Origin: Bradyrhizobium sp. WBAH42
GTDB lineage: Bacteria > Pseudomonadota > Alphaproteobacteria > Rhizobiales > Xanthobacteraceae
DNA: 64,000 nt
Assembly: GCF_024585265.1 (NCBI RefSeq)
Contig: NZ_CP036533.1
Location: forward strand, 4,101,001-4,165,000
Direction of reading: 5' to 3'
Shown: positions 1 through 64,000 of the stretch, piece after piece
Layout of the letters: each line of letters begins with the position of its first letter
How positions within the stretch are numbered: the first letter of the stretch is position 1
Made by a program: the position numbers and the translations under genes
The notes under the pieces: generated by a model
The model's database searches: none
Seen by the model: only the letters and a program-made list of their open reading frames with translations
What the model was told of the DNA's origin: nothing

Positions 1-318
1 GTTCCAGCGCGACCATCGACGATCCGGCGCCAGGTCGTCGAACGATCGTCCGGTCCATTCGCCATAATCGAGCTCGTCGAGGGCGGGGACGATCTCCACC
101 GGCAGCCTGAAATGCGCGGCGAGGATGCAGGCCGATTGCACGCAGCGCCGTTGCGGGCTGGACTGAATGAGCGATGGCCGCGGCGCGATGGTGCCGGCAC
201 AGCGTGCCATCTCCTCACAGCCGAGATCGCTGAGCTCGACGCCTTTCATCCGGCCGCACAGGATGCGGCCGAGCAGGGCATGATGACCGTGCCGGACGAG
301 ATGGATGATCCCAGCCAT
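1..318 (-). CDS. histidine phosphatase family protein (phosphoglycerate-mutase type), C-terminus outside window
   Basis: The first 106 residues are visible; the gene runs off the left edge. The protein begins [13 protein letters not shown], and the RHG triad at residues 9-11 is the phosphohistidine motif of the histidine phosphatase superfamily. A second typical stretch (SSPQRRCVQSA, where the superfamily has S-x-x-x-R-x-x-Q/E-T) and ELDYGEWTG follow as expected. Family members remove phosphate from sugar phosphates or other small molecules; the substrate cannot be told from this fragment. The ATG overlaps the TGA of the upstream inositol-3-phosphate synthase gene by one base (TGATG), so the two are probably co-translated. 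A phosphatase next to inositol-phosphate synthase could act as an inositol monophosphatase, but that is inference only. Confidence 0.85.
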   Translation of the reverse strand, partial: MAGIIHLVRHGHHALLGRILCGRMKGVELSDLGCEEMARCAGTIAPRPSLIQSSPQRRCVQSACILAAHFRLPVEIVPALDELDYGEWTGRSFDDLAPDRRWSRWN

Positions 319-1418
319 CACGCAAGCGCCTTGTCGTCGATGAAGGCGCGTGTCCGCCGTCCGGCCTCTTCGTCGGTGAACTGCTGCGGCGGCGATTTCA
401 TGAAATAGCTGGAAGGGCCGGTCAGCGCTCCGGCCTGGCCGCGGTCCATGGCGAGCTTGGCACAACGCACCGCGTCGATCACGACGCCGGCCGAGTTCGG
501 GGAGTCCCAGACCTCGAGCTTGACCTCGGCGCTCAAGGGAACGCCGCCGAACGTCGTTCCCTCCAGGCGGATGAAGGCGAGCTTGCGGTCGGTGAGCCAT
601 GGCACGTGGTCGCTCGGTCCGACATGGATGTTGTCGGGGTCCATGGGGACGTCGAACTGGCTGGTTACGGCCTGGGTCTTGGAGATCTTCTTCGAGGCCA
701 GCCGCTCCCGCTCGAGCATGTTCTTGAAATCGGTGTTGCCGCCGACATTGAGCTGGTAGGTGCGGTCGAGCCGCACGCCGCGGTCACGGAACAGATTGGC
801 GAGCACGCGATGCAGGATGGTGGCACCGACCTGGCTCTTGATGTCGTCGCCGACGATCGGCAGGCCGGCCTCCTCGAAGCGCCGCCGCCATTCCGGATTC
901 GAGGCGATGAAGACCGGAATGCAATTGACGTAGCCGCAGCCGGCCTCGATGGCGCGCGCCGCATACCACTCGCTGGCGCGCTGCGAGCCGACCGGAAGAT
1001 AGGATACCAGAACGTCGGTGCGGGACATCGCCAGCACTTCGGACACGTCGGCCTCCGGCACGTCCGCAACCGGAACGTCGCCTGTAAGATATTGGCCGAT
1101 GCCGTCCAGGACCGGACCGCGCTGCACGATCACGCCTGTCGGCGCGACGTCGGAGAAGCGGTGCGTGTTGTTGGGCGCCGCGAAGATCGCATCGGCGACG
1201 TCGCGGCCGACCTTGTTGGCATTGACGTCGAAGGCCGACGCGATCTGGATGTCGCTGATATGGTAACCGCCGAGGTCCGCATTCATCAGTCCCGGGACCG
1301 GCTCGTTCGACTTGGCGTTCCGGTAGTAGGTGAGGCCCTGGACGAAGGAGCTCGCGCAATTGCCGACGCCGACGAGTCCGACGCGCACGCGGCGCCTGTC
1401 TTGAAGACGAGAATGCAT
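318..1418 (-). CDS. ino1: inositol-3-phosphate synthase (bacterial/archaeal type)
   Basis: The protein has 366 residues, the usual size for prokaryotic myo-inositol-1-phosphate synthases. These enzymes convert glucose 6-phosphate to 1L-myo-inositol 1-phosphate using NAD. An N-terminal Rossmann motif [10 protein letters not shown] lies near residues 14-23. Conserved family blocks include [43 protein letters not shown] and [16 protein letters not shown]. The start at 1418 has a GGAGGG Shine-Dalgarno about 10 bases upstream. The gene is followed by a histidine phosphatase with a one-base overlap. The product may feed inositol lipids or compatible solutes. Family assignment is secure; the in vivo role is inferred. 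Confidence 0.93.
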
Positions 1419-1767
1419 GGAATGAAGCCCTCCGGAAACACGCGGCGTCGGTGCAAGAGTCGGTGCAAGAGTCGGTGTAAGTACGTCGGCGAACGTGCGG
1501 AAGGTATGTTCGTTCCTGGAAAGGCGGTGCGAGCGGCAGGGCTTGGGCGATTCATCGCGACAAAATGCGACGTGCTTAACATGGGATAGATTCCCGAACC
1601 GCCAACCGGGAACGAACAGCTTTCATGATGAAGATGAAGAAGATGATGCTCGCCTCGCACGACCGCTTCGAATCTGCCGCGAAGAACCAATCATTCCGGC
1701 CCGCGTTTGTCGGCCAATGGTTCGGTGCGGTACGGGCTCATCGCCCGGTTCGTCAAAGAGAGGTGAC
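1419..1767. other. 349-bp intergenic region between divergent genes
   Basis: This is the shared upstream region of inositol-phosphate synthase (minus) and the glycosyltransferase (plus). It holds the 12-bp tandem array and a possible 48-codon reading frame at 1625-1771. No convincing sigma-70 promoter hexamers stand out, and nothing else was recognised. Confidence 0.5.
1447..1482. repeat. three tandem 12-bp units upstream of inositol-phosphate synthase
   Basis: Units 1447-1458 and 1459-1470 are identical (GTCGGTGCAAGA). The third, 1471-1482, differs at two positions. The array lies 29-64 bases upstream of the minus-strand start at 1418. That is a likely promoter or leader position, but no regulator can be named. 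Confidence 0.6.
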
Positions 1768-1771
1768 ATGA
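1625..1771 (+). CDS. possible 48-residue leader/small protein coupled to the glycosyltransferase
   Basis: An ATG at 1625 opens a 48-codon frame beginning MMKMKKMMLASHDR. It ends at a TGA that overlaps the ATG of the following glycosyltransferase in the ATGA arrangement typical of translational coupling. The product is basic and Met/Lys-rich at its N-terminus and matches no family I know. The Shine-Dalgarno is weak. The overlap could be chance, so this is a tentative call. Confidence 0.25.
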   Translation: MMKMKKMMLASHDRFESAAKNQSFRPAFVGQWFGAVRAHRPVRQREVT

Positions 1772-2700
1772 CGTCGACGGCGCCCGGTTGCTGGGCGGAG
1801 GCGATCAGGGCGGGCGATTTCGCGCGCGCCTGGATGATCAACGATCGTGATCTGCTGGAGATCGCACATCCGCCGAAGCACACCGGTCCGCGCCATCTCC
1901 AGCGCATCTGGCGCGGCGAGGACCTCAAGGACAAGCACGTGCTGGTGCGCTGCTATCACGGGCTCGGCGACACCATCCAGTTCCTGCGCTTCATGAGCCC
2001 GCTTCGTGCGATTGCGCGCAGCGTGACCCTGTGGTGTCAACCCGAGCTGCTGCCGCTGCTCGAGGGCGCGGCCGGCGTCGATCGTGCGATCCCGCTGCAT
2101 GATGGTGCGCCCGAGATCGCTTTCGAGGTCGACATCGAGATCATGGAGGTGCCGCACGCCATCCGAGCGCGCCGCGATCAGGTCGAGATGCGCGGGCCTT
2201 ACCTGGCGCTGCCTCCACTTGCCGTTCCGCCGCCCCGAAGAGGACAAGGTCTGGCCGTCGGCCTGGTCTGGAAGGTCGGTGAGTGGGACAAGCGGCGGGA
2301 GGTGCCGGCCGCCTTGTTGCGCAATCTCGCAGGGTTCGGCGTCACGCTCCATTCGCTCCAGCGCGGCGCCAGCACCGAAGAGCTTGCGGCGGTCGGGGCG
2401 CGGGACGTCAGCACGCCCGACATCACAGCTCTCGGCCATCGCCTGCGGCAGCTCGATCTCGTCGTATGTGTCGATACCATGGTCGCACACCTTGCGGGCG
2501 CGCTTGGATGCGAGGCCTGGGTCTTGCTTCATGCCGATTGCGACTGGCGCTGGCCTCCATCCGGCGCGCGCTCGTTCTGGTATCCGAGCCTGCGCCTGTT
2601 TCACCAAAGACGGCCGGGCGATTGGGGCCATGTCGTCGCCGAAGTCCGCGACGCGCTGCGGGCGCGCCTCGAAGCAGGTCGAGCCACTGCGGCGACGTGA
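1768..2700 (+). CDS. glycosyltransferase family 9-like (GT-B) protein
   Basis: The 310-residue protein resembles the GT-B domain found alone or behind TPR repeats in many Bradyrhizobium proteins annotated as glycosyltransferase family protein. Recognisable pieces are the early RCYHGLGDTIQFLRF block (nucleotide-sugar glycosyltransferase 9-like Rossmann start), GLVWKVGEWDKRR, a DTMVAHLAGALG segment equivalent to the heptosyltransferase donor-site motif, and a C-terminal DWRWPPSG. The start ATG at 1768 follows an AGAGAGGTG ribosome site; the frame is open further upstream without homology. No TPR region precedes the domain, so the protein is a stand-alone version. Donor and acceptor are unknown; surface polysaccharide or protein glycosylation is possible. 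Confidence 0.75.
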   Translation: MTSTAPGCWAEAIRAGDFARAWMINDRDLLEIAHPPKHTGPRHLQRIWRGEDLKDKHVLVRCYHGLGDTIQFLRFMSPLRAIARSVTLWCQPELLPLLEGAAGVDRAIPLHDGAPEIAFEVDIEIMEVPHAIRARRDQVEMRGPYLALPPLAVPPPRRGQGLAVGLVWKVGEWDKRREVPAALLRNLAGFGVTLHSLQRGASTEELAAVGARDVSTPDITALGHRLRQLDLVVCVDTMVAHLAGALGCEAWVLLHADCDWRWPPSGARSFWYPSLRLFHQRRPGDWGHVVAEVRDALRARLEAGRATAAT

Positions 2701-2788
2701 TTTCCAGACCATTATTTCCAAGACATTGCTGAGGAACGAGCGTCGCCCACGCGCTTTGGAGCAACGTCCTCGCGAGGGAAAGACGCTC

Positions 2789-4558
2789 ATGCAAAGTTCC
2801 GACGCCGCCGTGTCGACCGCCAGCCTGTCGCGGGTGACGGACGATATCTGGATCCTGGACGACAAGCCAATCAGCGCCGCCGGCCTGCAACTGCCCGTGC
2901 GGATGACCGTCATCCGCTTGTCGAATGGCGACCTCGTGCTGCATTCGCCGGTGCGTTATTCGCCCGCTCTGCGCCAGGAGCTGGAGCGGCTGGGCTCGAT
3001 CAGGTACCTGCTGGCGCCGAATATCGCGCATTGGATGTTTCTGCCTGAATGGCAAAGGCAGCTGCCGCAGGCCGCGATCTTTGCCGCGCGCGGCCTTGCG
3101 GCGCGCGGGCAGGTGCGGGCGGCCGGCATCCGTATCGATCGCGAAATTGGAGACACGACGCCGGAGGAGTGGGCCGCCGACCTCCAAACATCGTCGGTGA
3201 ATGCTCCGATGTTCTCCGAGGTCGAGCTGTTCGACCGGCGGAGCGGAACACTGGTTCTGACCGATCTCGTGCAGAACCTCGCTCCCCGCCACCTCAGCGC
3301 GCCGAATGCGGCGGCGGCGAACCTGCTCGGCATTGCCAAGCCGGACGGCAAGGCCCCGGTCTATCTGCGGCTGCTGCTGCGGCTCGGTGGCCGTTCGGCG
3401 CAGGCTGCGGCCCAGCGGCTCGTCAAGCTGGCTCCGGAGCGGGTGATCTTTGCGCATGGCGACTGGTTCGAAACCCAGGGAACGGCGCGCCTGCGGCGAT
3501 CCCTGCGCTGGCTGCTTCCGGCGGAGGTCTCGGGACGCGTGCAGGGGCAGACGGCCGGCACGCGCGTCGTCATCACCGGCGCCTCCAGTGGAATCGGGCG
3601 TGCTGCGGCGCTGGCCTTTGCCCGCGAGGGCGCAAGCGTGGTCCTCGCGGCGCGCCGCGGCGAGGTCTTGATGCGCCTTGCTGCGGAATGTGAGGCGCTC
3701 GGAGGCCGTGCTCTGGCCGTGCCGACCGACGTCACTGACGCGCAGGCGATGCAGCGTCTAGCCGGCGCGGCGGACGAGGCCTTCGGCGGCATCGACGTCT
3801 GGATCAACAACGCCGGCACCGGCGTGTTCGGGGCCTATCAGGAGGCGGATATCGCGCTCCATCGCCGGACCATCGAGGTCAATCTGCTCGGCACCATGCA
3901 TGGCGCGTTCGCGGTGCTTCCGATCTTCCTCCGCCAGAACCGTGGCGTCCTGATCAACAACATCTCGCTCGGCGGCTGGGCGCCGACGCCGTTTGCCGCA
4001 GCCTACACCGCCAGCAAGTTCGGCCTGCGCGGCTTCACCGCAAGCTTGCGTCAGGAGCTCCGGGCTCATCCCGACATTCATGTCTGCGGCGTCTTCCCAT
4101 CCATCGTCGATACGCCGGGCTTCGTCCACGGCGCCAACGCCTCCGGACGACGGCTCGATCCTGGTCCGCTGCTCTATCAATCCGAGGACGTGGCCGAGAC
4201 TTTCCTGCGCCTCGCCCACGCGCCTCGTGACGAGGTGGCGGTGGGGTGGCCGGCGCGCGCCGGACAATTGGCCTATGCGATGGCCCCTGAGATCACCGAG
4301 AATATCCTGGGAGCTGCATTCCGCTGGCTGCTGTCGCGCGCGCGTCCCGCCGCAAGGAACGAAGGCACCTTGCTCGAAGCGGGTCCGCAGGGCACGTCCG
4401 TCGACGGCGGCTGGCTGCTGCGGAGGCAAGTTCCGCCCGCCGCTGTGCTCAGCAAGGGGCTCGTGCTGCTCGGGATCGCTGCCGGCCTGGCGATCGCGGC
4501 ATCGAGGGCTGGCCGTCCGTACCGCCCCCGCGCGCGGACGCGGCGGCGCCGCGCGTGA
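2789..4558 (+). CDS. DUF4336 domain fused to short-chain dehydrogenase/reductase, C-terminal membrane anchor
   Basis: The protein has 589 residues and two parts. Residues about 8-235 match DUF4336, a degenerate metallo-beta-lactamase-like domain; they contain LLAPNIAHWMFLPEW and FAHGDWFE. Residues about 255-500 form a classical SDR, with GASSGIG near 263-269, NNAG near 339-342, and a YTASK active-site Tyr/Lys pair near 405-409. A hydrophobic segment (LVLLGIAAGLAIAAS, about 552-566) followed by an Arg-rich tail suggests a membrane anchor with the tail inside. The ATG at 2789 follows GCGAGGGAA. SDRs reduce or oxidise carbonyl or hydroxyl groups with NAD(P)H; no substrate can be assigned. The joined architecture is uncommon. 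Confidence 0.85.
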   Translation: MQSSDAAVSTASLSRVTDDIWILDDKPISAAGLQLPVRMTVIRLSNGDLVLHSPVRYSPALRQELERLGSIRYLLAPNIAHWMFLPEWQRQLPQAAIFAARGLAARGQVRAAGIRIDREIGDTTPEEWAADLQTSSVNAPMFSEVELFDRRSGTLVLTDLVQNLAPRHLSAPNAAAANLLGIAKPDGKAPVYLRLLLRLGGRSAQAAAQRLVKLAPERVIFAHGDWFETQGTARLRRSLRWLLPAEVSGRVQGQTAGTRVVITGASSGIGRAAALAFAREGASVVLAARRGEVLMRLAAECEALGGRALAVPTDVTDAQAMQRLAGAADEAFGGIDVWINNAGTGVFGAYQEADIALHRRTIEVNLLGTMHGAFAVLPIFLRQNRGVLINNISLGGWAPTPFAAAYTASKFGLRGFTASLRQELRAHPDIHVCGVFPSIVDTPGFVHGANASGRRLDPGPLLYQSEDVAETFLRLAHAPRDEVAVGWPARAGQLAYAMAPEITENILGAAFRWLLSRARPAARNEGTLLEAGPQGTSVDGGWLLRRQVPPAAVLSKGLVLLGIAAGLAIAASRAGRPYRPRARTRRRRA

Positions 4559-4748
4559 GGCCGCCGCTCGTCTGTTGCCGTCGCTCCGGCAAGGCATAGG
4601 CCCTGACGCAATCGCCGAGCCTGGTGCCGAACGAGCCGTGGCCTCCGTCCACCGTCACGACGTATTGTCTGCTGGACCGCAGATGGCTCCCACGCCGGAA
4701 CGAAGCTTCGAGACCGGGCGTTCCTGCGGGAAAAGCTGAGGGCCAGAC

Positions 4749-4967
4749 GTGCCGCGCTATCATTTTGATTTGGTGGATTCTAAAACCGTGGCAGACGAAG
4801 GAGGTGCCGAGTTGCCGGATGACATGCAGGCCCTGGACGTCGCCGAAGAAATTGCGCGGCGTCTGCTCGCGCAGCGTCCCGAGCTCAAGGGCCGTCACTT
4901 CGCGATCCTCGTCACGAACGAGGATGGTGAGGAAATCGGCCGGGTGCCGTTGGACGTAATGCACTGA
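4749..4967 (+). CDS. DUF6894 family small protein
   Basis: This is a 72-residue acidic protein that starts at GTG, just behind a GAGGG ribosome site at 4738-4742. It carries the N-terminal signature PRYHFDLVDS and a following DEGGAELPD, both typical of DUF6894 (small alphaproteobacterial proteins of unknown function, often several copies per Bradyrhizobium genome). The gene precedes a phosphoesterase gene by 14 bases. No function is known. Confidence 0.8.
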   Translation: MPRYHFDLVDSKTVADEGGAELPDDMQALDVAEEIARRLLAQRPELKGRHFAILVTNEDGEEIGRVPLDVMH

Positions 4968-4981
4968 AGCGATGATCTGAC

Positions 4982-5452
4982 ATGACGTTCAGGATTGGGG
5001 TGATCGCCGACACGCATGGCCTGCTGAGGCCCGAGGCGGAGCGCTGTCTCGCCAGCGTCTCGCACATCATCCACGCCGGCGACATCGGCGCCCAGGCTGT
5101 GATGGACGGGCTTGGCCGCATCGCGCCCGTCACCGCGATCAGAGGAAATGTGGACCGGGGCGCGTGGGCCGAACGCTTTCCTGAAACGCAAACGCTGCGC
5201 CTCGGCGGTCGCGCCTTCTACGTTCTGCACGACCTCAACGAGCTGGCGATCGATCCTGCCGAGCGCGGCATCGACGTCGTGGTCTCAGGGCATTCCCACC
5301 GCGTGCGGATCGAGACCAGGGAAGGCGTGCTTTATCTGAATCCGGGCAGTGCAGGGAAGCGACGCTTCAAGCTGCCGATTACGCTGGCAACGCTCGACCT
5401 CGAGCCGGGCGGGCCGCTGCGGCCCGTCATTCATGATCTCGACAGGATCTGA
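4982..5452 (+). CDS. YfcE/MJ0936-type metallophosphoesterase
   Basis: This 156-residue protein has the compact calcineurin-like phosphoesterase fold. Metal-binding motifs are visible in order: IADTHG (residues 8-13), HAGDIG, RGNVDR, and the terminal SGHSHR followed by YLNPGSAGKRR. All metal ligands of the YfcE family (Asp/His, Asp, Asn, His, GxSH) are present, so it is probably an active phosphodiesterase with cytoplasmic location. The substrate is unknown. It follows the DUF6894 gene closely and may share its transcript. The start ATG at 4982 has only a weak ribosome site. Confidence 0.9.
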   Translation: MTFRIGVIADTHGLLRPEAERCLASVSHIIHAGDIGAQAVMDGLGRIAPVTAIRGNVDRGAWAERFPETQTLRLGGRAFYVLHDLNELAIDPAERGIDVVVSGHSHRVRIETREGVLYLNPGSAGKRRFKLPITLATLDLEPGGPLRPVIHDLDRI

Positions 5453-5479
5453 CTGCCGCAGACTGCCAGCGGCCGCTGC

Positions 5480-5662
5480 CTAGTGCGTCTTCGATTTCTG
5501 CCAACGCTCAAGGTCCACCGGCGGCCGTTTCGGATCGATCTGGTCCTTCTCGGGATTGCCTTGCCACGGCTTGTTCGTTTGCCGGTGCGTCGGCATGTCC
5601 GTCTGCTGGCGCGGATCGTCAAGCGGTGTCTCTCGCGGGTCGTTTTCAGTCGACTTTGGCAT
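5480..5662 (-). CDS. small hydrophilic protein, unknown function
   Basis: This 60-residue frame begins MPKSTENDPRE and ends DLERWQKSKTH. It is very rich in Pro, Asp, Arg and Gln, with no hydrophobic core, and is predicted disordered. An AGGGAAA ribosome site sits just upstream of the ATG at 5662; an open frame continues further but lacks a better start. It is transcribed convergently with the phosphoesterase and divergently from the Nudix gene. Proteins of this look occur in Bradyrhizobium as conserved hypotheticals, but I cannot attach a family name. Confidence 0.6.
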   Translation of the reverse strand: MPKSTENDPRETPLDDPRQQTDMPTHRQTNKPWQGNPEKDQIDPKRPPVDLERWQKSKTH

Positions 5663-5819
5663 ATGTTTCCCTGTCGAGCTCGCACGATGGCGTTGTGCCA
5701 CCGCCCTTTAAATAACCCAGGTGGCAGCAGGGTGTTCCCTGCGTGGATGAGGCGCCACTTCGCAGAACAGGAACCATGGCTGCGGCGCTCGCTTATCGAA
5801 CGCGAATTGGAGGCGCTCG

Positions 5820-6257
5820 ATGGGAAAGAAGCAATTTGCCGCTCTGCCGTTTCGTCTGGACAAGTCCGAGCTGCGGGTGATGCTGATCACGACCAGGCGC
5901 AAGCGCCGGTGGAGCGTCCCAAAGGGATCGCCGATGCACAACAAGGAGCCGCACCTGACGGCAGCGCTCGAGGCCTATGAGGAGGCGGGCCTGGTCGGTG
6001 TCGTGGCAACGCGCGCCTTGGGCAGCTTCAAGCATCGCAAGCGAATAGGCGATCGCAAGCGGACCATGAACGTTGCCGTCTTTCCGATGAAGGTGCACGG
6101 GCGCGAGCGCTGGTGGCCCGAGAAGGGAGAGCGGGAAGCCATCTGGGTCTCGCCCAAGACGGCGGCCCGCCTGGTGCACAAGGCGCAGCTCCGGCGCCTG
6201 ATCGCCCGCTTCGCAGCGCAGACGGTGCGCGAGGCATCCTCGCCGACGAGCCGGTGA
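5820..6257 (+). CDS. Nudix hydrolase
   Basis: This 145-residue protein has a Nudix core. Its box is recognisable as GSPMHNKE followed by ALEAYEEAGLVG; the central catalytic EE-x-G of the consensus is intact, but the preceding Arg is Leu. PKG ahead of the box and WVSPKTAARLV near the C-terminus also fit. Family members hydrolyse nucleoside diphosphates linked to another moiety; this subgroup resembles diadenosine- or inositol-pyrophosphate hydrolases. The ATG at 5820 follows GGAGGCG. The degenerate box lowers certainty about substrate, not about the fold. Confidence 0.85.
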   Translation: MGKKQFAALPFRLDKSELRVMLITTRRKRRWSVPKGSPMHNKEPHLTAALEAYEEAGLVGVVATRALGSFKHRKRIGDRKRTMNVAVFPMKVHGRERWWPEKGEREAIWVSPKTAARLVHKAQLRRLIARFAAQTVREASSPTSR

Positions 6258-6574
6258 GGGTAGTCAGCCTTAGGAACGCCTCACGCGTCATTCAAAGCTT
6301 GATGGACCAACAAACGACAGGGCTCATATCCGAGGAGCATCGCCCCGCCCGACGGCATGGCTGCCGATGACGGTCTCAGGCAGCTGCTGCGCGACATTCG
6401 CGAGCGGCTGGGCGGCAAGACAGCGGGCAGCTCGGGTCCCGACACCGACAGACATCACTAAAAGCGTGATGAGATCAGGTTCGATTGCGACAAGGTAAGT
6501 GCGCTCCCTCTCCCGCAAGCGGGAGAGGTTGCACCGAGCCCGTGGCAAATGATTCAACCTAAAGCCATTCCGCT
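6258..6574. other. intergenic region between convergent nudix and patatin genes
   Basis: The right half is a copy of the intergenic repeat described separately. The left half contains a 34-codon frame (6357-6461) without a ribosome site or homology that I can recognise; I do not call it a gene. Confidence 0.5.
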
Positions 6575-6579
6575 TTAGG
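6463..6579. repeat. intergenic palindromic repeat, short copy (copy 1)
   Basis: This copy shares its left end (GATGAGATCAGGTTCGA), a 22-bp hairpin CCTCTCCCGC-AA-GCGGGAGAGG at 6507-6528, and its right end (CCTAAAGC, 6 bases, GCTTTAGG) at 6558-6579 with copy 2. The middle portion carried by the other copies is missing. The right end supplies the stop codon of the patatin gene. Confidence 0.8.
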
Positions 6580-7585
6580 GCCGCCGCACGCTGCAGATCT
6601 CGTTCGGGACTGGCGTGAGGCTTGCGGCATATTGCATGTCCAGAAAGCCGGCGCACCAGCGCTGCGCCATGGCTGTCTCAGACAGATCGAAGGATTTTTC
6701 CGGCCCAGCTTCCTCGCGGCCCGGGCGGTAGCTCAGGAGATGGACCTCGTCGTCGTAGTGGAGGTCCTGGAGCTCGGCGCGGAGCTGACGGGCTTCGAGA
6801 GCGTAGCCGAGGCGCTGGAAGGTCTGATTGCCGAAGGTCAGGTCACTCTTGCGCTCCGACGCGGCCTCGAGCCCGTCAGGGACCTTGCCGTCGCGCGGAA
6901 ACAGATCGACCACATAGAGGCGGAGCGGGCCTGCAGTTTCGAGGATCGGGTCGAACGGCGCGTTCAGCGAGAACCCGCCGTCGACGAGCCAGCGGCCGGC
7001 GATCTGCACCGGAGCGAATTCAGGGAGAAACCCGCAGCTGGCCAGGATATGGTCCATTTCGATCCGCTCCGACGCGGTGTCGAACAACACGGCATCGCCG
7101 CTCTCGACGTCGGTGGCGCAGATCGTGACGCGCGGATCGCCGCCGTTCAGACGTCCGAAATCGATCAAGCGCTGCAGGCGTTCGCGGGTCGGGCCGAGAT
7201 CGTAGAGGCCGCCGTAGTGAGAAGCCGGAATCGGGAGGCGGGGATGGAAGAATCCCGAATGGCCCAGCACGCGCGTACTGATCGAGCTCAGCCACGCGAA
7301 CGTATGGCGGCTCGCGTTCGGCACGTCGGTTGGACTGCTTGGCGCATGCCAATAGCTGCGTAAATTCCGCAGCCGGTCGTCGCGCGCGCTCCCCGCGATC
7401 AACGCAGCCGTGATGGCTCCTGCCGACGAACCGGTCACCCAGTCGATCGGCAGCCGAAGCGAAGTGAGTGCTTCAAACACACCGCCATGATAGGCGCCGA
7501 GGCCGAGACCGCCCGAGAACGCGACGGCGGAGAGAGGGCGCTCGGCTGCGCTCGCGCCGCCCGGTCCAGCTGCACGGTCGGTCAA
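6575..7585 (-). CDS. patatin-like phospholipase
   Basis: The 336-residue protein carries the complete patatin signature: oxyanion block [11 protein letters not shown] near residues 25-35, nucleophile motif GSSAG near 52-56, and the catalytic Asp in DGG ([10 protein letters not shown]). Such enzymes are Ser/Asp-dyad acyl hydrolases acting on phospholipids or other esters. No signal peptide is visible, so a cytoplasmic or inner-leaflet role is likely. The only early start is TTG at 7585, with a poor ribosome site, so the N-terminus is uncertain. The stop codon TAA lies inside the terminal inverted repeat of an intergenic element, so the last residues were probably reshaped by that insertion. 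Confidence 0.88.
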
Positions 7586-7875
7586 GACGAGCGCCAGTTG
7601 CCGGTCGGTTGGTCGGGCCGATCACCGGTAACTCCTGTAACGGCGCGCGCAGGCGTAGCGAGGATTGATCGCGAGAGCGGCGGCGAGCAATCGACATTCA
7701 TCTCAAGTCTCCAATTCCGACATTGAACGCGGCTCTTGATGCGGTGTTCCAAAGGCTCAAGCGATGGATTTTCCGCTGTAAGGGGCATTGCTGGCGGACG
7801 TCCCGGCCATTCTTGGCTCGCTGGCTCATCGTTTTCGGCGAAGTCGATCGCTGATCGCGAGCGAACGGCACGCGG

Positions 7876-10113
7876 CTACTCGGGCAGGGGCGTGTCGGCG
7901 ATGTCCATCAGCGCGCCGAGGCCTTGGCGGAGGCGCCGCGTCGCGATGCTGTCGTTCGCAAGGCCAAACACCACCAGCGAGCGCGCGGTCACCGCGTAAG
8001 CATGCCCGAACTCGAACTCGGCCATCGGCGCGTCGGGATGATTGGTGTCGATCAGGCCGAGCCAGCTGCGTCCGTCGGTGACTTCCGGCAGGGTGAAATT
8101 CACGACGTCATGGTGCGCGTTGTAGACCAGCAGCATGGTCGCATCCGAGCCGCGGCGCTTGATGCCGGTCTCCTGCGCGCGGCCGTCGAGCAGCATGCCG
8201 AAGCATTTGGCATTGCCGTCCTGCCATTGCTCCGTCGTCATCTCCTCGCCCGATGGCGACAGCCAGGTCACGTCCTTGACGTCGAGCTCCTCGTTGTGCG
8301 AGCCGACCAGGAAGCGGCTGCGGTAGAGGATCGGAAACGCCTTGCGGGTGGCGATCAGCTTGCGCACGAACTCGCGCAGGCTGCGGCCGTTCGCGGTGAT
8401 GCCCATCCAGTTGAGCCAGGTGGTCTCGTTGTCCTGGGCGTACGCGTTGTTGTTGCCGTTCTGGGTGTGCCCGAACTCGTCGCCCGCGAACAGCATCGGC
8501 GTGCCGTGGGACAGCAGCATCGTTGCCAGCAGATTCCGCTTCTGGCGCTCGCGCAAGGCGATGATCTCCGGGTCGGTGGTCGGCCCTTCGACGCCACAAT
8601 TCCAGGAATGGTTGTTGCTGTGACCGTCGCGATTGTCCTCGCCATTCGCCTCGTTGTGCTTGTCGTTGTACGAGACGAGGTCGTTGAGGTTGAAGCCGTC
8701 ATGGGCGGTGACGAAGTTGACGCTGGCCCAAGGCCGGCGTCCGCGCTTGTTGAAGAGGTCGCCGGAGCCGGAGACGCGCTTGGCAAAGTCGGCCAGCGTG
8801 CCCGGATCGCCCTTCCAGAAGGCGCGCGCGGTATCCCTGAACTTGTCGTTCCACTCGGCCCAGCCCGGCGGAAACTGACCGACCTGGTAGCCACCGGGCC
8901 CGACGTCCCAGGGCTCCGCGATCAGCTTGACGCTGGAGAGCACGGGATCCTGGCGGCAGGCGTCGAGGAAGCCGCCGCCTTCATCGAAGCCATAGGGTTC
9001 GCGCGCCAGAATGGTGGCGAGATCGAAACGGAAGCCGTCGACCCGCATCTCGGTCGCCCAGTAACGCAAGGAATCGGCGACGAGTTGCAGCACACGCTGA
9101 TGCGAGAGATTGACGGTGTTTCCGGTGCCGGTGTCGTTGATGTAGTAGCGCTTCTTGTCCGGCAGCAGGCGGTAATAGCTGGCATTGTCGATGCCCTTGA
9201 ACGACAGGGTCGGGCCGAGCTCGTTGCCTTCCGCGGTGTGATTGTAGACGACGTCGAGAATGATCTCGATGCCATGGGCATGAAACTGGTTGACCGTGGC
9301 CTTGAACTCGTTCGCAGACGTCGCCTTCAGGTAGCGCGGATCAGGAGCGAAGAAGGCGATGGAATTGTAGCCCCAGTAATTGCGCAGGCCTTTCTCGACC
9401 AGATAGCTGTCGTCGACGAAGGCATGGATCGGCAGCAGCTCGGCGCTGGTGATGCCGAGCGAGCGCAAGTAAGCCGGGATTTCCGAATGTGCGAGCCCCG
9501 AGAACGTGCCGCGGTCGGCTTCCGGCACCAGCGGATGCAGCTGGGTGAAGCCCTTGACGTGCATCTCGTAGAAGATCGTGCGTTCCCACGGCACTTCCGG
9601 CTTGCGCGCCATGCCCCAGGTAAAGGCGGGATCGATGACGCGGCATTTCTGCATCAAGGGCGCGCTGTCGCGTTCGTCGTAGGAGAGGTCCTTGTCGGCG
9701 TGATCCAGCCGGTAGCCGAACAGTTCCGGTCCCCAGCGGAGCTGGCCGACCAGCTGCCTGGCGTAGGGATCGAGCACGAGCTTGTTGGGATTGAAGCGGT
9801 GGCCGGCGTCGGGCTCGTAAGGGCCGTGGACGCGATAGCCGTAGACGGTGCCGGGGCGGGCGGAGGGCAGATAGCCGTGCCAGACCTCGTCGGTATATTC
9901 GGGAAGCTCGACGCGCTCGAGCTCGGTTTCGCCGGCATCGTCGAACAGGCAGAGCTCGACCTTGGTGGCATGGGCTGAGAACAGCGCGAAATTGACGCCG
10001 AGGCCATCCCAGGTGGCGCCGAGCGGGAAGGGTCTGCCTTCGGTGATCCGGGTGCGGCGGAGGCGCGAGGCCGTCCGCGTCAGGGCCTCGTCTGAATGTG
10101 CTGGCTGGTCCAT
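7876..10113 (-). CDS. glgX: glycogen debranching enzyme GlgX
   Basis: The 745-residue protein spans the family length: an N-terminal CBM48-like region, a GH13 (alpha/beta)8 barrel and a C-terminal beta domain. Catalytic blocks are DVVYNHT, VDGFRFDLA with the nucleophile Asp near residue 356, LIAEPWD with the acid/base Glu near 397, and TAHDGFNL with the third acidic residue near 472. GlgX removes alpha-1,6 branches left after glycogen phosphorylase action. The ATG at 10113 follows GGGGGCAGAG; an alternative start at 10173 adds 20 residues without homology. It follows a DUF3606 gene by 34 bases. Directly upstream the 12-base string CTGCCCCCGAAT is duplicated (10116-10127 and 10130-10141). Confidence 0.95.
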   Translation of the reverse strand: MDQPAHSDEALTRTASRLRRTRITEGRPFPLGATWDGLGVNFALFSAHATKVELCLFDDAGETELERVELPEYTDEVWHGYLPSARPGTVYGYRVHGPYEPDAGHRFNPNKLVLDPYARQLVGQLRWGPELFGYRLDHADKDLSYDERDSAPLMQKCRVIDPAFTWGMARKPEVPWERTIFYEMHVKGFTQLHPLVPEADRGTFSGLAHSEIPAYLRSLGITSAELLPIHAFVDDSYLVEKGLRNYWGYNSIAFFAPDPRYLKATSANEFKATVNQFHAHGIEIILDVVYNHTAEGNELGPTLSFKGIDNASYYRLLPDKKRYYINDTGTGNTVNLSHQRVLQLVADSLRYWATEMRVDGFRFDLATILAREPYGFDEGGGFLDACRQDPVLSSVKLIAEPWDVGPGGYQVGQFPPGWAEWNDKFRDTARAFWKGDPGTLADFAKRVSGSGDLFNKRGRRPWASVNFVTAHDGFNLNDLVSYNDKHNEANGEDNRDGHSNNHSWNCGVEGPTTDPEIIALRERQKRNLLATMLLSHGTPMLFAGDEFGHTQNGNNNAYAQDNETTWLNWMGITANGRSLREFVRKLIATRKAFPILYRSRFLVGSHNEELDVKDVTWLSPSGEEMTTEQWQDGNAKCFGMLLDGRAQETGIKRRGSDATMLLVYNAHHDVVNFTLPEVTDGRSWLGLIDTNHPDAPMAEFEFGHAYAVTARSLVVFGLANDSIATRRLRQGLGALMDIADTPLPE

Positions 10114-10147
10114 CTCTGCCCCCGAATTTCTGCCCCCGAATTGCCCG

Positions 10148-10381
10148 TCAGGATATCGCCGCAGTCGCGGCAATGGGCTCCACGTTGGCCGGCTTGGACA
10201 GCGCGTTGGCTCTCTGCAGAGCCGCCTCCTTGCTGATGGCCGGAATGGAATTGCCGACGCGCCCTACGATCGCGATCAGCTCGGCGTCCGACAGTCCGAG
10301 CCGTTTCTTGACGAGGCGTACCTGGGTGCGGTCGGTCAGGTCGAGCTTGTTACGGATCGGTTGCGGCTTCGGGCGGCGCAT
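10148..10381 (-). CDS. DUF3606 domain small protein
   Basis: This 77-residue protein has the pattern LDLTDRTQVRLVKKRLGLSD followed by ELIAIVGRVGNS, typical of DUF3606 (short alphaproteobacterial proteins of unknown function). The ATG at 10381 has an AGGAGC ribosome site; the longer open frame to 10540 lacks one. The gene lies between treZ (divergent) and glgX (same strand, 34 bases downstream), so it may be co-transcribed with glgX. Confidence 0.8.
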   Translation of the reverse strand: MRRPKPQPIRNKLDLTDRTQVRLVKKRLGLSDAELIAIVGRVGNSIPAISKEAALQRANALSKPANVEPIAATAAIS

Positions 10382-10538
10382 GGCGACAGCTCCTGTTGGA
10401 ACGGTAACCGTCGCGCTGCTGATTCCGTTCCCGTCGCGTTGCAAATGTCCGGCGTCGGCGCCGTGGAGGAACGAACGCGTGCGGCTCCGCTTTGTCGCCA
10501 CGACGCGCGCAAGCGATCTTGGAGCGCGCCGAGGGGGC

Positions 10539-12389
10539 ATGCGGCGAAAGGCGACGGGCTTGAATCAAAGACTGGGAAAGGCCGAGCAAAGTCGGCGCCA
10601 TGGTCCTCAGATCGTCGATCAAGGGGTCTCGTTCAACTTGTGGGCGCCGACGGCGCGATCCGTCGAGCTGCTCGAAATCGGCCAGCCGCCACGGAAGATG
10701 CCGCGCGATGCGGACGGCTGGTGTCAGCTGCTCAGCCGGACCGCGCGCGCCGGCACGCGCTATCAGTTCAGGATCGACGAAGATCTCCTCGTCCCTGATC
10801 CCGCCTCGTGCTTCCAGCCGGACGACGTCGGCGCGCCGAGCGAGGTGATCGATACGGCCGCGTTGAGGGACTCGGTGCTCTATCCGGGCCGTCCCTGGGC
10901 GGAAGCCGTGATCTACGAGCTGCATGTCGGCACGTTCAGCGAGGAGGGGAGCTATGCCGGCGTCGAGAAGAAGTTGCCCTATCTTCGCGATCTCGGCGTC
11001 ACCGCCATCGAACTGATGCCGCTCAACGACGTCCCCGGACGGCACAATTGGGGCTATGACGGCGTGCTCCTGAACGCGCCGAATGCCCGCTACGGCCGGC
11101 CGGAGGATCTCAAGCGGCTGCTGTGGGCCGCGCATGCGCTCGACATCATGGTCTATCTCGACGTCGTCTATAACCATTTCGGGCCGCAGCTGAACTATCT
11201 GCATCTCTATGCGGAGAATTTCTTCAATCCGCGCCACACCACTGGATGGGGCCCCGCCGTCAACCTCGAAGGAGCCGACGGTGCGTTCGTGCGCGGATTT
11301 CTGATCGAGAATGCCCTGATGTGGCTGCGCGACTATGGGTTCGACGGACTGCGGTTCGATGCCGTTCATGCGCTGAAGGACGATTCGAAGCGTCATTTCC
11401 TGGTCGAGCTCGCCGAGACCCTGCGCAGTCAGCTGGCGGGCCGGCGCGTTCATCTGATGCTGGAGAACGAGGCCAATCAGGCGCACCTGCTCGCGCGGTC
11501 ACAGGGACGCGCGACGTACTACGACGCGCAATGGGGTGACGATTTCCACAACGCGCTCCACGTCCTGCTCACCGGCGAGGACGAAGGCTATTACCGGGCT
11601 TTTGCAGACACGCCGCTCCAACATCTCGCGCGATCCCTGGCCGAAGGCTTTGCCTATCAGGGCGAGGTCTTTCCCCTGCACCAGGCGCCGCGCGGCGAGC
11701 CGAGCGCGCACCTGCCGCCCGAAGCGACCATCTTCTTCGCCCAGAACCACGACCAGGTTGGCAACCGCGCCTTCGGCGAACGGCTGTCCCGGTTGGTCGG
11801 TCCGGACAGACTGGAACTGGCCCTCGCACTGGTTCTGCTCAGTCCGCATATTCCGTTGCTGTTCATGGGCGAGGAAGCGGCAGCCGAAACGCCCTTCCTG
11901 TTCTTCGCCGACTGGACGGGCGAAGCTGCCGAATTGACACGGGAGGGCCGCCGCAAGGAGTTTTCGCACTTCAAAGCGTTCGCGGCGCCCGAAATGCGCG
12001 CCGGGATCCCGGACCCGTGCGACGAAAGAACCTTCCTCGCCTCCAAGCTGGACTGGACCGGCATCGACCAGTCGCCTGCCGGCACAAGGTTCCGGGCGCT
12101 GACGGCGCAGCTATTGACGATGCGGCGCGAGAAGATCGTGCCGCTGATCAAACGCGGGTTCGTTTCGGCGCAGCGACAGCTGCTGGGCACCGATCCCCGC
12201 ATGGGCGGCGTGGATGTACGCTGGCAGACCGAGCAGGGCGACGTGCTGCAGATCGTCGCCAATTTCGCCGACCACGAACTCCAGATGCCCTCGCTGGTCG
12301 ACGGCGAGAGCCTGTGGCGATTGCGACCTCATGTCGCCGGAGGGCTTGGGCCCGGCGACATGATGGTGAGGCTTGGACGGAAGCGCTGA
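10539..12389 (+). CDS. treZ: malto-oligosyltrehalose trehalohydrolase TreZ
   Basis: A GH13 protein of about 600 residues. TreZ releases trehalose from maltooligosyltrehalose made by TreY. Order of features: an N-terminal CBM48/E-set domain (VSFNLWAPTARSVEL), EAVIYELHVGTFSEEG, DVVYNHFGPQ, GLRFDAVHA with the nucleophile Asp near residue 275, LENEAN with the acid/base Glu near 309, and NHDQVGN near 403. No close competitor such as GlgB fits, because HVGTFSEEG and LENEAN are TreZ-specific. The start is uncertain: ATG 10539 sits too close to its GAGGGGG, and an in-frame TTG at 10560 is possible. TreY is not in the window; the divergent glgX links the locus to glycogen/trehalose turnover. Confidence 0.92.
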   Translation: MRRKATGLNQRLGKAEQSRRHGPQIVDQGVSFNLWAPTARSVELLEIGQPPRKMPRDADGWCQLLSRTARAGTRYQFRIDEDLLVPDPASCFQPDDVGAPSEVIDTAALRDSVLYPGRPWAEAVIYELHVGTFSEEGSYAGVEKKLPYLRDLGVTAIELMPLNDVPGRHNWGYDGVLLNAPNARYGRPEDLKRLLWAAHALDIMVYLDVVYNHFGPQLNYLHLYAENFFNPRHTTGWGPAVNLEGADGAFVRGFLIENALMWLRDYGFDGLRFDAVHALKDDSKRHFLVELAETLRSQLAGRRVHLMLENEANQAHLLARSQGRATYYDAQWGDDFHNALHVLLTGEDEGYYRAFADTPLQHLARSLAEGFAYQGEVFPLHQAPRGEPSAHLPPEATIFFAQNHDQVGNRAFGERLSRLVGPDRLELALALVLLSPHIPLLFMGEEAAAETPFLFFADWTGEAAELTREGRRKEFSHFKAFAAPEMRAGIPDPCDERTFLASKLDWTGIDQSPAGTRFRALTAQLLTMRREKIVPLIKRGFVSAQRQLLGTDPRMGGVDVRWQTEQGDVLQIVANFADHELQMPSLVDGESLWRLRPHVAGGLGPGDMMVRLGRKR

Positions 12390-12409
12390 CGAGAGACGAG
12401 GTCAGTGGG

Positions 12410-13828
12410 CTATCCGCCGGCCCGGCTCGCGACGGCCGGTGTGGGCGAGGTCGCGAACTTGCCGAGCCCGAGGTAGACGAGGCCGGCCACACCGATCCCG
12501 AACAGCCAGCTGAGATCGGCCCCGCCGAGCAGATTGATCGAGATCGGTCCCTGCAGCGCGCCGACGAGGCCGTCCTGCACCAGCCATCCGGCAACGAGGC
12601 CGGCGAAGAACGCGATCATGCCGGCCCAGTTGATATCGCCATAGGCGCTGGTCTCCGGCGAGCGATAGAGCTCGGCCACCTCGATCTTGCCCTTGCGCTT
12701 GATGAAGAAGTCGGCGAGCACCACGCCGGCCCACGGGCTCATCCACAACAGCAGGCTGATCATCCAATTGTCGAACGCCTTCGCAAAGGACGGCGCGAAG
12801 ATGAAGTAGAGGGTGCCCAGATAGCCGGCGATGCCGACGATGACGGTAAGCCAGAAGCGCGAGAGTTTCAGCCCCGCGCTCAGCGCCGCCAAGGTCGCCG
12901 AATAGACGTTGAGGATGTTGGTGGCGATCGGGCCGTGCAGCACCATCAAGAGCACGAGGATGCTGACCGGACCGCCGAACACCGCGCTCACCATCTTGGC
13001 GGGATCGGTGTCCAGCGTCGTCGAGGCGATGGTCGCGCCGAGGATGCCGAGCCAGACCGTCGGCACGAACATGCCGACATAGCTGTACCAGAACACGGCT
13101 TTCGACGGCGTCGAGCGCGGCACGAAGCGCGAATAGTCGGAGGCCCAGGTCACCCAGGAAATTCCCCAGCCGACGCCGATCGCGGTCATCAGCAGCGTCA
13201 GCATCGCAAGATGCGCGCCGGGTGGCAGCGAGGTGGTCAGGCCCCAGTTGACGACGCCGGGCCGCGTCCACGCCAGCACGCTCATCAGCGCCATGATGGC
13301 GATGGTCGGCGGCACCGTGTATTTCTCGAAGGTGCGGATCGCGTAGAAGCCGTAGACGCCGATCAGCACCTGCACCGCCATCACCAGCGTGATGACGATC
13401 ATCTCGACCAGCCAGGTGTCGGGCACGCCGAACTGGCCGAGGATGCCCATCGAGACCTTGACCGGGAAGTAGGTGTTGACGCCGATCCAGCCCAGCGTCA
13501 TCAGGAACATCAGGATGCTCGGCAGGTAGGCGCCGCGGACGCCGAAGGCGGACCGGCTCAGCACCATCTGGTTGACGCCGGTCTTGTGCCCCATCACCGT
13601 GAAGGTGGCGAAGATCGCGCAGCCCACGATGTTGCCGACCACGATGACCGCGATCGTCTCCATCAGGCCGAGCTTGAGGATGATGCCGAGCGCACCGAGC
13701 GCCCAGTTCACCGGCGCGATGTTGGCGCCGGCCCAGATCCACATCTGCTGCGGCCCGGTCGAGTCCCGGTCCGCGTCGGGAATTGGCTCGATGCTGTGAA
13801 TATCAGCGCGAAGTTCGGAATCCGTCAT
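12410..13828 (-). CDS. NCS1-family nucleobase/allantoin-type permease
   Basis: The 472-residue protein has about 12 hydrophobic segments and is an inner-membrane cation symporter of the NCS1 family (cytosine, purine, uracil, hydantoin, allantoin, thiamine). Typical blocks are MWIWAGANIAPVNWALGALG at the N-terminus, GHKTGVNQMVLSRSAFGVRGA, and WVTWASDYSRFVP. The ATG at 13828 follows GGGGGAT; the frame also allows a TTG four codons earlier. Fifteen bases upstream begins a palindrome nearly identical to one in front of the amidohydrolase gene at 14749, so both are probably controlled by the MarR protein encoded between them. The substrate is therefore likely to be what the amidohydrolase handles. 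Specificity within NCS1 cannot be decided. Confidence 0.9.
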   Translation of the reverse strand: MTDSELRADIHSIEPIPDADRDSTGPQQMWIWAGANIAPVNWALGALGIILKLGLMETIAVIVVGNIVGCAIFATFTVMGHKTGVNQMVLSRSAFGVRGAYLPSILMFLMTLGWIGVNTYFPVKVSMGILGQFGVPDTWLVEMIVITLVMAVQVLIGVYGFYAIRTFEKYTVPPTIAIMALMSVLAWTRPGVVNWGLTTSLPPGAHLAMLTLLMTAIGVGWGISWVTWASDYSRFVPRSTPSKAVFWYSYVGMFVPTVWLGILGATIASTTLDTDPAKMVSAVFGGPVSILVLLMVLHGPIATNILNVYSATLAALSAGLKLSRFWLTVIVGIAGYLGTLYFIFAPSFAKAFDNWMISLLLWMSPWAGVVLADFFIKRKGKIEVAELYRSPETSAYGDINWAGMIAFFAGLVAGWLVQDGLVGALQGPISINLLGGADLSWLFGIGVAGLVYLGLGKFATSPTPAVASRAGG

Positions 13829-13840
13829 GACATCCCCCAA

Positions 13841-13858
13841 TACGAAGCACGCTTCGCA
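13841..13858. promoter_or_regulatory. 18-bp palindromic operator in front of the NCS1 permease
   Basis: Read on the minus strand this is TGCGAAGCGTGCTTCGTA, identical in 17 of 18 positions to the site at 14685-14702. It begins 12 bases upstream of the permease ATG (13828), a position suited to repression. The probable binder is the adjacent MarR protein. Confidence 0.7.
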
Positions 13859-14094
13859 TCATCGCAGCATAAATCGTGCCATGGGTTGCGGGGCGGCCGG
13901 GCAGGGCACGTTCGGATGCCGGACATAGCGAGGCTCGCCTCGGATGCGACTGCGTTTTCAAGCGCGGGCGATGCTGACGCGCCGACGTGCTGCGTCACAC
14001 CTGACCTGACGCCTGATGGTCGCGATCGATGCACGGCCGGGCAGCGGTACGATGATAAATTGAGCAGCCCAACTCAAAAGCGCAGCACGCGCCT

Positions 14095-14604
14095 CTAGTC
14101 GAATAGGGCAGCGGCGCTGTCGCGACTGGGGTTGCCGGCCACGATGCGCTGCATCATCTCGATGAAGAGGGCCTGTTCCCGCTGGCTCAAATCGCCGAGC
14201 GTTGCGCGATGCGCCCGCCGTGCCGCGCCCTCGATTCTGATTAGCAGCGCGGCGCCGGCGGGCGTCAGGCGGCACAATCGCGCGCGCCGATCGTCCTTGT
14301 TCACCGCGCGCTCGACCAGGTTCCGCGCGGCGAGCCGCTTCAATGCGCCTGTCGTCGTGGTGCGATCGAGCGCGATATCGGCCGCCAAAGTGGTCTGATC
14401 GGCGGTTTCGCGCACCGCCAGCGCCGAGAGCAGGCTGTATTGCAGCGGCGTGACCTCGAATTCGCCGCAGGCTTCCTGAAACAGCGCAACGTGAATCTGG
14501 TGCAAGCGCCGGATCAGATAGCCGGGCCGTTCCGACAATGGCCAGGGGCGGTGTTTGCCCCCGCTGCGACTTTTCCTAGCTTGCCGCAATGCACGCTCTC
14601 CCAA
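14095..14604 (-). CDS. MarR-family transcriptional regulator
   Basis: The 169-residue protein has the MarR winged helix: LFQEACGEFEVTPLQYSLLSAL (dimer helix and first helices), TTLAADIALDRTTTTGALKRL (recognition region) and a wing with the DDRRARLCRLT signature. MarR proteins are usually ligand-released repressors of neighbouring transport or degradation genes. The start is a TTG at 14604 with AAAGG eight bases upstream; a shorter start is possible. It is divergent from the amidohydrolase operon (144 bases apart) and faces the permease gene in the same orientation. The 18-bp palindromes before the permease and before the amidohydrolase are the obvious candidate operators. Confidence 0.9.
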   Translation of the reverse strand: MGERALRQARKSRSGGKHRPWPLSERPGYLIRRLHQIHVALFQEACGEFEVTPLQYSLLSALAVRETADQTTLAADIALDRTTTTGALKRLAARNLVERAVNKDDRRARLCRLTPAGAALLIRIEGAARRAHRATLGDLSQREQALFIEMMQRIVAGNPSRDSAAALFD

Positions 14605-14663
14605 CCCCAGACCTTTCGCGCTTAGCTCGATTCGAACGCGCTCGCCACAACAGGATCATGGCA

Positions 14664-14679
14664 CGAAGCTTGCTTTTAT
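14664..14679. promoter_or_regulatory. degenerate third copy of the operator
   Basis: CGAAGCTTGCTTTTAT keeps the left arm and centre of the palindrome at 14685-14702 and is offset from it by 23 bases, about two helical turns. It could allow cooperative binding. The call rests on similarity alone. Confidence 0.35.
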
Positions 14680-14684
14680 CCAAA

Positions 14685-14702
14685 TGCGAAGCATGCTTCG
14701 TA
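14685..14702. promoter_or_regulatory. 18-bp palindromic operator in front of the amidohydrolase operon
   Basis: TGCGAAGCATGCTTCGTA has the perfect core CGAAGCATGCTTCG (14687-14700). It lies 46 bases upstream of the amidohydrolase ATG and 80 bases upstream of the divergent marR start, so it could control both. Confidence 0.7.
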
Positions 14703-14748
14703 ATTCGAGAGCGGGGCAACCGCCTGCGCGAGAGCCAAGGAGAGCGCC

Positions 14749-16026
14749 ATGTCCGTCACTGCCAGCTTCGATCTTCTGCTGCGAGGTGGCCGCGTGATCT
14801 GTCCGGCTTCCGGCGTCGATGGCCTCAAGGACGTCGCCATCCGCAATGGCAAGATCGCGGCGGTCGCATCCGACATTCTGCCGACCAGCGCGAAGGAGAT
14901 CGTCGATGTCAGCGACAAGCTCGTGCTGCCTGGGCTGATCGACACCCACGCCCACGTCTATCAATATGTCTCCGGCCGCTTCGGCATGAACCCCGACATG
15001 GTCGGCGTGCAGTCCGGCGTGACGACGCTCGTCGATCAGGGCGGTCCGTCCTGCATGACGCTGCCGGGCTTCCGCCATTTCATCGCGGAAGCCTCTGCCT
15101 CGCGCGTCTATGCGTTTATCTCCGCCTATCTCGTCGGCGGCCTCGAGGGACATTTCTATCCGCAGCTCTACAGCCCCGACGGCGTCGACATCGATGCCAC
15201 CGTCAAGGCGGCGACCGCCAATCTCGATCTCGTGCGCGGCATCAAGGCCCATGCCGAGATCGGCGGCTTCGCGCGCTGGGGCATTCGCGTCATCGAGATG
15301 GCAGCCGAGATCGGCAAGCGCGCCGACCTGCCGGTCTATGTGCATTTCGGCCAGCTCTGGGGCCTGCCCGAGAGCGGCGCCAATGGCGAGGACGCCGACA
15401 CCATCCTCACCCGCGTGATCCCGCTCTTGCGCGAAGGCGACATCCTCGCTCATCCCTTCACGCGCCATCCCGGCGGCTTCGTCAACCGCGAGGGCGAGGT
15501 GCACCCGGTGATCCAGGCCGCGCTCGACCGCGGCCTCAAGGTCGATGTCGGCCATGGCAGCCACTTCTCCTATCGGCTTGCGAAGAAGGCGATCGCCGCC
15601 GGCATCATTCCGACCACGCTCGGCGCCGACATCCACGGCTACAACACCCATGTGCCCGCGCCGGCGGGAACGCCGGACCAGCACGAGGACGACGAGAACC
15701 ATCCCTTCGCCGGCCAGGCCAAGTTCAGCCTGGTCCAGGCGATGAGCTCGATGATGGCGCTCGGCCTGTCGTTGGAGCAGGTCGTGCCGATGGTCACCGC
15801 CAATCCCGCAAAGATGCTCGGCCGCAGCGGGGAGATCGGCGCGCTCAAGGTCGGCATGGACGCCGACGTCTCCGTGCTCACCGAGAAGAATGGCCGCTTC
15901 GTCCTCAAGGACAACGAGAAGAACGAGGTGATTGCCGAGCGCCTGCTGCAGCCGGCCTTCTGCCTGCGCGCCGGCACGCGCTTCGACGCGGTCGCGCCGA
16001 TCCTGCCGCAAGCCGTCGCGGCATAA
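14749..16026 (+). CDS. metal-dependent amidohydrolase (dihydroorotase/deacetylase-like)
   Basis: The 425-residue protein of the amidohydrolase superfamily begins with a beta-sandwich stretch (FDLLLRGGRVICPASG) and has the first metal motif LPGLIDTHAHVYQ, then KAHAEIGG, VYVHFG, LAHPFTRH, and GADIHGYN, which supplies the final Asp. It belongs near the amidohydrolase/deacetylase group that includes dihydroorotase-like enzymes of uncertain substrate. Such enzymes hydrolyse cyclic or linear amide or imide bonds. The ATG at 14749 follows AGGAG. It opens an operon with a molybdenum hydroxylase and a Liv-type importer, which suggests hydrolysis of a ring after hydroxylation. Confidence 0.88.
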   Translation: MSVTASFDLLLRGGRVICPASGVDGLKDVAIRNGKIAAVASDILPTSAKEIVDVSDKLVLPGLIDTHAHVYQYVSGRFGMNPDMVGVQSGVTTLVDQGGPSCMTLPGFRHFIAEASASRVYAFISAYLVGGLEGHFYPQLYSPDGVDIDATVKAATANLDLVRGIKAHAEIGGFARWGIRVIEMAAEIGKRADLPVYVHFGQLWGLPESGANGEDADTILTRVIPLLREGDILAHPFTRHPGGFVNREGEVHPVIQAALDRGLKVDVGHGSHFSYRLAKKAIAAGIIPTTLGADIHGYNTHVPAPAGTPDQHEDDENHPFAGQAKFSLVQAMSSMMALGLSLEQVVPMVTANPAKMLGRSGEIGALKVGMDADVSVLTEKNGRFVLKDNEKNEVIAERLLQPAFCLRAGTRFDAVAPILPQAVAA

Positions 16027-16053
16027 GGCCGGGCGGTGAAGGAGGGCGCGGGG

Positions 16054-18429
16054 GTGCGCAACGAGCGGGAATTTCCGTCTAGCAGATCCGGGCAGGGCGT
16101 TGGCGCGCGGCTGCCGCGCAAGGAAGACGACCGCCTGATGCGCGGCCGCGGCCAGTATGTCGGCGACGTCAGGCTCGCCGGCCTTCAGGACGTCGCCTTC
16201 GTGCGCAGCCCGCTGGCGCATGCGCGCATCCGCGGCATCCATGTGCCCGAACGTTATCGCGGAAGTGTGTTCACGGCAGCCGATCTCGTCGGCATCAAGC
16301 CGATCCGCGCGGTGTCGGGACTTCCGGGCTTCAAGACCTCCGAGCAGCCGGTGCTGGCGACCGGCAAGGTGCGCCAGGTCGGCGAGCTCGTCGCGATGTG
16401 CCTCGCGCCGACGCGCGCCGAGGCCGAGGACATCGCGGCCTCCGTGACGCTCGATCTGGAGGAGCTGCCGGCAATCTATGACATGCTGAAGGCGCGCGAG
16501 CCCGGCTCGGCGCTGGTGCACGAGCATTGGGGCGACAACGTCTTCCTGGAGACCAATTACGAGGTCGACATCTCCGCCGCGCTCGACGCGCCGATCAAGG
16601 TGACGCGCGAGATCTCGACCGCGCGGCAATGCATGTCGCCGCTGGAAGGCCGCGGCGTGGTCGCGACCTTCGACAAGAGGCTCGACCAGCTCACGCTGCA
16701 CTCGGCGGCACAGATGCCGCACATTACGCGCAGCGGCCTTGCCGAATGCCTCGGCATGGAGGAGGGTCGGATCCGCGTGATCTCGCCCGATGTGGGCGGC
16801 GGTTTCGGTCACAAGGGCATTCTGCTGCCCGAAGAGGTTTGCCTGTCCTGGCTGACCATGCGCTGCGGCCATCCCGTGCGCTGGCTTGAAGATCGCCGCG
16901 AGCACCTCGTCGCCAGCTCCAATTGCCGCGAGCATCATTACAAGATCACGGTCTATGCTGACAGCGACGGCACGCTGCGCGGTATCGATTGCGAGGCGAC
17001 CGTGGATTCCGGCGCCTATTCGTCCTATCCGTTCTCGGCCTGTCTCGAAGCCGCGCAGGTCGCGAGCATTTTGCCCGGTCCCTACAAGATGCCGGCTTAT
17101 CGCTGCCGCACCTTCTCGGTCGCCACCAACAAATGCCCGATTTTGCCGTATCGCGGCGTCGCGCGCACCGGCGTCTGCTTTGCGCTGGAATTGATGCTGG
17201 ACCTCGTAGCGGCGGAAGCCGGTCTCGAGCCCGGCGAGGTGCGGCTGCGCAATCTTGTGCGCCCCGAGCAGATGCCGTTCGACAATATCACCAGGAAGCA
17301 TTTCGACAGCGGCGATTATCCGGAAGCGATGCGCCGCGCGCTCGCGGCCATCGAGATCGACGCCATCCGCGCCAGGCAAAAGCAGGGCGAGGCCGACGGC
17401 CGCCGCATCGGCGTCGGCGTCTCCATCTATTGCGAGCAGGCCGCGCACGGCACCTCGGTCTATTCCGGCTGGGGCATCCCGATGGTGCCGGGCCACGAGC
17501 AGGCCTCGGCCCGGATGACGCCGGACGGCGGCCTCGAACTGCGCGTCGGCGTGCACTCGCACGGGCAGGGCATGGAGACCACGCTCGCCCAGGTCGCGCA
17601 TGAAATCCTCGGCGTGGATGTGGCGAAGATCCGCATCATCCTCGGCGACACCGCCATGACGCCCTATTCGACCGGCACCTGGGGCTCGCGCTCGATGGTG
17701 ATGGCGGGTGGTGCGGTCGCGACCGCCTGCCGCGAGCTCGGCGAACGTGCCCGCCGCATCGGCGCGAAACTCCTGCAGCACGATCCGGCCTCCGTTGTGT
17801 TGCAGAATGGCGAGGTGCGCGGCGTCAACGGCAGCGTCAGCCTGAAGGCGATCGCCCACACCTGGTACCGCCGCCCACAGGACCTGCCGGCCGACGTCGA
17901 TCCGGGCGGGCTGGAGGTGACGCAAGGCTACAAGCCCGTGCGCGACAGCGGCACCTTCAGCTATGCCGCGCATGCCGCCGTCGTCGCGGTTGATCCCGAT
18001 CTCGGCGAGGTCGAGATCCTCGACTACGTGATCGTCGAGGACGGCGGCGTGCTGGTCAATCCGCTTGTGGTCGACGGCCAGATCTTTGGCGGCCTCGCGC
18101 AAGGCATCGGCACCGCGCTTTACGAGGAGATGCCGTTCGACGCCTCCGGTCAGCCGCTGGCAACGACGCTCGCAGATTACCTGCTGCCCGGCCCGACCGA
18201 GGTCCCGGCCGCGCGCCTCGACCACATGGAGACGCCGTCGCCCTATACGCAGTTCGGGGTGAAAGGCATCGGCGAGGGCGGCGCTATCGCGCCGCCGGCC
18301 GCGATCGCCAATGCCGTCAACGACGCGCTGCGCCCGCTCGGCGTCGAGCTGATGCAGTCGCCAATCACGCCGCATCGCATCGTCGCGGCCGTGCTGGCCG
18401 CGCGCGCGGCTGAGAGGAGCGCGGCATGA
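16054..18429 (+). CDS. xanthine dehydrogenase/CODH-family molybdopterin-binding subunit
   Basis: The 791-residue large subunit of a molybdenum hydroxylase. The a/b hammerhead is at about residues 15-130 and the two Mo-binding domains follow. Visible cofactor blocks are VGGGFGHKG, PYRGVARTG, GVHSHGQGMETT and GVKGIGEGG with the catalytic Glu. The AYxCSFR loop of form I CO dehydrogenase is absent, so it is not a true CO dehydrogenase; substrate is probably an N-heterocycle or aldehyde. I chose GTG at 16054 because AAGGAGGG lies seven bases upstream; the GTG at 16036 has no comparable site. It overlaps the FAD subunit gene by four bases. Confidence 0.93.
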   Translation: MRNEREFPSSRSGQGVGARLPRKEDDRLMRGRGQYVGDVRLAGLQDVAFVRSPLAHARIRGIHVPERYRGSVFTAADLVGIKPIRAVSGLPGFKTSEQPVLATGKVRQVGELVAMCLAPTRAEAEDIAASVTLDLEELPAIYDMLKAREPGSALVHEHWGDNVFLETNYEVDISAALDAPIKVTREISTARQCMSPLEGRGVVATFDKRLDQLTLHSAAQMPHITRSGLAECLGMEEGRIRVISPDVGGGFGHKGILLPEEVCLSWLTMRCGHPVRWLEDRREHLVASSNCREHHYKITVYADSDGTLRGIDCEATVDSGAYSSYPFSACLEAAQVASILPGPYKMPAYRCRTFSVATNKCPILPYRGVARTGVCFALELMLDLVAAEAGLEPGEVRLRNLVRPEQMPFDNITRKHFDSGDYPEAMRRALAAIEIDAIRARQKQGEADGRRIGVGVSIYCEQAAHGTSVYSGWGIPMVPGHEQASARMTPDGGLELRVGVHSHGQGMETTLAQVAHEILGVDVAKIRIILGDTAMTPYSTGTWGSRSMVMAGGAVATACRELGERARRIGAKLLQHDPASVVLQNGEVRGVNGSVSLKAIAHTWYRRPQDLPADVDPGGLEVTQGYKPVRDSGTFSYAAHAAVVAVDPDLGEVEILDYVIVEDGGVLVNPLVVDGQIFGGLAQGIGTALYEEMPFDASGQPLATTLADYLLPGPTEVPAARLDHMETPSPYTQFGVKGIGEGGAIAPPAAIANAVNDALRPLGVELMQSPITPHRIVAAVLAARAAERSAA

Positions 18430-19262
18430 AACCGGCGCCCTTCGCTTACGAACGCCCGCGTGATCTCGATGCCGCGCTGTCGATGCTCGCCGCAAGCAAT
18501 GGATCGACAAAAATCATCGCCGGCGGACAGTCGCTCGGTCCCATGCTCAATCTGCGGCTGGTGCAGCCGGAGCTGATCGTCGACATCTCCGGTCTTGCCG
18601 AGCTCAAGCGCGCGGAGGTCTCCGGCGATGAGCTCGTGCTCGGCGCGCTCGTCACCCATGCCGATATCGAGGACGGGCGCACCGCCGACGTGACGCGCGG
18701 CGCGATGCGCGGCGTCGCGGCCAATATTGCCTACCGTGCCGTGCGCAACCGCGGCACCATCGGCGGCTCGCTCAGCCATGCCGATCCCGCCGCGGACTGG
18801 ATTTCGGCGCTGGCGGCCCTGGGCGCACGCGTGACGCTGCGCAGTCTTGCCGGTGCGCGATCGATGGCGGTCGAAGCGTTTGTGGTCGGTGCGCTGGAGT
18901 CCGCGCTGCACGCCGGCGAGATCGTCGAGGCGGTCCATGTGCCGGCGCGCACGGCTTCGTCCCATTGGGGTTATGCCAAAAGCTGCCGCAAGACCGGCGA
19001 GTTCGCCCATGCGATCGGCGCGGTGCTGGTCGATCCCGCCGGCGCGACCGCTCGTGTCGTGATCGGTGCGATCGACACGGCGCCGATCGTCATGACCGAT
19101 GTGGCCGCGCTGTTCGGCGGACGGATTGCCGCCGACTACAAGCAACGTTTCGATGCAAGGGTTGCCGACGCGGCTCTGGCCAGGGCCGGCATCGACGATG
19201 CCGTGCAGCGCCACATCCATGTCAGCGTGCTCAAGCGCGCGGTCCAGGAGGCCGCGGCATGA
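18426..19262 (+). CDS. molybdenum hydroxylase FAD-binding subunit (CoxM-like)
   Basis: The 278-residue protein contains the two FAD pyrophosphate loops of the family: AGGQSLGPMLNLRL near residues 32-45 and RNRGTIGGSLSHADPAADW near 108-126. It passes electrons from the 2Fe-2S subunit to FAD and on to an acceptor. The ATGA overlap with the large subunit and a second four-base overlap with the following gene show a tight operon (large, medium, small order). Confidence 0.94.
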   Translation: MKPAPFAYERPRDLDAALSMLAASNGSTKIIAGGQSLGPMLNLRLVQPELIVDISGLAELKRAEVSGDELVLGALVTHADIEDGRTADVTRGAMRGVAANIAYRAVRNRGTIGGSLSHADPAADWISALAALGARVTLRSLAGARSMAVEAFVVGALESALHAGEIVEAVHVPARTASSHWGYAKSCRKTGEFAHAIGAVLVDPAGATARVVIGAIDTAPIVMTDVAALFGGRIAADYKQRFDARVADAALARAGIDDAVQRHIHVSVLKRAVQEAAA

Positions 19263-20458
19263 CCACGATCGCGCTTCAGGTCAATCGCCGCGCGGTGGAG
19301 CTGCCCGCCGAGCCGCGCACCAGCCTTGCCGATTTCGTTCGCGACAAGCTCGATCTCACCGGCACGCATCTCGGCTGCGAGCACGGCGTCTGCGGCGCCT
19401 GCACCGTGCTGCTCGACGGCGCGCCGGCGCGCTCCTGCATCACCTATGCGGCAGCTTGCGAGGGCGCCGACGTCACCACCATCGAAGGCCTCGACGAGGA
19501 CGAGATCACCACCGAGTTGCGCGCCGCCTTCACCCGCGAGCACGCGTTGCAATGCGGCTATTGCACGCCCGGCATGCTGGTCTCGGCGCGCGACCTGGTG
19601 CTGCGTCTGCCCGATGCCGACGAGCGCCGCATCCGCGTCGGCCTCAGCGGCAATCTCTGTCGCTGCACCGGCTATGTCGGCATCGTGCGCGCGGTGCAGT
19701 CCGTGATCGAGGCAAGGCGCGCGCGCAACGTCGCGCCGGTGGCGGATGGCGGCCGGACAGTCCTTGGTCCTGCGGGATCGGACCGAGCTGCATCCGGCCG
19801 AAGCGATCCGCGGCCGGCGCAGCAGGCGTTGGCTCCAGCATCGGAGAGTGCCGCGCCCGGCAGCATCCCCGACTTCATCCCGGCGACCGTTCTCGATCAG
19901 CGTTTCACGCTGCCGCATCCGCCGGCCAAGGTGTTCGCGCTGTTCGACGACATCGCAGGCATCGCCGCCTGCCTTCCCGGCGTATCGCTGAAATCGCCGC
20001 CAAGGCCGGAGCGCGTGGAAGGCTTGATCCGCGTCAGGCTCGGGCCGATCGCAGCAAGCTTCGAGGGCGCCGCTCGCGTCGAGCGCGATCCCGCAACGCT
20101 GTCTGGCCGCATCGTCGGCATCGGCACCGACCAGCGCAGCCATTCGGCAACGCAAGGTGAGATCCGCTATCGCCTGCTTGCGCGCGAAGACGGCGCGGCG
20201 ACGGCCGTCGAGCTGTCGATCGGCTACACGCTCACGGGAATGCTGGCGCAGGTCGGCCGCCCAGGCTTGGTGCGCGATCTCGCCCGCCGTCTGGTCGCGG
20301 ACTTCGCCGCCAATCTCGACCGCCACATGTCCGGCATGCCTTCCGGGCAGGCGGCCGCGGCAGAGCTTAGTGGCTGGTCGATTGTCTCGGATGTTTTGCG
20401 AGCCCGGCTCGCACGCATGTTTGGCCGCGCCTTCAACCGAAAAGGTGGCGCGGAATGA
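19259..20458 (+). CDS. 2Fe-2S subunit fused to CoxG-like SRPBCC domain
   Basis: 399 residues, about twice the size of an ordinary small subunit. Residues 1-155 are the two-cluster ferredoxin: the plant-type cluster uses C40, C45, C48 and C60, and the second uses C99, C102, C134 and C136 (CGYCTPGM and CRCTGY). A low-complexity Ala/Pro/Ser linker (about 160-215) leads to a CoxG-like SRPBCC domain (LPHPPAKVFALFDDIAGIAACLPGV, with later GMLAQVGRPGLVRDLARRL). CoxG is usually a separate membrane-recruiting subunit of CO dehydrogenase. The fusion suggests that the hydroxylase is tethered to the membrane or that the SRPBCC pocket handles the substrate; both are inference. Confidence 0.92.
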   Translation: MTTIALQVNRRAVELPAEPRTSLADFVRDKLDLTGTHLGCEHGVCGACTVLLDGAPARSCITYAAACEGADVTTIEGLDEDEITTELRAAFTREHALQCGYCTPGMLVSARDLVLRLPDADERRIRVGLSGNLCRCTGYVGIVRAVQSVIEARRARNVAPVADGGRTVLGPAGSDRAASGRSDPRPAQQALAPASESAAPGSIPDFIPATVLDQRFTLPHPPAKVFALFDDIAGIAACLPGVSLKSPPRPERVEGLIRVRLGPIAASFEGAARVERDPATLSGRIVGIGTDQRSHSATQGEIRYRLLAREDGAATAVELSIGYTLTGMLAQVGRPGLVRDLARRLVADFAANLDRHMSGMPSGQAAAAELSGWSIVSDVLRARLARMFGRAFNRKGGAE

Positions 20459-20530
20459 TCGGCGCGCCGGCGCCGCGGACTGAGCCTGGACTGCCATAAC
20501 AATCAACAGCGTGGGATTTGGAGAGACAGC

Positions 20531-21685
20531 ATGACACGAACACTCGGACTGGTTCCGGCTATCGCGCTGGCGACGGCCTTGTTCGGCGGCGCCGCGGGGG
20601 CGCAGACCATCAAGATCGGCGTCAACGAGCCGCTCACCGGCGCTTTCGCCGCGTCCGGCACTTACGTCGTCAACGGTGCCAGGATCGCCGCCGACGAGAT
20701 CAACGCCAAGGGCGGCATCCTCGGCAAGAAGATCGAGCTCGTCATCGAGGACAACAAGAGCAACCCGACGGAGGCCGCCGCCGTTGCCGAAAAACTCATC
20801 ACCAGCGACAAGGTGCCGGTGCTGATGGGCGCCTGGGGCTCCAGCCTGACGCTCGCGGTGATGCCGAAGCTGATGGAATACGAGACGCCGATGGTGGTGG
20901 AGACCTCGTCTTCCGGCAAGATCACGACGACGGGCAATTCCTTTATCTTCCGCATCTCGCCGCCCTCGGCGGTCGAGGCCGCTGCCTTCAAGGGCATCGT
21001 CGACAAGCTCGCGCTCAAGAAGGTCGACTTCCTCGTCATCAACAACGACTGGGGCCGCGGCACCGCCGAGGACTTCAGCAAGATGATGAAGGACAAGGGC
21101 ATCACCATTGGCCTGGTCGAAACCATGGATCAGGGCGCGCAGGACATGAGCGCGCAGCTCTCCAAGATCAAGAGCTCGGATTCCGAGACGGTGATCGTCA
21201 CCACCGCCGTCGACCAGCTGACCCTGATCTTCAAGCAGGCCGCCGCGCTCGGCCTGAAGAAGCGTATCATCACCACCGGCGGCTCGCAGAACCCGGACCA
21301 GATCATCGCGCAAGCCGGCGCTGCCGCCAACGGCACCATGCATCTGACGACGTTCCTGCCCTGGTTCCCGGACAAGACGCCGAACCCGGAAGCCACCAAC
21401 TATTTCATCGCGGAATGGAAGAAGCGCGGCTTCGAGTTCGCCGGCTGCACCGAGAGTTTTCGCGGCTATGACGGCATCCGCACCGTGGCTGCCGCGATCG
21501 AGAAGGCCGGCAAGGCCGAGCCCGCCGCGATCAAGGCGGCGCTCTGGAACATCAACATCAAGGGGCTGAACGGCGACATCGTGTTCCGCAAGTCGGGCCC
21601 CGAGGGCAAGGAAAGCGGTCAGAGCCAGCCGAACGTCTATCTCATCGAGATCAACGACGGCAAGGTCGAGATGAAAACGCTTTAG
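20531..21685 (+). CDS. livJ: branched-chain-amino-acid-type ABC substrate-binding protein
   Basis: The 384-residue protein begins with a Sec signal peptide ending GGAAGAQ near residue 24. The mature start QTIKIGVNEPLTGAFAASG is that of periplasmic binding protein type 1 (Leu/Ile/Val-binding fold). Further family blocks are GILGKKIELVIEDNKSNP and GSSLTLAVMPKLMEYETP. It would deliver the ligand to the LivHMGF complex encoded downstream. Given the catabolic genes in front, the ligand need not be an amino acid. The stop codon TAG lies in the left terminus of an intergenic repeat that separates it from livH. Confidence 0.92.
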   Translation: MTRTLGLVPAIALATALFGGAAGAQTIKIGVNEPLTGAFAASGTYVVNGARIAADEINAKGGILGKKIELVIEDNKSNPTEAAAVAEKLITSDKVPVLMGAWGSSLTLAVMPKLMEYETPMVVETSSSGKITTTGNSFIFRISPPSAVEAAAFKGIVDKLALKKVDFLVINNDWGRGTAEDFSKMMKDKGITIGLVETMDQGAQDMSAQLSKIKSSDSETVIVTTAVDQLTLIFKQAAALGLKKRIITTGGSQNPDQIIAQAGAAANGTMHLTTFLPWFPDKTPNPEATNYFIAEWKKRGFEFAGCTESFRGYDGIRTVAAAIEKAGKAEPAAIKAALWNINIKGLNGDIVFRKSGPEGKESGQSQPNVYLIEINDGKVEMKTL

Positions 21686-21897
21686 AGCGGATGAGATCAG
21701 GTTCGACGCAGCGATCAAGGAGGTGCGCCCCCTCTCCCGCTTGCGGGAGAGGGTTGGGGAGAGGGTGTCTCCGCAATGGGACTTTCCCCTAGGGGAGAAA
21801 GCCCTCACCCGCGCCTTCGGCGCGACCTCTCCCGCAAGCGGGAGAGGTGAAGGAGCCGCCGCAGTCATCGATCCAACCTAAAGCCATTCAGCTTTAG
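21679..21897. repeat. intergenic palindromic repeat, full copy (copy 2)
   Basis: This element of about 219 bp contains the 22-bp hairpin at 21731-21752 and again at 21826-21847 (CCTCTCCCGC-loop-GCGGGAGAGG). Between them are a TCCCCTAGGGGA palindrome and a GCGCCTTCGGCGC hairpin. It is bordered by GCTTTAG at 21679 and CCTAAAGC...GCTTTAG at 21877-21897. It lies inside the liv operon between livJ and livH, where its hairpins could reduce read-through or stabilise the livJ message. Confidence 0.85.
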
Positions 21898-21967
21898 CAT
21901 CGATCAATCCCGGGCGAGGGCGGCACGTTGCGGCCTTCGCCGGCATCCAGAAATTCAGGGACCAGCC

Positions 21968-22840
21968 TTGAGCGAATTCCTCCAGCATCTGATCAACATG
22001 CTCGTGCTCGGCGGCACCTATGCGCTGCTGGGCATCGGGCTGACCTTGATCTTCGGCATCATGAACGTCGTGAACTTCACGCATGGCGTGCTCTACACGT
22101 TCGGCGCCTACATCATGTTCATCGTGGTGCAGCAGCTGGGGCTCAACTTCTTTCTGGCGCTGCCCGTGGCGGTGCTGGCCGGATGGCTGCTGGGTGCGGC
22201 GATCGAATTGACCTTGCTGCGTCCGCTGCGCGGCTCGGACATCGACACCACCATGCTGGTGATGATCGGCGCCTGGATCGCGATGCAGTCGGGCACGCTG
22301 TGGATCTGGGGCGGGGTCGCCAAATCGGTGACGACACCATTCCCGGAGGCGCCGCTGGTGCTCGGGCCGGTCTCCGTCTCCTGGCTGCGCCTGTTCGTGC
22401 TCGCCGCCGCGGCCATGTTGATCCTGGTGACGTATCTGCTCATCAACAAGACCAGCCTCGGCCGCGCGATGCGGGCGACGTTCCAGGATCACGACACGGC
22501 CTCGCTCATGGGCGTCAACGTCGACATGATCTACACCTCGACCTTCGCGATCGGCTCCAGCCTTGCCGCCGCCGCGGGCGCGCTGCTCGGGCCGGTCTAC
22601 GTGATCTTCCCGCAGATGGGCGACCTCGCCGCAGTGAAGGCCTTCGCCATCGTCATCCTCGGCGGCCTCGGCAACATCACCGGCGCGGTGATCGGGGGCT
22701 TCATCCTGGCGCTCGCCGAAGAGCTCGGCGCCGGCTACGTCTCGTCAGGCTACCGCGACGCCATGGGCTTTCTCATCATCATCGCGGTGCTGATCTTCCG
22801 GCCGACCGGCCTGTTCGCGCGCGCGGAGCGCGTCGGATGA
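21968..22840 (+). CDS. livH: Liv-type ABC transporter permease (LivH family)
   Basis: The 290-residue inner-membrane permease has about eight hydrophobic segments and the LivH hallmarks GGTYALLGIGLTLIFGIMNV at the start and a C-terminal AFAIVILGGLGNITGAVIGG coupling region. Start codon is TTG at 21968 with AGGGA six bases upstream; no better start exists. It overlaps livM by four bases. It forms the channel with LivM. Confidence 0.93.
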   Translation: MSEFLQHLINMLVLGGTYALLGIGLTLIFGIMNVVNFTHGVLYTFGAYIMFIVVQQLGLNFFLALPVAVLAGWLLGAAIELTLLRPLRGSDIDTTMLVMIGAWIAMQSGTLWIWGGVAKSVTTPFPEAPLVLGPVSVSWLRLFVLAAAAMLILVTYLLINKTSLGRAMRATFQDHDTASLMGVNVDMIYTSTFAIGSSLAAAAGALLGPVYVIFPQMGDLAAVKAFAIVILGGLGNITGAVIGGFILALAEELGAGYVSSGYRDAMGFLIIIAVLIFRPTGLFARAERVG

Positions 22841-23883
22841 GGGCGATCATCACTATCCTCGCCGTTGCCGCGCTCGCCTCCGTGCCGCTCTGGCTGCGCG
22901 ATCCCTATCTGCTCAACGCGCTGATCACCACCGGCATCTTCGTCATTGGCGCGATGAGCCTCAATCTGCTGCTCGGCTTCACCGGCCAGCTCAGCCTCGG
23001 CCACATCGCCTTCTTCGGGATCGGCGCCTATGTCAGCGCGCTGACCTCGCTCGGCTTCGACATCGGCCTGCCCGGAGGCTTTCGGCTGGTTCACACGCCC
23101 TGGCCACCGATCATAGGCTTCGTGCTGGCGATCCTGATTGCGGGATTGTGCGGCTATTTCGTCGGCCTTTTGTCGTTCCGCGTTCGCGGCGCCTATTTCG
23201 TCATCGTGACGATCTCATTTGCCGAGGTGGTCCGGCTGGTCGCGCTGAACTGGGTCGAGCTGACGCAGGGCCCGTTGGCGCTGACCAACATCCCCTCCAT
23301 CGCGCTGCCGTTGCCCGGCTTTGGCGAGTTGACGCTGCGCACGAAATTCCACAGCTACTATCTCGTCCTGGTTGTCGCGCTCATCGCCTATCTGCTGATC
23401 GCGCGCCTCGTTCATTCCCATTTCGGCCGCTCGATGCGTGGCTTGATGGAGAACGAAACGCTCGCCGTCTCCGTCGGCATTGACGTGACCAGGACGCTGA
23501 CGATTGCGGCGGTGATCTCGGCCGCGATCGCCGGTGCGGCCGGCAGCCTCTATGCGCACTACATCCGGATCATCGATCCCGAAGTGTTTGCCTTCATCAA
23601 CACCGTCACCATGGTGATCATGGTGATCAGCGGTGGCAAGGGCTCGCTGGCGGGGCCCGTCGTGGGCGGCCTGATCTTCGGGCTTCTGCCGGTCGCGCTT
23701 CGTCCGGTCATGGCGCCGGAGGCGCAATGGATCGCCTATGGCGGCGTGCTGATCGCGATCCTGTTCGTGCTGCCGCGCGGCATCGTGCCGTCGCTGGCGC
23801 AGCGGTTGACCCGACAACGGAGCGGGACGGCGGCGCTGGCACCGGTCGCGCTCAGTGAAACCAGCGCCAAGGAGTCGGCCTGA
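22837..23883 (+). CDS. livM: Liv-type ABC transporter permease (LivM family)
   Basis: The 348-residue permease has about ten hydrophobic segments, with the LivM-specific SLNLLLGFTGQLSLGHIAFF and the EAA-like coupling stretch ISGGKGSLAGPVVGG near the C-terminus. An extra 35-residue hydrophilic tail follows. The ATGA overlap with livH and a one-base overlap with livG show translational coupling. It pairs with LivH. Confidence 0.93.
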   Translation: MRAIITILAVAALASVPLWLRDPYLLNALITTGIFVIGAMSLNLLLGFTGQLSLGHIAFFGIGAYVSALTSLGFDIGLPGGFRLVHTPWPPIIGFVLAILIAGLCGYFVGLLSFRVRGAYFVIVTISFAEVVRLVALNWVELTQGPLALTNIPSIALPLPGFGELTLRTKFHSYYLVLVVALIAYLLIARLVHSHFGRSMRGLMENETLAVSVGIDVTRTLTIAAVISAAIAGAAGSLYAHYIRIIDPEVFAFINTVTMVIMVISGGKGSLAGPVVGGLIFGLLPVALRPVMAPEAQWIAYGGVLIAILFVLPRGIVPSLAQRLTRQRSGTAALAPVALSETSAKESA

Positions 23884-24665
23884 TGACGGCGCGCAGCATC
23901 GCCATGACCATCGATCAAGTCGCGGTGCGCTTCGGCGGACTGGTCGCGATCTCCGACATGAGCTTTGACGTCGGCGAGGGCGAGATCGTCAGCCTGATCG
24001 GGCCGAACGGCGCCGGCAAGACCACCGCCTTCAACGTCATGACCGGATTCCTGACGCCGAGCGCGGGCCGCGTCACCTATCGCAACACTGCGCTCGCCGG
24101 ATTGAAGCCGCATGAGATCGCCGATCTAGGCCTGATCCGCACCTTCCAGCGCACCAGCGTATTCCCGAACGACACCGTCTACGACAACCTCCTGATCGGC
24201 CTGCACCGGCAGGGTCGGGTTCGGCTGCTCGACGCCATCCTCGGCCTGCCAGGCGCGCGCGCCTCGGAGCGCCGCTTACGGCAGCGGGCGAGCGAGCTGC
24301 TCGAATGGGTCGGGCTCGAACGCCGCGTCCACGATGCCGCTGGCTCGCTGTCCTACGGCGAGCAGCGTCTCGTTGGCGTCGCGCTGGCGCTTGCAGCCGA
24401 GCCGTCGATGCTGCTGCTCGACGAGCCCGTCTCCGGCATGAACGCCTCGGAGACGCACCGCTTCGTCGAATTGATCCGCAGCATTCGCGACCGCGGCATC
24501 ACCATCCTGCTGGTCGAGCACGACATGCCGATGGTGATGACGGTCTCGGATCGCATCGTGGTGCTCAACTATGGCCGCATCATCGCCGAAGGGACACCGG
24601 AGGTGATCCGCAACGATCCCGCGGTCATCGAAGCCTATCTCGGACATGGAGCGGGGCGTGCTTGA
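23883..24665 (+). CDS. livG: Liv-type ABC transporter ATPase (LivG family)
   Basis: The 260-residue ATPase has Walker A GPNGAGKT near residue 40, the signature LSYGEQR (Gly in place of the usual second Ser-Gly), Walker B LLLLDEP, and an H-loop VEHDMPMVM. RTFQRTSVFPNDTVYDN identifies the LivG type. It acts with LivF to power import through LivHM and overlaps livF by 20 bases. Confidence 0.93.
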   Translation: MTARSIAMTIDQVAVRFGGLVAISDMSFDVGEGEIVSLIGPNGAGKTTAFNVMTGFLTPSAGRVTYRNTALAGLKPHEIADLGLIRTFQRTSVFPNDTVYDNLLIGLHRQGRVRLLDAILGLPGARASERRLRQRASELLEWVGLERRVHDAAGSLSYGEQRLVGVALALAAEPSMLLLDEPVSGMNASETHRFVELIRSIRDRGITILLVEHDMPMVMTVSDRIVVLNYGRIIAEGTPEVIRNDPAVIEAYLGHGAGRA

Positions 24666-25362
24666 GATCCGCGACATGGTCTGCACCTACGGCGGCGTCA
24701 CCGCGCTGCGCGGCATCTCGCTCGACGTGAAGGCCGGCCAGCTGGTCGCCCTGATCGGCGCCAACGGCGCCGGCAAGAGCACGACGCTGCGCGCGATTTC
24801 CGGCCTGGTGCCGCCGCGCTCGGGCCAGATGAAATTCGAGGGCATCGACATCACCGGCGCGAGGCCGCCGCGCGTGCTGGCGAGCGGCATCGCGCATTGC
24901 CCGGAAGGGCGGCGCGTGTTTCCGCATATGAGCGTCGAGGAAAATCTCGACATGGGGGCTTACCTCCGGCGTGGTTCGGGCGAGATCGCGGCCGACCGCG
25001 ACCGCATCTACACGGAATTTCCGCGGCTCGCCGAGCGGCGCCGGCAGGCGGCGGGCACGCTGTCGGGTGGCGAGCAGCAGATGCTCGCGATCGGGCGCGC
25101 GCTGATGTCGCGGCCGCGGCTGATCATGTTCGACGAGCCCTCGCTCGGGCTCGCGCCCAACATCGTCGAGCGCACCTTTGCGATCATCCGCGGCATTCGC
25201 GATGCCGGCACCACGGTGCTGCTGGTGGAGCAGAACGCGTTCGCCGCGCTCGAGATGTGCGATCACGCCTATCTGCTCGAGAACGGCCGCATCGTGCTGT
25301 CGGGCGCCGGCACCGAGCTGATCGCGAACGAGCATGTGCGCAAGGCCTATCTCGGTGGCTGA
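24646..25362 (+). CDS. livF: Liv-type ABC transporter ATPase (LivF family)
   Basis: The 238-residue ATPase has Walker A GANGAGKST near residue 39, LivF marker GIAHCPEGRRVFPHMSVEENL, signature LSGGEQQ, Walker B LIMFDEPSLGLAP, and H-loop VEQNA. It is the second nucleotide-binding subunit of the importer encoded upstream. The following Rieske gene starts inside its 3' end. Confidence 0.93.
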   Translation: MERGVLEIRDMVCTYGGVTALRGISLDVKAGQLVALIGANGAGKSTTLRAISGLVPPRSGQMKFEGIDITGARPPRVLASGIAHCPEGRRVFPHMSVEENLDMGAYLRRGSGEIAADRDRIYTEFPRLAERRRQAAGTLSGGEQQMLAIGRALMSRPRLIMFDEPSLGLAPNIVERTFAIIRGIRDAGTTVLLVEQNAFAALEMCDHAYLLENGRIVLSGAGTELIANEHVRKAYLGG

Positions 25363-25687
25363 CGACGCCGGGTGGATTGCCGTCTGCGATCTCGACCGGC
25401 TGAAGGCGGAGACGATCGTCCGCGTCCCCGGATGCGACCTGCTCGTGATCTGGAACGAGGGCGATGTCGTCGCCTGCAAACGTGCATGTCCGCACGAACA
25501 GGCTGATCTGGCCTTGGGGCAGGTGAGCACGGGGCGGCTGTATTGCCCGCGTCACGCGGCATCGTTCGATTTGCGCGATGGCGCGATCACCGCGGGATGG
25601 CCGAGTCCGCCGTTGCGGCTTTATCCGGCGCGGATCATGGGCGAGAAAATCTGGATTGAGCTGCAGGAGCGGCAGCCGGGGCGATGA
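25355..25687 (+). CDS. Rieske-type 2Fe-2S ferredoxin
   Basis: A 110-residue single-domain Rieske protein. Cluster ligands are C45-x-H47 (ACPHEQ) and C64-x2-H67 (YCPRH), 16 residues apart, as in biphenyl-dioxygenase-type ferredoxins and NirD-like proteins. It would carry electrons to an oxygenase or reductase that is not encoded next to it. Start is ambiguous: GTG 25355 gives an eight-base overlap with livF, while ATG 25334 gives 29 bases. It is the last gene of the plus-strand operon that begins at 14749; its stop lies inside the stem of a terminator-like hairpin. Confidence 0.85.
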   Translation: MADDAGWIAVCDLDRLKAETIVRVPGCDLLVIWNEGDVVACKRACPHEQADLALGQVSTGRLYCPRHAASFDLRDGAITAGWPSPPLRLYPARIMGEKIWIELQERQPGR

Positions 25688-25707
25688 TGACATCATGCCC
25701 CTGTTTT
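25678..25707 (+). terminator. rho-independent terminator-like hairpin after the Rieske gene
   Basis: GGGGC (one bulged G) ATGAT pairs with ATCATGCCCC across a three-base loop at 25678-25701, followed by TGTTTT. It ends the plus-strand operon and may also serve the convergent esterase gene. Confidence 0.55.
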
Positions 25708-25811
25708 GCCCGACGAGTCAAAGCGGTCACGACGGTGTCGATGGGCCTTCGAAAAATGTCCCTTTGCAAACAACGGCATCGCTACTGTGCATGGGGTTGT
25801 TTTCGCGAGTC

Positions 25812-26672
25812 TTAGTCCAGCAGCCGCCGCGCGGCCTCCACCAGGACTCCGTCCGGCCGGCGCAGCGCCTCGAGAATGGTGAAATGGTCGGCGCCTTCGA
25901 CCGAGATGAGCTTGCCCGGCGCTCTCTCCGCCACGCGCTTGTCGAAGAGATTGATTGAATCGCAGACCAGCGCCGGCAGCTCGCTGCTGCCATAGGCGAT
26001 GTCGAGGCGCTTCCGGGTGACGGGCAGGCGCAGCGGCGACAGCGTGGCGATCTCCTCGTCGGTCAGCTTCAGCGCATCGTTCAACCCGGTATCGCGGATC
26101 GGCGCGAGATCGTAGACGCCCGAGAGCGCGAGCCCCGCATGGACCCGCGGATGGTCCAGCGCCATCGCAGCAAGATGGGCGCCGGCGGACCAACCCGACA
26201 GCACGACCGGTCCGGCAACGCCGTAGGACGCGCCGTGCGCCGCGAGCCAGTCGAGTGCGCGCGGGATCTCGGCGACGATGTCGGTGAGGGACACCTCGGG
26301 CGCCAGCGAATAGCCGGGGATCGCAACCGACCAGCCATGCGCGGCGACGCCTTCGACCAGCATGGCGAACAGCTCGCGCGAATTGCGCTGCCAGTAGCCG
26401 CCATGCAGGAACACCAGGCAGGGCGCATCAGGCTTGGCGGCCGGGTAGATGTCGATCTTGTTGTTGGCCCGCTCGCCATAGGGCAGGTCGAGATGGGACT
26501 TCAGCGTGCTCCGCATCCGTGCCGAAGCCTCATTGCGCTCGGCGATCAGGGCCGGGCTGTTCCTGACCGCCGCGTTGTTGTCATAGGCCGCGCTGCGCTC
26601 CGCCCGGGACAGCTCGGACCAGTGGTCGCGAGGGTCGAGCGGCCGAATTGTCGAATGAGCGTTCTCAACCAT
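25812..26672 (-). CDS. alpha/beta-hydrolase, arylformamidase/esterase-like
   Basis: The 286-residue protein has the oxyanion motif FLHGGYWQ near residue 90, nucleophile GWSAG, and the final His in GADHFTILEAL. HGGYWQ and the overall layout resemble kynurenine formamidase and carbamate- or formamide-cleaving esterases. It is the third gene of a minus-strand set (MFS transporter, amidase, esterase; gaps of -20 and +24 bases), consistent with successive hydrolysis of an imported amide. Substrate is not known. Confidence 0.85.
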   Translation of the reverse strand: MVENAHSTIRPLDPRDHWSELSRAERSAAYDNNAAVRNSPALIAERNEASARMRSTLKSHLDLPYGERANNKIDIYPAAKPDAPCLVFLHGGYWQRNSRELFAMLVEGVAAHGWSVAIPGYSLAPEVSLTDIVAEIPRALDWLAAHGASYGVAGPVVLSGWSAGAHLAAMALDHPRVHAGLALSGVYDLAPIRDTGLNDALKLTDEEIATLSPLRLPVTRKRLDIAYGSSELPALVCDSINLFDKRVAERAPGKLISVEGADHFTILEALRRPDGVLVEAARRLLD

Positions 26673-26696
26673 GGGAGTCTCCGTTTGCGTCAGGCA

Positions 26697-28064
26697 CTAC
26701 GCTCGCAAGATCGCTTCGATCTCTTGCGCGGCTGCGAGCAGCGAGCGGTCTTGTCCGCGCGCCGCGATGATCTGAAGGCCGAAGGGAAGCCCGCGCTGAT
26801 CCGTTCCGCACGGAATCGAGATCGCCGGGAGGCGGGCATGATTGACGAAGGGCGTGAACACCGCGTGGGCCCGCGGGCTTGCGGCTTTTCCACCGATCAT
26901 ATCAGGGCCGAGCTGCGTCAGCGGCCAGGCGACGCACGGGACGGTCGGCGTCAGCAGCAGGTCGATCTCAGTGAAGAACGCCGCGAAGGCGTTGGCGATC
27001 GCGGTGCTCGCGAGCAGCGCTGCGGCAACGTCGGCACCCGACCAGGAGAGACCTCGCTCGATCTGCTTGGCGATGTCAGGATCGAAGACAGCCGGATCCT
27101 TGCGGAAGGTGTCGCCATGGAGCGCCGCGAGGCCGGCATGCTGCAGCGGCATGATGGCGTCCTCCGCGGCGCCTGCCGGCCAGACGGGATCGCGTCGTGT
27201 GATGCGCAGACCTGCGGCGGAAAGCCGGTCGACGGCGGCGGCGAGGCCATTCGCGACGACGTCGTCGATCGCGGCGTCGAGACCAAGGCGCGGCGAGAAT
27301 GCGATGCGCTGACCGCCGATGTCTTTGGCCTGCTGCGCCACGACGGCAGAATCCGGATCGCGCGGATCGGTGCCGACCATGGCTTCAAAGGCCAGCGCGA
27401 TGTCGGTCGCATCGGATGCGATCGGCGCGATGACGGAGACGCCGAAGAACGGCTCGGCGAAACCTGGCCCATAGGGGATCGCGCCATAGGACGGCTTGAA
27501 GCCGGCGACCCCGACATGGGCCGGCGGCCTGCGGCTGGAGCCGCCCGCATCGGTGCCGATCGCGAGCGGCACCAGGCCGGCCGCAACGGCCGCGGCCGGG
27601 CCGCCCGACGAGCCGCCCGGCGTCAGCGCGGGATCGAGCGGATGTCGCGTCGGCCCGTATAGCTGTGAGGTGGTGACGCCCTTGCAGGCGAACTCGGATG
27701 TCGCGCCGATGCCGACGACGACGGCACCAGCCTTGCGCAGCCGCTCGACCGCGATGGCATCGCGCGGCGCGATGAAGTCGGCGAACAGGCGCGAACCCTG
27801 CGTCACGCGCCAGCCGCCGACCCAGATGTTGTCCTTGACGATCATGGGCACGCCGGCGAGCGGCATGATCTCGCCCATACGCAGGCGATCATCGACCGCC
27901 GCAGCATCGGCCAGCGTGCGTGCAGGATCGATCGTGACGACCGCGTTCAAGGCCTTGGCCGCCTCGATCCGCGCCAGCGCGTCCTTTGCGGTCTCGACGG
28001 CGCTCGTCCGTCCGGCCGCAACATCAGCCGCGATCTCGCGGGCGCTATGTGCTGGCTTTGTCAT
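26697..28064 (-). CDS. amidase-signature family hydrolase
   Basis: The 455-residue enzyme has the Ser-cisSer-Lys triad of the amidase signature family: MIVKDN (Lys), PGGSSGG (cis-Ser) and DAGGSSRRP (nucleophile Ser). The C-terminal GLPFGLQIIA block is also typical. Such enzymes hydrolyse carboxamides, including N-carbamoyl compounds and allophanate. The start overlaps the 3' end of the MFS gene by 20 bases, and the esterase follows after 24 bases. Confidence 0.92.
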   Translation of the reverse strand: MTKPAHSAREIAADVAAGRTSAVETAKDALARIEAAKALNAVVTIDPARTLADAAAVDDRLRMGEIMPLAGVPMIVKDNIWVGGWRVTQGSRLFADFIAPRDAIAVERLRKAGAVVVGIGATSEFACKGVTTSQLYGPTRHPLDPALTPGGSSGGPAAAVAAGLVPLAIGTDAGGSSRRPPAHVGVAGFKPSYGAIPYGPGFAEPFFGVSVIAPIASDATDIALAFEAMVGTDPRDPDSAVVAQQAKDIGGQRIAFSPRLGLDAAIDDVVANGLAAAVDRLSAAGLRITRRDPVWPAGAAEDAIMPLQHAGLAALHGDTFRKDPAVFDPDIAKQIERGLSWSGADVAAALLASTAIANAFAAFFTEIDLLLTPTVPCVAWPLTQLGPDMIGGKAASPRAHAVFTPFVNHARLPAISIPCGTDQRGLPFGLQIIAARGQDRSLLAAAQEIEAILRA

Positions 28065-29253
28065 GGCCTCCCCAGATCAGCGCCACTGTGCCACAGAGGG
28101 CGAGGCACGCCAGGGCGAAGAACGCCATGCCGAGGCTGGCCACGCCATCCAGGATCGACACCAGCGCCGGCGCCGCAAGGAGGCCCACATAGGATGCGGT
28201 CAGCACCGCGCCGGTGGTCTCGCCGATCCGCTCCTGCGGCGCGAGGCGGGCGATCTCGGCGACGAAGACGCCGTTCCAGCCCGACGCCGTCAGGCCGAAC
28301 AATGCGGCAACGATGAATTGCCCGTTGCGGCCGAGCGATGCGCCACCGAGGCCCAGCAGCGCGGCGCAGAAGGCCATGCCGAGGCCGATGACGACGAGAA
28401 CGGCGCGCGAGGCATCGAGGCGCATGGCGACATAGCCCCAGCCGAGCCGGCCGACGAGGCCGCCGGCCTGCGCGCAGGCGAGCGCCATGCCGGCCGCGAT
28501 ATGGCTGAGGCCGAGCTCGCGCGTGCCGAGCGTGACGAAGACCGTGTTGAGCGAGACCTGCATCGCGCTGAACGGCATCGAGGCCAGCGCCAGCATCGCG
28601 ATCCGCCGGTCCGCAATCACCAGCGCCAGCCGCGCGCGGAGATCGAGCTTCGGCGGCGGGGCGACCTTGCCAGCATAGGTCGGCCGCAACCATTCGAACA
28701 GCAAGATCGCCAGCAGCGCCACGGCAGCTACGGCCGCATAGCACCATGCCGGTCCGAACGCGATGGCGATTGCGGGCAGGGCCAGCGAGCCACAGACCGC
28801 GCCGATCTGGTTGCCGGTCTGGCGCACCGAGAACACGAAGGCGCGCCGCTCGGCGGTCACGAGCCGCGCCAGCAGCGCCGCGCTCGCCGGCGTCTCGGGC
28901 CCCATGGCAAGGCCGATGCAGAGGCCTGCCGCCAGCAGGGCGGCGCTCGTTCCGAGCGAAGCCAGTGCCATGCCGACGGCGATGGCCGCCGCGCACAGGC
29001 TCGCGATCCGCAGCGAGCCAACCCGCGCGATGAAGCCGCCGCCCCAGAACGAGGCGGGGATGCCGACCGCGAACACCGCGCAGGAGAACATCGAGAGCTG
29101 CCAGACCTCGATCTGGGCGCGCGGGGCGACCACGCCGGGCGCGAACAAGGCCAGCGCCACGAGGGCCTGAAGCCCGGTCATCGCCCCCAAAGCAGGCAAC
29201 AGAGCCGGCAGCAGCGCGGGCGCTGGCCGAGCGGCCGTGTTTCCGTCTACCAT
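28045..29253 (-). CDS. MFS transporter
   Basis: The 402-residue protein has about 12 hydrophobic segments and the MFS pattern, including a GGGFIARVGSLR loop between segments 2 and 3 and the central break around residues 190-210. It resembles CynX/NimT-like or CarO-type members but not closely enough to name. The ATG at 29253 is 26 bases from the divergent 5-hydroxyisourate hydrolase start. It is first in an operon with an amidase and an esterase, so it probably imports their substrate or exports a product. Confidence 0.88.
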   Translation of the reverse strand: MVDGNTAARPAPALLPALLPALGAMTGLQALVALALFAPGVVAPRAQIEVWQLSMFSCAVFAVGIPASFWGGGFIARVGSLRIASLCAAAIAVGMALASLGTSAALLAAGLCIGLAMGPETPASAALLARLVTAERRAFVFSVRQTGNQIGAVCGSLALPAIAIAFGPAWCYAAVAAVALLAILLFEWLRPTYAGKVAPPPKLDLRARLALVIADRRIAMLALASMPFSAMQVSLNTVFVTLGTRELGLSHIAAGMALACAQAGGLVGRLGWGYVAMRLDASRAVLVVIGLGMAFCAALLGLGGASLGRNGQFIVAALFGLTASGWNGVFVAEIARLAPQERIGETTGAVLTASYVGLLAAPALVSILDGVASLGMAFFALACLALCGTVALIWGGHDKAST

Positions 29254-29279
29254 GGCGGCGTGCTCATGGGAGGAACATT

Positions 29280-29615
29280 GTGGCAGGCGGTATTTCCATT
29301 CACGCGGTCGATGTGGCGAGCGGACGGCCCGCGCAGGGCCTGCGCGTCGAGATCTGGCGGATCGATCCGGAGTCCCAGCGCATCGCCGACGGGCGGCTCG
29401 GCGCAAACGGCGTGCTCGATCATGCCGTCGCGCAAGGCACAGGCGTCACGGCTGGCGAGTACGAGGTGCTGTTTCATCTCGGCGAGTTCTTTGGCGAGCA
29501 CGACGGCTTCCTCACCGTGACGCCGTTCCGCTTTCGCATCAAGAACGTTGACGAGCATTTTCATCTGCCGCTGAAATTCACGCGCTGGGGCTATTCGCTG
29601 TTCCGCGGCGCCTGA
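29280..29615 (+). CDS. uraH: 5-hydroxyisourate hydrolase (transthyretin-like)
   Basis: A 111-residue protein with the transthyretin-related fold. Diagnostic features are the N-terminal SIHAVDVASGRPA with catalytic His, GRLGANG with the catalytic Arg, a VDEHFHLPL His, and the C-terminal YSLFRGA, close to the canonical YRGS. The enzyme converts 5-hydroxyisourate to OHCU in uric acid breakdown. The GTG start at 29280 follows GGGAGGAAC. It stands alone: no OHCU decarboxylase or urate oxidase is in the window, so it works with genes elsewhere. Confidence 0.92.
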   Translation: MAGGISIHAVDVASGRPAQGLRVEIWRIDPESQRIADGRLGANGVLDHAVAQGTGVTAGEYEVLFHLGEFFGEHDGFLTVTPFRFRIKNVDEHFHLPLKFTRWGYSLFRGA

Positions 29616-30434
29616 TCAGTTGGTGAGCCGACGCGACAGGCCGGTGACGCGCTCCATGAGTGCGACCAGCGCGACGGTGGCGATGATCAGCACGCCCGAC
29701 AGCGCGGCGATGGTGACATCCAGCTTGCCTTCGAGATCCTGCCACATCCGGATCGGCAGCATGTCGGTCGCGGCATCGCGCAGGAACAGCGACACCGGCA
29801 CGTTGTCGAAGGACGACATGAAGGCGATGAAGGCGCCGGCGATGATGCCCGGCCGGATCAGCGGCAGCACGATCCTGCGAAAGGTGTAGAGGCGGCTCGC
29901 GCCGAGCACGGCCGAGCTTTCGAGCAGGGTCGGCTCGAGCTGGGCGAGCGCCGCGACCGTGTTGCGCACGACATAGGGCACGCAGACCACGGTGTGGCCG
30001 ATCACCAGCGTCAGCGGCGACACCGGCAGTCCGACCAGCGAGAACAGCATCAGCGCGGCGAGGCCGAAGGCGAGGGCGGGGAGCACCAGCGGCGACATGA
30101 ACAGCGAATCGAGCAGCCGTGCCGACAGCGTCTGTGACCGTGAGATCGCAAGCGCCGCAGCGACGCCGAGAGCGACGGACAGGCCGGTCGCCCACAGCGC
30201 CACGATCAGGCTGTTCTTGGCGGCGAAATGCAGCTGCCAGGCATTCCACAGCTCGACGTACCAGCGCAGCGAATAGCCGGGCGGCGGGAAGCGCAGCGAG
30301 AAGCCGCTGGTGAAGGAGACGATCAGAACCACGAGCGACGGCGCGATGATGATGAGAAGCGCGATCACCGCGATCACAGTCATGACGAGCTCGAAGCTGA
30401 TCGCCTCGAGCGTGCGCTTGCGGCCGCTCATCAT
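29616..30434 (-). CDS. ABC transporter permease, polyamine/PotC-like
   Basis: The 272-residue binding-protein-dependent permease has six hydrophobic segments and the EAA loop LLESSAVLGASRLYTFRRI. It belongs to the spermidine/putrescine-Fe-thiamine group. The start uses an ATGA overlap with the previous permease gene. It is the last gene of the four-gene importer operon 33484-29616 and abuts the convergent 5-hydroxyisourate hydrolase gene without a gap. Confidence 0.92.
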   Translation of the reverse strand: MMSGRKRTLEAISFELVMTVIAVIALLIIIAPSLVVLIVSFTSGFSLRFPPPGYSLRWYVELWNAWQLHFAAKNSLIVALWATGLSVALGVAAALAISRSQTLSARLLDSLFMSPLVLPALAFGLAALMLFSLVGLPVSPLTLVIGHTVVCVPYVVRNTVAALAQLEPTLLESSAVLGASRLYTFRRIVLPLIRPGIIAGAFIAFMSSFDNVPVSLFLRDAATDMLPIRMWQDLEGKLDVTIAALSGVLIIATVALVALMERVTGLSRRLTN

Positions 30435-31294
30435 GCGCCTCCATAGCCGCGCGACATGCGGCCGAGCGTGGTGAACACCGAGACGACCGCGAGCACGGCG
30501 ACCAGGAAGATGATCGAGATCGCGGCCGCGAACGGCCAGTTCTGCAACGTCGAGGCCTGCTGGTAGAGATACATCGGCATGAACAGCATCTGCCCGCCGC
30601 CGATCAGCGACTGGGTGATGAAGGCGGTGATCGCGGCGGCATAGGTCAGCGTGCAGCCGGCGATGACGCCCGGCAGCGATAGCGGCAGCACGATCCGGAA
30701 GAAGGTGCGCCAGCTTCCGGCGCCGAGCGAGCAGGAGGCATCGTCGAGATTGGGATCGATGCGGCCGAGCGCGGTGATCAGCGGCAGCGTCATCAAGGGC
30801 ATCTGCACCTGCGCCAGCGCGATCACCACGCCGAACTGGGTGTAGAGCAGTTTCAGCGGGGTATCGATCAGGCCGAGCGATTGCAGCGTCGCATTGATGA
30901 TGCCCTGCCGCCCCAGGATGACGATCCAGGCGAAGGTGCGGACCACGACGCTGGTCAGAAGCGGCAGCAGCACGATCAGGATGATGATGGTCTGAAGCTT
31001 TGGCCCGACCCGCTGATACAGCCAGGCGATGGGAAAGCCGAGCACGAGGCAGACGGCAGTCACCTCCGCGCCCAGCAGCAGCGTCGAGCCGAGCACGCCA
31101 AGGCTGAAGGGGTCGGTGAGGAAGTGCAGGTATTGGCCGAGCCCCCAATGGAGCCCGGCCGTGTCGTTGTGCAGCGAGAGCCAGAACAGTTGCAGCAGCG
31201 GCGCGACGAAGAAGACCAGGAAGAACAGCGCCAGCGGCGCTGCCAATCCCATTCCGTAGGACGTCACGTCCCGTGATGCCGGCGCTGCGCCCAT
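30431..31294 (-). CDS. ABC transporter permease, polyamine/PotB-like
   Basis: The 287-residue permease has six hydrophobic segments and the EAA motif LDDASCSLGAGSWRTFFRI. It pairs with the downstream permease. It is separated from the substrate-binding protein gene by three bases and overlaps the next gene by four. Confidence 0.92.
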   Translation of the reverse strand: MGAAPASRDVTSYGMGLAAPLALFFLVFFVAPLLQLFWLSLHNDTAGLHWGLGQYLHFLTDPFSLGVLGSTLLLGAEVTAVCLVLGFPIAWLYQRVGPKLQTIIILIVLLPLLTSVVVRTFAWIVILGRQGIINATLQSLGLIDTPLKLLYTQFGVVIALAQVQMPLMTLPLITALGRIDPNLDDASCSLGAGSWRTFFRIVLPLSLPGVIAGCTLTYAAAITAFITQSLIGGGQMLFMPMYLYQQASTLQNWPFAAAISIIFLVAVLAVVSVFTTLGRMSRGYGGA

Positions 31295-31297
31295 AGC

Positions 31298-32344
31298 TCA
31301 GATCTTGATCTCGCGGTTGAAGCGTTCGATCCAGGCCGAGCGCTGCTCGTTGATCTTCTTCCAGTCCTGGAACACGAACTTCTTCTTCAGCTCGGCCGTG
31401 TCCTTGGCCAGCACACGCGCGATCTCTCCGCCCATCGTCACCTTGGAATTGGTCGGCACGATCAGATAGGGCGGGTTCATCAGCGTGGTCTGCACCTCTG
31501 GCGTCAGCGCCGCCTCGATCAGCTTGAAGGCGAGCTCGCGGTTCGGCGAATTCTTGACGATGTGGATCGTGGTCTTGAAGGCGATCGCGCCTTCCTTCGG
31601 CGCCACGAACTCGACCGGCACGCCGCGCGCCTTCAGGATCTGGATGGCGTTGAAATTGCCGGGCGAGATGTCGATCTGGCCCTGCTGGAACAAGGTGGCG
31701 AGCGCGCCGGGATTGGCGGCGACCGCGGCGAGGCTGGGCTTGAGCTCCTCCAGCGCCTTGAAGCCGGGATCGACATTGGCCTCCGAGCCGCCGCGCATCT
31801 TGGCGATCTCGACCAGCCAGCCGGTGCCGAGCGTCGAGTTGAGGTTGGTGATGCCGACGCGGCCCTTGAACTCCGGCTTCCAGAGATCGGCCCAGGAGGT
31901 TGGCGGCGTCTTGACCGCTTCCGGATTGTAGGTGAGGCCGACGACCTGGAAGAACGGTGCAGGGCCCATCGGCTCCTGCGCCTCGGCGATCAGATCTTTG
32001 TAGTACGCGCTCTTCTCGACCGGATAGGGCTCGACCAGATCCTGGCCGACGGCGACGAGGGCGGGGCCGGGATCGTGCAGCATGACGTCGATCGGCGGAT
32101 TTGCTTTCGCCGCGTTGACCTTGGCGATCTGGTCGACCGAGAGCATGGGATCGAGCACCATCGCGGCATCCGCATTGGCTTTGCGGAACGCGGGCACCAG
32201 CACGGCCTTGTGCGCTTCCTCCCAGCTTCCGGTGAAGGTCGCAAACACCAGCGGCCGCGCCTGGGCGAAGCTCAGGCCGGGAAACGCCTTCATGGCCCCG
32301 AGTGTGAGCGCCGTGGTCAGCAGGCTTCTGCGGTTCATGATCAT
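31298..32344 (-). CDS. ABC transporter substrate-binding protein, PotD-like
   Basis: The 348-residue protein starts with an Arg-Arg signal (MNRRSLLTTALTLGAMKAFPG), possibly Tat-exported, with processing near SFAQA. The mature part is a type 2 periplasmic binding protein (VFATFTGSWEEA, VDVMLHDPG-like DVMLHDPG, VGLTYNPEAVK). The ATG at 32344 follows GAGGGGAG. It delivers an unidentified, probably cationic or carboxylate, ligand to the two permeases. Confidence 0.9.
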   Translation of the reverse strand: MIMNRRSLLTTALTLGAMKAFPGLSFAQARPLVFATFTGSWEEAHKAVLVPAFRKANADAAMVLDPMLSVDQIAKVNAAKANPPIDVMLHDPGPALVAVGQDLVEPYPVEKSAYYKDLIAEAQEPMGPAPFFQVVGLTYNPEAVKTPPTSWADLWKPEFKGRVGITNLNSTLGTGWLVEIAKMRGGSEANVDPGFKALEELKPSLAAVAANPGALATLFQQGQIDISPGNFNAIQILKARGVPVEFVAPKEGAIAFKTTIHIVKNSPNRELAFKLIEAALTPEVQTTLMNPPYLIVPTNSKVTMGGEIARVLAKDTAELKKKFVFQDWKKINEQRSAWIERFNREIKI

Positions 32345-32357
32345 GTCAAACTCCCCT

Positions 32358-32399
32358 CTGGACTGGATCTAAAGCGTTCTGGACTGGATCTAAAGCGTT
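32358..32399. repeat. 21-bp perfect tandem duplication
   Basis: CTGGACTGGATCTAAAGCGTT occurs twice in a row (32358-32378 and 32379-32399). The second copy contains the TAG stop codon of the ATPase gene (32390-32392). The duplication widens the gap to the substrate-binding gene and places the same stop-like sequence twice. Confidence 0.9.
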
Positions 32400-33484
32400 G
32401 CGGGAAAGGCATTGGCGAGCGATGGGGCAAGCGGTGCGAGGCGCACCGCCGCGCCGTTCTCCAAAGCTCGCGTCTCGCCGATGCGTGCCTGAGAAACCTT
32501 GACGCCGGACCCGTCGGCCGTGGTGACCTCGTGCACGACGGTGGCGCCGAGCGGCAGCGACATGCCGACGACGCCGGCAAAGCCGGTCTCGTCGCCGACG
32601 AATTGCAGATGCTCGGGGCGGATGCAGACGGTGACGCGGCCGCCTTCGCTGAGTGCACCGCCCGCGGGCCGTGCGATGATCTCCGCGCCGGCATCGAGAC
32701 GCACCTTGGCAGCAGTGCGGTCCGCCGAGACCACGACACCGGGCATGCGGTTAGTGGAGCCGACGAAGGTGTTGACGAATAGCGTCTGCGGACGGTCATA
32801 GACGTCCGATGGCGAGCCGAACTGCTCGAGCTTGCCATGGCTCAGCACGGCGACACGATCGGCCATCGACAGCGCTTCCTCCTGGTCGTGGGTCACGATC
32901 AGCGTGGTGATGCCGGAGACGCGCTGCAGCCGCTTGACCTCGATCTGCATGTCCAGCCGCAAATTCTTGTCGAGCGCGGCGAAGGGTTCGTCGAGCAGCA
33001 GGATCGACGGCTTGATCGCGAGCGCGCGGGCGAGCGCCACGCGCTGCTGCTGGCCACCGGAGAGCTGCCGCGGCAGCCGCTCGGCCATCGCGGGCAATTG
33101 CACCAGCTCCAGCAGGCGCTGTGCCTCGCGCTGGCGTGTCGCCTTGTCGATGCCGCGGGCGGCGAGGCCATAGGCGACGTTCTCGCTGATCGACAGGTGC
33201 GGGAACAGCGCGTAGTTCTGGAACACGATGCCGACGGCGCGCTTGTTCGGCGGCAGCGCATCGACGATGTCGTCGCCGATGATAATCCTCCCTTGCGTCT
33301 GCGCGATGAAGCCCGCGATGATGCGCAGGAGCGTTGTCTTGCCGCAGCCGGAGGGGCCCAGCAGGGCGATGATCTCGCCGCCCTTGATGTCGAGATTGAT
33401 GTTCTCGACCGCAAGCGCGCCACTCGGATACCGGTGGGTGACCGCATCGACGACGAGCGATCGGCCGCTTGGCGCATCAGCCAT
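32390..33484 (-). CDS. ABC transporter ATPase, PotA-like
   Basis: The 364-residue ATPase has Walker A GPSGCGKTT near residue 43, signature LSGGQQQR, Walker B ILLLDEPFAALD, H-loop VTHDQEEA, and a C-terminal TOBE domain from about residue 270 (VCIRPEHLQF). The ATG at 33484 follows GGGAGGC; the frame extends upstream without homology. It is first in the importer operon and divergent from an amidase gene 88 bases away, suggesting joint control. Confidence 0.93.
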   Translation of the reverse strand: MADAPSGRSLVVDAVTHRYPSGALAVENINLDIKGGEIIALLGPSGCGKTTLLRIIAGFIAQTQGRIIIGDDIVDALPPNKRAVGIVFQNYALFPHLSISENVAYGLAARGIDKATRQREAQRLLELVQLPAMAERLPRQLSGGQQQRVALARALAIKPSILLLDEPFAALDKNLRLDMQIEVKRLQRVSGITTLIVTHDQEEALSMADRVAVLSHGKLEQFGSPSDVYDRPQTLFVNTFVGSTNRMPGVVVSADRTAAKVRLDAGAEIIARPAGGALSEGGRVTVCIRPEHLQFVGDETGFAGVVGMSLPLGATVVHEVTTADGSGVKVSQARIGETRALENGAAVRLAPLAPSLANAFPATL

Positions 33485-33572
33485 GGTGTTGCCTCCCGTT
33501 GCTCCCAAGGAGAAAGCAAGTCTTGTGCCCGCACCTGTCGCTTTTCGGCGAGCGCTTTGGCATGGTGGTCCG

Positions 33573-34961
33573 ATGACATCGGACGGATCGATTTGCGACC
33601 TCACGGCCACCGAGCTTGCCCGCACCATTGCGAGGGGCGAAGTATCCTCGCGTGAGGCCGTCGAAGCGCATCTGGCGCGGATTGCGAGCCTCGATCCGCA
33701 ATTGGCGGCATTCGTGACGGTGGATGCGGACGGCGCCCGCCGCGCTGCGCGGATGTGCGATGCGGCCTCCGCGCCGGTCGGCCCGCTGCACGGCGTGCCC
33801 ATAGGCATCAAGGACCTCACCGACACTGCGGGACTTGCGACGACTTACGGATCGGTGCTGTTCCGCGATCACGTCCCGGCCGAGGATGATCTCGTTGTGG
33901 CGCGGCTGCGGCGCGCCGGCGCGATCATTCTGGGCAAGACCAACACGCCGGAGTTCGGCTTCGGCGCGGTCTGCACCAACAGATTGCGCGGACCGACACG
34001 CAATCCGTTCGATCCCGCGCTGACCTCCGGCGGATCGTCCGGCGGCTCTGCCGTCGCGGTCGCATCCGGCATGGTGCCGCTGGCGCATGGCACCGATTTC
34101 GGCGGCTCGGTGCGCACGCCCGCCAGTTTCTGCGGCGTCGCCTCGATCCGGCCGACGCCCGGCCGCATCCCGTCGCCGCGCCGGCCGCTCGGCTGGGACA
34201 TGCTGGCGACCCACGGCTTCCTCGCCCGTGGTGTCGATGATCTCGAACTCGCGTTGTCGGTCTGCGCTGGAGGCGATGCGGATGATCCGCTCTCGCTCGG
34301 CAGCGCCGGTGATGATCCACCCATCGCTGGCCGTCCCCGGATTGCCGTCACGCCCGATTTCGGTGTCGCGCCCGTTGCACACGAGGTTCGTGTGCGCTTC
34401 GCTGCGGCTTGCGAGTCGCTCGCGCGTGTTGCCGATGTCGTGCCGTCCTCGCCCGATTGCAGCGGCGCCATCGAAGCCTTCCGCACCTTGCGAGCCGCGC
34501 ACATCGCGAACAGCTATGGCGACTTGCTGAGGACGCGGCGTTCTGAGCTCACGCCGACGGTGATCTGGAACATCGAGGCCGGCGCAAACCTCTCCGCGCA
34601 GGACTACCTCACCGCCGAGCGGCGTCGCACCGCGATCTATCGCAGCTTTCGCGAGCTGTTCACTGTTACCGATTTCCTGGTCGCGCCGGCTGCGTCGGTC
34701 TTTCCCTGGCCGAATGAGATCAGCGACATCACTGCCATCGATGGGGCCGCGCTCGAGACGCCGATCGATTATCTCGCCGTCACCTTCATCGTGTCGCTGG
34801 TCGGTTTTCCGGTCCTGACCTTGCCGGTGCCGCGCGGGGAGAATGAGCTGCCCTTCGGCATCCAGATCATCGCGCCGCCGGGATGCGAATCCCGCTTGTT
34901 TGCCTTCGGCCGCATGCTCGAAAACGAACTGGGTTTTTCGCATCGCCGGCCGCCTCTCTGA
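33573..34961 (+). CDS. amidase-signature family hydrolase
   Basis: The 462-residue enzyme has the complete signature: GIKDL (Lys), TSGGSSGGSA (cis-Ser) and DFGGSVRTPA (nucleophile Ser), and the C-terminal LPFGIQIIAPPG. It is divergent from the polyamine-type importer and convergent with the racemase gene, whose stop is adjacent. The context (hydantoinase, racemase-like proteins) makes N-carbamoyl or other amide derivatives plausible substrates. The start has a weak ribosome site, so the N-terminus is provisional. Confidence 0.91.
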   Translation: MTSDGSICDLTATELARTIARGEVSSREAVEAHLARIASLDPQLAAFVTVDADGARRAARMCDAASAPVGPLHGVPIGIKDLTDTAGLATTYGSVLFRDHVPAEDDLVVARLRRAGAIILGKTNTPEFGFGAVCTNRLRGPTRNPFDPALTSGGSSGGSAVAVASGMVPLAHGTDFGGSVRTPASFCGVASIRPTPGRIPSPRRPLGWDMLATHGFLARGVDDLELALSVCAGGDADDPLSLGSAGDDPPIAGRPRIAVTPDFGVAPVAHEVRVRFAAACESLARVADVVPSSPDCSGAIEAFRTLRAAHIANSYGDLLRTRRSELTPTVIWNIEAGANLSAQDYLTAERRRTAIYRSFRELFTVTDFLVAPAASVFPWPNEISDITAIDGAALETPIDYLAVTFIVSLVGFPVLTLPVPRGENELPFGIQIIAPPGCESRLFAFGRMLENELGFSHRRPPL

Positions 34962-35711
34962 TCAGCTGTCGCGATGTTCGAGCCGGGCGGCGAGCGCATC
35001 GGCAAGGCCCATGGTCGGCTTGGCGGCGGGCCGGCGGAACGTGCCGGCGCTCGCCTTGCGCAGACGCAGCGCATGCAGCGCCTCGGCTTGCTTCACTGAC
35101 GCTATGACCTGATCGACCACGGGGACGGGGATCCGGTCGGCAACGCGCTCGGCAAGGCCCGAGAGCGGGGCGCCGGCGAAGATCAGCACATCGGCCTCGT
35201 CCTCGACGATGGCGCGCCGGGCGAGCTCGACCAGCACGTCCTCTTTCTCGGTGCCGACCTCGGAGATCGCCTGAAACGGCGTATCCAGCATGCGGATGCC
35301 GGCGCAGCGCTCCCACAGGCCGTGGGCGCGGACGCATTCCTCGTACCAGGGCCCTAGCGCCTGAGCGAAGGTGACGATGGCAAAGCGGCGTCCAGCCATG
35401 CACGCGGTCAGCATCGCCGCCTCCGCCATGCCGACCACGGGAATGTCGAAGCTCTCGCGCGCGGCGAACAGGCCGGGATCTCCGAACGCCGCGATGATCG
35501 CGGCGTCGACCTTCCTGTGCTGCTCGGCCAGCATTTCCAGCGCGATGGCGCCGCCGATCTGCGCCTCGGTGCGGGTCGCGATATAGGGCACGCCGCGGGT
35601 CGCGGTGCAGGGGATCAGCTCGGTGCCTTCTGAGGCCGCGCGCTGCCCGACCTCCAGCATCAGCTGCGTGACCTCGGTGCTGGTGTTGGGGTTGAGCAGC
35701 AGCAGCTTCAT
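34962..35711 (-). CDS. Asp/Glu-hydantoin racemase family protein lacking both catalytic cysteines
   Basis: The 249-residue protein has the family's LNPNTS opening (residues 6-11), FGDPGL and VVGMAEAAM blocks of hydantoin racemases. In characterised enzymes the catalytic Cys stand in ACFGDPG and LGCAGM. Here the first position is Ala75 (AAFGDPG) and the second region reads LIFAGAPL, with Gly180 in the expected place. Cys34, 104, 126 and 136 are elsewhere. It may bind or convert a related ligand without the two-base mechanism. It follows its GntR regulator by three bases. Confidence 0.88.
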   Translation of the reverse strand: MKLLLLNPNTSTEVTQLMLEVGQRAASEGTELIPCTATRGVPYIATRTEAQIGGAIALEMLAEQHRKVDAAIIAAFGDPGLFAARESFDIPVVGMAEAAMLTACMAGRRFAIVTFAQALGPWYEECVRAHGLWERCAGIRMLDTPFQAISEVGTEKEDVLVELARRAIVEDEADVLIFAGAPLSGLAERVADRIPVPVVDQVIASVKQAEALHALRLRKASAGTFRRPAAKPTMGLADALAARLEHRDS

Positions 35712-35714
35712 GGT

Positions 35715-36425
35715 TCAGGCCGCCGTCCGCTTGGCCTGAGAGGCGGCGAGGACTTCCAGCAGCGCCGTGCCGGTGCGCGCGACATGCGCGCCGAGCAAGC
35801 GGCCGGCCGCTTCGCCGTCGCGCGCTTCGAGGGCGGCGAGGATGTCGGCGTGCTCGTCGACCGAATTGCTCCAGCGCCTGTCGGCGCCGAGCGCGAGATA
35901 GCGCGCGCGCTCGGCGCGGGAGATCAGCGTCTCGTGCGCCTCGCGCAGCGGCGTGTTGCGCGCCATGCGGACGATGGTGTTGTGGATCTCGCCGTTGAGT
36001 GCGAAATAATCGTCGAGCTTGCCGTTGCGGTGATGACCTTCCATCCGGGTCTGCAGCGTGCGCAGGCGGGCGAGATCGCGCTCGGTGGCGCGCTCCGCGG
36101 CAAGCTCGGCGGCGAGCCGCTCGATGCCGGCGAGGGCCTCGAACAATTCCGAGATGCCGTCGACCGCGATATCGGCAATGCGCGGGCTGCGGTTGGGACG
36201 CAGCTCGATCAACCCTTCCGCCGCCAGCACCTTCATCGCCTCGCGCAAGGGGGTGCGCGATACGCCGAGCTCCTTCGACAGTTTCGTCTCCTGGGTCTGC
36301 GAGCCCGGCGGCAGCTCGCCGCGAATGATCATCGTCCGCATCCGCGCGGCGGCGCGCTCATGCAGTCCCATTCGCTTGAGCTTGGGCGACTTTCGCCCCG
36401 GGTTCGGTTCGGATTTCTGCTGCAC
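35715..36425 (-). CDS. GntR-family regulator, FCD (FadR) subfamily
   Basis: The 236-residue protein has an N-terminal winged helix (ETKLSKELGVSRTPLREAMKVL, residues about 46-67) and a C-terminal FCD ligand domain with metal-type His in FALNGEIHNTIV and a late DEHADILAAL. It probably regulates the adjacent racemase and the divergent decarboxylase-like and dihydropyrimidinase genes. Start is GTG at 36425 with AGGAAA; an internal ATG at residue 19 is possible. A palindrome at 36526-36542 is the candidate operator. Confidence 0.91.
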   Translation of the reverse strand: MQQKSEPNPGRKSPKLKRMGLHERAAARMRTMIIRGELPPGSQTQETKLSKELGVSRTPLREAMKVLAAEGLIELRPNRSPRIADIAVDGISELFEALAGIERLAAELAAERATERDLARLRTLQTRMEGHHRNGKLDDYFALNGEIHNTIVRMARNTPLREAHETLISRAERARYLALGADRRWSNSVDEHADILAALEARDGEAAGRLLGAHVARTGTALLEVLAASQAKRTAA

Positions 36426-36525
36426 GAGAGATTTCCTGCTTGCAACTCATCCTAGCCATCCCGAGCCGAAGGCGATGCCCAAATAGGCGACGTATGTGGC
36501 TTAAAACAAATGCATATCGAACAAA

Positions 36526-36542
36526 TTGCATGCAGTATGCAA
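36526..36542. promoter_or_regulatory. palindrome TTGCAT-N5-ATGCAA in the GntR intergenic region
   Basis: A perfect 6-bp inverted repeat with a 5-bp spacer lies in the AT-rich part of the 198-bp gap between the divergent gntR and decarboxylase-like genes. Size and composition suit an FCD-type GntR dimer. A further TGCAT lies just upstream (36511-36515). Confidence 0.55.
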
Positions 36543-36623
36543 ATTGCCGGTTGCGCGCACCACGGGGGATGCCGATGATCGTTTCGAGGGAGCGTTCATG
36601 CGTTCCACGGCAACGGAGCGATC

Positions 36624-37370
36624 GTGACCGATGTAGTCTTGCGCAAACGCCTTGGCATGATCACGCCGTCCTCCAACTCGGTGCTCGAGCCCGTCACCAG
36701 CGCCATGCTGGCCGGTGTCTCCGGCATCACCGCACATTTCTCGCGCTTCCGCGTCACCGAGATCGCGCTCGATGCCGCCGCGCTGAGCCAGTTCGATGCC
36801 TCGGTGATGTTGCCGGCGGCCGATCTGCTGGCGGATGCCAAGGTCGACGCGATCGCCTGGAATGGCACGTCCGCAAGCTGGCTCGGCATCGGGCGCGACC
36901 GTAGCCTGTGCGAGGCGATCATGGCGCGCACGAATGTTCTGGCAACGACATCGACGCTGGCCTGCATCGATGCGGCGCGCGCGCTCGGCGCGAGGCGCAT
37001 CGGCCTGGTCTCGCCCTATACCGACGACGTGCAGCGGCGCATTGCCGACGTCTGGGCCGAGGAGGGGATCACCCCGCATGCCGAGCGGCATCTCGGCTTG
37101 CGCGACAACTTTTCCTTTGGCGAGGTCGCGCCGGCGACGATCGCAGGCATGATCCGGGCGGTGGCGGCGGAGGGGTCTGACGCCATCGTCATTCTCTGCA
37201 CCAATCTCGATGGTGCGGCGCTTGCGGCCACGCTGGAGCGGGAGCTGGACATCGCCGTGCTCGATTCGGTCGCGGTGACGCTGTGGCGGACCCTCGGCCT
37301 CGCGGGCGGAGATGTGACGGCCCTTGCGCAATGGGGGCGGATCTTCCACACAATGCAAAAGATCAAGTGA
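36624..37370 (+). CDS. Asp/Glu racemase superfamily, arylmalonate-decarboxylase-like
   Basis: The 248-residue protein is of the maleate isomerase/arylmalonate decarboxylase branch, with ITPSSNSVLEP at residues 13-23. Maleate isomerases need two Cys. Here the first position is Gly81 in WNGTSAS, and the second is Cys192 in VILCTNL. This Gly/Cys pair is the arrangement of Bordetella arylmalonate decarboxylase, so a decarboxylase or one-Cys isomerase is more likely than a maleate isomerase. Start is GTG at 36624 with a GGAG site. Dihydropyrimidinase follows after 11 bases. Substrate unknown. Confidence 0.85.
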   Translation: MTDVVLRKRLGMITPSSNSVLEPVTSAMLAGVSGITAHFSRFRVTEIALDAAALSQFDASVMLPAADLLADAKVDAIAWNGTSASWLGIGRDRSLCEAIMARTNVLATTSTLACIDAARALGARRIGLVSPYTDDVQRRIADVWAEEGITPHAERHLGLRDNFSFGEVAPATIAGMIRAVAAEGSDAIVILCTNLDGAALAATLERELDIAVLDSVAVTLWRTLGLAGGDVTALAQWGRIFHTMQKIK

Positions 37371-37381
37371 CGGAGACATCA

Positions 37382-38791
37382 GTGACGCAGCTCGACCTCA
37401 CCATCCGCGGCGGCACCATCGTGACGGCCAGCGACGAGTGTCGCGCCGATATCGGCATTCGCGACGGCCGCATCGTCAGCATCGCCGATCGTATCGAGGG
37501 CGCGGCCCGCGAGATCGATGCGACGGGTCTATTGGCGCTGCCGGGCGGCATCGACAGCCACGTGCATATCTCGCAGCCTTCAGGCCCCGACGTGGTGATG
37601 GCCGACGACTTCGCCTCGGCGACGCGCGCGGCGGCGGCCGGCGGCAACACCATGGTGCTGCCCTTCGCGCTGCAGGAGAAGGGCACCTCGCTGCGCACCT
37701 GTGTCGAGAACTATCGCAAGCTCGCTGAAGGTGAGTGCTACATCGATACCGCCTTCCATCTCATCATCTCCGACCCGACTGCCGTGGTGCTCGGGCAGGA
37801 GCTGCCGGCCCTGGTCAAGGACGGCTACACCTCGTTCAAGGTGTTCATGACCTATGACGACCTCGTGCTCAGCGACAAGCAGCTGCTCGAGGTCTTCGAC
37901 GTTGCGCGCCGCGAGGAGGCGCTGGTCATGGTCCATTGCGAGGGCTACGACGCCATCCGCTTCCTCACCAGCAAGCTGGAGCGCGAAGGTCATCTCGCGC
38001 CGTACTATCACGGCACCTCGCGGCCGCAGGCGGTCGAGCGCGAGGCGACGCACCGTGCCATCAGTCATGCCGAGGTGATCGGCGTTCCCATCATGATCGT
38101 GCACGTCTCCGGACGCGAGGCGATGGAGCAGGTGCGCTGGGCCCAGCAGCGCGGCCTGCCCGTTCACGCCGAGACCTGCCCGCAATACATCACGTTGACG
38201 GCCGATGACATGAAGGGCCTCAACATGGATATCACGGGCGCGAAATATGTCTGCTCGCCGCCGCCGCGCGATGTCGAGAGCCAGAAGGCGATCTGGGAAG
38301 GCATCGCGTCGGGTGTGTTCCAGACCTTCTCGTCCGATCACTGCCCGTTTCGCTACGACGATCCCAAGGGCAAGCTGACGCCGAACGCCCGCACCTCGTT
38401 CCGCTGGGTGCCGAACGGCATTCCCGGCGTCGAGACGCGGCTGCCGATCCTGTTCTCTGAAGGCGTCTCGAAGGGCCGCATCACCCTGCAGAAGTTTATC
38501 GAGCTGACGGCGACCAACCACGCTCGCATCTACGGCCTCTATCCGCGCAAGGGCTCGATCGGCGTCGGTTTCGATGCCGACATCGTTCTCTGGGATCCCA
38601 AGTTGAAGAAGCCGATCCGGCAGGCCGATCTGCATCACGGCGCGGACTACACGCCGTGGGAAGGTTTTGAGGTCACGGGATGGCCGGTGACGACGATCGC
38701 CAGGGGAGAGGTCGTCTGCAGCCAGGGCCGCATCGTCGGCAGCAAAGGCGCAGGCCAGGTGCTGAGCCGGGGCAAATCGAGCCTGATCTGA
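37382..38791 (+). CDS. hydA: dihydropyrimidinase / D-hydantoinase
   Basis: The 469-residue amidohydrolase has all dinuclear zinc ligands: HVH near residues 59-61, the carboxylated Lys in SFKVFMTY near 152, His in VHCEG near 184 and VHVSG near 240, and Asp in SSDHCPF near 317. It hydrolyses dihydropyrimidines or 5-substituted hydantoins to N-carbamoyl products. Start is GTG at 37382 preceded by CGGAG. It follows the decarboxylase-like gene closely. N-carbamoyl products could be handled by one of the amidases nearby, though no classical carbamoylase is present. Confidence 0.94.
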   Translation: MTQLDLTIRGGTIVTASDECRADIGIRDGRIVSIADRIEGAAREIDATGLLALPGGIDSHVHISQPSGPDVVMADDFASATRAAAAGGNTMVLPFALQEKGTSLRTCVENYRKLAEGECYIDTAFHLIISDPTAVVLGQELPALVKDGYTSFKVFMTYDDLVLSDKQLLEVFDVARREEALVMVHCEGYDAIRFLTSKLEREGHLAPYYHGTSRPQAVEREATHRAISHAEVIGVPIMIVHVSGREAMEQVRWAQQRGLPVHAETCPQYITLTADDMKGLNMDITGAKYVCSPPPRDVESQKAIWEGIASGVFQTFSSDHCPFRYDDPKGKLTPNARTSFRWVPNGIPGVETRLPILFSEGVSKGRITLQKFIELTATNHARIYGLYPRKGSIGVGFDADIVLWDPKLKKPIRQADLHHGADYTPWEGFEVTGWPVTTIARGEVVCSQGRIVGSKGAGQVLSRGKSSLI

Positions 38792-38810
38792 TCCGGCGCG
38801 ACACGCCGCC

Positions 38811-39032
38811 ATCGCGCTTCAAAGCGCGATGAGATTGGGATTGATTTGCTGCGACGACGGTAGTGGGCCCCCTCTCCCGCTTGCGGGAGAGGGGTGGGGA
38901 GAGGGTGCTTCCGCAATGGGACAATCCCCAAGAGGAGAAAGCCCTCACCCGGCGCTTCGCGCCGACCTCTCCCGCAAGCGGGAGAGGTGACCGACCGCGG
39001 CAATCGATTCAACCTAAATCGATCGCGCTTCA
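38811..39032. repeat. intergenic palindromic repeat, full copy (copy 3)
   Basis: The layout is the same as copy 2: 22-bp CCTCTCCCGC hairpins at 38871-38892 and 38966-38987, a middle CCGCAATGGGAC stretch shared with copy 2, a GGCGCTTCGCGCC hairpin, and the right end CAACCTAAATCGATCGCGCTTCAG. It occupies the whole gap between convergent dihydropyrimidinase and azoreductase genes and supplies the azoreductase stop codon. Confidence 0.85.
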
Positions 39033-39656
39033 GAAGGTCGCGGCGATTGCAGCGAGGCGTTGATGGGCCCTTTCACGGGCGGCATCGATCGGCTGCTGCG
39101 GTCCGGTGGTTGGACCGATCAACACGAAACGGACATTGCTGATCCCGATGAAACGCAGGATTTCCCGCAAGTAGGGCGTTGCCATATCGATGCGACCGCG
39201 GTTCATGCCGGTGGCAAAATCGCTGCCGCTGGCGATGATCACCAGCGTCGGCCGGTCCTGCAGCAGCGGAAGATATCCCTGCGATGGATCGAATCGAAAG
39301 GTGAGGCCGGGCTGGACGATGATGTCGAACCATTGCTTGAGCTTGTAGGGAAGGCTGAAGTTCCACATCGGGGTCGAGATCAGCACGCGATCGGCGAGTG
39401 AGAAGCGCAGCGCCATTCGCTCGGCCTCGGCAAAGCTCTCGCGTTGCGCGTCGGTGAAGCCTTGAGCCTTCATGCGCGCATATTTGGCTTCGACGATAGG
39501 GCCCGTGAATTCCGGCATCCGCTCACGCCAAATGTCCACGACGTCAACGTCCCAATCCGGCCGAGTCTGGCGGAAGCCATCGAGAAAGACGCGCGCGCCG
39601 GCCGTCGAGACGGACTCGGCGCGCGGCGAGCAGGACAGGTGCAGGAGCTTTGCCAC
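39030..39656 (-). CDS. azoR: FMN-dependent NADH-azoreductase/quinone reductase family
   Basis: The 208-residue flavodoxin-like reductase has the FMN phosphate loop LLHLSCSPRAESVS (residues 4-17), STPMWNFSLPYKLKQWFD, and IIASGSDF, which are AzoR signatures. It reduces quinones or azo compounds with NADH. It is the last gene of the 19.7-kb minus-strand cluster, three bases after the SMP-30 fusion gene. Its TGA stop is formed by an intergenic repeat end. Confidence 0.91.
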   Translation of the reverse strand: MAKLLHLSCSPRAESVSTAGARVFLDGFRQTRPDWDVDVVDIWRERMPEFTGPIVEAKYARMKAQGFTDAQRESFAEAERMALRFSLADRVLISTPMWNFSLPYKLKQWFDIIVQPGLTFRFDPSQGYLPLLQDRPTLVIIASGSDFATGMNRGRIDMATPYLREILRFIGISNVRFVLIGPTTGPQQPIDAARERAHQRLAAIAATF

Positions 39657-39659
39657 AGC

Positions 39660-41234
39660 TCATCCCAGCGCTCTGATGACGGTGTCGGCCCTGGTCACGA
39701 TCGCGACGTTCTGCATGGCGAAATTGATTGAGGCGTTGTGCCAGTCGGCATTCATGGTCGAGCAGCAATCCTCGGGGACGATCATGAAATAGCCCTTGTC
39801 GGCGCCGGTCCGCGCGGTGTGCTCGATCGACATGTTGGTCCAGGCGCCGGTGTTGATGATCATGTCGCGGCCGGTCGCTTTCAGGATCGTCTCGAGGCGC
39901 GTGCCTTCCCATGCGCTCATCCGCATCTTCTCGACGACGAAATCGCCGGGCCGTGGCTCGAGGCCTGAAACCGGAGCCGCGCCCCAGCTTCCGCGCACCA
40001 TCGCCTTGCTGTCGACGAGGCCTTCGAACAGCGGCGCGTTCAGCGTGACGCCGGGTGCGCCGGGCTCGACCACGAACCAGACATGGATGATGGCGACGCC
40101 GCGGGCGCGTGCGGCTTCCGCGAGGCGCCGCACATTCTCCACGACGTGCTGCTGCTTGGCGTGACCGGGCGCGCCGGACTCGGCGAAAGCCCCGCCGTCC
40201 ATGATGACGTCGTTCTGGAGATCCTGGATGATCATGGCGCAGCGTTGCGGATCGAGCCGCATCTCGCCCTCGGTCAGAATAGGCGCGGCTGGCGATGAGC
40301 TCGGGCTTGTTCCGCCACCAGCGCGCCGGCCGCTCATATAGGGCTCATGCCGCGGGCCGACCTTGGTCGGAATCGCATACACCGAATGCGTCGAGGTGAG
40401 GTAAAGCGTGCGGAAATCCGGCCCGCCCCAGGCGAGGTTGGCGACGAGTTCGGGCAGGCGGACCTTGCCGAGCAGTTCGCCGCGCGGCGAAAAGACCCAG
40501 ACGCCGCCGGGCGCGGTAACCCAGACATTGCCGTGCTGATCGGACTTCATGCCGTCGGGCAGACCGGGCTCGAGCTCGGACTTGATGCCGCTCGCAAACA
40601 CGCGCGCATTCGACAGCGAGCCGTCGCTGTTGACGTCGAACGCGCGGATCAGAGCCTGCACCGTGTCGTTGACGTAGAGCAGCTTCTCGTCCGGCGAGAA
40701 GCACAGCCCGTTCGGCTGGTCGAACAAACTGCGCTCGACCACGAGCTTCGGCTCGCCGCCCGGCACGACGCGGTAGACGCCCTGGAAGCCGAGCTGGCGC
40801 GGCCGCTCGACACCATAGACCGGCATGCGGCCATACCAGGGATCGGAGAAATAGATCGCGCCGGATGAATGCACGCAGACGTCGTTCGGGCTGTTGAGCT
40901 CCTGGCCGCCGAAATGCGAGGCCAGCACCTCGCGCCGTCCGTCCGGGCGTTCGCGAACCAGCGACGAGGTCGCGTGCTCGCAGACGATCAGATTGAGCTC
41001 GGCATCATAGGTCATGCCGTTGCATTTGTTCGACGGGCGTTTGACCTCGACGACGCCGCGCCGCGCATCCCATCGCCTGCGCACGTCGCCCGGCATGTCC
41101 GAGAACAGCAGATAATGATCGACCGGGTGCCAGATCGGCCCTTCCGTGAAGTCGAAGCCGGTGCCGATCTGGGCGACCGGCGCATAGGGATCGATCAGGG
41201 TCTCGAACTCGCTTCGCAGGGTGACATGCGTCAT
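39660..41234 (-). CDS. SMP-30/gluconolactonase domain fused to isochorismatase-like domain lacking the catalytic Cys
   Basis: A 524-residue two-domain protein. Residues about 20-300 are an SMP-30/gluconolactonase beta-propeller (FDFTEGPIWHP with metal-ligand Glu, NSPNDVCVHSSG, SDPWYG). A Gly/Ser/Pro linker (about 300-322) leads to an isochorismatase-like domain, with the Asp in IIQDLQND and Lys436. The catalytic Cys is replaced: TNMSIEHTAR has Ser469. The second domain may be inactive, binding, or Ser-based. A lactonase plus a cysteine-hydrolase fold fits ring cleavage of an intermediate. It lies 18 bases downstream of the MBL gene. Confidence 0.9.
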   Translation of the reverse strand: MTHVTLRSEFETLIDPYAPVAQIGTGFDFTEGPIWHPVDHYLLFSDMPGDVRRRWDARRGVVEVKRPSNKCNGMTYDAELNLIVCEHATSSLVRERPDGRREVLASHFGGQELNSPNDVCVHSSGAIYFSDPWYGRMPVYGVERPRQLGFQGVYRVVPGGEPKLVVERSLFDQPNGLCFSPDEKLLYVNDTVQALIRAFDVNSDGSLSNARVFASGIKSELEPGLPDGMKSDQHGNVWVTAPGGVWVFSPRGELLGKVRLPELVANLAWGGPDFRTLYLTSTHSVYAIPTKVGPRHEPYMSGRRAGGGTSPSSSPAAPILTEGEMRLDPQRCAMIIQDLQNDVIMDGGAFAESGAPGHAKQQHVVENVRRLAEAARARGVAIIHVWFVVEPGAPGVTLNAPLFEGLVDSKAMVRGSWGAAPVSGLEPRPGDFVVEKMRMSAWEGTRLETILKATGRDMIINTGAWTNMSIEHTARTGADKGYFMIVPEDCCSTMNADWHNASINFAMQNVAIVTRADTVIRALG

Positions 41235-41252
41235 CGGTCGATCCTCGACATT

Positions 41253-42101
41253 TCAAGCCGGGAACCAGTTGCGCTGGGGCAGCGATTGAACAATGGGGCC
41301 GGGGACCTGATCATGCAGCCGCCCCACGACATTGCCGCCGTCGATCTTGGCGGGCCGGTCGTGGACCGGGAGCAGGTAGCGCGAATTGCTGAGCAGCTTC
41401 TTGATCGCCGCCTTCTCCGCGCGCTTGGTGGTGCCGTGGTTGCCGGTGGTGCGCGGCTCCCAATCGTGGATTTCATGGAAGGGCGTGACGATCTGGTCGT
41501 TGAAATCGTAGATCACGTCGCCGCAGATGGTCGCGATGCCGTCGGCGGTGTGGACGATGATGTTCATCGAGCCCTCGGTGTGCGCGTTGGCGGCGTCGCA
41601 ATAGACGCCGGGCATCAGCTCGATCGGTCCGGTGATTTCGAGATCCAGGAAGCGCAGCGCGCTCTTGGTGTGCAGGCGGTCGATCAGGTGCTTGATGTCG
41701 GGCGCCGGATATTGCGGATGCATCAGGCCCGAGACGGAATATTCGAGCTCCTTGCGGTTGAGCACGACGGTCGTGTTCATCGGGAACAGATCGTCCTTGC
41801 CGGCATGGTCGATGTGCAGATGGGTGTGACAGACGAAGCGGACGTCGCCCATGCGGACGCCGTGGCGGGCGAGCTGGTTCTCGATCATGTTCTCATGATA
41901 CTGGAGTCCCCGCATACCCAGCGTCTCCATGATCTGGTTGGAGCGATAGCCGGTGTCGACCACGACCGGATAGGGGCCGCCGAGGATCAGGAAGCCGAGG
42001 GTGAGGACGCGGCGGGTGCGGCCGCAGTCGCGGCCGAGCACCAGGAAGCTCGATTCCAGCTCGATATCGCCGTAGTCCAGGATCTTGATCTCCAGCGCCA
42101 T
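41253..42101 (-). CDS. MBL-fold metallo-hydrolase (lactonase-like)
   Basis: The 282-residue protein has the metal motif HLHIDH (His94, His96, Asp98, His99), then later His ligands in AHTEGS and an Asp in ICGDVIYD. The arrangement is that of N-acyl-homoserine-lactonase-type MBL proteins, which open lactone rings. Here it lies in a catabolic operon with two other lactonase/amidohydrolase-type genes, so a pathway lactone is more likely than a quorum signal. Confidence 0.88.
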   Translation of the reverse strand: MALEIKILDYGDIELESSFLVLGRDCGRTRRVLTLGFLILGGPYPVVVDTGYRSNQIMETLGMRGLQYHENMIENQLARHGVRMGDVRFVCHTHLHIDHAGKDDLFPMNTTVVLNRKELEYSVSGLMHPQYPAPDIKHLIDRLHTKSALRFLDLEITGPIELMPGVYCDAANAHTEGSMNIIVHTADGIATICGDVIYDFNDQIVTPFHEIHDWEPRTTGNHGTTKRAEKAAIKKLLSNSRYLLPVHDRPAKIDGGNVVGRLHDQVPGPIVQSLPQRNWFPA

Positions 42102-42131
42102 TCGTTTCCCTCCTGTCTCGTTTCTTGTCTG

Positions 42132-43016
42132 TCAAAGCCGATAGACGCGCGTTGCCGTCGTCCTGAAGATCGCATCCTGTTGCTCCGCACTGAACGGGGC
42201 GGCGGCGGCGCGAAAGGCTCCGACGAGCTCGCGATAACTGGTCCACAATTTCTCGATCGGAAAATTGGAGCCGAACAGGCAGCGCTCGGCGCCGAAGATC
42301 GCGACGGTATCGGTGAGCACGGCGGCGATATGCGCGGGATCGTTGCGGTGGATGAAGGTGCCGAGCCCGGACAGTTTCGAGACCACGTTCGGACAAGTCG
42401 CGATCCGGGCCATCCCGGCGCGCCAGGCGGCCCGTCCAGCCGGCGAGAGATCCTCGAGCATGCCGGCATGCTGGAGGATGAAGGTCACGCCGGGACAGGA
42501 TTCGGCGAGCTGCGCAGCATCCGGCATCTGCGGCGTGAAGACCTGGAGGTCAAAACTCCAGCCGTAATCGGCCAGACGCGCGACGTTACGACGGATCACG
42601 GGATCGGCGCAGAGATCCGGACGCGGCGCGAAGCGATAGAGCGGGTTCTCATGCCAATGCAGCTGCATACGTACCCCGCGCAGCAGTGGGTAGCGCTTGA
42701 GGCGGTCAAGCTGCGGGCGGACGTCGTCCGCCGCGAAATTGGCGTAGGCGACGATGGCGTGCGGCCAGCCGTGTTCGTCGGAGGTGCGCTGCACCCAGGC
42801 TGCCTCCTCCTCGAAATGCTCGGGCGCCCAGTTGGTCTGCACATAGACCGAACGGGTGACGCCGCTGCCCTCGAGATCGTCGAGATATTCCTGGATCGGA
42901 TAATCGCGCCGGATCGGCTCGTACGGTCCGAAGATTCGAGGCTGCATCGGGCCGATCAGCCAGGGTAGGTCGGCCTGCCGCCAGATGTGATGATGGCCGT
43001 CGACAATACCGTTCAC
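42132..43016 (-). CDS. amidohydrolase family 2 (PDC/sugar-lactonase-like)
   Basis: The 294-residue TIM-barrel protein has the HHH metal motif VDGHHHIW (residues 5-12), GVRMQLHWHEN, a FILQHAG block, and the conserved terminal Asp position replaced or shifted in CLFGSNFP (most relatives have GSDWP). It resembles 2-pyrone-4,6-dicarboxylate lactonases and fuconolactonases. It overlaps the VWA gene by four bases. The Asn in GSNFP may alter catalysis. Confidence 0.88.
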   Translation of the reverse strand: MNGIVDGHHHIWRQADLPWLIGPMQPRIFGPYEPIRRDYPIQEYLDDLEGSGVTRSVYVQTNWAPEHFEEEAAWVQRTSDEHGWPHAIVAYANFAADDVRPQLDRLKRYPLLRGVRMQLHWHENPLYRFAPRPDLCADPVIRRNVARLADYGWSFDLQVFTPQMPDAAQLAESCPGVTFILQHAGMLEDLSPAGRAAWRAGMARIATCPNVVSKLSGLGTFIHRNDPAHIAAVLTDTVAIFGAERCLFGSNFPIEKLWTSYRELVGAFRAAAAPFSAEQQDAIFRTTATRVYRL

Positions 43017-44127
43017 GCAGCTCTCCTTCCCAGTGCCAGGACGTGGGCGACGATGGATGCGCTCGATCCGCCGTCCACGAGATCGTCGACGAAGCGTTCG
43101 ATCGCGACCAGCGCTTCGGTCTGCGGACGGAAGCCGGGACCTGTCGCGAGCGGCGTCAGCCAGCTCAGCCGCCAGGCCCGCCGCGATAATTTCGCGACGG
43201 CGTCGCGAAGGGCGTCCGGCTCGCCGCGCTCGAGCCCGTCGGACACGATGATTACGGCGGCGCCGCGGGCGTAGCCGCCGAACCGCGGGACCGCCAGGAA
43301 GGCTTGCAGCGCGTCGCCGATCCGGGTGCCGCCGTCCCAGTCGCTGACCAGATGGGCCGCGGCGCTCAGCGCCTGCTCGCGGCGTTTCAGCCGCAGCACG
43401 CGGGTGACACGGGTCAGCCGCGTGCCGAAGGTGAAGACCTCGACGTTAGGCGCAGCCTGCACCAGCGCATGCGCAAGCTTCATGTTCTCCTCGGTCCGGC
43501 TCTTCATCGAGCCGGAGACGTCGATCAGCAGCAAGACTTTGCGCGGCCGTTGCCGCCGCCTCATGTGGCCGAGGCGCAGGATCTCGCCGTCGCTGCGGAC
43601 GCTGTCGCGCAAGGTGCGGCGGAGGTCGGCAAAGGGGCCGCGGCGCGCCCGCATGCGGCGGTGCCCGCGCCGCCGCGGCAGGCGCCGCGGGGCCTCGCGA
43701 GCCAGGCGCCGGAGGGCATCGGTCGTGGAGAGCTGCGCGAAGCGGCGCTCGACCAGCGCCTCGGCGCGCGTCGCGGTCAGACCGGACTCGTTGGCGTCGT
43801 CGGCGAGCAGGGGCTCTTCGTCGCCGCGACCTTCCTCCTGCAGGCGGACGGTCTCGTCGTCCTCGCCGTCTTCGGCGCGCTCGATCGCTTCGCTGCCGCG
43901 GAAATGCAGGTCGAACAGCCGGTCGAAGGTGGCGCGGCGCTCGGGCGGCGGGGCGAGGGTGGCGAGCGCAGACTGCCTGATGTCCTCGAGCTTGCGTGGT
44001 CCGAGCAGCGCGATCGCGGCGAGGAACGCAGTGGTCTGCTCCGGCGCGACGGCGAAGCCGTTGGCGCGCAGCAACGCGACGAATGAAACAAAGGTGCGGG
44101 CGGCGCGTGGGAGCTGCAGATCGGTGC

Positions 44128-44131
<4 letters not shown>
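43013..44131 (-). CDS. coxE: VWA domain protein, CoxE-like
   Basis: The 372-residue protein has an acidic/arginine-rich middle and a C-terminal von Willebrand A domain with MIDAS motif DVSGSM near residue 205 and a later VSDG. CoxE-type proteins pair with CoxD ATPases in maturation of molybdenum hydroxylases. It overlaps the coxD-like gene by four bases, and both follow the molybdenum hydroxylase genes. Confidence 0.9.
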
Positions 44132-45009
<878 letters not shown>

Positions 45010-45019
45010 GGCCGAGCCT

Positions 45020-46042
45020 CTAGCGCCGCGCCTGCGGCCGCGCGCCGCCCTGGGCCTTGATTGCGCGCAGCACCTTCTCCGGCGTGATCGGCAGATCGTC
45101 GATGCGGACGCCGACCGCGTTGAAGATCGCATTCGCCACCGCCGGCAGCACCGGATTGGCGCACATCTCGCCAGGGCCTTTTCCCCCGAACGGCCCATCG
45201 GGGGCGGGACGCTCCAGCACGGCAATGTCATGCGGGCAGATATCACCGGGACCGGGCATCAGATATTCGACGAAGTCGCGGGGCCCGTGGACGGGATCGG
45301 GATAGTAGGGCTCAGGCGTCTCGTAGAGCGCGTGGCTGACGCCCATCCAGGCACCGCCGACCAGCTGCTGCTCGACCAGGCGCGGATTGAGCGCGCGGCC
45401 GAGCTCGTAGGCGGAATCCATCCGGACCATCGCAACTTCGCCAGTCTCGTCGTCGACCTCGACCTCGGCGACGAGGCAGGCATGGGCATAGCAGGTCGCC
45501 GGCGACATCTCGCCGGTTTCAGGATCGACGTCCGACAGCGGGACGAGGAAGATGCCGCGGCCCGAGATGGTCTTGCCCTGCTTGAACTGCGCGGCAATGG
45601 CGACGTCCTTGGTCGAGATCGAACGGTGCGGCGCGCCCTTGACGTGGATGTTGCCGCGCCCGTCGGTCTCGAGATCGGCGGCGTTGACCTCGAGCTCCTC
45701 GGCCGCGGCCTCCATCATCACGCCGCGCGCCTCGCGGGCGGCAGCCATCACGGCGTTGCCGACGCGATGAGTGCCGCGCGAGGCGAACGAGCCCATGCAA
45801 TGCGGGCCGGTGTCGGAGTCCGCCGTGTCGACGTAGACGTCCTCGACCGGCACGCCCAGGGTCTCGGCGCAGATCTGCCGAGTCACCGATTTCATGCCCT
45901 GGCCGAGGTCGATCGACGACAGCGCCACCGTGAACTTGCCGCTGGGATTGGAATGCACGAGCGCCTGGCTCGGATCGCCGCCGAGATTCATGCCGATGGG
46001 ATAGTTGATCGACGCCATGCCGCGTCCGCGATGCCTGGCCAT
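45020..46042 (-). CDS. molybdenum hydroxylase large subunit, C-terminal half (split)
   Basis: The 340-residue protein corresponds to the second Mo-cofactor domain of a normal 770-residue large subunit: RGMASINYPIGMNLGGDPSQ, SIDLGQGMKSV, and GGKGPGEMC with the catalytic Glu292. Its ATG (46042) directly follows the TAG (46045-46043) of the N-half in the same frame. An AGGAGG ribosome site with a six-base spacer precedes it, so it is translated separately. It must assemble with the N-half to bind the cofactor. Confidence 0.9.
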   Translation of the reverse strand: MARHRGRGMASINYPIGMNLGGDPSQALVHSNPSGKFTVALSSIDLGQGMKSVTRQICAETLGVPVEDVYVDTADSDTGPHCMGSFASRGTHRVGNAVMAAAREARGVMMEAAAEELEVNAADLETDGRGNIHVKGAPHRSISTKDVAIAAQFKQGKTISGRGIFLVPLSDVDPETGEMSPATCYAHACLVAEVEVDDETGEVAMVRMDSAYELGRALNPRLVEQQLVGGAWMGVSHALYETPEPYYPDPVHGPRDFVEYLMPGPGDICPHDIAVLERPAPDGPFGGKGPGEMCANPVLPAVANAIFNAVGVRIDDLPITPEKVLRAIKAQGGARPQARR

Positions 46043-47635
46043 CTAGCGCCTCCTGGTGCCGAACACGGATGAGAACCGGGTCGCGCCGTGCGATGGTGCG
46101 GCCGGGCGCGGCGGGGGAGGAGGCGGCGCCGGCGGCGGTGGCTCGCGCGGCGGCTCCCGCGTCGTCGTAGGCGGCGCGCGGTCATAGCTCGTGCGCTGCT
46201 GCGCAGGCGCGGCCGGCCGCGCCCGCGAATCCGTCGGTGTCGGCGGGATGACGGCGCGGCTGCCGCCACCGTCCTTGCGCGAGGAGGCGCGCCTGAACTC
46301 GTCGCGGATCGGCCATTTGGCCTTCTCCGCCGCAACCTGGACGCATTCGATCAGCGCGGTGTTCTTGGCCTCCCGCCGGTGCGCCTTCATGTCGCCGTCG
46401 CGATAGGCGTTCAGAATCCGGAACTCCATCGGGTCCATGCCGACGAGGCCCGCGAGCTTGTCCATCTGGCATTCGATGGCAAAATCCATCGCGGTGACGC
46501 CGAAGCCGCGCATGGCAGTCGCCGGCGTGCGGTTGGTGAAGACGCAATAGACATCGCCATAGACGTTCGGGATGGTGTAAGGGCCCGGCAGGTGGGCGGC
46601 GCATTTCACCGCGGCATAGCTCGACAGCCGCGTATAGGCACCGCTGTCGAAAAAAGCGCGGATCTTGCGCGCGACGATGCGGCCGTCGCGCATCACGCCG
46701 TCCTTGATGTAGATGCGCTCGGCGCCCCGCGGCGGGCCGTATTGCATCTCCTCCTCGCGGCCGAATACGTAACGCACGGGACGCCCCGTCAGCATGGCGC
46801 CGAGGATCGCGAGCGGTTCGGTCAGGGTATCCACCTTGCCGCCAAAGCCGCCGCCGACGGTGCCGCCGATGAAGTGGAAGGTGTTGGAGGGCACGTCCAG
46901 GATCTTGGCGCAGGTGTCGACCGAGAAGAACAGCGCCTGCGTCGAGGTGTAGACGACGTAGCGGCCGTTGGTGTCGGGCGCGGCGATGGCGCCGTTGGTC
47001 TCGGTCGGAGCGTGCTCGATCGGCGACATCTGGTAGCGCTGCTCGAGCACGTGGTCCGCGGTTGCGAGCGCGGCATCGGCATCGCCAAAGCGCAAGCGCT
47101 GGTGATCATAGACGTCGTGATAGATGAAGGCGTTCTTCGGATAGGTCTCGTTGACCACGGGGGCGCCGGGCTTCAGCGCATCCTCGACGTCGAACACGGT
47201 CGGCAGCGGCTCGTAGTCGACCTTGACTTTTGCGATCGCCTCGAACGCCTCGCGCTCGCTGTCGGCGACGATGGCGAGGATCGGTTCGCCCTTGTAGCGG
47301 ACCTTGTCGACGGCGAGCGACGGCTCGTCATCCTTGCCGAAGTTGATCAGGCTGAGCAGCGTGTTGAGATTGCGTGGGACGTCGGCGCCGCGGATGATCC
47401 GGCGCACGCCGGCCGAGCGCTCGGCCTCGGTGGTATCGATCCGGCGCAGCCTTGCATGGGCCTGGGTCGAACGAACGACCTTCAGGTGCAGCATGCCCTG
47501 CAACTGGTGATCATTGAAATAGCTGGACGTGCCCGTGATGTGGCCGAGCATGTCCTGCCGCTGCGTGCCCTTGCCGATCTCCTTCAGGTTATCGTCACGC
47601 TCGTCGGCGAAGATGTCCTTGCGCAGTTCCAGCAT
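46043..47635 (-). CDS. molybdenum hydroxylase large subunit, N-terminal half with proline-rich tail
   Basis: The 530-residue protein carries the a/b hammerhead and first Mo-cofactor domain (GGTVGGGFGGK, NRTPATAMRGFGV, IECQMDKLAG). Homology ends near residue 442 (AEKAKWP). An 89-residue tail rich in Pro, Arg and Ser follows, including PPREPPPPAPPPPPPRP, then TAG. In other members the chain continues directly into the part encoded here by the next gene. The tail may be a docking segment for the separate C-half. The 2Fe-2S gene is nine bases upstream. Confidence 0.91.
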   Translation of the reverse strand: MLELRKDIFADERDDNLKEIGKGTQRQDMLGHITGTSSYFNDHQLQGMLHLKVVRSTQAHARLRRIDTTEAERSAGVRRIIRGADVPRNLNTLLSLINFGKDDEPSLAVDKVRYKGEPILAIVADSEREAFEAIAKVKVDYEPLPTVFDVEDALKPGAPVVNETYPKNAFIYHDVYDHQRLRFGDADAALATADHVLEQRYQMSPIEHAPTETNGAIAAPDTNGRYVVYTSTQALFFSVDTCAKILDVPSNTFHFIGGTVGGGFGGKVDTLTEPLAILGAMLTGRPVRYVFGREEEMQYGPPRGAERIYIKDGVMRDGRIVARKIRAFFDSGAYTRLSSYAAVKCAAHLPGPYTIPNVYGDVYCVFTNRTPATAMRGFGVTAMDFAIECQMDKLAGLVGMDPMEFRILNAYRDGDMKAHRREAKNTALIECVQVAAEKAKWPIRDEFRRASSRKDGGGSRAVIPPTPTDSRARPAAPAQQRTSYDRAPPTTTREPPREPPPPAPPPPPPRPAAPSHGATRFSSVFGTRRR

Positions 47636-47644
47636 GGTCTGACC

Positions 47645-48121
47645 TCAGGCGCTGGCCCGGCCGCCCGCGGCGGCGAGGATGGCATTGATGATCGGCTCGT
47701 AGCCGGTGCAGCGGCAGATGTTGCCGGAGATCGCCTCGACCACGTCGGCCCGGCTCGGGGTGGGATTGCGGTCGAGCAGCGCCTTTGCGGCCATCAGCAT
47801 GCCCGGCGTGCAATAGCCGCATTGGGCGGCAAAGTTGTCGGCGAAGGCGCGCTGCAGCGGATGCAGGTTCGGGCCTTGCTTCATGCCGTCGAGTGTCTCG
47901 ACCGAGCGGTCGGCGACGGTCTCGGCGAGCGTCAGGCAGGAGAGGTGAAGCTCACCATCGATCAGGACGCTGCACGTGCCGCAACCTCCCTGGCCGCAGC
48001 CGAATTTCGGCGTCATATCGCCGATCAGCTCGCGCAGCGCGACCAGCAGATTGGTGCCGCCGTCGACGAAGATCGCGACGTCGCGGCCGTTGTGGCGAAA
48101 TTGCAGGGGGATCTTTGTCAT
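47645..48121 (-). CDS. molybdenum hydroxylase 2Fe-2S subunit
   Basis: The 158-residue two-cluster ferredoxin uses C42, C47, C50, C62 (CGQGGCGTCSV) and C101, C104, C136, C138 (CGYCTPGM, CRCTGY). It transfers electrons from the Mo centre to the FAD subunit. It lies between the FAD subunit gene (six bases) and the large-subunit N-half gene. Confidence 0.95.
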   Translation of the reverse strand: MTKIPLQFRHNGRDVAIFVDGGTNLLVALRELIGDMTPKFGCGQGGCGTCSVLIDGELHLSCLTLAETVADRSVETLDGMKQGPNLHPLQRAFADNFAAQCGYCTPGMLMAAKALLDRNPTPSRADVVEAISGNICRCTGYEPIINAILAAAGGRASA

Positions 48122-48127
48122 GGCGAG

Positions 48128-48946
48128 CTATTCCTGTCCCGATAGCAGGCGTCGCAAATGCACGCCGACGATCTCGCGGCGATACCAGGCGCTGCCGAGC
48201 GCGTTGTCGGATGGCGATGTTCCTTCCGTGGCCGCAGAGGCCGCGGCTGCGATGGTCGCGGCATCCAGCGAGCGGCCCTCCAGCGCGCGCTCGGCGGCGC
48301 GGGCGCGGATCTGGGTCGGGGCCATCGAGCCCAGCGCAATCCGCGCACCTGCGATCCGTCCGCCGCTGACCGGCAGATGCGCGGCGAGCGTGATCACCGA
48401 GCCGCCCTTCGGCTTGATGCGCGCGATCTTGCGATAACGGAACGCCTCGCTGCTGGCCGGCCGCGTGCAGGACACCGACAGCACCAATGTCCCGGCCTGG
48501 CGCTCGCGCCCCTGCAGAAACTCCTCAATCGGAATATCGCGCGAGCCGAAGCCGCCTTGCACGGCGACTGTGGCATCGAGCGCCAGCAGCGCCACGGTGA
48601 AATCGCCGTAAGGGTTCGGCGCGAACAGATTGCCGCCGACCGTGCCCATGTTGCGCACGGCAGGACCGCCGATCGAGCGGGCAGGGGCATGCAGGAAGGC
48701 GAGATCGCGCTCGGCGAGCACGCGCGCGAAGGTGACGCCGGCGCCGAGCGTGATGCGCGGACCCGAGGCATCGATCCGCGTCAGTGCCTGGTCCTGCGCC
48801 CGGACGATCGTCGAGATCGATACGTCGCCTTCGTTCAGCGCGCGCATCACCAGCGTGCCGCCGCCGAGATAGCGCGCGCTACGGTCCGACGACAGCGCAC
48901 CGGCCGCCTCGCTCGCATTCGTAAAGGTCTTTACCGTCACGGCCAT
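48128..48946 (-). CDS. molybdenum hydroxylase FAD-binding subunit
   Basis: The 272-residue protein has GGGTLVMRALNEG (first FAD loop, near residues 28-40) and VRNMGTVGGNLFAPNPYGD (second loop). It is the CoxM-type subunit for the split hydroxylase. It follows the SRPBCC genes by three bases. Confidence 0.93.
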   Translation of the reverse strand: MAVTVKTFTNASEAAGALSSDRSARYLGGGTLVMRALNEGDVSISTIVRAQDQALTRIDASGPRITLGAGVTFARVLAERDLAFLHAPARSIGGPAVRNMGTVGGNLFAPNPYGDFTVALLALDATVAVQGGFGSRDIPIEEFLQGRERQAGTLVLSVSCTRPASSEAFRYRKIARIKPKGGSVITLAAHLPVSGGRIAGARIALGSMAPTQIRARAAERALEGRSLDAATIAAAASAATEGTSPSDNALGSAWYRREIVGVHLRRLLSGQE

Positions 48947-48949
48947 GGC

Positions 48950-49393
48950 TCAAGCGGCCTCCTTCAGATGGCGGCGGATCGCTTCGAATCCGGCCTGATA
49001 GATGTCTTCGGCGACCATGTGGGTGATGCGGTCCTTGTCCTCCGGCTTCGTCGTGAATCGCGACTCCCAGTGCCAGAAGGTGCGGTCGCCGTCGGTCACC
49101 GGCAGCAGCCGGACATGGGCGACGTAGTTGAACATCGGGACCGGCGTATCGAGCAGGCAGTAGCTGAAGGTCTGCTCGAGGTCGGACAGCGCCAGCAGCT
49201 GCTCGCGCAGCTCAGAGCCGTCCTTGAGCTTGAATCGCCTGACGCAGCCGATCTTGTCCGCGGATTGCGCGCGTTCGATCGAGGAGGTCGCAACCGCCGG
49301 ATGCCAGCGGTCGTGCCCGTTGAAATCGCGCAACACGTCCCACACCGCGTCGGTCGGTGCGTTCAGGATCGTGCTCTTGACGATATGCGGCAC
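48950..49393 (-). CDS. SRPBCC-family protein (second of a tandem pair)
   Basis: The 147-residue START-like ligand-binding protein has the polyketide-cyclase/CoxG-like opening STILNAPTDAVWDVLRDFNG, ADKIGCVRRF and VTDGDRTFWHWES. It is clearly a paralogue of the preceding gene. I chose the GTG at 49393, just after GGAGG; the ORF extends upstream into the previous gene. It may bind substrate or product of the hydroxylase, or recruit the complex to the membrane as CoxG does. Confidence 0.86.
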   Translation of the reverse strand: MPHIVKSTILNAPTDAVWDVLRDFNGHDRWHPAVATSSIERAQSADKIGCVRRFKLKDGSELREQLLALSDLEQTFSYCLLDTPVPMFNYVAHVRLLPVTDGDRTFWHWESRFTTKPEDKDRITHMVAEDIYQAGFEAIRRHLKEAA

Positions 49394-49395
49394 GG

Positions 49396-49833
49396 CTAGC
49401 CTCCGAACACACGCTTCAGGGCGTCGAAGCCACCCTGGAATACGCCGCCGCCGATATTGCTGACGAGCTCGGTCTCCCGTTCCGGCGCGCAGTCGAATTC
49501 GGCGGTCCATTCCATGAAGGTCTGGTCGCCGTCGGTGACAGGCGTGAGCCGCAGGGTGGCGACGTAGTTCTCGACGCCCATCGGCGATTCCAGGATCGAA
49601 TAGGTGCAGAACATGTCGTAGTCGGAGAGGCCGAGCAGCTTCTCGCGGATGCGGTCACCGTTGCGCAGCCGGAAATCCCTGACACAGCCGATCTTGTCGG
49701 CGGGCTCGCCGCCCTCGATCCGGCTTTCGGCGATGGCCGGATGCCAGTTCGGCAGGCCGTTGAAATCGCGTACCCGCGCCCAGACGCGGTCATTGCGGGC
49801 GTTGACGACAGTGGAGACGTAGACGCGGGCCAT
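49396..49833 (-). CDS. SRPBCC-family protein (first of a tandem pair)
   Basis: The 145-residue START-like protein shares VRDFNG-x2-x-WHPA, ADKIGCVRDF and VTDGDQTF blocks with its downstream paralogue. It probably forms a hydrophobic ligand cavity. It lies 11 bases after the flotillin-like gene and two bases before its paralogue. Confidence 0.88.
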   Translation of the reverse strand: MARVYVSTVVNARNDRVWARVRDFNGLPNWHPAIAESRIEGGEPADKIGCVRDFRLRNGDRIREKLLGLSDYDMFCTYSILESPMGVENYVATLRLTPVTDGDQTFMEWTAEFDCAPERETELVSNIGGGVFQGGFDALKRVFGG

Positions 49834-49844
49834 CGCTCAAGACC

Positions 49845-52763
49845 TCAGCTCTTCTTCCGCGGCCCGCGCTCGGCCGGCGGCTCGCCACCCTCGGCCGCGG
49901 GCGAGGAGGCCGCCGGCTTGTCGCCACCGCCACCACCTCCGCCGCTACCCTTGCGCGCGGCCTCCTTGATGCCCTGCATGTCGCGGGCTTCGCGGATCAG
50001 CCCCGGCATCTTGGCGAGACTGCCGCCCTCGACACCGATGTCGGACAGGATGGAGTCGATCAGCGGCGCCTGGACGCGGTAGCGCAGCGCCGAGTCGATC
50101 ACCTCGTCGGTGGCGCTGCGGCCGCCATTGCCGTTGCCGTGGCCGTTGCCATTGAGGCCGTCGACCTGGAGGATACGGATGCCCTCGATCTTCTCCATCG
50201 GCTTGACGCTCTCGCGCACGATGCCCTCGATGCGGTCGAGCAGCTTGCGGCGGAACAGCGAGTAGCGCGCCTGATCGGTCAGCACGTTCTCGGCCTCGTT
50301 CAGCATCCGCTGCGCCTCGGCTTCGACCGCCGCGCGCACACGCTCGGCCTCGGCCGCGATGCGGGTCTCCTCGGCCTGTTTCTCCGCCAGCAGGACCTCC
50401 ACGGTCTTGCGCCGCTTGGCGATCTCGCTCTCGCGGGCGGTGACGACGCGCTCGGCGGCTTCGGTCGCCCGGATCCGTGCCTCCTCGGCGGCGGCGCGCG
50501 CGGCGGACTCCTCCAAGGACTTCTGATGGATGGCGATGGCCTTTTCCATCAGCACCGTCTCGACGTCCTTCTCGCGATTGACCTCGAGCTTGCGCAGCTC
50601 GCGCTCGCGGCCGATGCGCGCCTCGTCGAGGCCGCGGTCGGAGGCGATGCGGGCACGCTCGACCTCCTCGCGCGCGGCGATCTCGGCTTCCTGCAGCGAC
50701 TGCACGCGGGCGACCTCGAGTTGCTCGATCGCACGTCGCCGCTCGATGCGGGCGGCTTCCAGCGCCTGCTCGCGCGAGACGTCGGTGGTCTCGACCTCCT
50801 TGCGCGCGACGATCTCGGCTTGCCGGACCTGGCGGTCGGCGTCGATCCGCTCGGACTTCTTGGTCGACAGCGCGATGACGCGGTCCTCGTCCGCGATCTC
50901 GATCGCCTTCTTATGCTCGATGTTGAGCACTTCGCGCTTCTTTGAGGAATTGATGCGCTCGGCCTCGAGCGCCAGATCGACCGTGACGCGCTGCCGCTCG
51001 ATGGCGTCGCGCCGCTTCAGCTCGGCGGCCTCGAGGAGGCCGGTGCGCTCGATCTCCAGCGCGCGCGTCTCGCGTTCGGCCTGGATGCGCTCGGCCGCAA
51101 CCGCCTTCTCTTGGGCGATGCGGGCCGCCTCGATCGCCTCGCGCGAGGCGATGTCGGCTTCTTCGACGGCGCGGTTGCGGGCGATCTCGAGCGAGCGCAC
51201 GCGCTCCTCCTGCGCGATACGCGAGGCTTCCGTGGTCTCGCGCGCGGCGATGCCGGCGACGTCGAGCGCCTGGTTGCGCTCGATCTCCAGCTGCCGCGTG
51301 TTCTGTTCGGCGGCGATGCGCTCGGCGGCCAGCGTCCGCTCCCGGGCGATGCGGGCGGCCTCCACCGCGCGCTGGGCCTCGATCTCGGCCTCCTGGATGG
51401 TCCGCACCTGCTGGATCTCCAGCGCGCGGGTGCGCTCGTCCGAGGAGATGCGCTCGACATTGACAATCATGGTCTGAGCGATGCGGGCTTTTTCGGTGGC
51501 CTCGCGTGCGGCAATCTCGGCTTCGTCGACAGCGCGGGTGCGCTCGATCTCGCGGCGGCGCGTCTCTTCCTCGTTGGCGATGCGGGCATCGGTGACGACG
51601 CGGTCCTGCTGGATCCGTGCCTTCTCGATGGCCTCGCGCGCGGCGATCTCGGCCTCTTCGACCGTGCGCATCCGCTCGATCTCGCGCTGGCGGACTTCGC
51701 GTTCGGAGGCGATGCGGGTGGTGTCGATCGAGCGCTGGTTGGCGATCCTTGTCTTCTCGATCTCCTCGCGCGCCAGCAGCTCCTTCTCCTCGATGGTGCG
51801 GGTCCGCTCGATCTCCTTCTGGCGGGTCTCGCGCTCCGAGGCGATGCGGGCCTCGGCGATCGCCTGCTCATTGGCGATGCGGGCGCGCTCGATGGCCTCG
51901 CGCGCGGAAATCTGCGCCTGTTCCGCCTCGGTCTCGCGCAGCGCCCGCTCGCGCGCGACTTCGGTGCGCTGAAGCGCACGCCGCATCTCGATGTCGCGTT
52001 CCTGCTCGAGGCGCGCGGTTTCGCTCTCGCGCTCGATCTCGAGCGCCTGCCGTTCGGCCTCCAGGTTGCGTGAGCGGATCTTGATCATCGAATCCTGTTC
52101 GATGTCGTTACGCAGCTTGCGTCTGGCCTCGATGTCCTCCATCAACCGGGTCAGGCCTTCGGCGTCGAACCGGTTCGAAGGGTTGAAGAACTCAAGGTCA
52201 GTCTGGTCGAGATCGGTGATCGCGACCGATTCCAGCTCGAGGCCGTTCTGGGCGAGAGCTTCCGCCGCTTCGGTCTTGACCCGCGCGACATAGTCGCCGC
52301 GCCGCTCGTGCATCTCCTCCATGGTCATTTCGGAGGCGACCGAGCGGATCGCGGAGATGAACTTGCCGGCCAGCAGTGCATGCAGCTGCCCGGGTTCCAG
52401 GGTGCGGCGGCCGAGCGTCGCCGCGGCGATGGAGACGGCTTCCCGGGTCGGCTGGACGCGGACGTAGAAGTCGGCCTCGATGTCGACGCGCATGCGGTCG
52501 CGGGTGATCACCGCATCCTGCTTCGACCGCACGATGCCCATCGGCAGCACGTTCATGTTGACGGGCGTGTAGTCATGAATGAAAGGCAGCACGAAGGCGC
52601 CGCCATTGATCACCACGCGTTCGCCGAGGAAGCCGGTGCGGACGAACGAGGTCTCCTTGGAGGAGCGGTGGTAGAGCCAGTTCACGATATAGACGCCAAC
52701 CACGATCACGATGATCGCGACGATCAGCCAGAGGATCAATTCACCGACCAACATCCCTGACAT
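49845..52763 (-). CDS. giant flotillin/SPFH-like membrane protein with hendecad coiled coil
   Basis: A 972-residue protein. One N-terminal membrane segment (LILWLIVAIIVIVVGVYIV, residues about 9-27) is followed by an SPFH/band-7 domain (about 35-215), as in flotillin or YqiK. From about 215 to 850 is an uninterrupted charged coiled coil, with ERARIANEQAI-like 11-residue units grouped in 44-residue super-repeats. The end is Gly-rich and Pro-rich. Ordinary flotillins have 480-700 residues. Its place beside a molybdenum hydroxylase and transporter suggests a membrane scaffold; that is inference. Confidence 0.9.
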   Translation of the reverse strand: MSGMLVGELILWLIVAIIVIVVGVYIVNWLYHRSSKETSFVRTGFLGERVVINGGAFVLPFIHDYTPVNMNVLPMGIVRSKQDAVITRDRMRVDIEADFYVRVQPTREAVSIAAATLGRRTLEPGQLHALLAGKFISAIRSVASEMTMEEMHERRGDYVARVKTEAAEALAQNGLELESVAITDLDQTDLEFFNPSNRFDAEGLTRLMEDIEARRKLRNDIEQDSMIKIRSRNLEAERQALEIERESETARLEQERDIEMRRALQRTEVARERALRETEAEQAQISAREAIERARIANEQAIAEARIASERETRQKEIERTRTIEEKELLAREEIEKTRIANQRSIDTTRIASEREVRQREIERMRTVEEAEIAAREAIEKARIQQDRVVTDARIANEEETRRREIERTRAVDEAEIAAREATEKARIAQTMIVNVERISSDERTRALEIQQVRTIQEAEIEAQRAVEAARIARERTLAAERIAAEQNTRQLEIERNQALDVAGIAARETTEASRIAQEERVRSLEIARNRAVEEADIASREAIEAARIAQEKAVAAERIQAERETRALEIERTGLLEAAELKRRDAIERQRVTVDLALEAERINSSKKREVLNIEHKKAIEIADEDRVIALSTKKSERIDADRQVRQAEIVARKEVETTDVSREQALEAARIERRRAIEQLEVARVQSLQEAEIAAREEVERARIASDRGLDEARIGRERELRKLEVNREKDVETVLMEKAIAIHQKSLEESAARAAAEEARIRATEAAERVVTARESEIAKRRKTVEVLLAEKQAEETRIAAEAERVRAAVEAEAQRMLNEAENVLTDQARYSLFRRKLLDRIEGIVRESVKPMEKIEGIRILQVDGLNGNGHGNGNGGRSATDEVIDSALRYRVQAPLIDSILSDIGVEGGSLAKMPGLIREARDMQGIKEAARKGSGGGGGGGDKPAASSPAAEGGEPPAERGPRKKS
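51315..51974. repeat. five in-register 132-bp repeats inside the flotillin-like gene
   Basis: The marker GATGCGG/C recurs at 51315, 51447, 51579, 51711 and 51843, spaced exactly 132 bases, that is 44 codons or four hendecads. Surrounding sequence is similar in each unit. It is a coding repeat, not a CRISPR array. Confidence 0.85.
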
Positions 52764-52790
52764 CTTTCCCTCCCTCGAACCTATCAGGCG

Positions 52791-53624
52791 TCATCGCGCG
52801 CCGATCGCCTTGAATTGCCGCACCTGTTCCGTCAGCGCTCGTTCCACCGGCAGCCGCTCCATCGAGGACGCCCCGTAGAAGCCGTGGCAATGACGGGTGT
52901 TCTTCATGATGAAATCGGCGTCCGCGGGATCGGCGATCGGGCCGCCATGCGCCAGCACCAGGATGTCCGGATTGACGCTGAGCGCGGCGGTGGCCCAGGT
53001 GTCGATCCGCGCCGGGCAGTCCCTGAGCTTTGGCGCGGTCTGCGCACCGATCGTGCCGCCGGTCGTCAGGCCCATGTGGCAGACGATGATGTCGGCGCCG
53101 GCGATCGCCATCGCCGCGGCTTCCTTCTCGCTGAACACGTAGGGCGTTGTCAGCATGTCTTTGTCGTGCGCCTTGGCGATCATGTCGATCTCGAGCGCAT
53201 AGGACATGCCGGTCTCTTCGAGATTGGCGCGGAAGGTACCGTCGATCAGGCCGACGGTCGGAAAGTTCTGGACGCCGGCAAAGCCGAGCGCCTTCAGCTG
53301 GTCGAGAAAGACGTCCATGTCGCGGAAGGGATCGGTGCCGTTGACGCCCGCCAACACCGGGGTCTGGTCGACCACGGGGAGCACTTCGTTCGCCATTTCC
53401 AGCACGATGGCGTTGGCATCGCCATACGCCATCAGGCCCGCGAGCGAGCCACGCCCGGCCATGCGGTAGCGGCCGGAATTGTAGATGACGATGAGGTCGA
53501 CGCCGCCGGCTTCCTCGCATTTGGCTGAGAGCCCGGTGCCGGCGCCGCCGCCGACGATCGGCTCACCGCGCCTTGCCATGTCGCGAAACCTCTTCAGCAG
53601 CGCCGTGCGTTCAAACCTGGCCAT
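52791..53624 (-). CDS. phosphoenolpyruvate hydrolase-family TIM-barrel protein
   Basis: The 277-residue protein has [21 protein letters not shown] at its start, then [29 protein letters not shown], and [13 protein letters not shown]. These are hallmarks of the PEP-hydrolase-like family (PF09370), commonly beside a Tm-1/UPF0261 gene, as here. The enzymatic role is not established with confidence. It follows the LivF-UPF0261 fusion gene by three bases. Confidence 0.9.
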
Positions 53625-53627
53625 CGG

Positions 53628-55838
53628 TCACCTCGCGAGTCTCCGCCGCCCACCGGTGCGCCCGAACAGGGTTCGAAACGTACTGACGATGGCGGCGGCG
53701 AAATCGGGATCGTTGATGTTCTTAGGCGTGCGAATGAGCTGGCGGTTGCCGGTCTGGCGCACGGTGCGCTCCAGCGTGCGGAACAGCGCGGCGTCGGCGT
53801 CCGGATCCCAGAACGGCTGTCCCCGCGCGTCGAGGGCGGAGACGCCGCCCTCGGGCAGGAAGAAGCGCACCGGCCCATCCATCTGGTTCAGCCGCTCGCC
53901 GATCCAGCGGCCCATGCGCTCGTTCTCTTCCACAGTGGTCCGCATCAACGTCACCTGCGGATTGTGGACGTGGAATTTGCGGCCGCGATAGCGTTCGGGA
54001 ATGGTGTCGGGCGCGCCGAAATTGACCATGTCGAGCGCGCCGACGGAGCCGACATAGGGCAGGCGGCTGCGGATGACCGAACCAAAGCGGTCTTCGGTGG
54101 CGGGAAACACGCCTCCCATCAAGAGGTCGCAGACCTCAGTCGTGGTGAGGTCGATCACCCCGGCGAGCTGGCCGGACTCGACGAGCTTCTCCATCGAGCG
54201 TCCGCCGACGCCGGTGGCATGGAACACCAGGCACTCGAAATCCTCGCGCAGGTCGCTAGCGATCTTCTGCACGGCCGGCGTGGTGACGCCGAACATGGTG
54301 ATGCCGATTGCGGGCAGCCCGCCGGCCTCGCGCGCCGTTGCGGCACGCGCGTCGAGCCGCGCCTTGACCATGCCGGCGAGCGCATTGGCACCGTTGGCCA
54401 GCACCGCGCGCGAGATCGAGTTCAGCCCCTGTACGTCGGTGACCGAGTACATCATGGTGATGTCGGCCGGGCCGACATAGGGCCCGACATCGCCTGATGC
54501 GACCGAGGAGATGATCAGCTTGGGCACGCCGACCGGCAGCGCGCGCATGCCCGGGGCGACCAGCGAGGCCGCGCCCGAGCCGCCGGCCGAGATCACGCCG
54601 GCGACATTGCCCTGGCGCCGCAGCCAGTTCGCAAACGCATCTGCCATTGCGGTCACCGCGGCACCACGGTCAGTGCCGAACACGGCGGAGCCACCGCGGC
54701 CGTGGTTCAGGGCGATCTCCTGCGCGGAGACATCGCAGGAAGAATGCTTGCCACTGGTCGAGACGTCGACTAGCCGCGTGCGCAGGCCGCTTTCGGCGAT
54801 GATGTCGCGGATGTAGCGCAGCTCCTGGCCCTTGGTATCGAGCGTGCCGACGACCAGCACCACCGGAGGGCCCGAGGCCTGCGCCGTCACCGGCTCGCGC
54901 TTGCGCCGCGCCGTCTCGTCGAGCCGCGCGACTTGCGTCGAGAGCGTCCGCGCCGCGGCCTCGATGCGCGCGATCGGTACCGGTTGCGACCATCGCGTCG
55001 GCAGCGTCGGGTTGGAGATGTAAATGCGCACCGGCCCGTCGCGGCGGGGCACCGGCGTCGGCTTCGTTTCGGCGGCGGATGCCGCGACGTCGATCTCCGG
55101 TTCGAGCTCCGCATGAAGCCCGACGCCGAGCAGGCGCTGCTGCAGTTCCCGGTCCGCCGCAAGGCGCGCGGAGTCGATGATGCGATTGATGCGGCCGTTG
55201 ACCATGATCGCGACGTTGCGCGAAATCGCGGTGGCGACGCCGATGTTTTGCTCGATCACGAGCACGGACATGTCGCCGTCTTCGCCCAGCCGCAGCAGCA
55301 TCTCCTCGACCTGCGCGACGATGACGGGCGCGAGGCCTTCGGTCGGCTCGTCCATGATGAGCAGATGCGGATTGGTGAGCAGCGCGCGCGAGATCGCCAG
55401 CATCTGCTGTTCGCCGCCGGACAGCTGGCCGCCGCCGTGATCCCGACGCTCGGCGAGCCGGGGAAAGGTGTCGTAGATGCGCTCGACGGTCCAGGCGCCC
55501 GAACGCAGGCCGCCGGCGAGCCGCAGGTGCTCGTCGACGCTGAGTGAGCGCCACAGACGGCGGCCCTGCGGCACATAGCCGACGCCGAGCCGCGCGATCT
55601 GGGCCGGCGGCCGCCGCGTGACATCCTCGCCGCGCACGCGGATCGATCCGCCGCTCACGCCGACCAGCCCCATGATCGCCTTGCACAGCGTGGTCTTGCC
55701 CATGCCGTTGCGGCCGACGACGGAGAACACACCGCTCTCCAGCGTGAGATCGACGCCTTGCAGCGCATGCGAGTGGCCGTAATAGACGTCGAGGCCGCGG
55801 ACCTCGAGTGCGGCACCGCTGCGGCGGACCTCATTCAT
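53628..55838 (-). CDS. LivF-type ABC ATPase fused to Tm-1/UPF0261 domain
   Basis: A 736-residue fusion. Residues 10-240 are a LivF ATPase: Walker A GRNGMGKT, signature LSGGEQQ, Walker B LLIMDEPTEGLAP, H-loop VIEQN. An Ala/Pro/Arg linker (about 245-320) leads to a UPF0261 / Tm-1-like ATP-binding domain (VVLVVGTLDTKGQELRYIRD near 324, SAGGSGAAS, FHATGVGGRSMEKL, TTTEVCD). Tm-1-like proteins are P-loop-free ATP binders of unclear activity in bacteria. The fusion physically couples transport to a downstream enzyme (the PEP-hydrolase-like partner). It overlaps livG by eight bases. Confidence 0.93.
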   Translation of the reverse strand: MNEVRRSGAALEVRGLDVYYGHSHALQGVDLTLESGVFSVVGRNGMGKTTLCKAIMGLVGVSGGSIRVRGEDVTRRPPAQIARLGVGYVPQGRRLWRSLSVDEHLRLAGGLRSGAWTVERIYDTFPRLAERRDHGGGQLSGGEQQMLAISRALLTNPHLLIMDEPTEGLAPVIVAQVEEMLLRLGEDGDMSVLVIEQNIGVATAISRNVAIMVNGRINRIIDSARLAADRELQQRLLGVGLHAELEPEIDVAASAAETKPTPVPRRDGPVRIYISNPTLPTRWSQPVPIARIEAAARTLSTQVARLDETARRKREPVTAQASGPPVVLVVGTLDTKGQELRYIRDIIAESGLRTRLVDVSTSGKHSSCDVSAQEIALNHGRGGSAVFGTDRGAAVTAMADAFANWLRRQGNVAGVISAGGSGAASLVAPGMRALPVGVPKLIISSVASGDVGPYVGPADITMMYSVTDVQGLNSISRAVLANGANALAGMVKARLDARAATAREAGGLPAIGITMFGVTTPAVQKIASDLREDFECLVFHATGVGGRSMEKLVESGQLAGVIDLTTTEVCDLLMGGVFPATEDRFGSVIRSRLPYVGSVGALDMVNFGAPDTIPERYRGRKFHVHNPQVTLMRTTVEENERMGRWIGERLNQMDGPVRFFLPEGGVSALDARGQPFWDPDADAALFRTLERTVRQTGNRQLIRTPKNINDPDFAAAIVSTFRTLFGRTGGRRRLAR

Positions 55839-56613
55839 GGCCGCCTCCGAGATAAAGCTCCTGCACTTCAGGGTCGGATTGAATTTCTTCCGGCAGGCCC
55901 TCCTTGAAGATGCGGCCGTTGTGCATCATCGTGACGCTCTCGACGACGCGCAGAGCAACGTCCATGTCGTGCTCGATGATGATGTAGCCGATATGGGCGG
56001 GCAGGGAGGTCAGGATCTCGATCAGCTCGGCCCGCTCCGTCGGAGAGAGGCCGGCGGCCGGCTCGTCGAACAGCACGAAGCGCGGCGCGCCGGCGAGCGC
56101 GAGCGCGATTTCGAGCTGGCGCTGCTGGCCGTGCGCGAGCTCGGCCACGCGCTGGTCCTTCACGGCGGATAGATGCACAGCCTGCACGAGATTGTCGGCC
56201 GCATGCATCAGCGCATCATTCTGTCCCGGACGCAGGAACGAGAAGCGTCCGCGCGAGACGCCGCGGCAGGCGAGATAGACGTTGTCCTGTACGGTGAGGC
56301 CGGGGAACAGCGCCGAAATCTGGTAAGTGCGACGCAACCCGCGGCGGATGCGCTCATAAGGCGGGAAATGCGTCACGTCCTCGCCGAAGAAGCGGATGGT
56401 GCCGGAGGAGGGCGGGAAGTCGCCCGTGATGCAGTTGAACAGCGTGGTCTTGCCGGCACCGTTCGAGCCGAGCACGGCGCGCCGCTCGCCCGGTCGCACG
56501 GTAATGGTGACGTCGGTCAGCGCCGCGAGCGCGCCGAACAGCCGCGTCACGCCGCGCAGCTCCAGTGCAGCGCCGGCACCGACGACGGAGAGGCGTTGGG
56601 CGACGCTATCCAT
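55831..56613 (-). CDS. livG: Liv-type ABC transporter ATPase (LivG family), second system
   Basis: The 260-residue ATPase has Walker A GSNGAGKT near residue 50, Walker B FVLFDEP, HGQQRQ in the signature position (LAHGQQRQLEIAL), and H-loop IEHDMD. RTYQISALFPGLTVQDN supports the LivG type. It overlaps livM by eight bases and the LivF fusion by eight bases. Confidence 0.92.
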   Translation of the reverse strand: MDSVAQRLSVVGAGAALELRGVTRLFGALAALTDVTITVRPGERRAVLGSNGAGKTTLFNCITGDFPPSSGTIRFFGEDVTHFPPYERIRRGLRRTYQISALFPGLTVQDNVYLACRGVSRGRFSFLRPGQNDALMHAADNLVQAVHLSAVKDQRVAELAHGQQRQLEIALALAGAPRFVLFDEPAAGLSPTERAELIEILTSLPAHIGYIIIEHDMDVALRVVESVTMMHNGRIFKEGLPEEIQSDPEVQELYLGGGHE

Positions 56614-57688
56614 GGTGGCGCCCTCCGCCGGAGCGGCTCACCTCGCGCCGTTGATACTGACGCCAGCGCTGCCAGAGGCCGATGACCCCGTCCGAGGACC
56701 AGAACACGATGGCGAGGAAGCCGAGCCCGATCAGCAGGCGGAAGCGGTTGCCGTCGAGCCCGAGCCGGACCAGGAAGTCGAGCGCGAAGGTGCGTAGCAG
56801 CACGAAGATCAGCGCGCCGATGTAGGGACCGATCGGGCGCGTGATGCCGCCGACGACGGCGATGATCAGCACGTCGATGCAGGCCCCGACGCTGACCGAG
56901 CCCGGCGAGATCTGGCGATAGTTCCAGACCTGGAGCACGCCGGCGAGCGCGGCGACGAAAGACGCGAAGGCATAGGCTGCGACGCGGTGCGCATTGACGT
57001 TGAAGCCGAGCGCCGCCATGCGCCGCGGATTGTCGCGCACACCCTGAAGCGCGAGGCCGAACGGGGCGCGCGAGACATATTCGACCGCGAAGTAGCAGAG
57101 CGCGGCGACCGCGAGCACGACATAATAGAAGGGGATGTCGGCGCGCCAGTTCACGCCCCAGAAGTGCGGCGTCGCCACGTTGTTGATGCCGGTATGGCCG
57201 TTGAAGATCGCCCAGTTCTGGTTGGTGAAATAGTAGAAGGCGGCGCCAATGGCGAGCGTGATCATGATGGTGTAGATGCCTTCGGTGCGCACCGCGAGCG
57301 CGCCGCCGAGGGTGCCGAAGGCGGTCGCCAGCGCCAGCGCCATCGGCACTGCGAGCCACCACGGCCAACCCAGGCTGATATTGGCGTTGCCGCTGACGCC
57401 GAACACGGCGACCATGTAGGCCGAGAAGCCCGCAATGGTAAGCTGCATCAGGCTGACCATGCCGCCATAGCCGGCGAGGAACATCAGGCTCAGCGCCATG
57501 GTGCCGAGGATCAGCGTGGTGGCGAAGATCTCGATCAGGAAGAAGCCGCTCGCGATTAGCGGCATGACCAGGAGGATGGCCGCGACGGCCCAGGCGGCGG
57601 GGTTGTTGATCTCCGGCCATGTCCGGGTCGGCCGCTGCGCCTTGGTGGCGCGGCCTACGGCGACGGGGGCTTCGTGGGCGAGCGACAT
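56606..57688 (-). CDS. livM: Liv-type ABC transporter permease (LivM family), second system
   Basis: The 360-residue permease has about ten hydrophobic segments, an early MFLAGYGGMVSLMQLTIAGF (LivM-type first motif), and VVGGITRPIGPYIGALIF near the C-terminus. A 35-residue hydrophilic N-terminus precedes the first segment. It starts one base after livH ends and overlaps livG. Confidence 0.91.
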   Translation of the reverse strand: MSLAHEAPVAVGRATKAQRPTRTWPEINNPAAWAVAAILLVMPLIASGFFLIEIFATTLILGTMALSLMFLAGYGGMVSLMQLTIAGFSAYMVAVFGVSGNANISLGWPWWLAVPMALALATAFGTLGGALAVRTEGIYTIMITLAIGAAFYYFTNQNWAIFNGHTGINNVATPHFWGVNWRADIPFYYVVLAVAALCYFAVEYVSRAPFGLALQGVRDNPRRMAALGFNVNAHRVAAYAFASFVAALAGVLQVWNYRQISPGSVSVGACIDVLIIAVVGGITRPIGPYIGALIFVLLRTFALDFLVRLGLDGNRFRLLIGLGFLAIVFWSSDGVIGLWQRWRQYQRREVSRSGGGRHHG

Positions 57689-57689
57689 C

Positions 57690-58700
57690 TCAGCGCCTCG
57701 CCAATAGGCCTTGCGGCCGGATCGCCAGCACCACCACCATGATCAGGAAGGTCACGACGATGGCGTAGGTCGGGATGTAGACCGAGCCGAGCTGCTCGGC
57801 GAGGCCGATGATCACCGCACCGAGCGCCGCGCCCGGGATCGAGCCCATGCCGCCCACGATCACGACGACGAGGGACGCCAGCAGGAAGCGGATGTCTTCG
57901 CCGGGCGATAAGGACTGGAATGTGCCGCCGACGACGCCGGCGATGCCCGCAAGCCCCGCGCCGAAGGCGAACACGGCGACGAAGACGAGTTGGATGCGTA
58001 CGCCGGTCGCGGCGAGAATGTCGCGATCGTCGACGCCGGCGCGGACGATCATGCCGATCCGGGTGCGGTTGAGCGCGAGCCACATCGCGACGCCAATGAC
58101 CACGGAGGCCGCGAAGATCACGAGCCTGACGAGCGGATATCTGAGATAGACCGGCTCGCCCGAGGATTTAATCGCCGTGACCAGCGGCAGCTCGATCGGA
58201 CCGATCAGCCAGTTCGGGGTCTGGATCTGGTAGAAGTCACCGCCGCAGGCCCACAGCATGAGATCGGCAAACACGATCGACAGTCCGATCGTCACCATGG
58301 TCTGCCTGAGATCCTGGCCCTCCATCCGGCGGAACACGATCACCTGCAGCAGCACGCCGACAAAGGCGGTCAGGATAAAGGCGACGATGAAGCCGAGGAT
58401 CCACGAGCCGGTCGATGTGCTGATGGCGTAGCCGACATAGCCGCCGAACAGATAGAGCGAGCCGTGCGCGAGGTTGACGTTGCGCATCAGGCCGAAGATC
58501 AGGGTGAAGCCGCTGGCGACGAGGAAGTAGAGGCCGCCAAGCGTGATGCCGTTGAACACCGCGTTGAGGAAGACGCGCTTGCGGCCGATCGCCTCTTCCA
58601 GCCCCGGCGGCCAGACCGCGAAGATCAGCCAGAGCACGACCGCAATCGCGATGATCGTAATCAGCGCCCAGGCCGGATGGCGTTCGACGAAGCGGCTCAT
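57690..58700 (-). CDS. livH: Liv-type ABC transporter permease (LivH family), second system
   Basis: The 336-residue permease has an extra N-terminal segment (residues 10-32), then the LivH motif GGLYFLVASGFTLIFGLMRNV, and the C-terminal VVIVGGMGSIPGAALGAV coupling block. It is the first gene of the uninterrupted minus-strand cluster that runs to 39030. The upstream 455 bp hold repeats and presumably the promoter. Confidence 0.92.
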   Translation of the reverse strand: MSRFVERHPAWALITIIAIAVVLWLIFAVWPPGLEEAIGRKRVFLNAVFNGITLGGLYFLVASGFTLIFGLMRNVNLAHGSLYLFGGYVGYAISTSTGSWILGFIVAFILTAFVGVLLQVIVFRRMEGQDLRQTMVTIGLSIVFADLMLWACGGDFYQIQTPNWLIGPIELPLVTAIKSSGEPVYLRYPLVRLVIFAASVVIGVAMWLALNRTRIGMIVRAGVDDRDILAATGVRIQLVFVAVFAFGAGLAGIAGVVGGTFQSLSPGEDIRFLLASLVVVIVGGMGSIPGAALGAVIIGLAEQLGSVYIPTYAIVVTFLIMVVVLAIRPQGLLARR

Positions 58701-58760
58701 GGCTTCACCTCGCCCCGCTTGCGGCGGAGCAATCGCATATCGGAGGTGGAGGCTCCGCAG

Positions 58761-58896
58761 CCCATCCTTCGAGACGCCCGCTTTGGCGGGCTCCTCAGGA
58801 TGAAGGCAGAGTATGCGGCAGCAGTTTCAGCGGGCCCAATGCTGATTAGCCTCATCCTGAGGAGACCGCGGAGCGGTCGTCTTGAAGGACGAGGCG
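58761..58896. repeat. second intergenic repeat type (repeat B)
   Basis: Perfect 13-bp inner arms CTCCTCAGGATGA (58791-58803) and TCATCCTGAGGAG (58852-58864) are flanked by imperfect outer arms, CATCCTTCGAGACG at the left and CGTCTTGAAGGACG at the right. I have met this motif many times in Bradyrhizobium intergenic regions. Only one copy is in the window. Confidence 0.7.
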
Positions 58897-58947
58897 CTTG
58901 CGCAGACCCTTCCAAGCGGTCGTGTGTGATAGCTTTTGCGCGTGCGT

Positions 58948-59014
58948 AGAGAGGTCGCGCCGAAGGCGCGGGTTCACCGCAACCCTCTCCCCGCAAGCGG
59001 GGCGAGGGGGCATG
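58948..59014. repeat. fragment of the intergenic palindromic repeat (copy 4)
   Basis: It keeps GAGAGGTCGCGCCGAAGGCGCGGGT and the diverged hairpin CCCTCTCCCC-GCAAG-CGGGGCGAGGG. These correspond to the reverse complement of the middle of copies 2 and 3. Ends are missing. Confidence 0.6.
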
Positions 59015-59155
59015 CAAGCCGTTGCCGGCTGCTGGCCCTGCCATGGACGAACGTCCTCCCTGGACTCGCGATCCTCTTTCGGGATCGCGTTGCCGGCATC
59101 CTAGCCAGGCGGCGAGGGCGACGTTTGATCGTGAGTATCTTTTCGTGGCCTGCGC

Positions 59156-59980
59156 TCAGGCGCGCAAAACCTTGGCGGCGCGACGATAATCGGTCGGGGC
59201 CATCCCGACATTGGCAGCGAAGAAACGCGTGAAACCGCTCTGCGAGGAGAAGCCGAGGTCGAAGCCGATGTCGGCGATCGGCGTCTCGCTCGCCACCAGC
59301 GCTTCGAGCGCCTGTTCCATGATCAGCGTGTTGAGATAGAGGTTCGGCGTGACGCCGGTCTGCACGCGGAACAGCCGGTAGAAATGCGGCCGCGACAGGC
59401 CGGATTCGCGCGCAATGGTGTCGAGCTCGATTTCGGCGCCTGGACTCTCCGACATCATCTTGATGCACTTGCGCACGCGAAAGTCGGTGACGCCGCCTGC
59501 GCGCGGATCGCGCGCGATCTCGGCCTGCTGCCAGCTTTCGTCGTAGCAGATGTCGATCAGCCGCCTCAGCTCGGAATCCAGGCTGGAGAGCGATGGTGCG
59601 CCGCACACGAGCGCAGCGGTCCGCCTGATGTGCTTGTCGAGCGCGGGCGTGCGCCTGAACTGGGTGCGGCCGAAGCGCAACCGGTCGGAGCCGGAGGCAT
59701 CCGGCGCAAACCATTCGGCGTTGACGTAGAGCACGAAGAAGATGGCGCCGCCGTCGAGATCGGTTGGCAGGAAGTTGTGCGGTTCCCAAGGATTGACGGC
59801 GACGACCGACGTCTCGGTGAGATCGTAATGCCCGTCGGAGACATCGATGCATGCGGGCATGCCGCCGACATGGAAGATCAGATGACCTTCGCGATGGGCG
59901 TGGATATTGAAAGGGCGGTTCAATTGATAAACCGTCGCCCGGCCGAAGCGGCCATGGAAGACGGCGAGCGCACGGCTCAT
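59156..59980 (-). CDS. AraC-family transcriptional regulator
   Basis: The 274-residue protein has an N-terminal cupin-like sensor domain (residues about 15-140; HREGHLIFHVGG) and a C-terminal AraC double helix-turn-helix (about 170-272; IARESGLSRPHFYRLFRVQTGVTP and IADIGFDLGFSSQSGFTRFF). It is placed between the binding protein gene and the livH operon on the same strand. It is the best candidate activator of the 19.7-kb cluster, responding to the imported substrate. Confidence 0.92.
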   Translation of the reverse strand: MSRALAVFHGRFGRATVYQLNRPFNIHAHREGHLIFHVGGMPACIDVSDGHYDLTETSVVAVNPWEPHNFLPTDLDGGAIFFVLYVNAEWFAPDASGSDRLRFGRTQFRRTPALDKHIRRTAALVCGAPSLSSLDSELRRLIDICYDESWQQAEIARDPRAGGVTDFRVRKCIKMMSESPGAEIELDTIARESGLSRPHFYRLFRVQTGVTPNLYLNTLIMEQALEALVASETPIADIGFDLGFSSQSGFTRFFAANVGMAPTDYRRAAKVLRA

Positions 59981-60102
59981 GCCTTCCCCTCCCGAACGTT
60001 CTTGTCTTTTCGGCCAGCCTTCAACAACACCGCCAAGATTGCAAGAGCGGAGAGCGACCGCGTCAGCGAGTCGCTCCCCGGTTGCGTGCCTGATGTGATG
60101 CG

Positions 60103-61353
60103 TCAGTACTTCTTACATTCCGGCACAGTGCGGCTCGGCAGGCCAATCTTGGAGAACACGGCCGGATCGTAGCCGAGCGTCTGGTTCACGTTCGGGATCA
60201 CCTTCACGACCTTGCTGAACAGTGCGCCCTTGCCGTCGTCGACGACCTCGGTGACGAAGTTGGTACCGATCGCCTGGCGGTTGGAGTCGAGCTTGATCTT
60301 GCCGTTCGGCGCGTCGAGCTCGATCTTAGCCAGTGCTTCCTTGTACTTGGCCTGGTTGTTGGAGAGGTCGCCATTGACCTGACGCAGTGCGAGGATCAGC
60401 GCCATGGTTGAATTATAGTAGTTGGTGGCGAGCAGCGACGGGCTCGGGAAGCGCTTGTTGGGCGGGAAGGCGTCCTGATAGGCCTTCACGAACTTCTGCC
60501 AGCCCGGATCCTCCCAGGTGTCGGCCTGGCCGCTCGCCGCGATGGTGCCGATCAGGGCATTCTTGGCGTTGCCCTTCGACGACAGGATGGTCTGGTCGAT
60601 CATGATGGAACCACCCATCAGATGCGCCTTGCCGCCGGCCTGCTGATACTGGTTGAGGAAGTTGACGGCATCGGCGCCGCCGAGCCCGAGATAGATGGCA
60701 TCGACGTCGTCGGGCAGAGCGGCGATGACCGAGGCGAAGTCCTTCGTTCCCAGCGGCACCCATTGCCGGTTGGTGACCTGTCCGCCGGCGCCGCAGAACT
60801 CGAGCACCAGCCCGAACACCTGGGTGTAGATGAAGGAATAGTCCTCGCCGACGGTCGCGATCTTGCGATACTTCTTTTCCTCATAGGCGTATTTGCCGAG
60901 GCCGATCTGCCACTGCGCGCCGTCCATGTTGTAGCGGAAGAAGTTCGGGGCAGGGTCGACATAGGTCGTTTCCTGCGCACCGGACGCTGCATTGATGAAC
61001 GTCAGCTCGGGATGGGTCTTGGCGAAATTCTTCACCGCGATGCCTTCGTCGCCCGAGAGCGGCGACAGCAGGATCTGCACCTTGTCCTGCTCGATCAGCT
61101 TGCGGACCGCGCGCACGGCCGAGTCCGGCGTCGCGTCGGTAGAGGCGACGATGAATTCGAGTTCCTTGTCGCCGACCTTCTTGCCGAGCACGTTGAGCGC
61201 GGTCTGATGGCCGCGCATGCCGTCCTCGCCGAGCACCGTGTAGGTACCTTCGAGCGTCGCGGTCACGCCCACCTTGATCTTTTCCTGGGCGATCGCCGCG
61301 CCCGAAAGAAACAGGCTGCTCAACGCGAGCAGTCCGATGCTGCATTTCGACAT
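60103..61353 (-). CDS. Liv-type ABC substrate-binding protein, second system
   Basis: The 416-residue protein has a signal peptide ending GAAIAQ near residue 23; the mature start is EKIKVGVTATLEGTYTVLGEDG, a type 1 periplasmic binding domain. Blocks such as INAASGAQETTYVDP and TVGEDYSFIYTQVF fit the LivJ family. The ATG at 61353 follows GGGAGGAG. It probably delivers the ligand to the LivHMG/F-fusion complex encoded beyond the AraC gene; no other binding protein lies near that importer. Confidence 0.91.
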   Translation of the reverse strand: MSKCSIGLLALSSLFLSGAAIAQEKIKVGVTATLEGTYTVLGEDGMRGHQTALNVLGKKVGDKELEFIVASTDATPDSAVRAVRKLIEQDKVQILLSPLSGDEGIAVKNFAKTHPELTFINAASGAQETTYVDPAPNFFRYNMDGAQWQIGLGKYAYEEKKYRKIATVGEDYSFIYTQVFGLVLEFCGAGGQVTNRQWVPLGTKDFASVIAALPDDVDAIYLGLGGADAVNFLNQYQQAGGKAHLMGGSIMIDQTILSSKGNAKNALIGTIAASGQADTWEDPGWQKFVKAYQDAFPPNKRFPSPSLLATNYYNSTMALILALRQVNGDLSNNQAKYKEALAKIELDAPNGKIKLDSNRQAIGTNFVTEVVDDGKGALFSKVVKVIPNVNQTLGYDPAVFSKIGLPSRTVPECKKY

Positions 61354-61508
61354 GTGCTCCTCCCCTGTGTCATCGCTTGTTGCCGCGACGAACCGTGCAT
61401 GCCCGTGGCTCTTCAAGCCCGCGGCTTTGGAGGAAAGCTAACCGAAGTCGGATGCGCTGCACGCATCGCGGCCTCCTTCGGCTTGACTGGCAGTCTCATT
61501 TTTGAATG

Positions 61509-61554
61509 TTGCGGCGCGAGTGATTTCGCGGTGCAGCAGGGGCCCGCGCCGCAA
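61509..61554. repeat. long hairpin between hydrolase and binding-protein genes
   Basis: Perfect 10-bp arms TTGCGGCGCG (61509-61518) and CGCGCCGCAA (61545-61554) enclose 26 bases. No T-run follows on the minus strand, so it is not a classical terminator; it could slow transcription after the alpha/beta-hydrolase gene. Confidence 0.45.
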
Positions 61555-61583
61555 AAGTGTCCCAGGCGGAAGCGAGGAGCGCG

Positions 61584-62579
61584 TTAACAATAATCTTCGG
61601 CGAGAAACTGGTTGATGGCGTCGAACGCCTGCAGACGGTTTTTCTCCAGGAGAACCATGTGCGTGCCTTCGCCGATCTCGATCCAGCGCCGGTATGGCGC
61701 ATGTTTCAGTGAAAGGAAGAAGTCCTGCGCCGAGGCGATGGGCACGTCCTGATCCCATTCGGCGTGAACCAGCAGCACGGGGACGCGAATGTCGCCGGCA
61801 TCATAGAGCCTCTTGCCGGCGGCCCAGTATTCGCGAATGTCCAGGATCGGGCCATTGACCGCACGCATGATCGCAGGCGTCTGCGCGCTGCCTAACGGGT
61901 CGGTCGCGAGCGAGATGCTGGCCCAGTGCTCGAAGCCGCCCGCCGGGATCAAGCGCGATCGTGCCGCTTCCGGCGCAGCCGAAAGCCAGCGCTCCCTGAA
62001 GTCCAGCACCGGAACCTTGCGATAGCCGCCGAGGCGCCCGCCTGCATCGATCGGAGCCGGACCCTGCAGCAGCCAGAGCGGCGCGACCAGCGCAAGCTTG
62101 ATGATCTTGTCGTTATTGCCTGCGGTGTAAGCACCGGCCACCGAGCCGCCCCAGGACATGGCAACCAGATTGAGGCGCGCGATCTTGCGTTGCTTGAGGA
62201 TATGCGCGACGGCGCTGGCGAGGTCACGCACACCGACCTCGGTGCGCACAAGCGGTTCGGACTGCTCCGGCGGCGCGTCCATCTCGGGCGGGCGGGTCGA
62301 TTGGCCGTAGCCACGCACGTCGAGCGCGAAGACGTCGTACCCTTGGGCGGCGAGATAATCCATGAAGGAGCGGCCGCCGAGTGGCGTATCGAAGAGGCTT
62401 TCCGATGAATAGGTCGCGCCGTGCATCATCAGGATGGTTCGCTCGGCGGAGAAGGTCTCGAGCGCCGCGGGTCGCTTGTTGCGCAAGTGAAGCGAGATTC
62501 CGGCCGTGTCGCTCGGGATCATGAGATCCTCGACCACGATCTCGGGCCTGTCGGCGCGCGCATTAGCGTGCTGATTCAT
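61584..62579 (-). CDS. alpha/beta-hydrolase
   Basis: The 331-residue protein has the oxyanion HGATYSSE region near residue 53, DVRGYGQS, nucleophile MSWGGS near residue 143, acid in HAEWDQDVP and the final His in GEGTHMVLLE. This is the layout of carboxylesterase/haloperoxidase-type hydrolases. It lies 12 bases downstream of the MBL gene and upstream of the binding protein gene, so it is probably part of the same pathway. Confidence 0.88.
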   Translation of the reverse strand: MNQHANARADRPEIVVEDLMIPSDTAGISLHLRNKRPAALETFSAERTILMMHGATYSSESLFDTPLGGRSFMDYLAAQGYDVFALDVRGYGQSTRPPEMDAPPEQSEPLVRTEVGVRDLASAVAHILKQRKIARLNLVAMSWGGSVAGAYTAGNNDKIIKLALVAPLWLLQGPAPIDAGGRLGGYRKVPVLDFRERWLSAAPEAARSRLIPAGGFEHWASISLATDPLGSAQTPAIMRAVNGPILDIREYWAAGKRLYDAGDIRVPVLLVHAEWDQDVPIASAQDFFLSLKHAPYRRWIEIGEGTHMVLLEKNRLQAFDAINQFLAEDYC

Positions 62580-62591
62580 GATCGTCTCCTT

Positions 62592-63527
62592 TCAGACGAA
62601 TTGCCAGGTAAAGCGTCCTCCGGTCCGGCTGATGCGGCCGACCGATGACTGTGCGAAATGGGTGGTGAAGATGGCTGCGCCCCGCTCGGCAGCATCCTCC
62701 AGCACGAAGGCGCGCGAGCGCAACGCGGCCTCCGGGAATTCGCAGAAGCAGGAATTGAGCGAAGGCTCATACACCTGGAGCGGATGGTGCATGACGTCTC
62801 CGGCGAACAGCGCCTCCTCGCCGCGCGAGACGAGGCGGATGGAGGCGTGATCGACGCTGTGGCCGGGCGTCGGAACGAACGAGATGCCTTCGATCAGCTC
62901 GCTTCCGTCTACCGCGATGAGCCTGGCAAGCCCGGCCTCGATCACCGGCCGGACGCTGTCGTCATAGACGCGGTCGGCCGGCTTGCGCAGCGCGGGCCCG
63001 AGGGCCGGGGCAGGGCGGGCCGGTCCGGTCGGCTCTGCGCCTGTCGCGAGACTCTCGCCATAGGCCTGCTCGATCGCGGAGAACACGTAAGTCGCATTCG
63101 GGAAGGTCGGGACCCAGCGCCCGTCAATGAGGCGGGTGTTCCAGCCGACGTGGTCGGCATGCACATGCGTGAGCAGCACGTAATCGACCTGCTCCGGCGT
63201 GACACCCGCTGCGGCCAGCCGCGCCAGGAACGGCTCGTTGAGCCGGTGAAGCGGCGGGATCTCCGGCCGGTTCTTGTCATTGCCGGTGGCCGTGTCGATC
63301 AGGATCGTGTGGTGCGGCGTCCTGACCAGCCAGCTGTGAATGCTTTGGATGAAGGTGCCGGTCGCAGCATCGAACGAGCCCGCCTCCAGGCGGTCGCGAT
63401 GACGCTCCAGCGCCTGCGGCTCGCTTCCCGGAAAGAGCGCGTCGAACTTGAATGCGGCAAGCCGCAACTCGTCGATCCGCGTGATGGATGCTTCGCCGAC
63501 TTGATAGGTCTTGGCCGCGTGAATCAT
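62592..63527 (-). CDS. MBL-fold metallo-hydrolase
   Basis: The 311-residue protein has the metal motif THVHADHVGWN, a PTPGHSVDH ligand block and FAGDVMHHPLQVY. It resembles the group of MBL hydrolases near AHL lactonases and methyl-parathion hydrolases. I chose ATG 63527 because GGAGG lies nine bases upstream; the frame is open to 63683. It is the first gene of the co-directional block and divergent from the LysR gene, 230 bases away. Confidence 0.88.
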   Translation of the reverse strand: MIHAAKTYQVGEASITRIDELRLAAFKFDALFPGSEPQALERHRDRLEAGSFDAATGTFIQSIHSWLVRTPHHTILIDTATGNDKNRPEIPPLHRLNEPFLARLAAAGVTPEQVDYVLLTHVHADHVGWNTRLIDGRWVPTFPNATYVFSAIEQAYGESLATGAEPTGPARPAPALGPALRKPADRVYDDSVRPVIEAGLARLIAVDGSELIEGISFVPTPGHSVDHASIRLVSRGEEALFAGDVMHHPLQVYEPSLNSCFCEFPEAALRSRAFVLEDAAERGAAIFTTHFAQSSVGRISRTGGRFTWQFV

Positions 63528-63757
63528 CAAGATGTCCTCCACTGGACCGCGGCTTGGGCCCTGCTTGCCCGGGCCGCGGTGTCCGTGAGGTACGAGGCGC
63601 GCCGCGCCTTGGGGAGAGCCGCGGGTTCGATAGGTCCCATCGACATCGTCGATATCGGAAGGCACGATAGGCCAGCTTTTCACGCCGCCGTTTTGGCCTT
63701 AACCCTCGCATCGCGGCCCGTTCGAGCCGCGATGTGCCCTAGACGGAGGTGGCTCCG

Positions 63758-64000
63758 ATGCAGGATGCGGAACACGGCCGGGGTCGGCCGGCCGACGACA
63801 ACGATCTCGCCGAGATCGACCTCGGTCTGTTGCTGGCGCTGGAGGCTCTCCTGCGCGAGCGGAACGTGACGCGCGCGGCCTCCCGGCTCAATATCGGGCA
63901 GCCCGCGCTCTCGGCGCGGCTGAACCGGCTGCGGCAGATCTTTGCCGATCCGCTGTTCGTCCCCGCGGCGAGCGGGCGCGGCGTGGTGCCGACGACGAGG
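63758..64000 (+). CDS. LysR-family transcriptional regulator, C-terminus outside window
   Basis: The first 81 residues are visible. The helix-turn-helix RNVTRAASRLNIGQPALSAR and the following RLRQIFADPLFV are typical of LysR proteins. ATG at 63758 follows ACGGAGGTGG. It is divergent from the MBL gene and may control it together with the alpha/beta-hydrolase gene. Confidence 0.9.
   Translation, partial: MQDAEHGRGRPADDNDLAEIDLGLLLALEALLRERNVTRAASRLNIGQPALSARLNRLRQIFADPLFVPAASGRGVVPTTR

Follow-up and report, generated by a model that had tools for sequence, protein, structure and literature searches.

In Bradyrhizobium sp. WBAH42, the molybdenum (Mo) subunit of a hydroxylase encoded in a 64,000-nucleotide stretch of DNA (the window, by which the whole stretch is meant) is shown by gene comparison to be specified by two separate genes: one for an L chain, which carries the hammerhead and MoCoBD_1 domains, and one for an M chain, which carries MoCoBD_2. 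The locus as a whole is probably explained by a two-chain L/M subunit of the NdhL/NdhM type, in which the split is ancestral to the clade and the L chain acquired, in a later branch, a Pro-rich arm that is predicted to be disordered and ends in a conserved tip. The L, M, FeS and FAD chains would assemble into an NDH-like heterotetramer, whose maturation could be aided by an AAA+/VWA protein pair, and the arm may act as a tether, its tip docking the hydroxylase to a membrane scaffold of SRPBCC and flotillin proteins encoded in the same operon. The genome of the strain consists of one contig of 8.29 Mb, and its close relatives are Bradyrhizobium.

Table 1. Genes and sequence elements of the hydroxylase locus (positions are those of the window)
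Feature	Position	Strand	Remark
N-half, L subunit, NdhL-like: a/b hammerhead, MoCoBD_1 and Pro-rich tail, 530 aa	46043..47635	-	stop TAG at 46043-46045
N-half tail, residues 443-530	46046..46309	-	predicted disordered from about residue 470
Conserved tip RFSSVFGTRRR, residues 520-530	46046..46078	-	ribosome site within its last codons
AGGAGG, C-half ribosome-binding site, within the tip codons	46049..46054	-	
C-half, M subunit, NdhM-like: MoCoBD_2, 340 aa	45020..46042	-	
[2Fe-2S] subunit (Fer2, Fer2_2)	47645..48121	-	
FAD subunit (FAD_binding_5, CO_deh_flav_C)	48128..48946	-	
SRPBCC protein 2 (Polyketide_cyc2), stand-alone	48950..49396	-	start estimated
SRPBCC protein 1 (Polyketide_cyc2)	49396..49833	-	
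Flotillin-like membrane scaffold (Band_7 and Flot), 972 aa	49845..52763	-	
AAA+ ATPase	44128..45048	-	start estimated; presumably CoxD-like, from its position
VWA_CoxE protein	43013..44131	-	
Amidohydro_2 hydrolase, downstream	42132..43016	-	
Metallo-beta-lactamase-fold hydrolase, weakly lactonase-like	41253..42101	-	
PEP_hydrolase-like protein	52791..53624	-	
ABC ATPase fused to UPF0261	53628..55838	-	one 736-aa frame
LivG/LivM/LivH-type ABC transporter genes	55831..58700	-	

The window enzyme is, as judged from its sequence, a molybdenum hydroxylase of the xanthine-oxidase family. Pfam assigns Ald_Xan_dh_C (34-145) and MoCoBD_1 (180-409) to the N-half and MoCoBD_2 (3-267) to the C-half, which completes the domain set of the family, and the partner subunits are encoded adjacent to the Mo-subunit genes: the FeS and FAD genes lie upstream of the N-half, while those for the AAA+ and CoxE-like VWA proteins lie downstream of the C-half. 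The motif AMRGFG is invariant over the 51 rows of alignment A2, and is comparable to the AFRGFG of NdhL given in PMC8305194. Neither chain attained the NCBIfam equivalog cut-offs, as is to be expected because both are half-length. The nearby transporter and hydrolases invite the guess that the substrate is a heterocycle or an aromatic acid.

Among solved structures, the best PDB matches of the two halves are the large and medium Mo subunits of nicotinate dehydrogenase (3HRD_A, E 1.2e-59, for the N-half, and 3HRD_B, E 2.4e-46, for the C-half); the predicted structure of the L chain alone (mean pLDDT 78) also has 3HRD_A as its best fold match, with a TM score by target of 0.88. A joined L+M model was set aside (mean pLDDT 47.8), its N rows being misaligned, with identities near 20%. 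Matches of the N-half to solved structures stop at about residues 410-445, the best one at 439, in agreement with the end of homology near residue 442 given by the sequence-only reading. That reading had also held that the two cofactor domains form one chain in known family members, which is contradicted by the enzyme of Eubacterium barkeri, whose NdhL and NdhM are, like the window's chains, the products of a cut between both cofactor domains (3HRD). NdhL has 425 residues, is matched to residue 415 and lacks a long arm, whereas the window's L chain has one. The fused Mo subunits, such as 4-hydroxybenzoyl-CoA reductase alpha, CO dehydrogenase CoxL and the xanthine dehydrogenases, share the domains, the FeS and FAD partners and the AAA+ and CoxE-like VWA neighbours, but consist of one chain where the window has two. 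A two-chain Mo subunit cut at this boundary is thus already known, if little noticed; it is the conserved arm that looks new.

This arm corresponds to the Pro/Arg-rich tail that had been described ahead of the stop, and it contains 21 Pro and 16 Arg; its length is 88 residues (443-530), and not 89 as first given. Residues 470-530, for which AlphaFold2 yields pLDDT values mostly below 50, are predicted to form a flexible, disordered arm. The tip RFSSVFGTRRR ends 76 of 78 L chains of the Bradyrhizobium group (those of 74 of the 76 Bradyrhizobium loci described below, plus L124-L127), the other two lacking the T, and its R, S and V residues are each written with three to five synonymous codons across the group. 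Among the other tailed L chains, 21 of 27 match RF[SA][ST]xxGxRRR. Deviating tips read SRFISGxRRR in L149-L152 and RFASNSIGRRR in L136, and only GTRRR is left in L131; the degenerate tips of L131 and L136 offer natural tests of which tip residues count. The terminal RRR is present in 105/105 delimited tailed L chains, six with an insert between the halves included (74 of the 76 Bradyrhizobium loci and 31 others; L058 and L076 are not delimited). In alignment A2, which includes 42 tailed rows and lacks L131, the most common residue of these rows has a mean frequency of 0.82 across the final 15 positions, compared with 0.48 in the linker. In a database search, the tip or a close form of it ends 111 of the best 120 of 7139 relatives; the nine that lack this end are P0061 and P0107, to which we return below, P0051, whose tip is a variant, and P0038, P0041, P0042, P0064, P0067 and P0071, which stop early or finish in another frame. 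The tail end is, to judge from these comparisons, selected at the protein level. The degenerate DNA pattern of the tip has no second copy in its own genome, and since a backward control also matched once, the single-copy count alone says nothing against chance.

The arm varies from about 70 to 190 residues across the tailed branch, and in L155-L163, L169 and L170 (50-60% N-half identity) the L chain has no tail and stops shortly behind a conserved MSS or ESS. The tailed rows group as a single clade within a tail-less grade, both in a tree where they number 38 (SH-aLRT 100) and in a 25-row tree where they number six (100/100), so that the tail was gained once, in an enzyme that was already split. 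As to what the tip does, its Arg-rich end could bind membrane or nucleic acid directly, a reading with which the constancy of RRR agrees; it is unlikely, since the F, S and G positions would have no need to be constant if the tip acted by charge alone.

A further indication comes from the gene neighbourhood, which was counted in loci with at least 5 kb of upstream sequence, a threshold lowered from 6.8 kb because no locus extended that far. Seven loci were excluded for short sequence or an incomplete L frame (L130, L131, L139, L141, L153, L169 and L170); among these, L130 shows no SRPBCC gene in 1.1 kb, and L131 shows two, with no flotillin gene in 2.8 kb. Two SRPBCC genes are present in all 29 tailed loci counted, and flotillin in 28 of them, that of the 29th (L146) lying just beyond the stretch, as seen in L198. 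In the nine tail-less loci counted, no flotillin gene was found, and one SRPBCC gene occurs in three. SRPBCC2 is stand-alone in the tailed loci where it is seen, the Pro-rich segment being carried there by the Mo enzyme. Polyketide_cyc2 is the sole Pfam assignment of the window's SRPBCC genes, whose products may resemble CoxG.

A related operon is found apart from the hydroxylase. In five tail-less genomes, a separate flotillin-SRPBCC1-SRPBCC2 operon is preceded by Liv, ABC and UPF0261 genes, with one copy truncated at a contig end, and the same operon occurs in five genomes in which the C-half had no match at the cut-off used; a PEP_hydrolase-like gene is present in six of these ten alternative clusters. 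In all ten (L182-L191), the SRPBCC2 frame runs on into an ADH/MDR oxidoreductase, the two parts being joined by a Pro/Ala-rich linker; the MDR part was recognized by a regular expression in seven and by eye in the other three, and Pfam confirmed the domains in three of the ten. The tip, sought with one regular expression, has no match in the ten clusters. They were drawn from 17 of the stretches with a flotillin match, which also included two tailed loci (L192 and L198) and five others; in these five (L193-L197), a flotillin of the cluster type lacks adjacent SRPBCC genes. Flotillin alone is weakened as the arm's partner by the related operon located elsewhere in five tail-less genomes, and the link of the tail is thus with the merged operon.

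The fusion clusters join SRPBCC2 covalently, by a linker, to another oxidoreductase, and the arm is read as a tether. That its tip attaches the hydroxylase to the membrane scaffold of SRPBCC and flotillin, as a non-covalent counterpart of the SRPBCC-oxidoreductase linker, is a plausible but tentative proposal, short of being the likelier case; that the motif-tipped arm actually stands in for the covalent Pro-rich SRPBCC2 link of the related cluster is possible, and to be held more loosely. Since the tail was gained once, its association with flotillin and SRPBCC amounts to a single shared event on the tree, suggestive rather than probative, which operon merging alone could explain, and the reduced or altered tips of L131, L136 and L149-L152 also speak against a docking function. 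In other systems, a small protein encoded beside a soluble oxidoreductase has been linked with bringing that enzyme to the membrane: CoxG proteins are reported to recruit G3PDH to the membrane in Sulfolobus (PMC11962113) and suggested to recruit CO dehydrogenase in O. carboxidovorans (PMC4240915). The window shares this gene arrangement but differs in having two SRPBCC genes and a flotillin, and an enzyme that itself bears a motif-tipped arm. No publication was found that joins flotillin, xanthine dehydrogenase and Bradyrhizobium, and searches pairing two of flotillin, SRPBCC and molybdopterin gave no title on such an operon among the matches listed.

The arm could instead dock to the AAA+/VWA maturation pair, for the purpose of cofactor insertion and not of localization. 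Wherever a tailed locus extends far enough downstream, the AAA and VWA genes do come after M; both are, however, also present in eight tail-less loci (L155-L160, L162 and L163), neither being seen in L161 or L169, which indicates that the pair does not require the arm and leaves this alternative unlikely.

The last codons of the tip also harbour the ribosome site of the M gene, which raises the question of whether the tail end is a mere by-product of selection for that site, without a function as protein. Outside this site, AGG and AGA account for 3.7% of all codons for Arg in the L genes, whereas both Arg codons of the ribosome site are AGG or AGA in 94 of the 99 loci without an insert; this enrichment, taken together with the constancy of RRR, implies selection on two levels, for a ribosome site in the DNA and for RRR in the protein. 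RRR is kept, with varying codons, in each of the six delimited loci that have an insert, GGAG being lost in three and retained in three, so that RRR is not free of the DNA constraint in all six. The by-product explanation, which draws on the same codon bias and on the persistence of GGAG, is very unlikely in view of the RRR retained where GGAG has gone, of the RFSSVFG that lies upstream of the ribosome site with constant protein and varied codons, and of the tail-less relatives, which have a purine-rich stretch ahead of M without any tail.

The evidence that the two chains are made separately comes from the junction itself and from its distribution. On the minus strand, the junction reads ACC AGG AGG CGC TAG ATG GCC: the N-half ends in TAG (46045-46043), the next in-frame codon is the ATG of the C-half (46042-46040), and AGGAGG (46054-46049) precedes that ATG by six bases, all as the sequence-only reading had reported. 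When 84,980 species genomes were scanned with the C-half, 377 relatives were obtained, of which the best 80, all Bradyrhizobium, were taken; the N-half is readable in 76 of these loci, the other four being cut by contig ends. A stop separates the halves in 76/76, and a sense codon at this position, which would have spoken for a broken single-chain gene, was found in none of them. The stop is TAG in 27, TGA in 48 and TAA in one, and the distance to the next ATG is 0 (28 loci), 1 (28), 2 (19) or 3 bases (1). The halves are out of frame in 47 of the 76, where reading through the stop would therefore give no joined chain.

Broader searches, with the own genome counted, gave C-half matches in 5/289 genomes of the class (E 1e-60), 50/297 of the order (E 1e-50) and 19/398 of the phylum (E 1e-45), and 47 loci from them were examined, some species possibly being counted twice and part of the readings resting on two later comparisons. 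All readable loci with a C-half identity of at least 57% are split, and split loci occur in further families and further orders of this class as well. Seven loci of family f176 (L140, L141 and L143-L147) have 570-1135 bases between the L and M genes, occupied by a GFA-like protein in L140 and L143 and by an EamA/DMT-type transporter in L141 and L144-L147 (both named by eye); with another gene between the halves, the two chains must be made separately. Two side observations concern gene content: P0015 is a database match of 692 residues that combines FeS domains and the N-half in one protein, and G501, of the same genus, has neither a C-half nor a flotillin match at the cut-offs used. The split is, on these gene comparisons, fixed and old, and ancestral to a clade whose members come from several families and from at least two orders of the class.

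Regulated read-through of the stop, which would yield both split and joined forms and had been put forward as a source of occasional joined protein, draws on the in-frame ATG that abuts the stop in the window, an arrangement seen in 28 of the 76 Bradyrhizobium loci. It is highly improbable and was rejected, as the halves share a frame at short distance in only 34 of 117 delimited loci overall, the identity of the stop is not conserved, and genes intervene in the f176 loci; the in-frame nature of the window's TAG is incidental. The own genome also holds 19 further N-half matches at E 1e-3, and among the seven whose stretches were examined, five are single-chain (by script), a sixth, L084, has a frame that continues through the C-part, and the seventh, L082, has no match to the C-part. 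Two joined proteins, P0061 (872 aa) and P0107 (869 aa), occur among the best 120 of 7139 N-half relatives; the stretch ahead of their M chain lacks the tip and, judged by eye, is in a different frame, which an indel would produce, so that they look like out-of-frame joins. A sequencing error or a recent nonsense mutation in a normally single-chain gene, for which the frame preserved across the window's TAG, the fused paralogues and the two joined proteins could be cited, is practically untenable given the stop in every readable Bradyrhizobium locus, its variable identity and spacing, the intervening genes and the indel-like character of those joins, and with it decay is refuted. The proposal that the two-chain form of the Mo subunit is an evolved one, and its tail a dedicated part, is, by contrast, supported by the split in every readable Bradyrhizobium locus and in further families and orders, and by the selection acting on the tail end.

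The relationship to NdhLM was addressed with the 25-row tree, computed under a mixture model with rows hand-picked from the 61 of an earlier tree. NdhLM falls among other sequences, outside the window's clade, and the window enzyme is hence likened to it in its working without being filed as a member. A tree uniting the two was rejected (AU p 0.009), a result that leans and does not prove, given the long branches and the fact that the group was named after the first tree; the data thus lean towards a split in the window's clade that is independent of that of NdhLM. A second small Mo-subunit clade contains both states, L164 and L179 being split and L165 fused.

The finding suggests that the Mo subunit has been split at the boundary between its cofactor domains more than once, and shows that the split form is stably maintained in bacteria common in soil, whose proteins bear only generic names. 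The tip provides a short, testable motif by which a flotillin/SRPBCC cluster is linked to a molybdenum hydroxylase, and the gene fusion of SRPBCC2 suggests that the cluster serves as a platform on which different oxidoreductases can be mounted. Should the arm indeed stand in for the covalent link, the SRPBCC/flotillin platform would be an exchangeable chassis for unrelated oxidoreductases.
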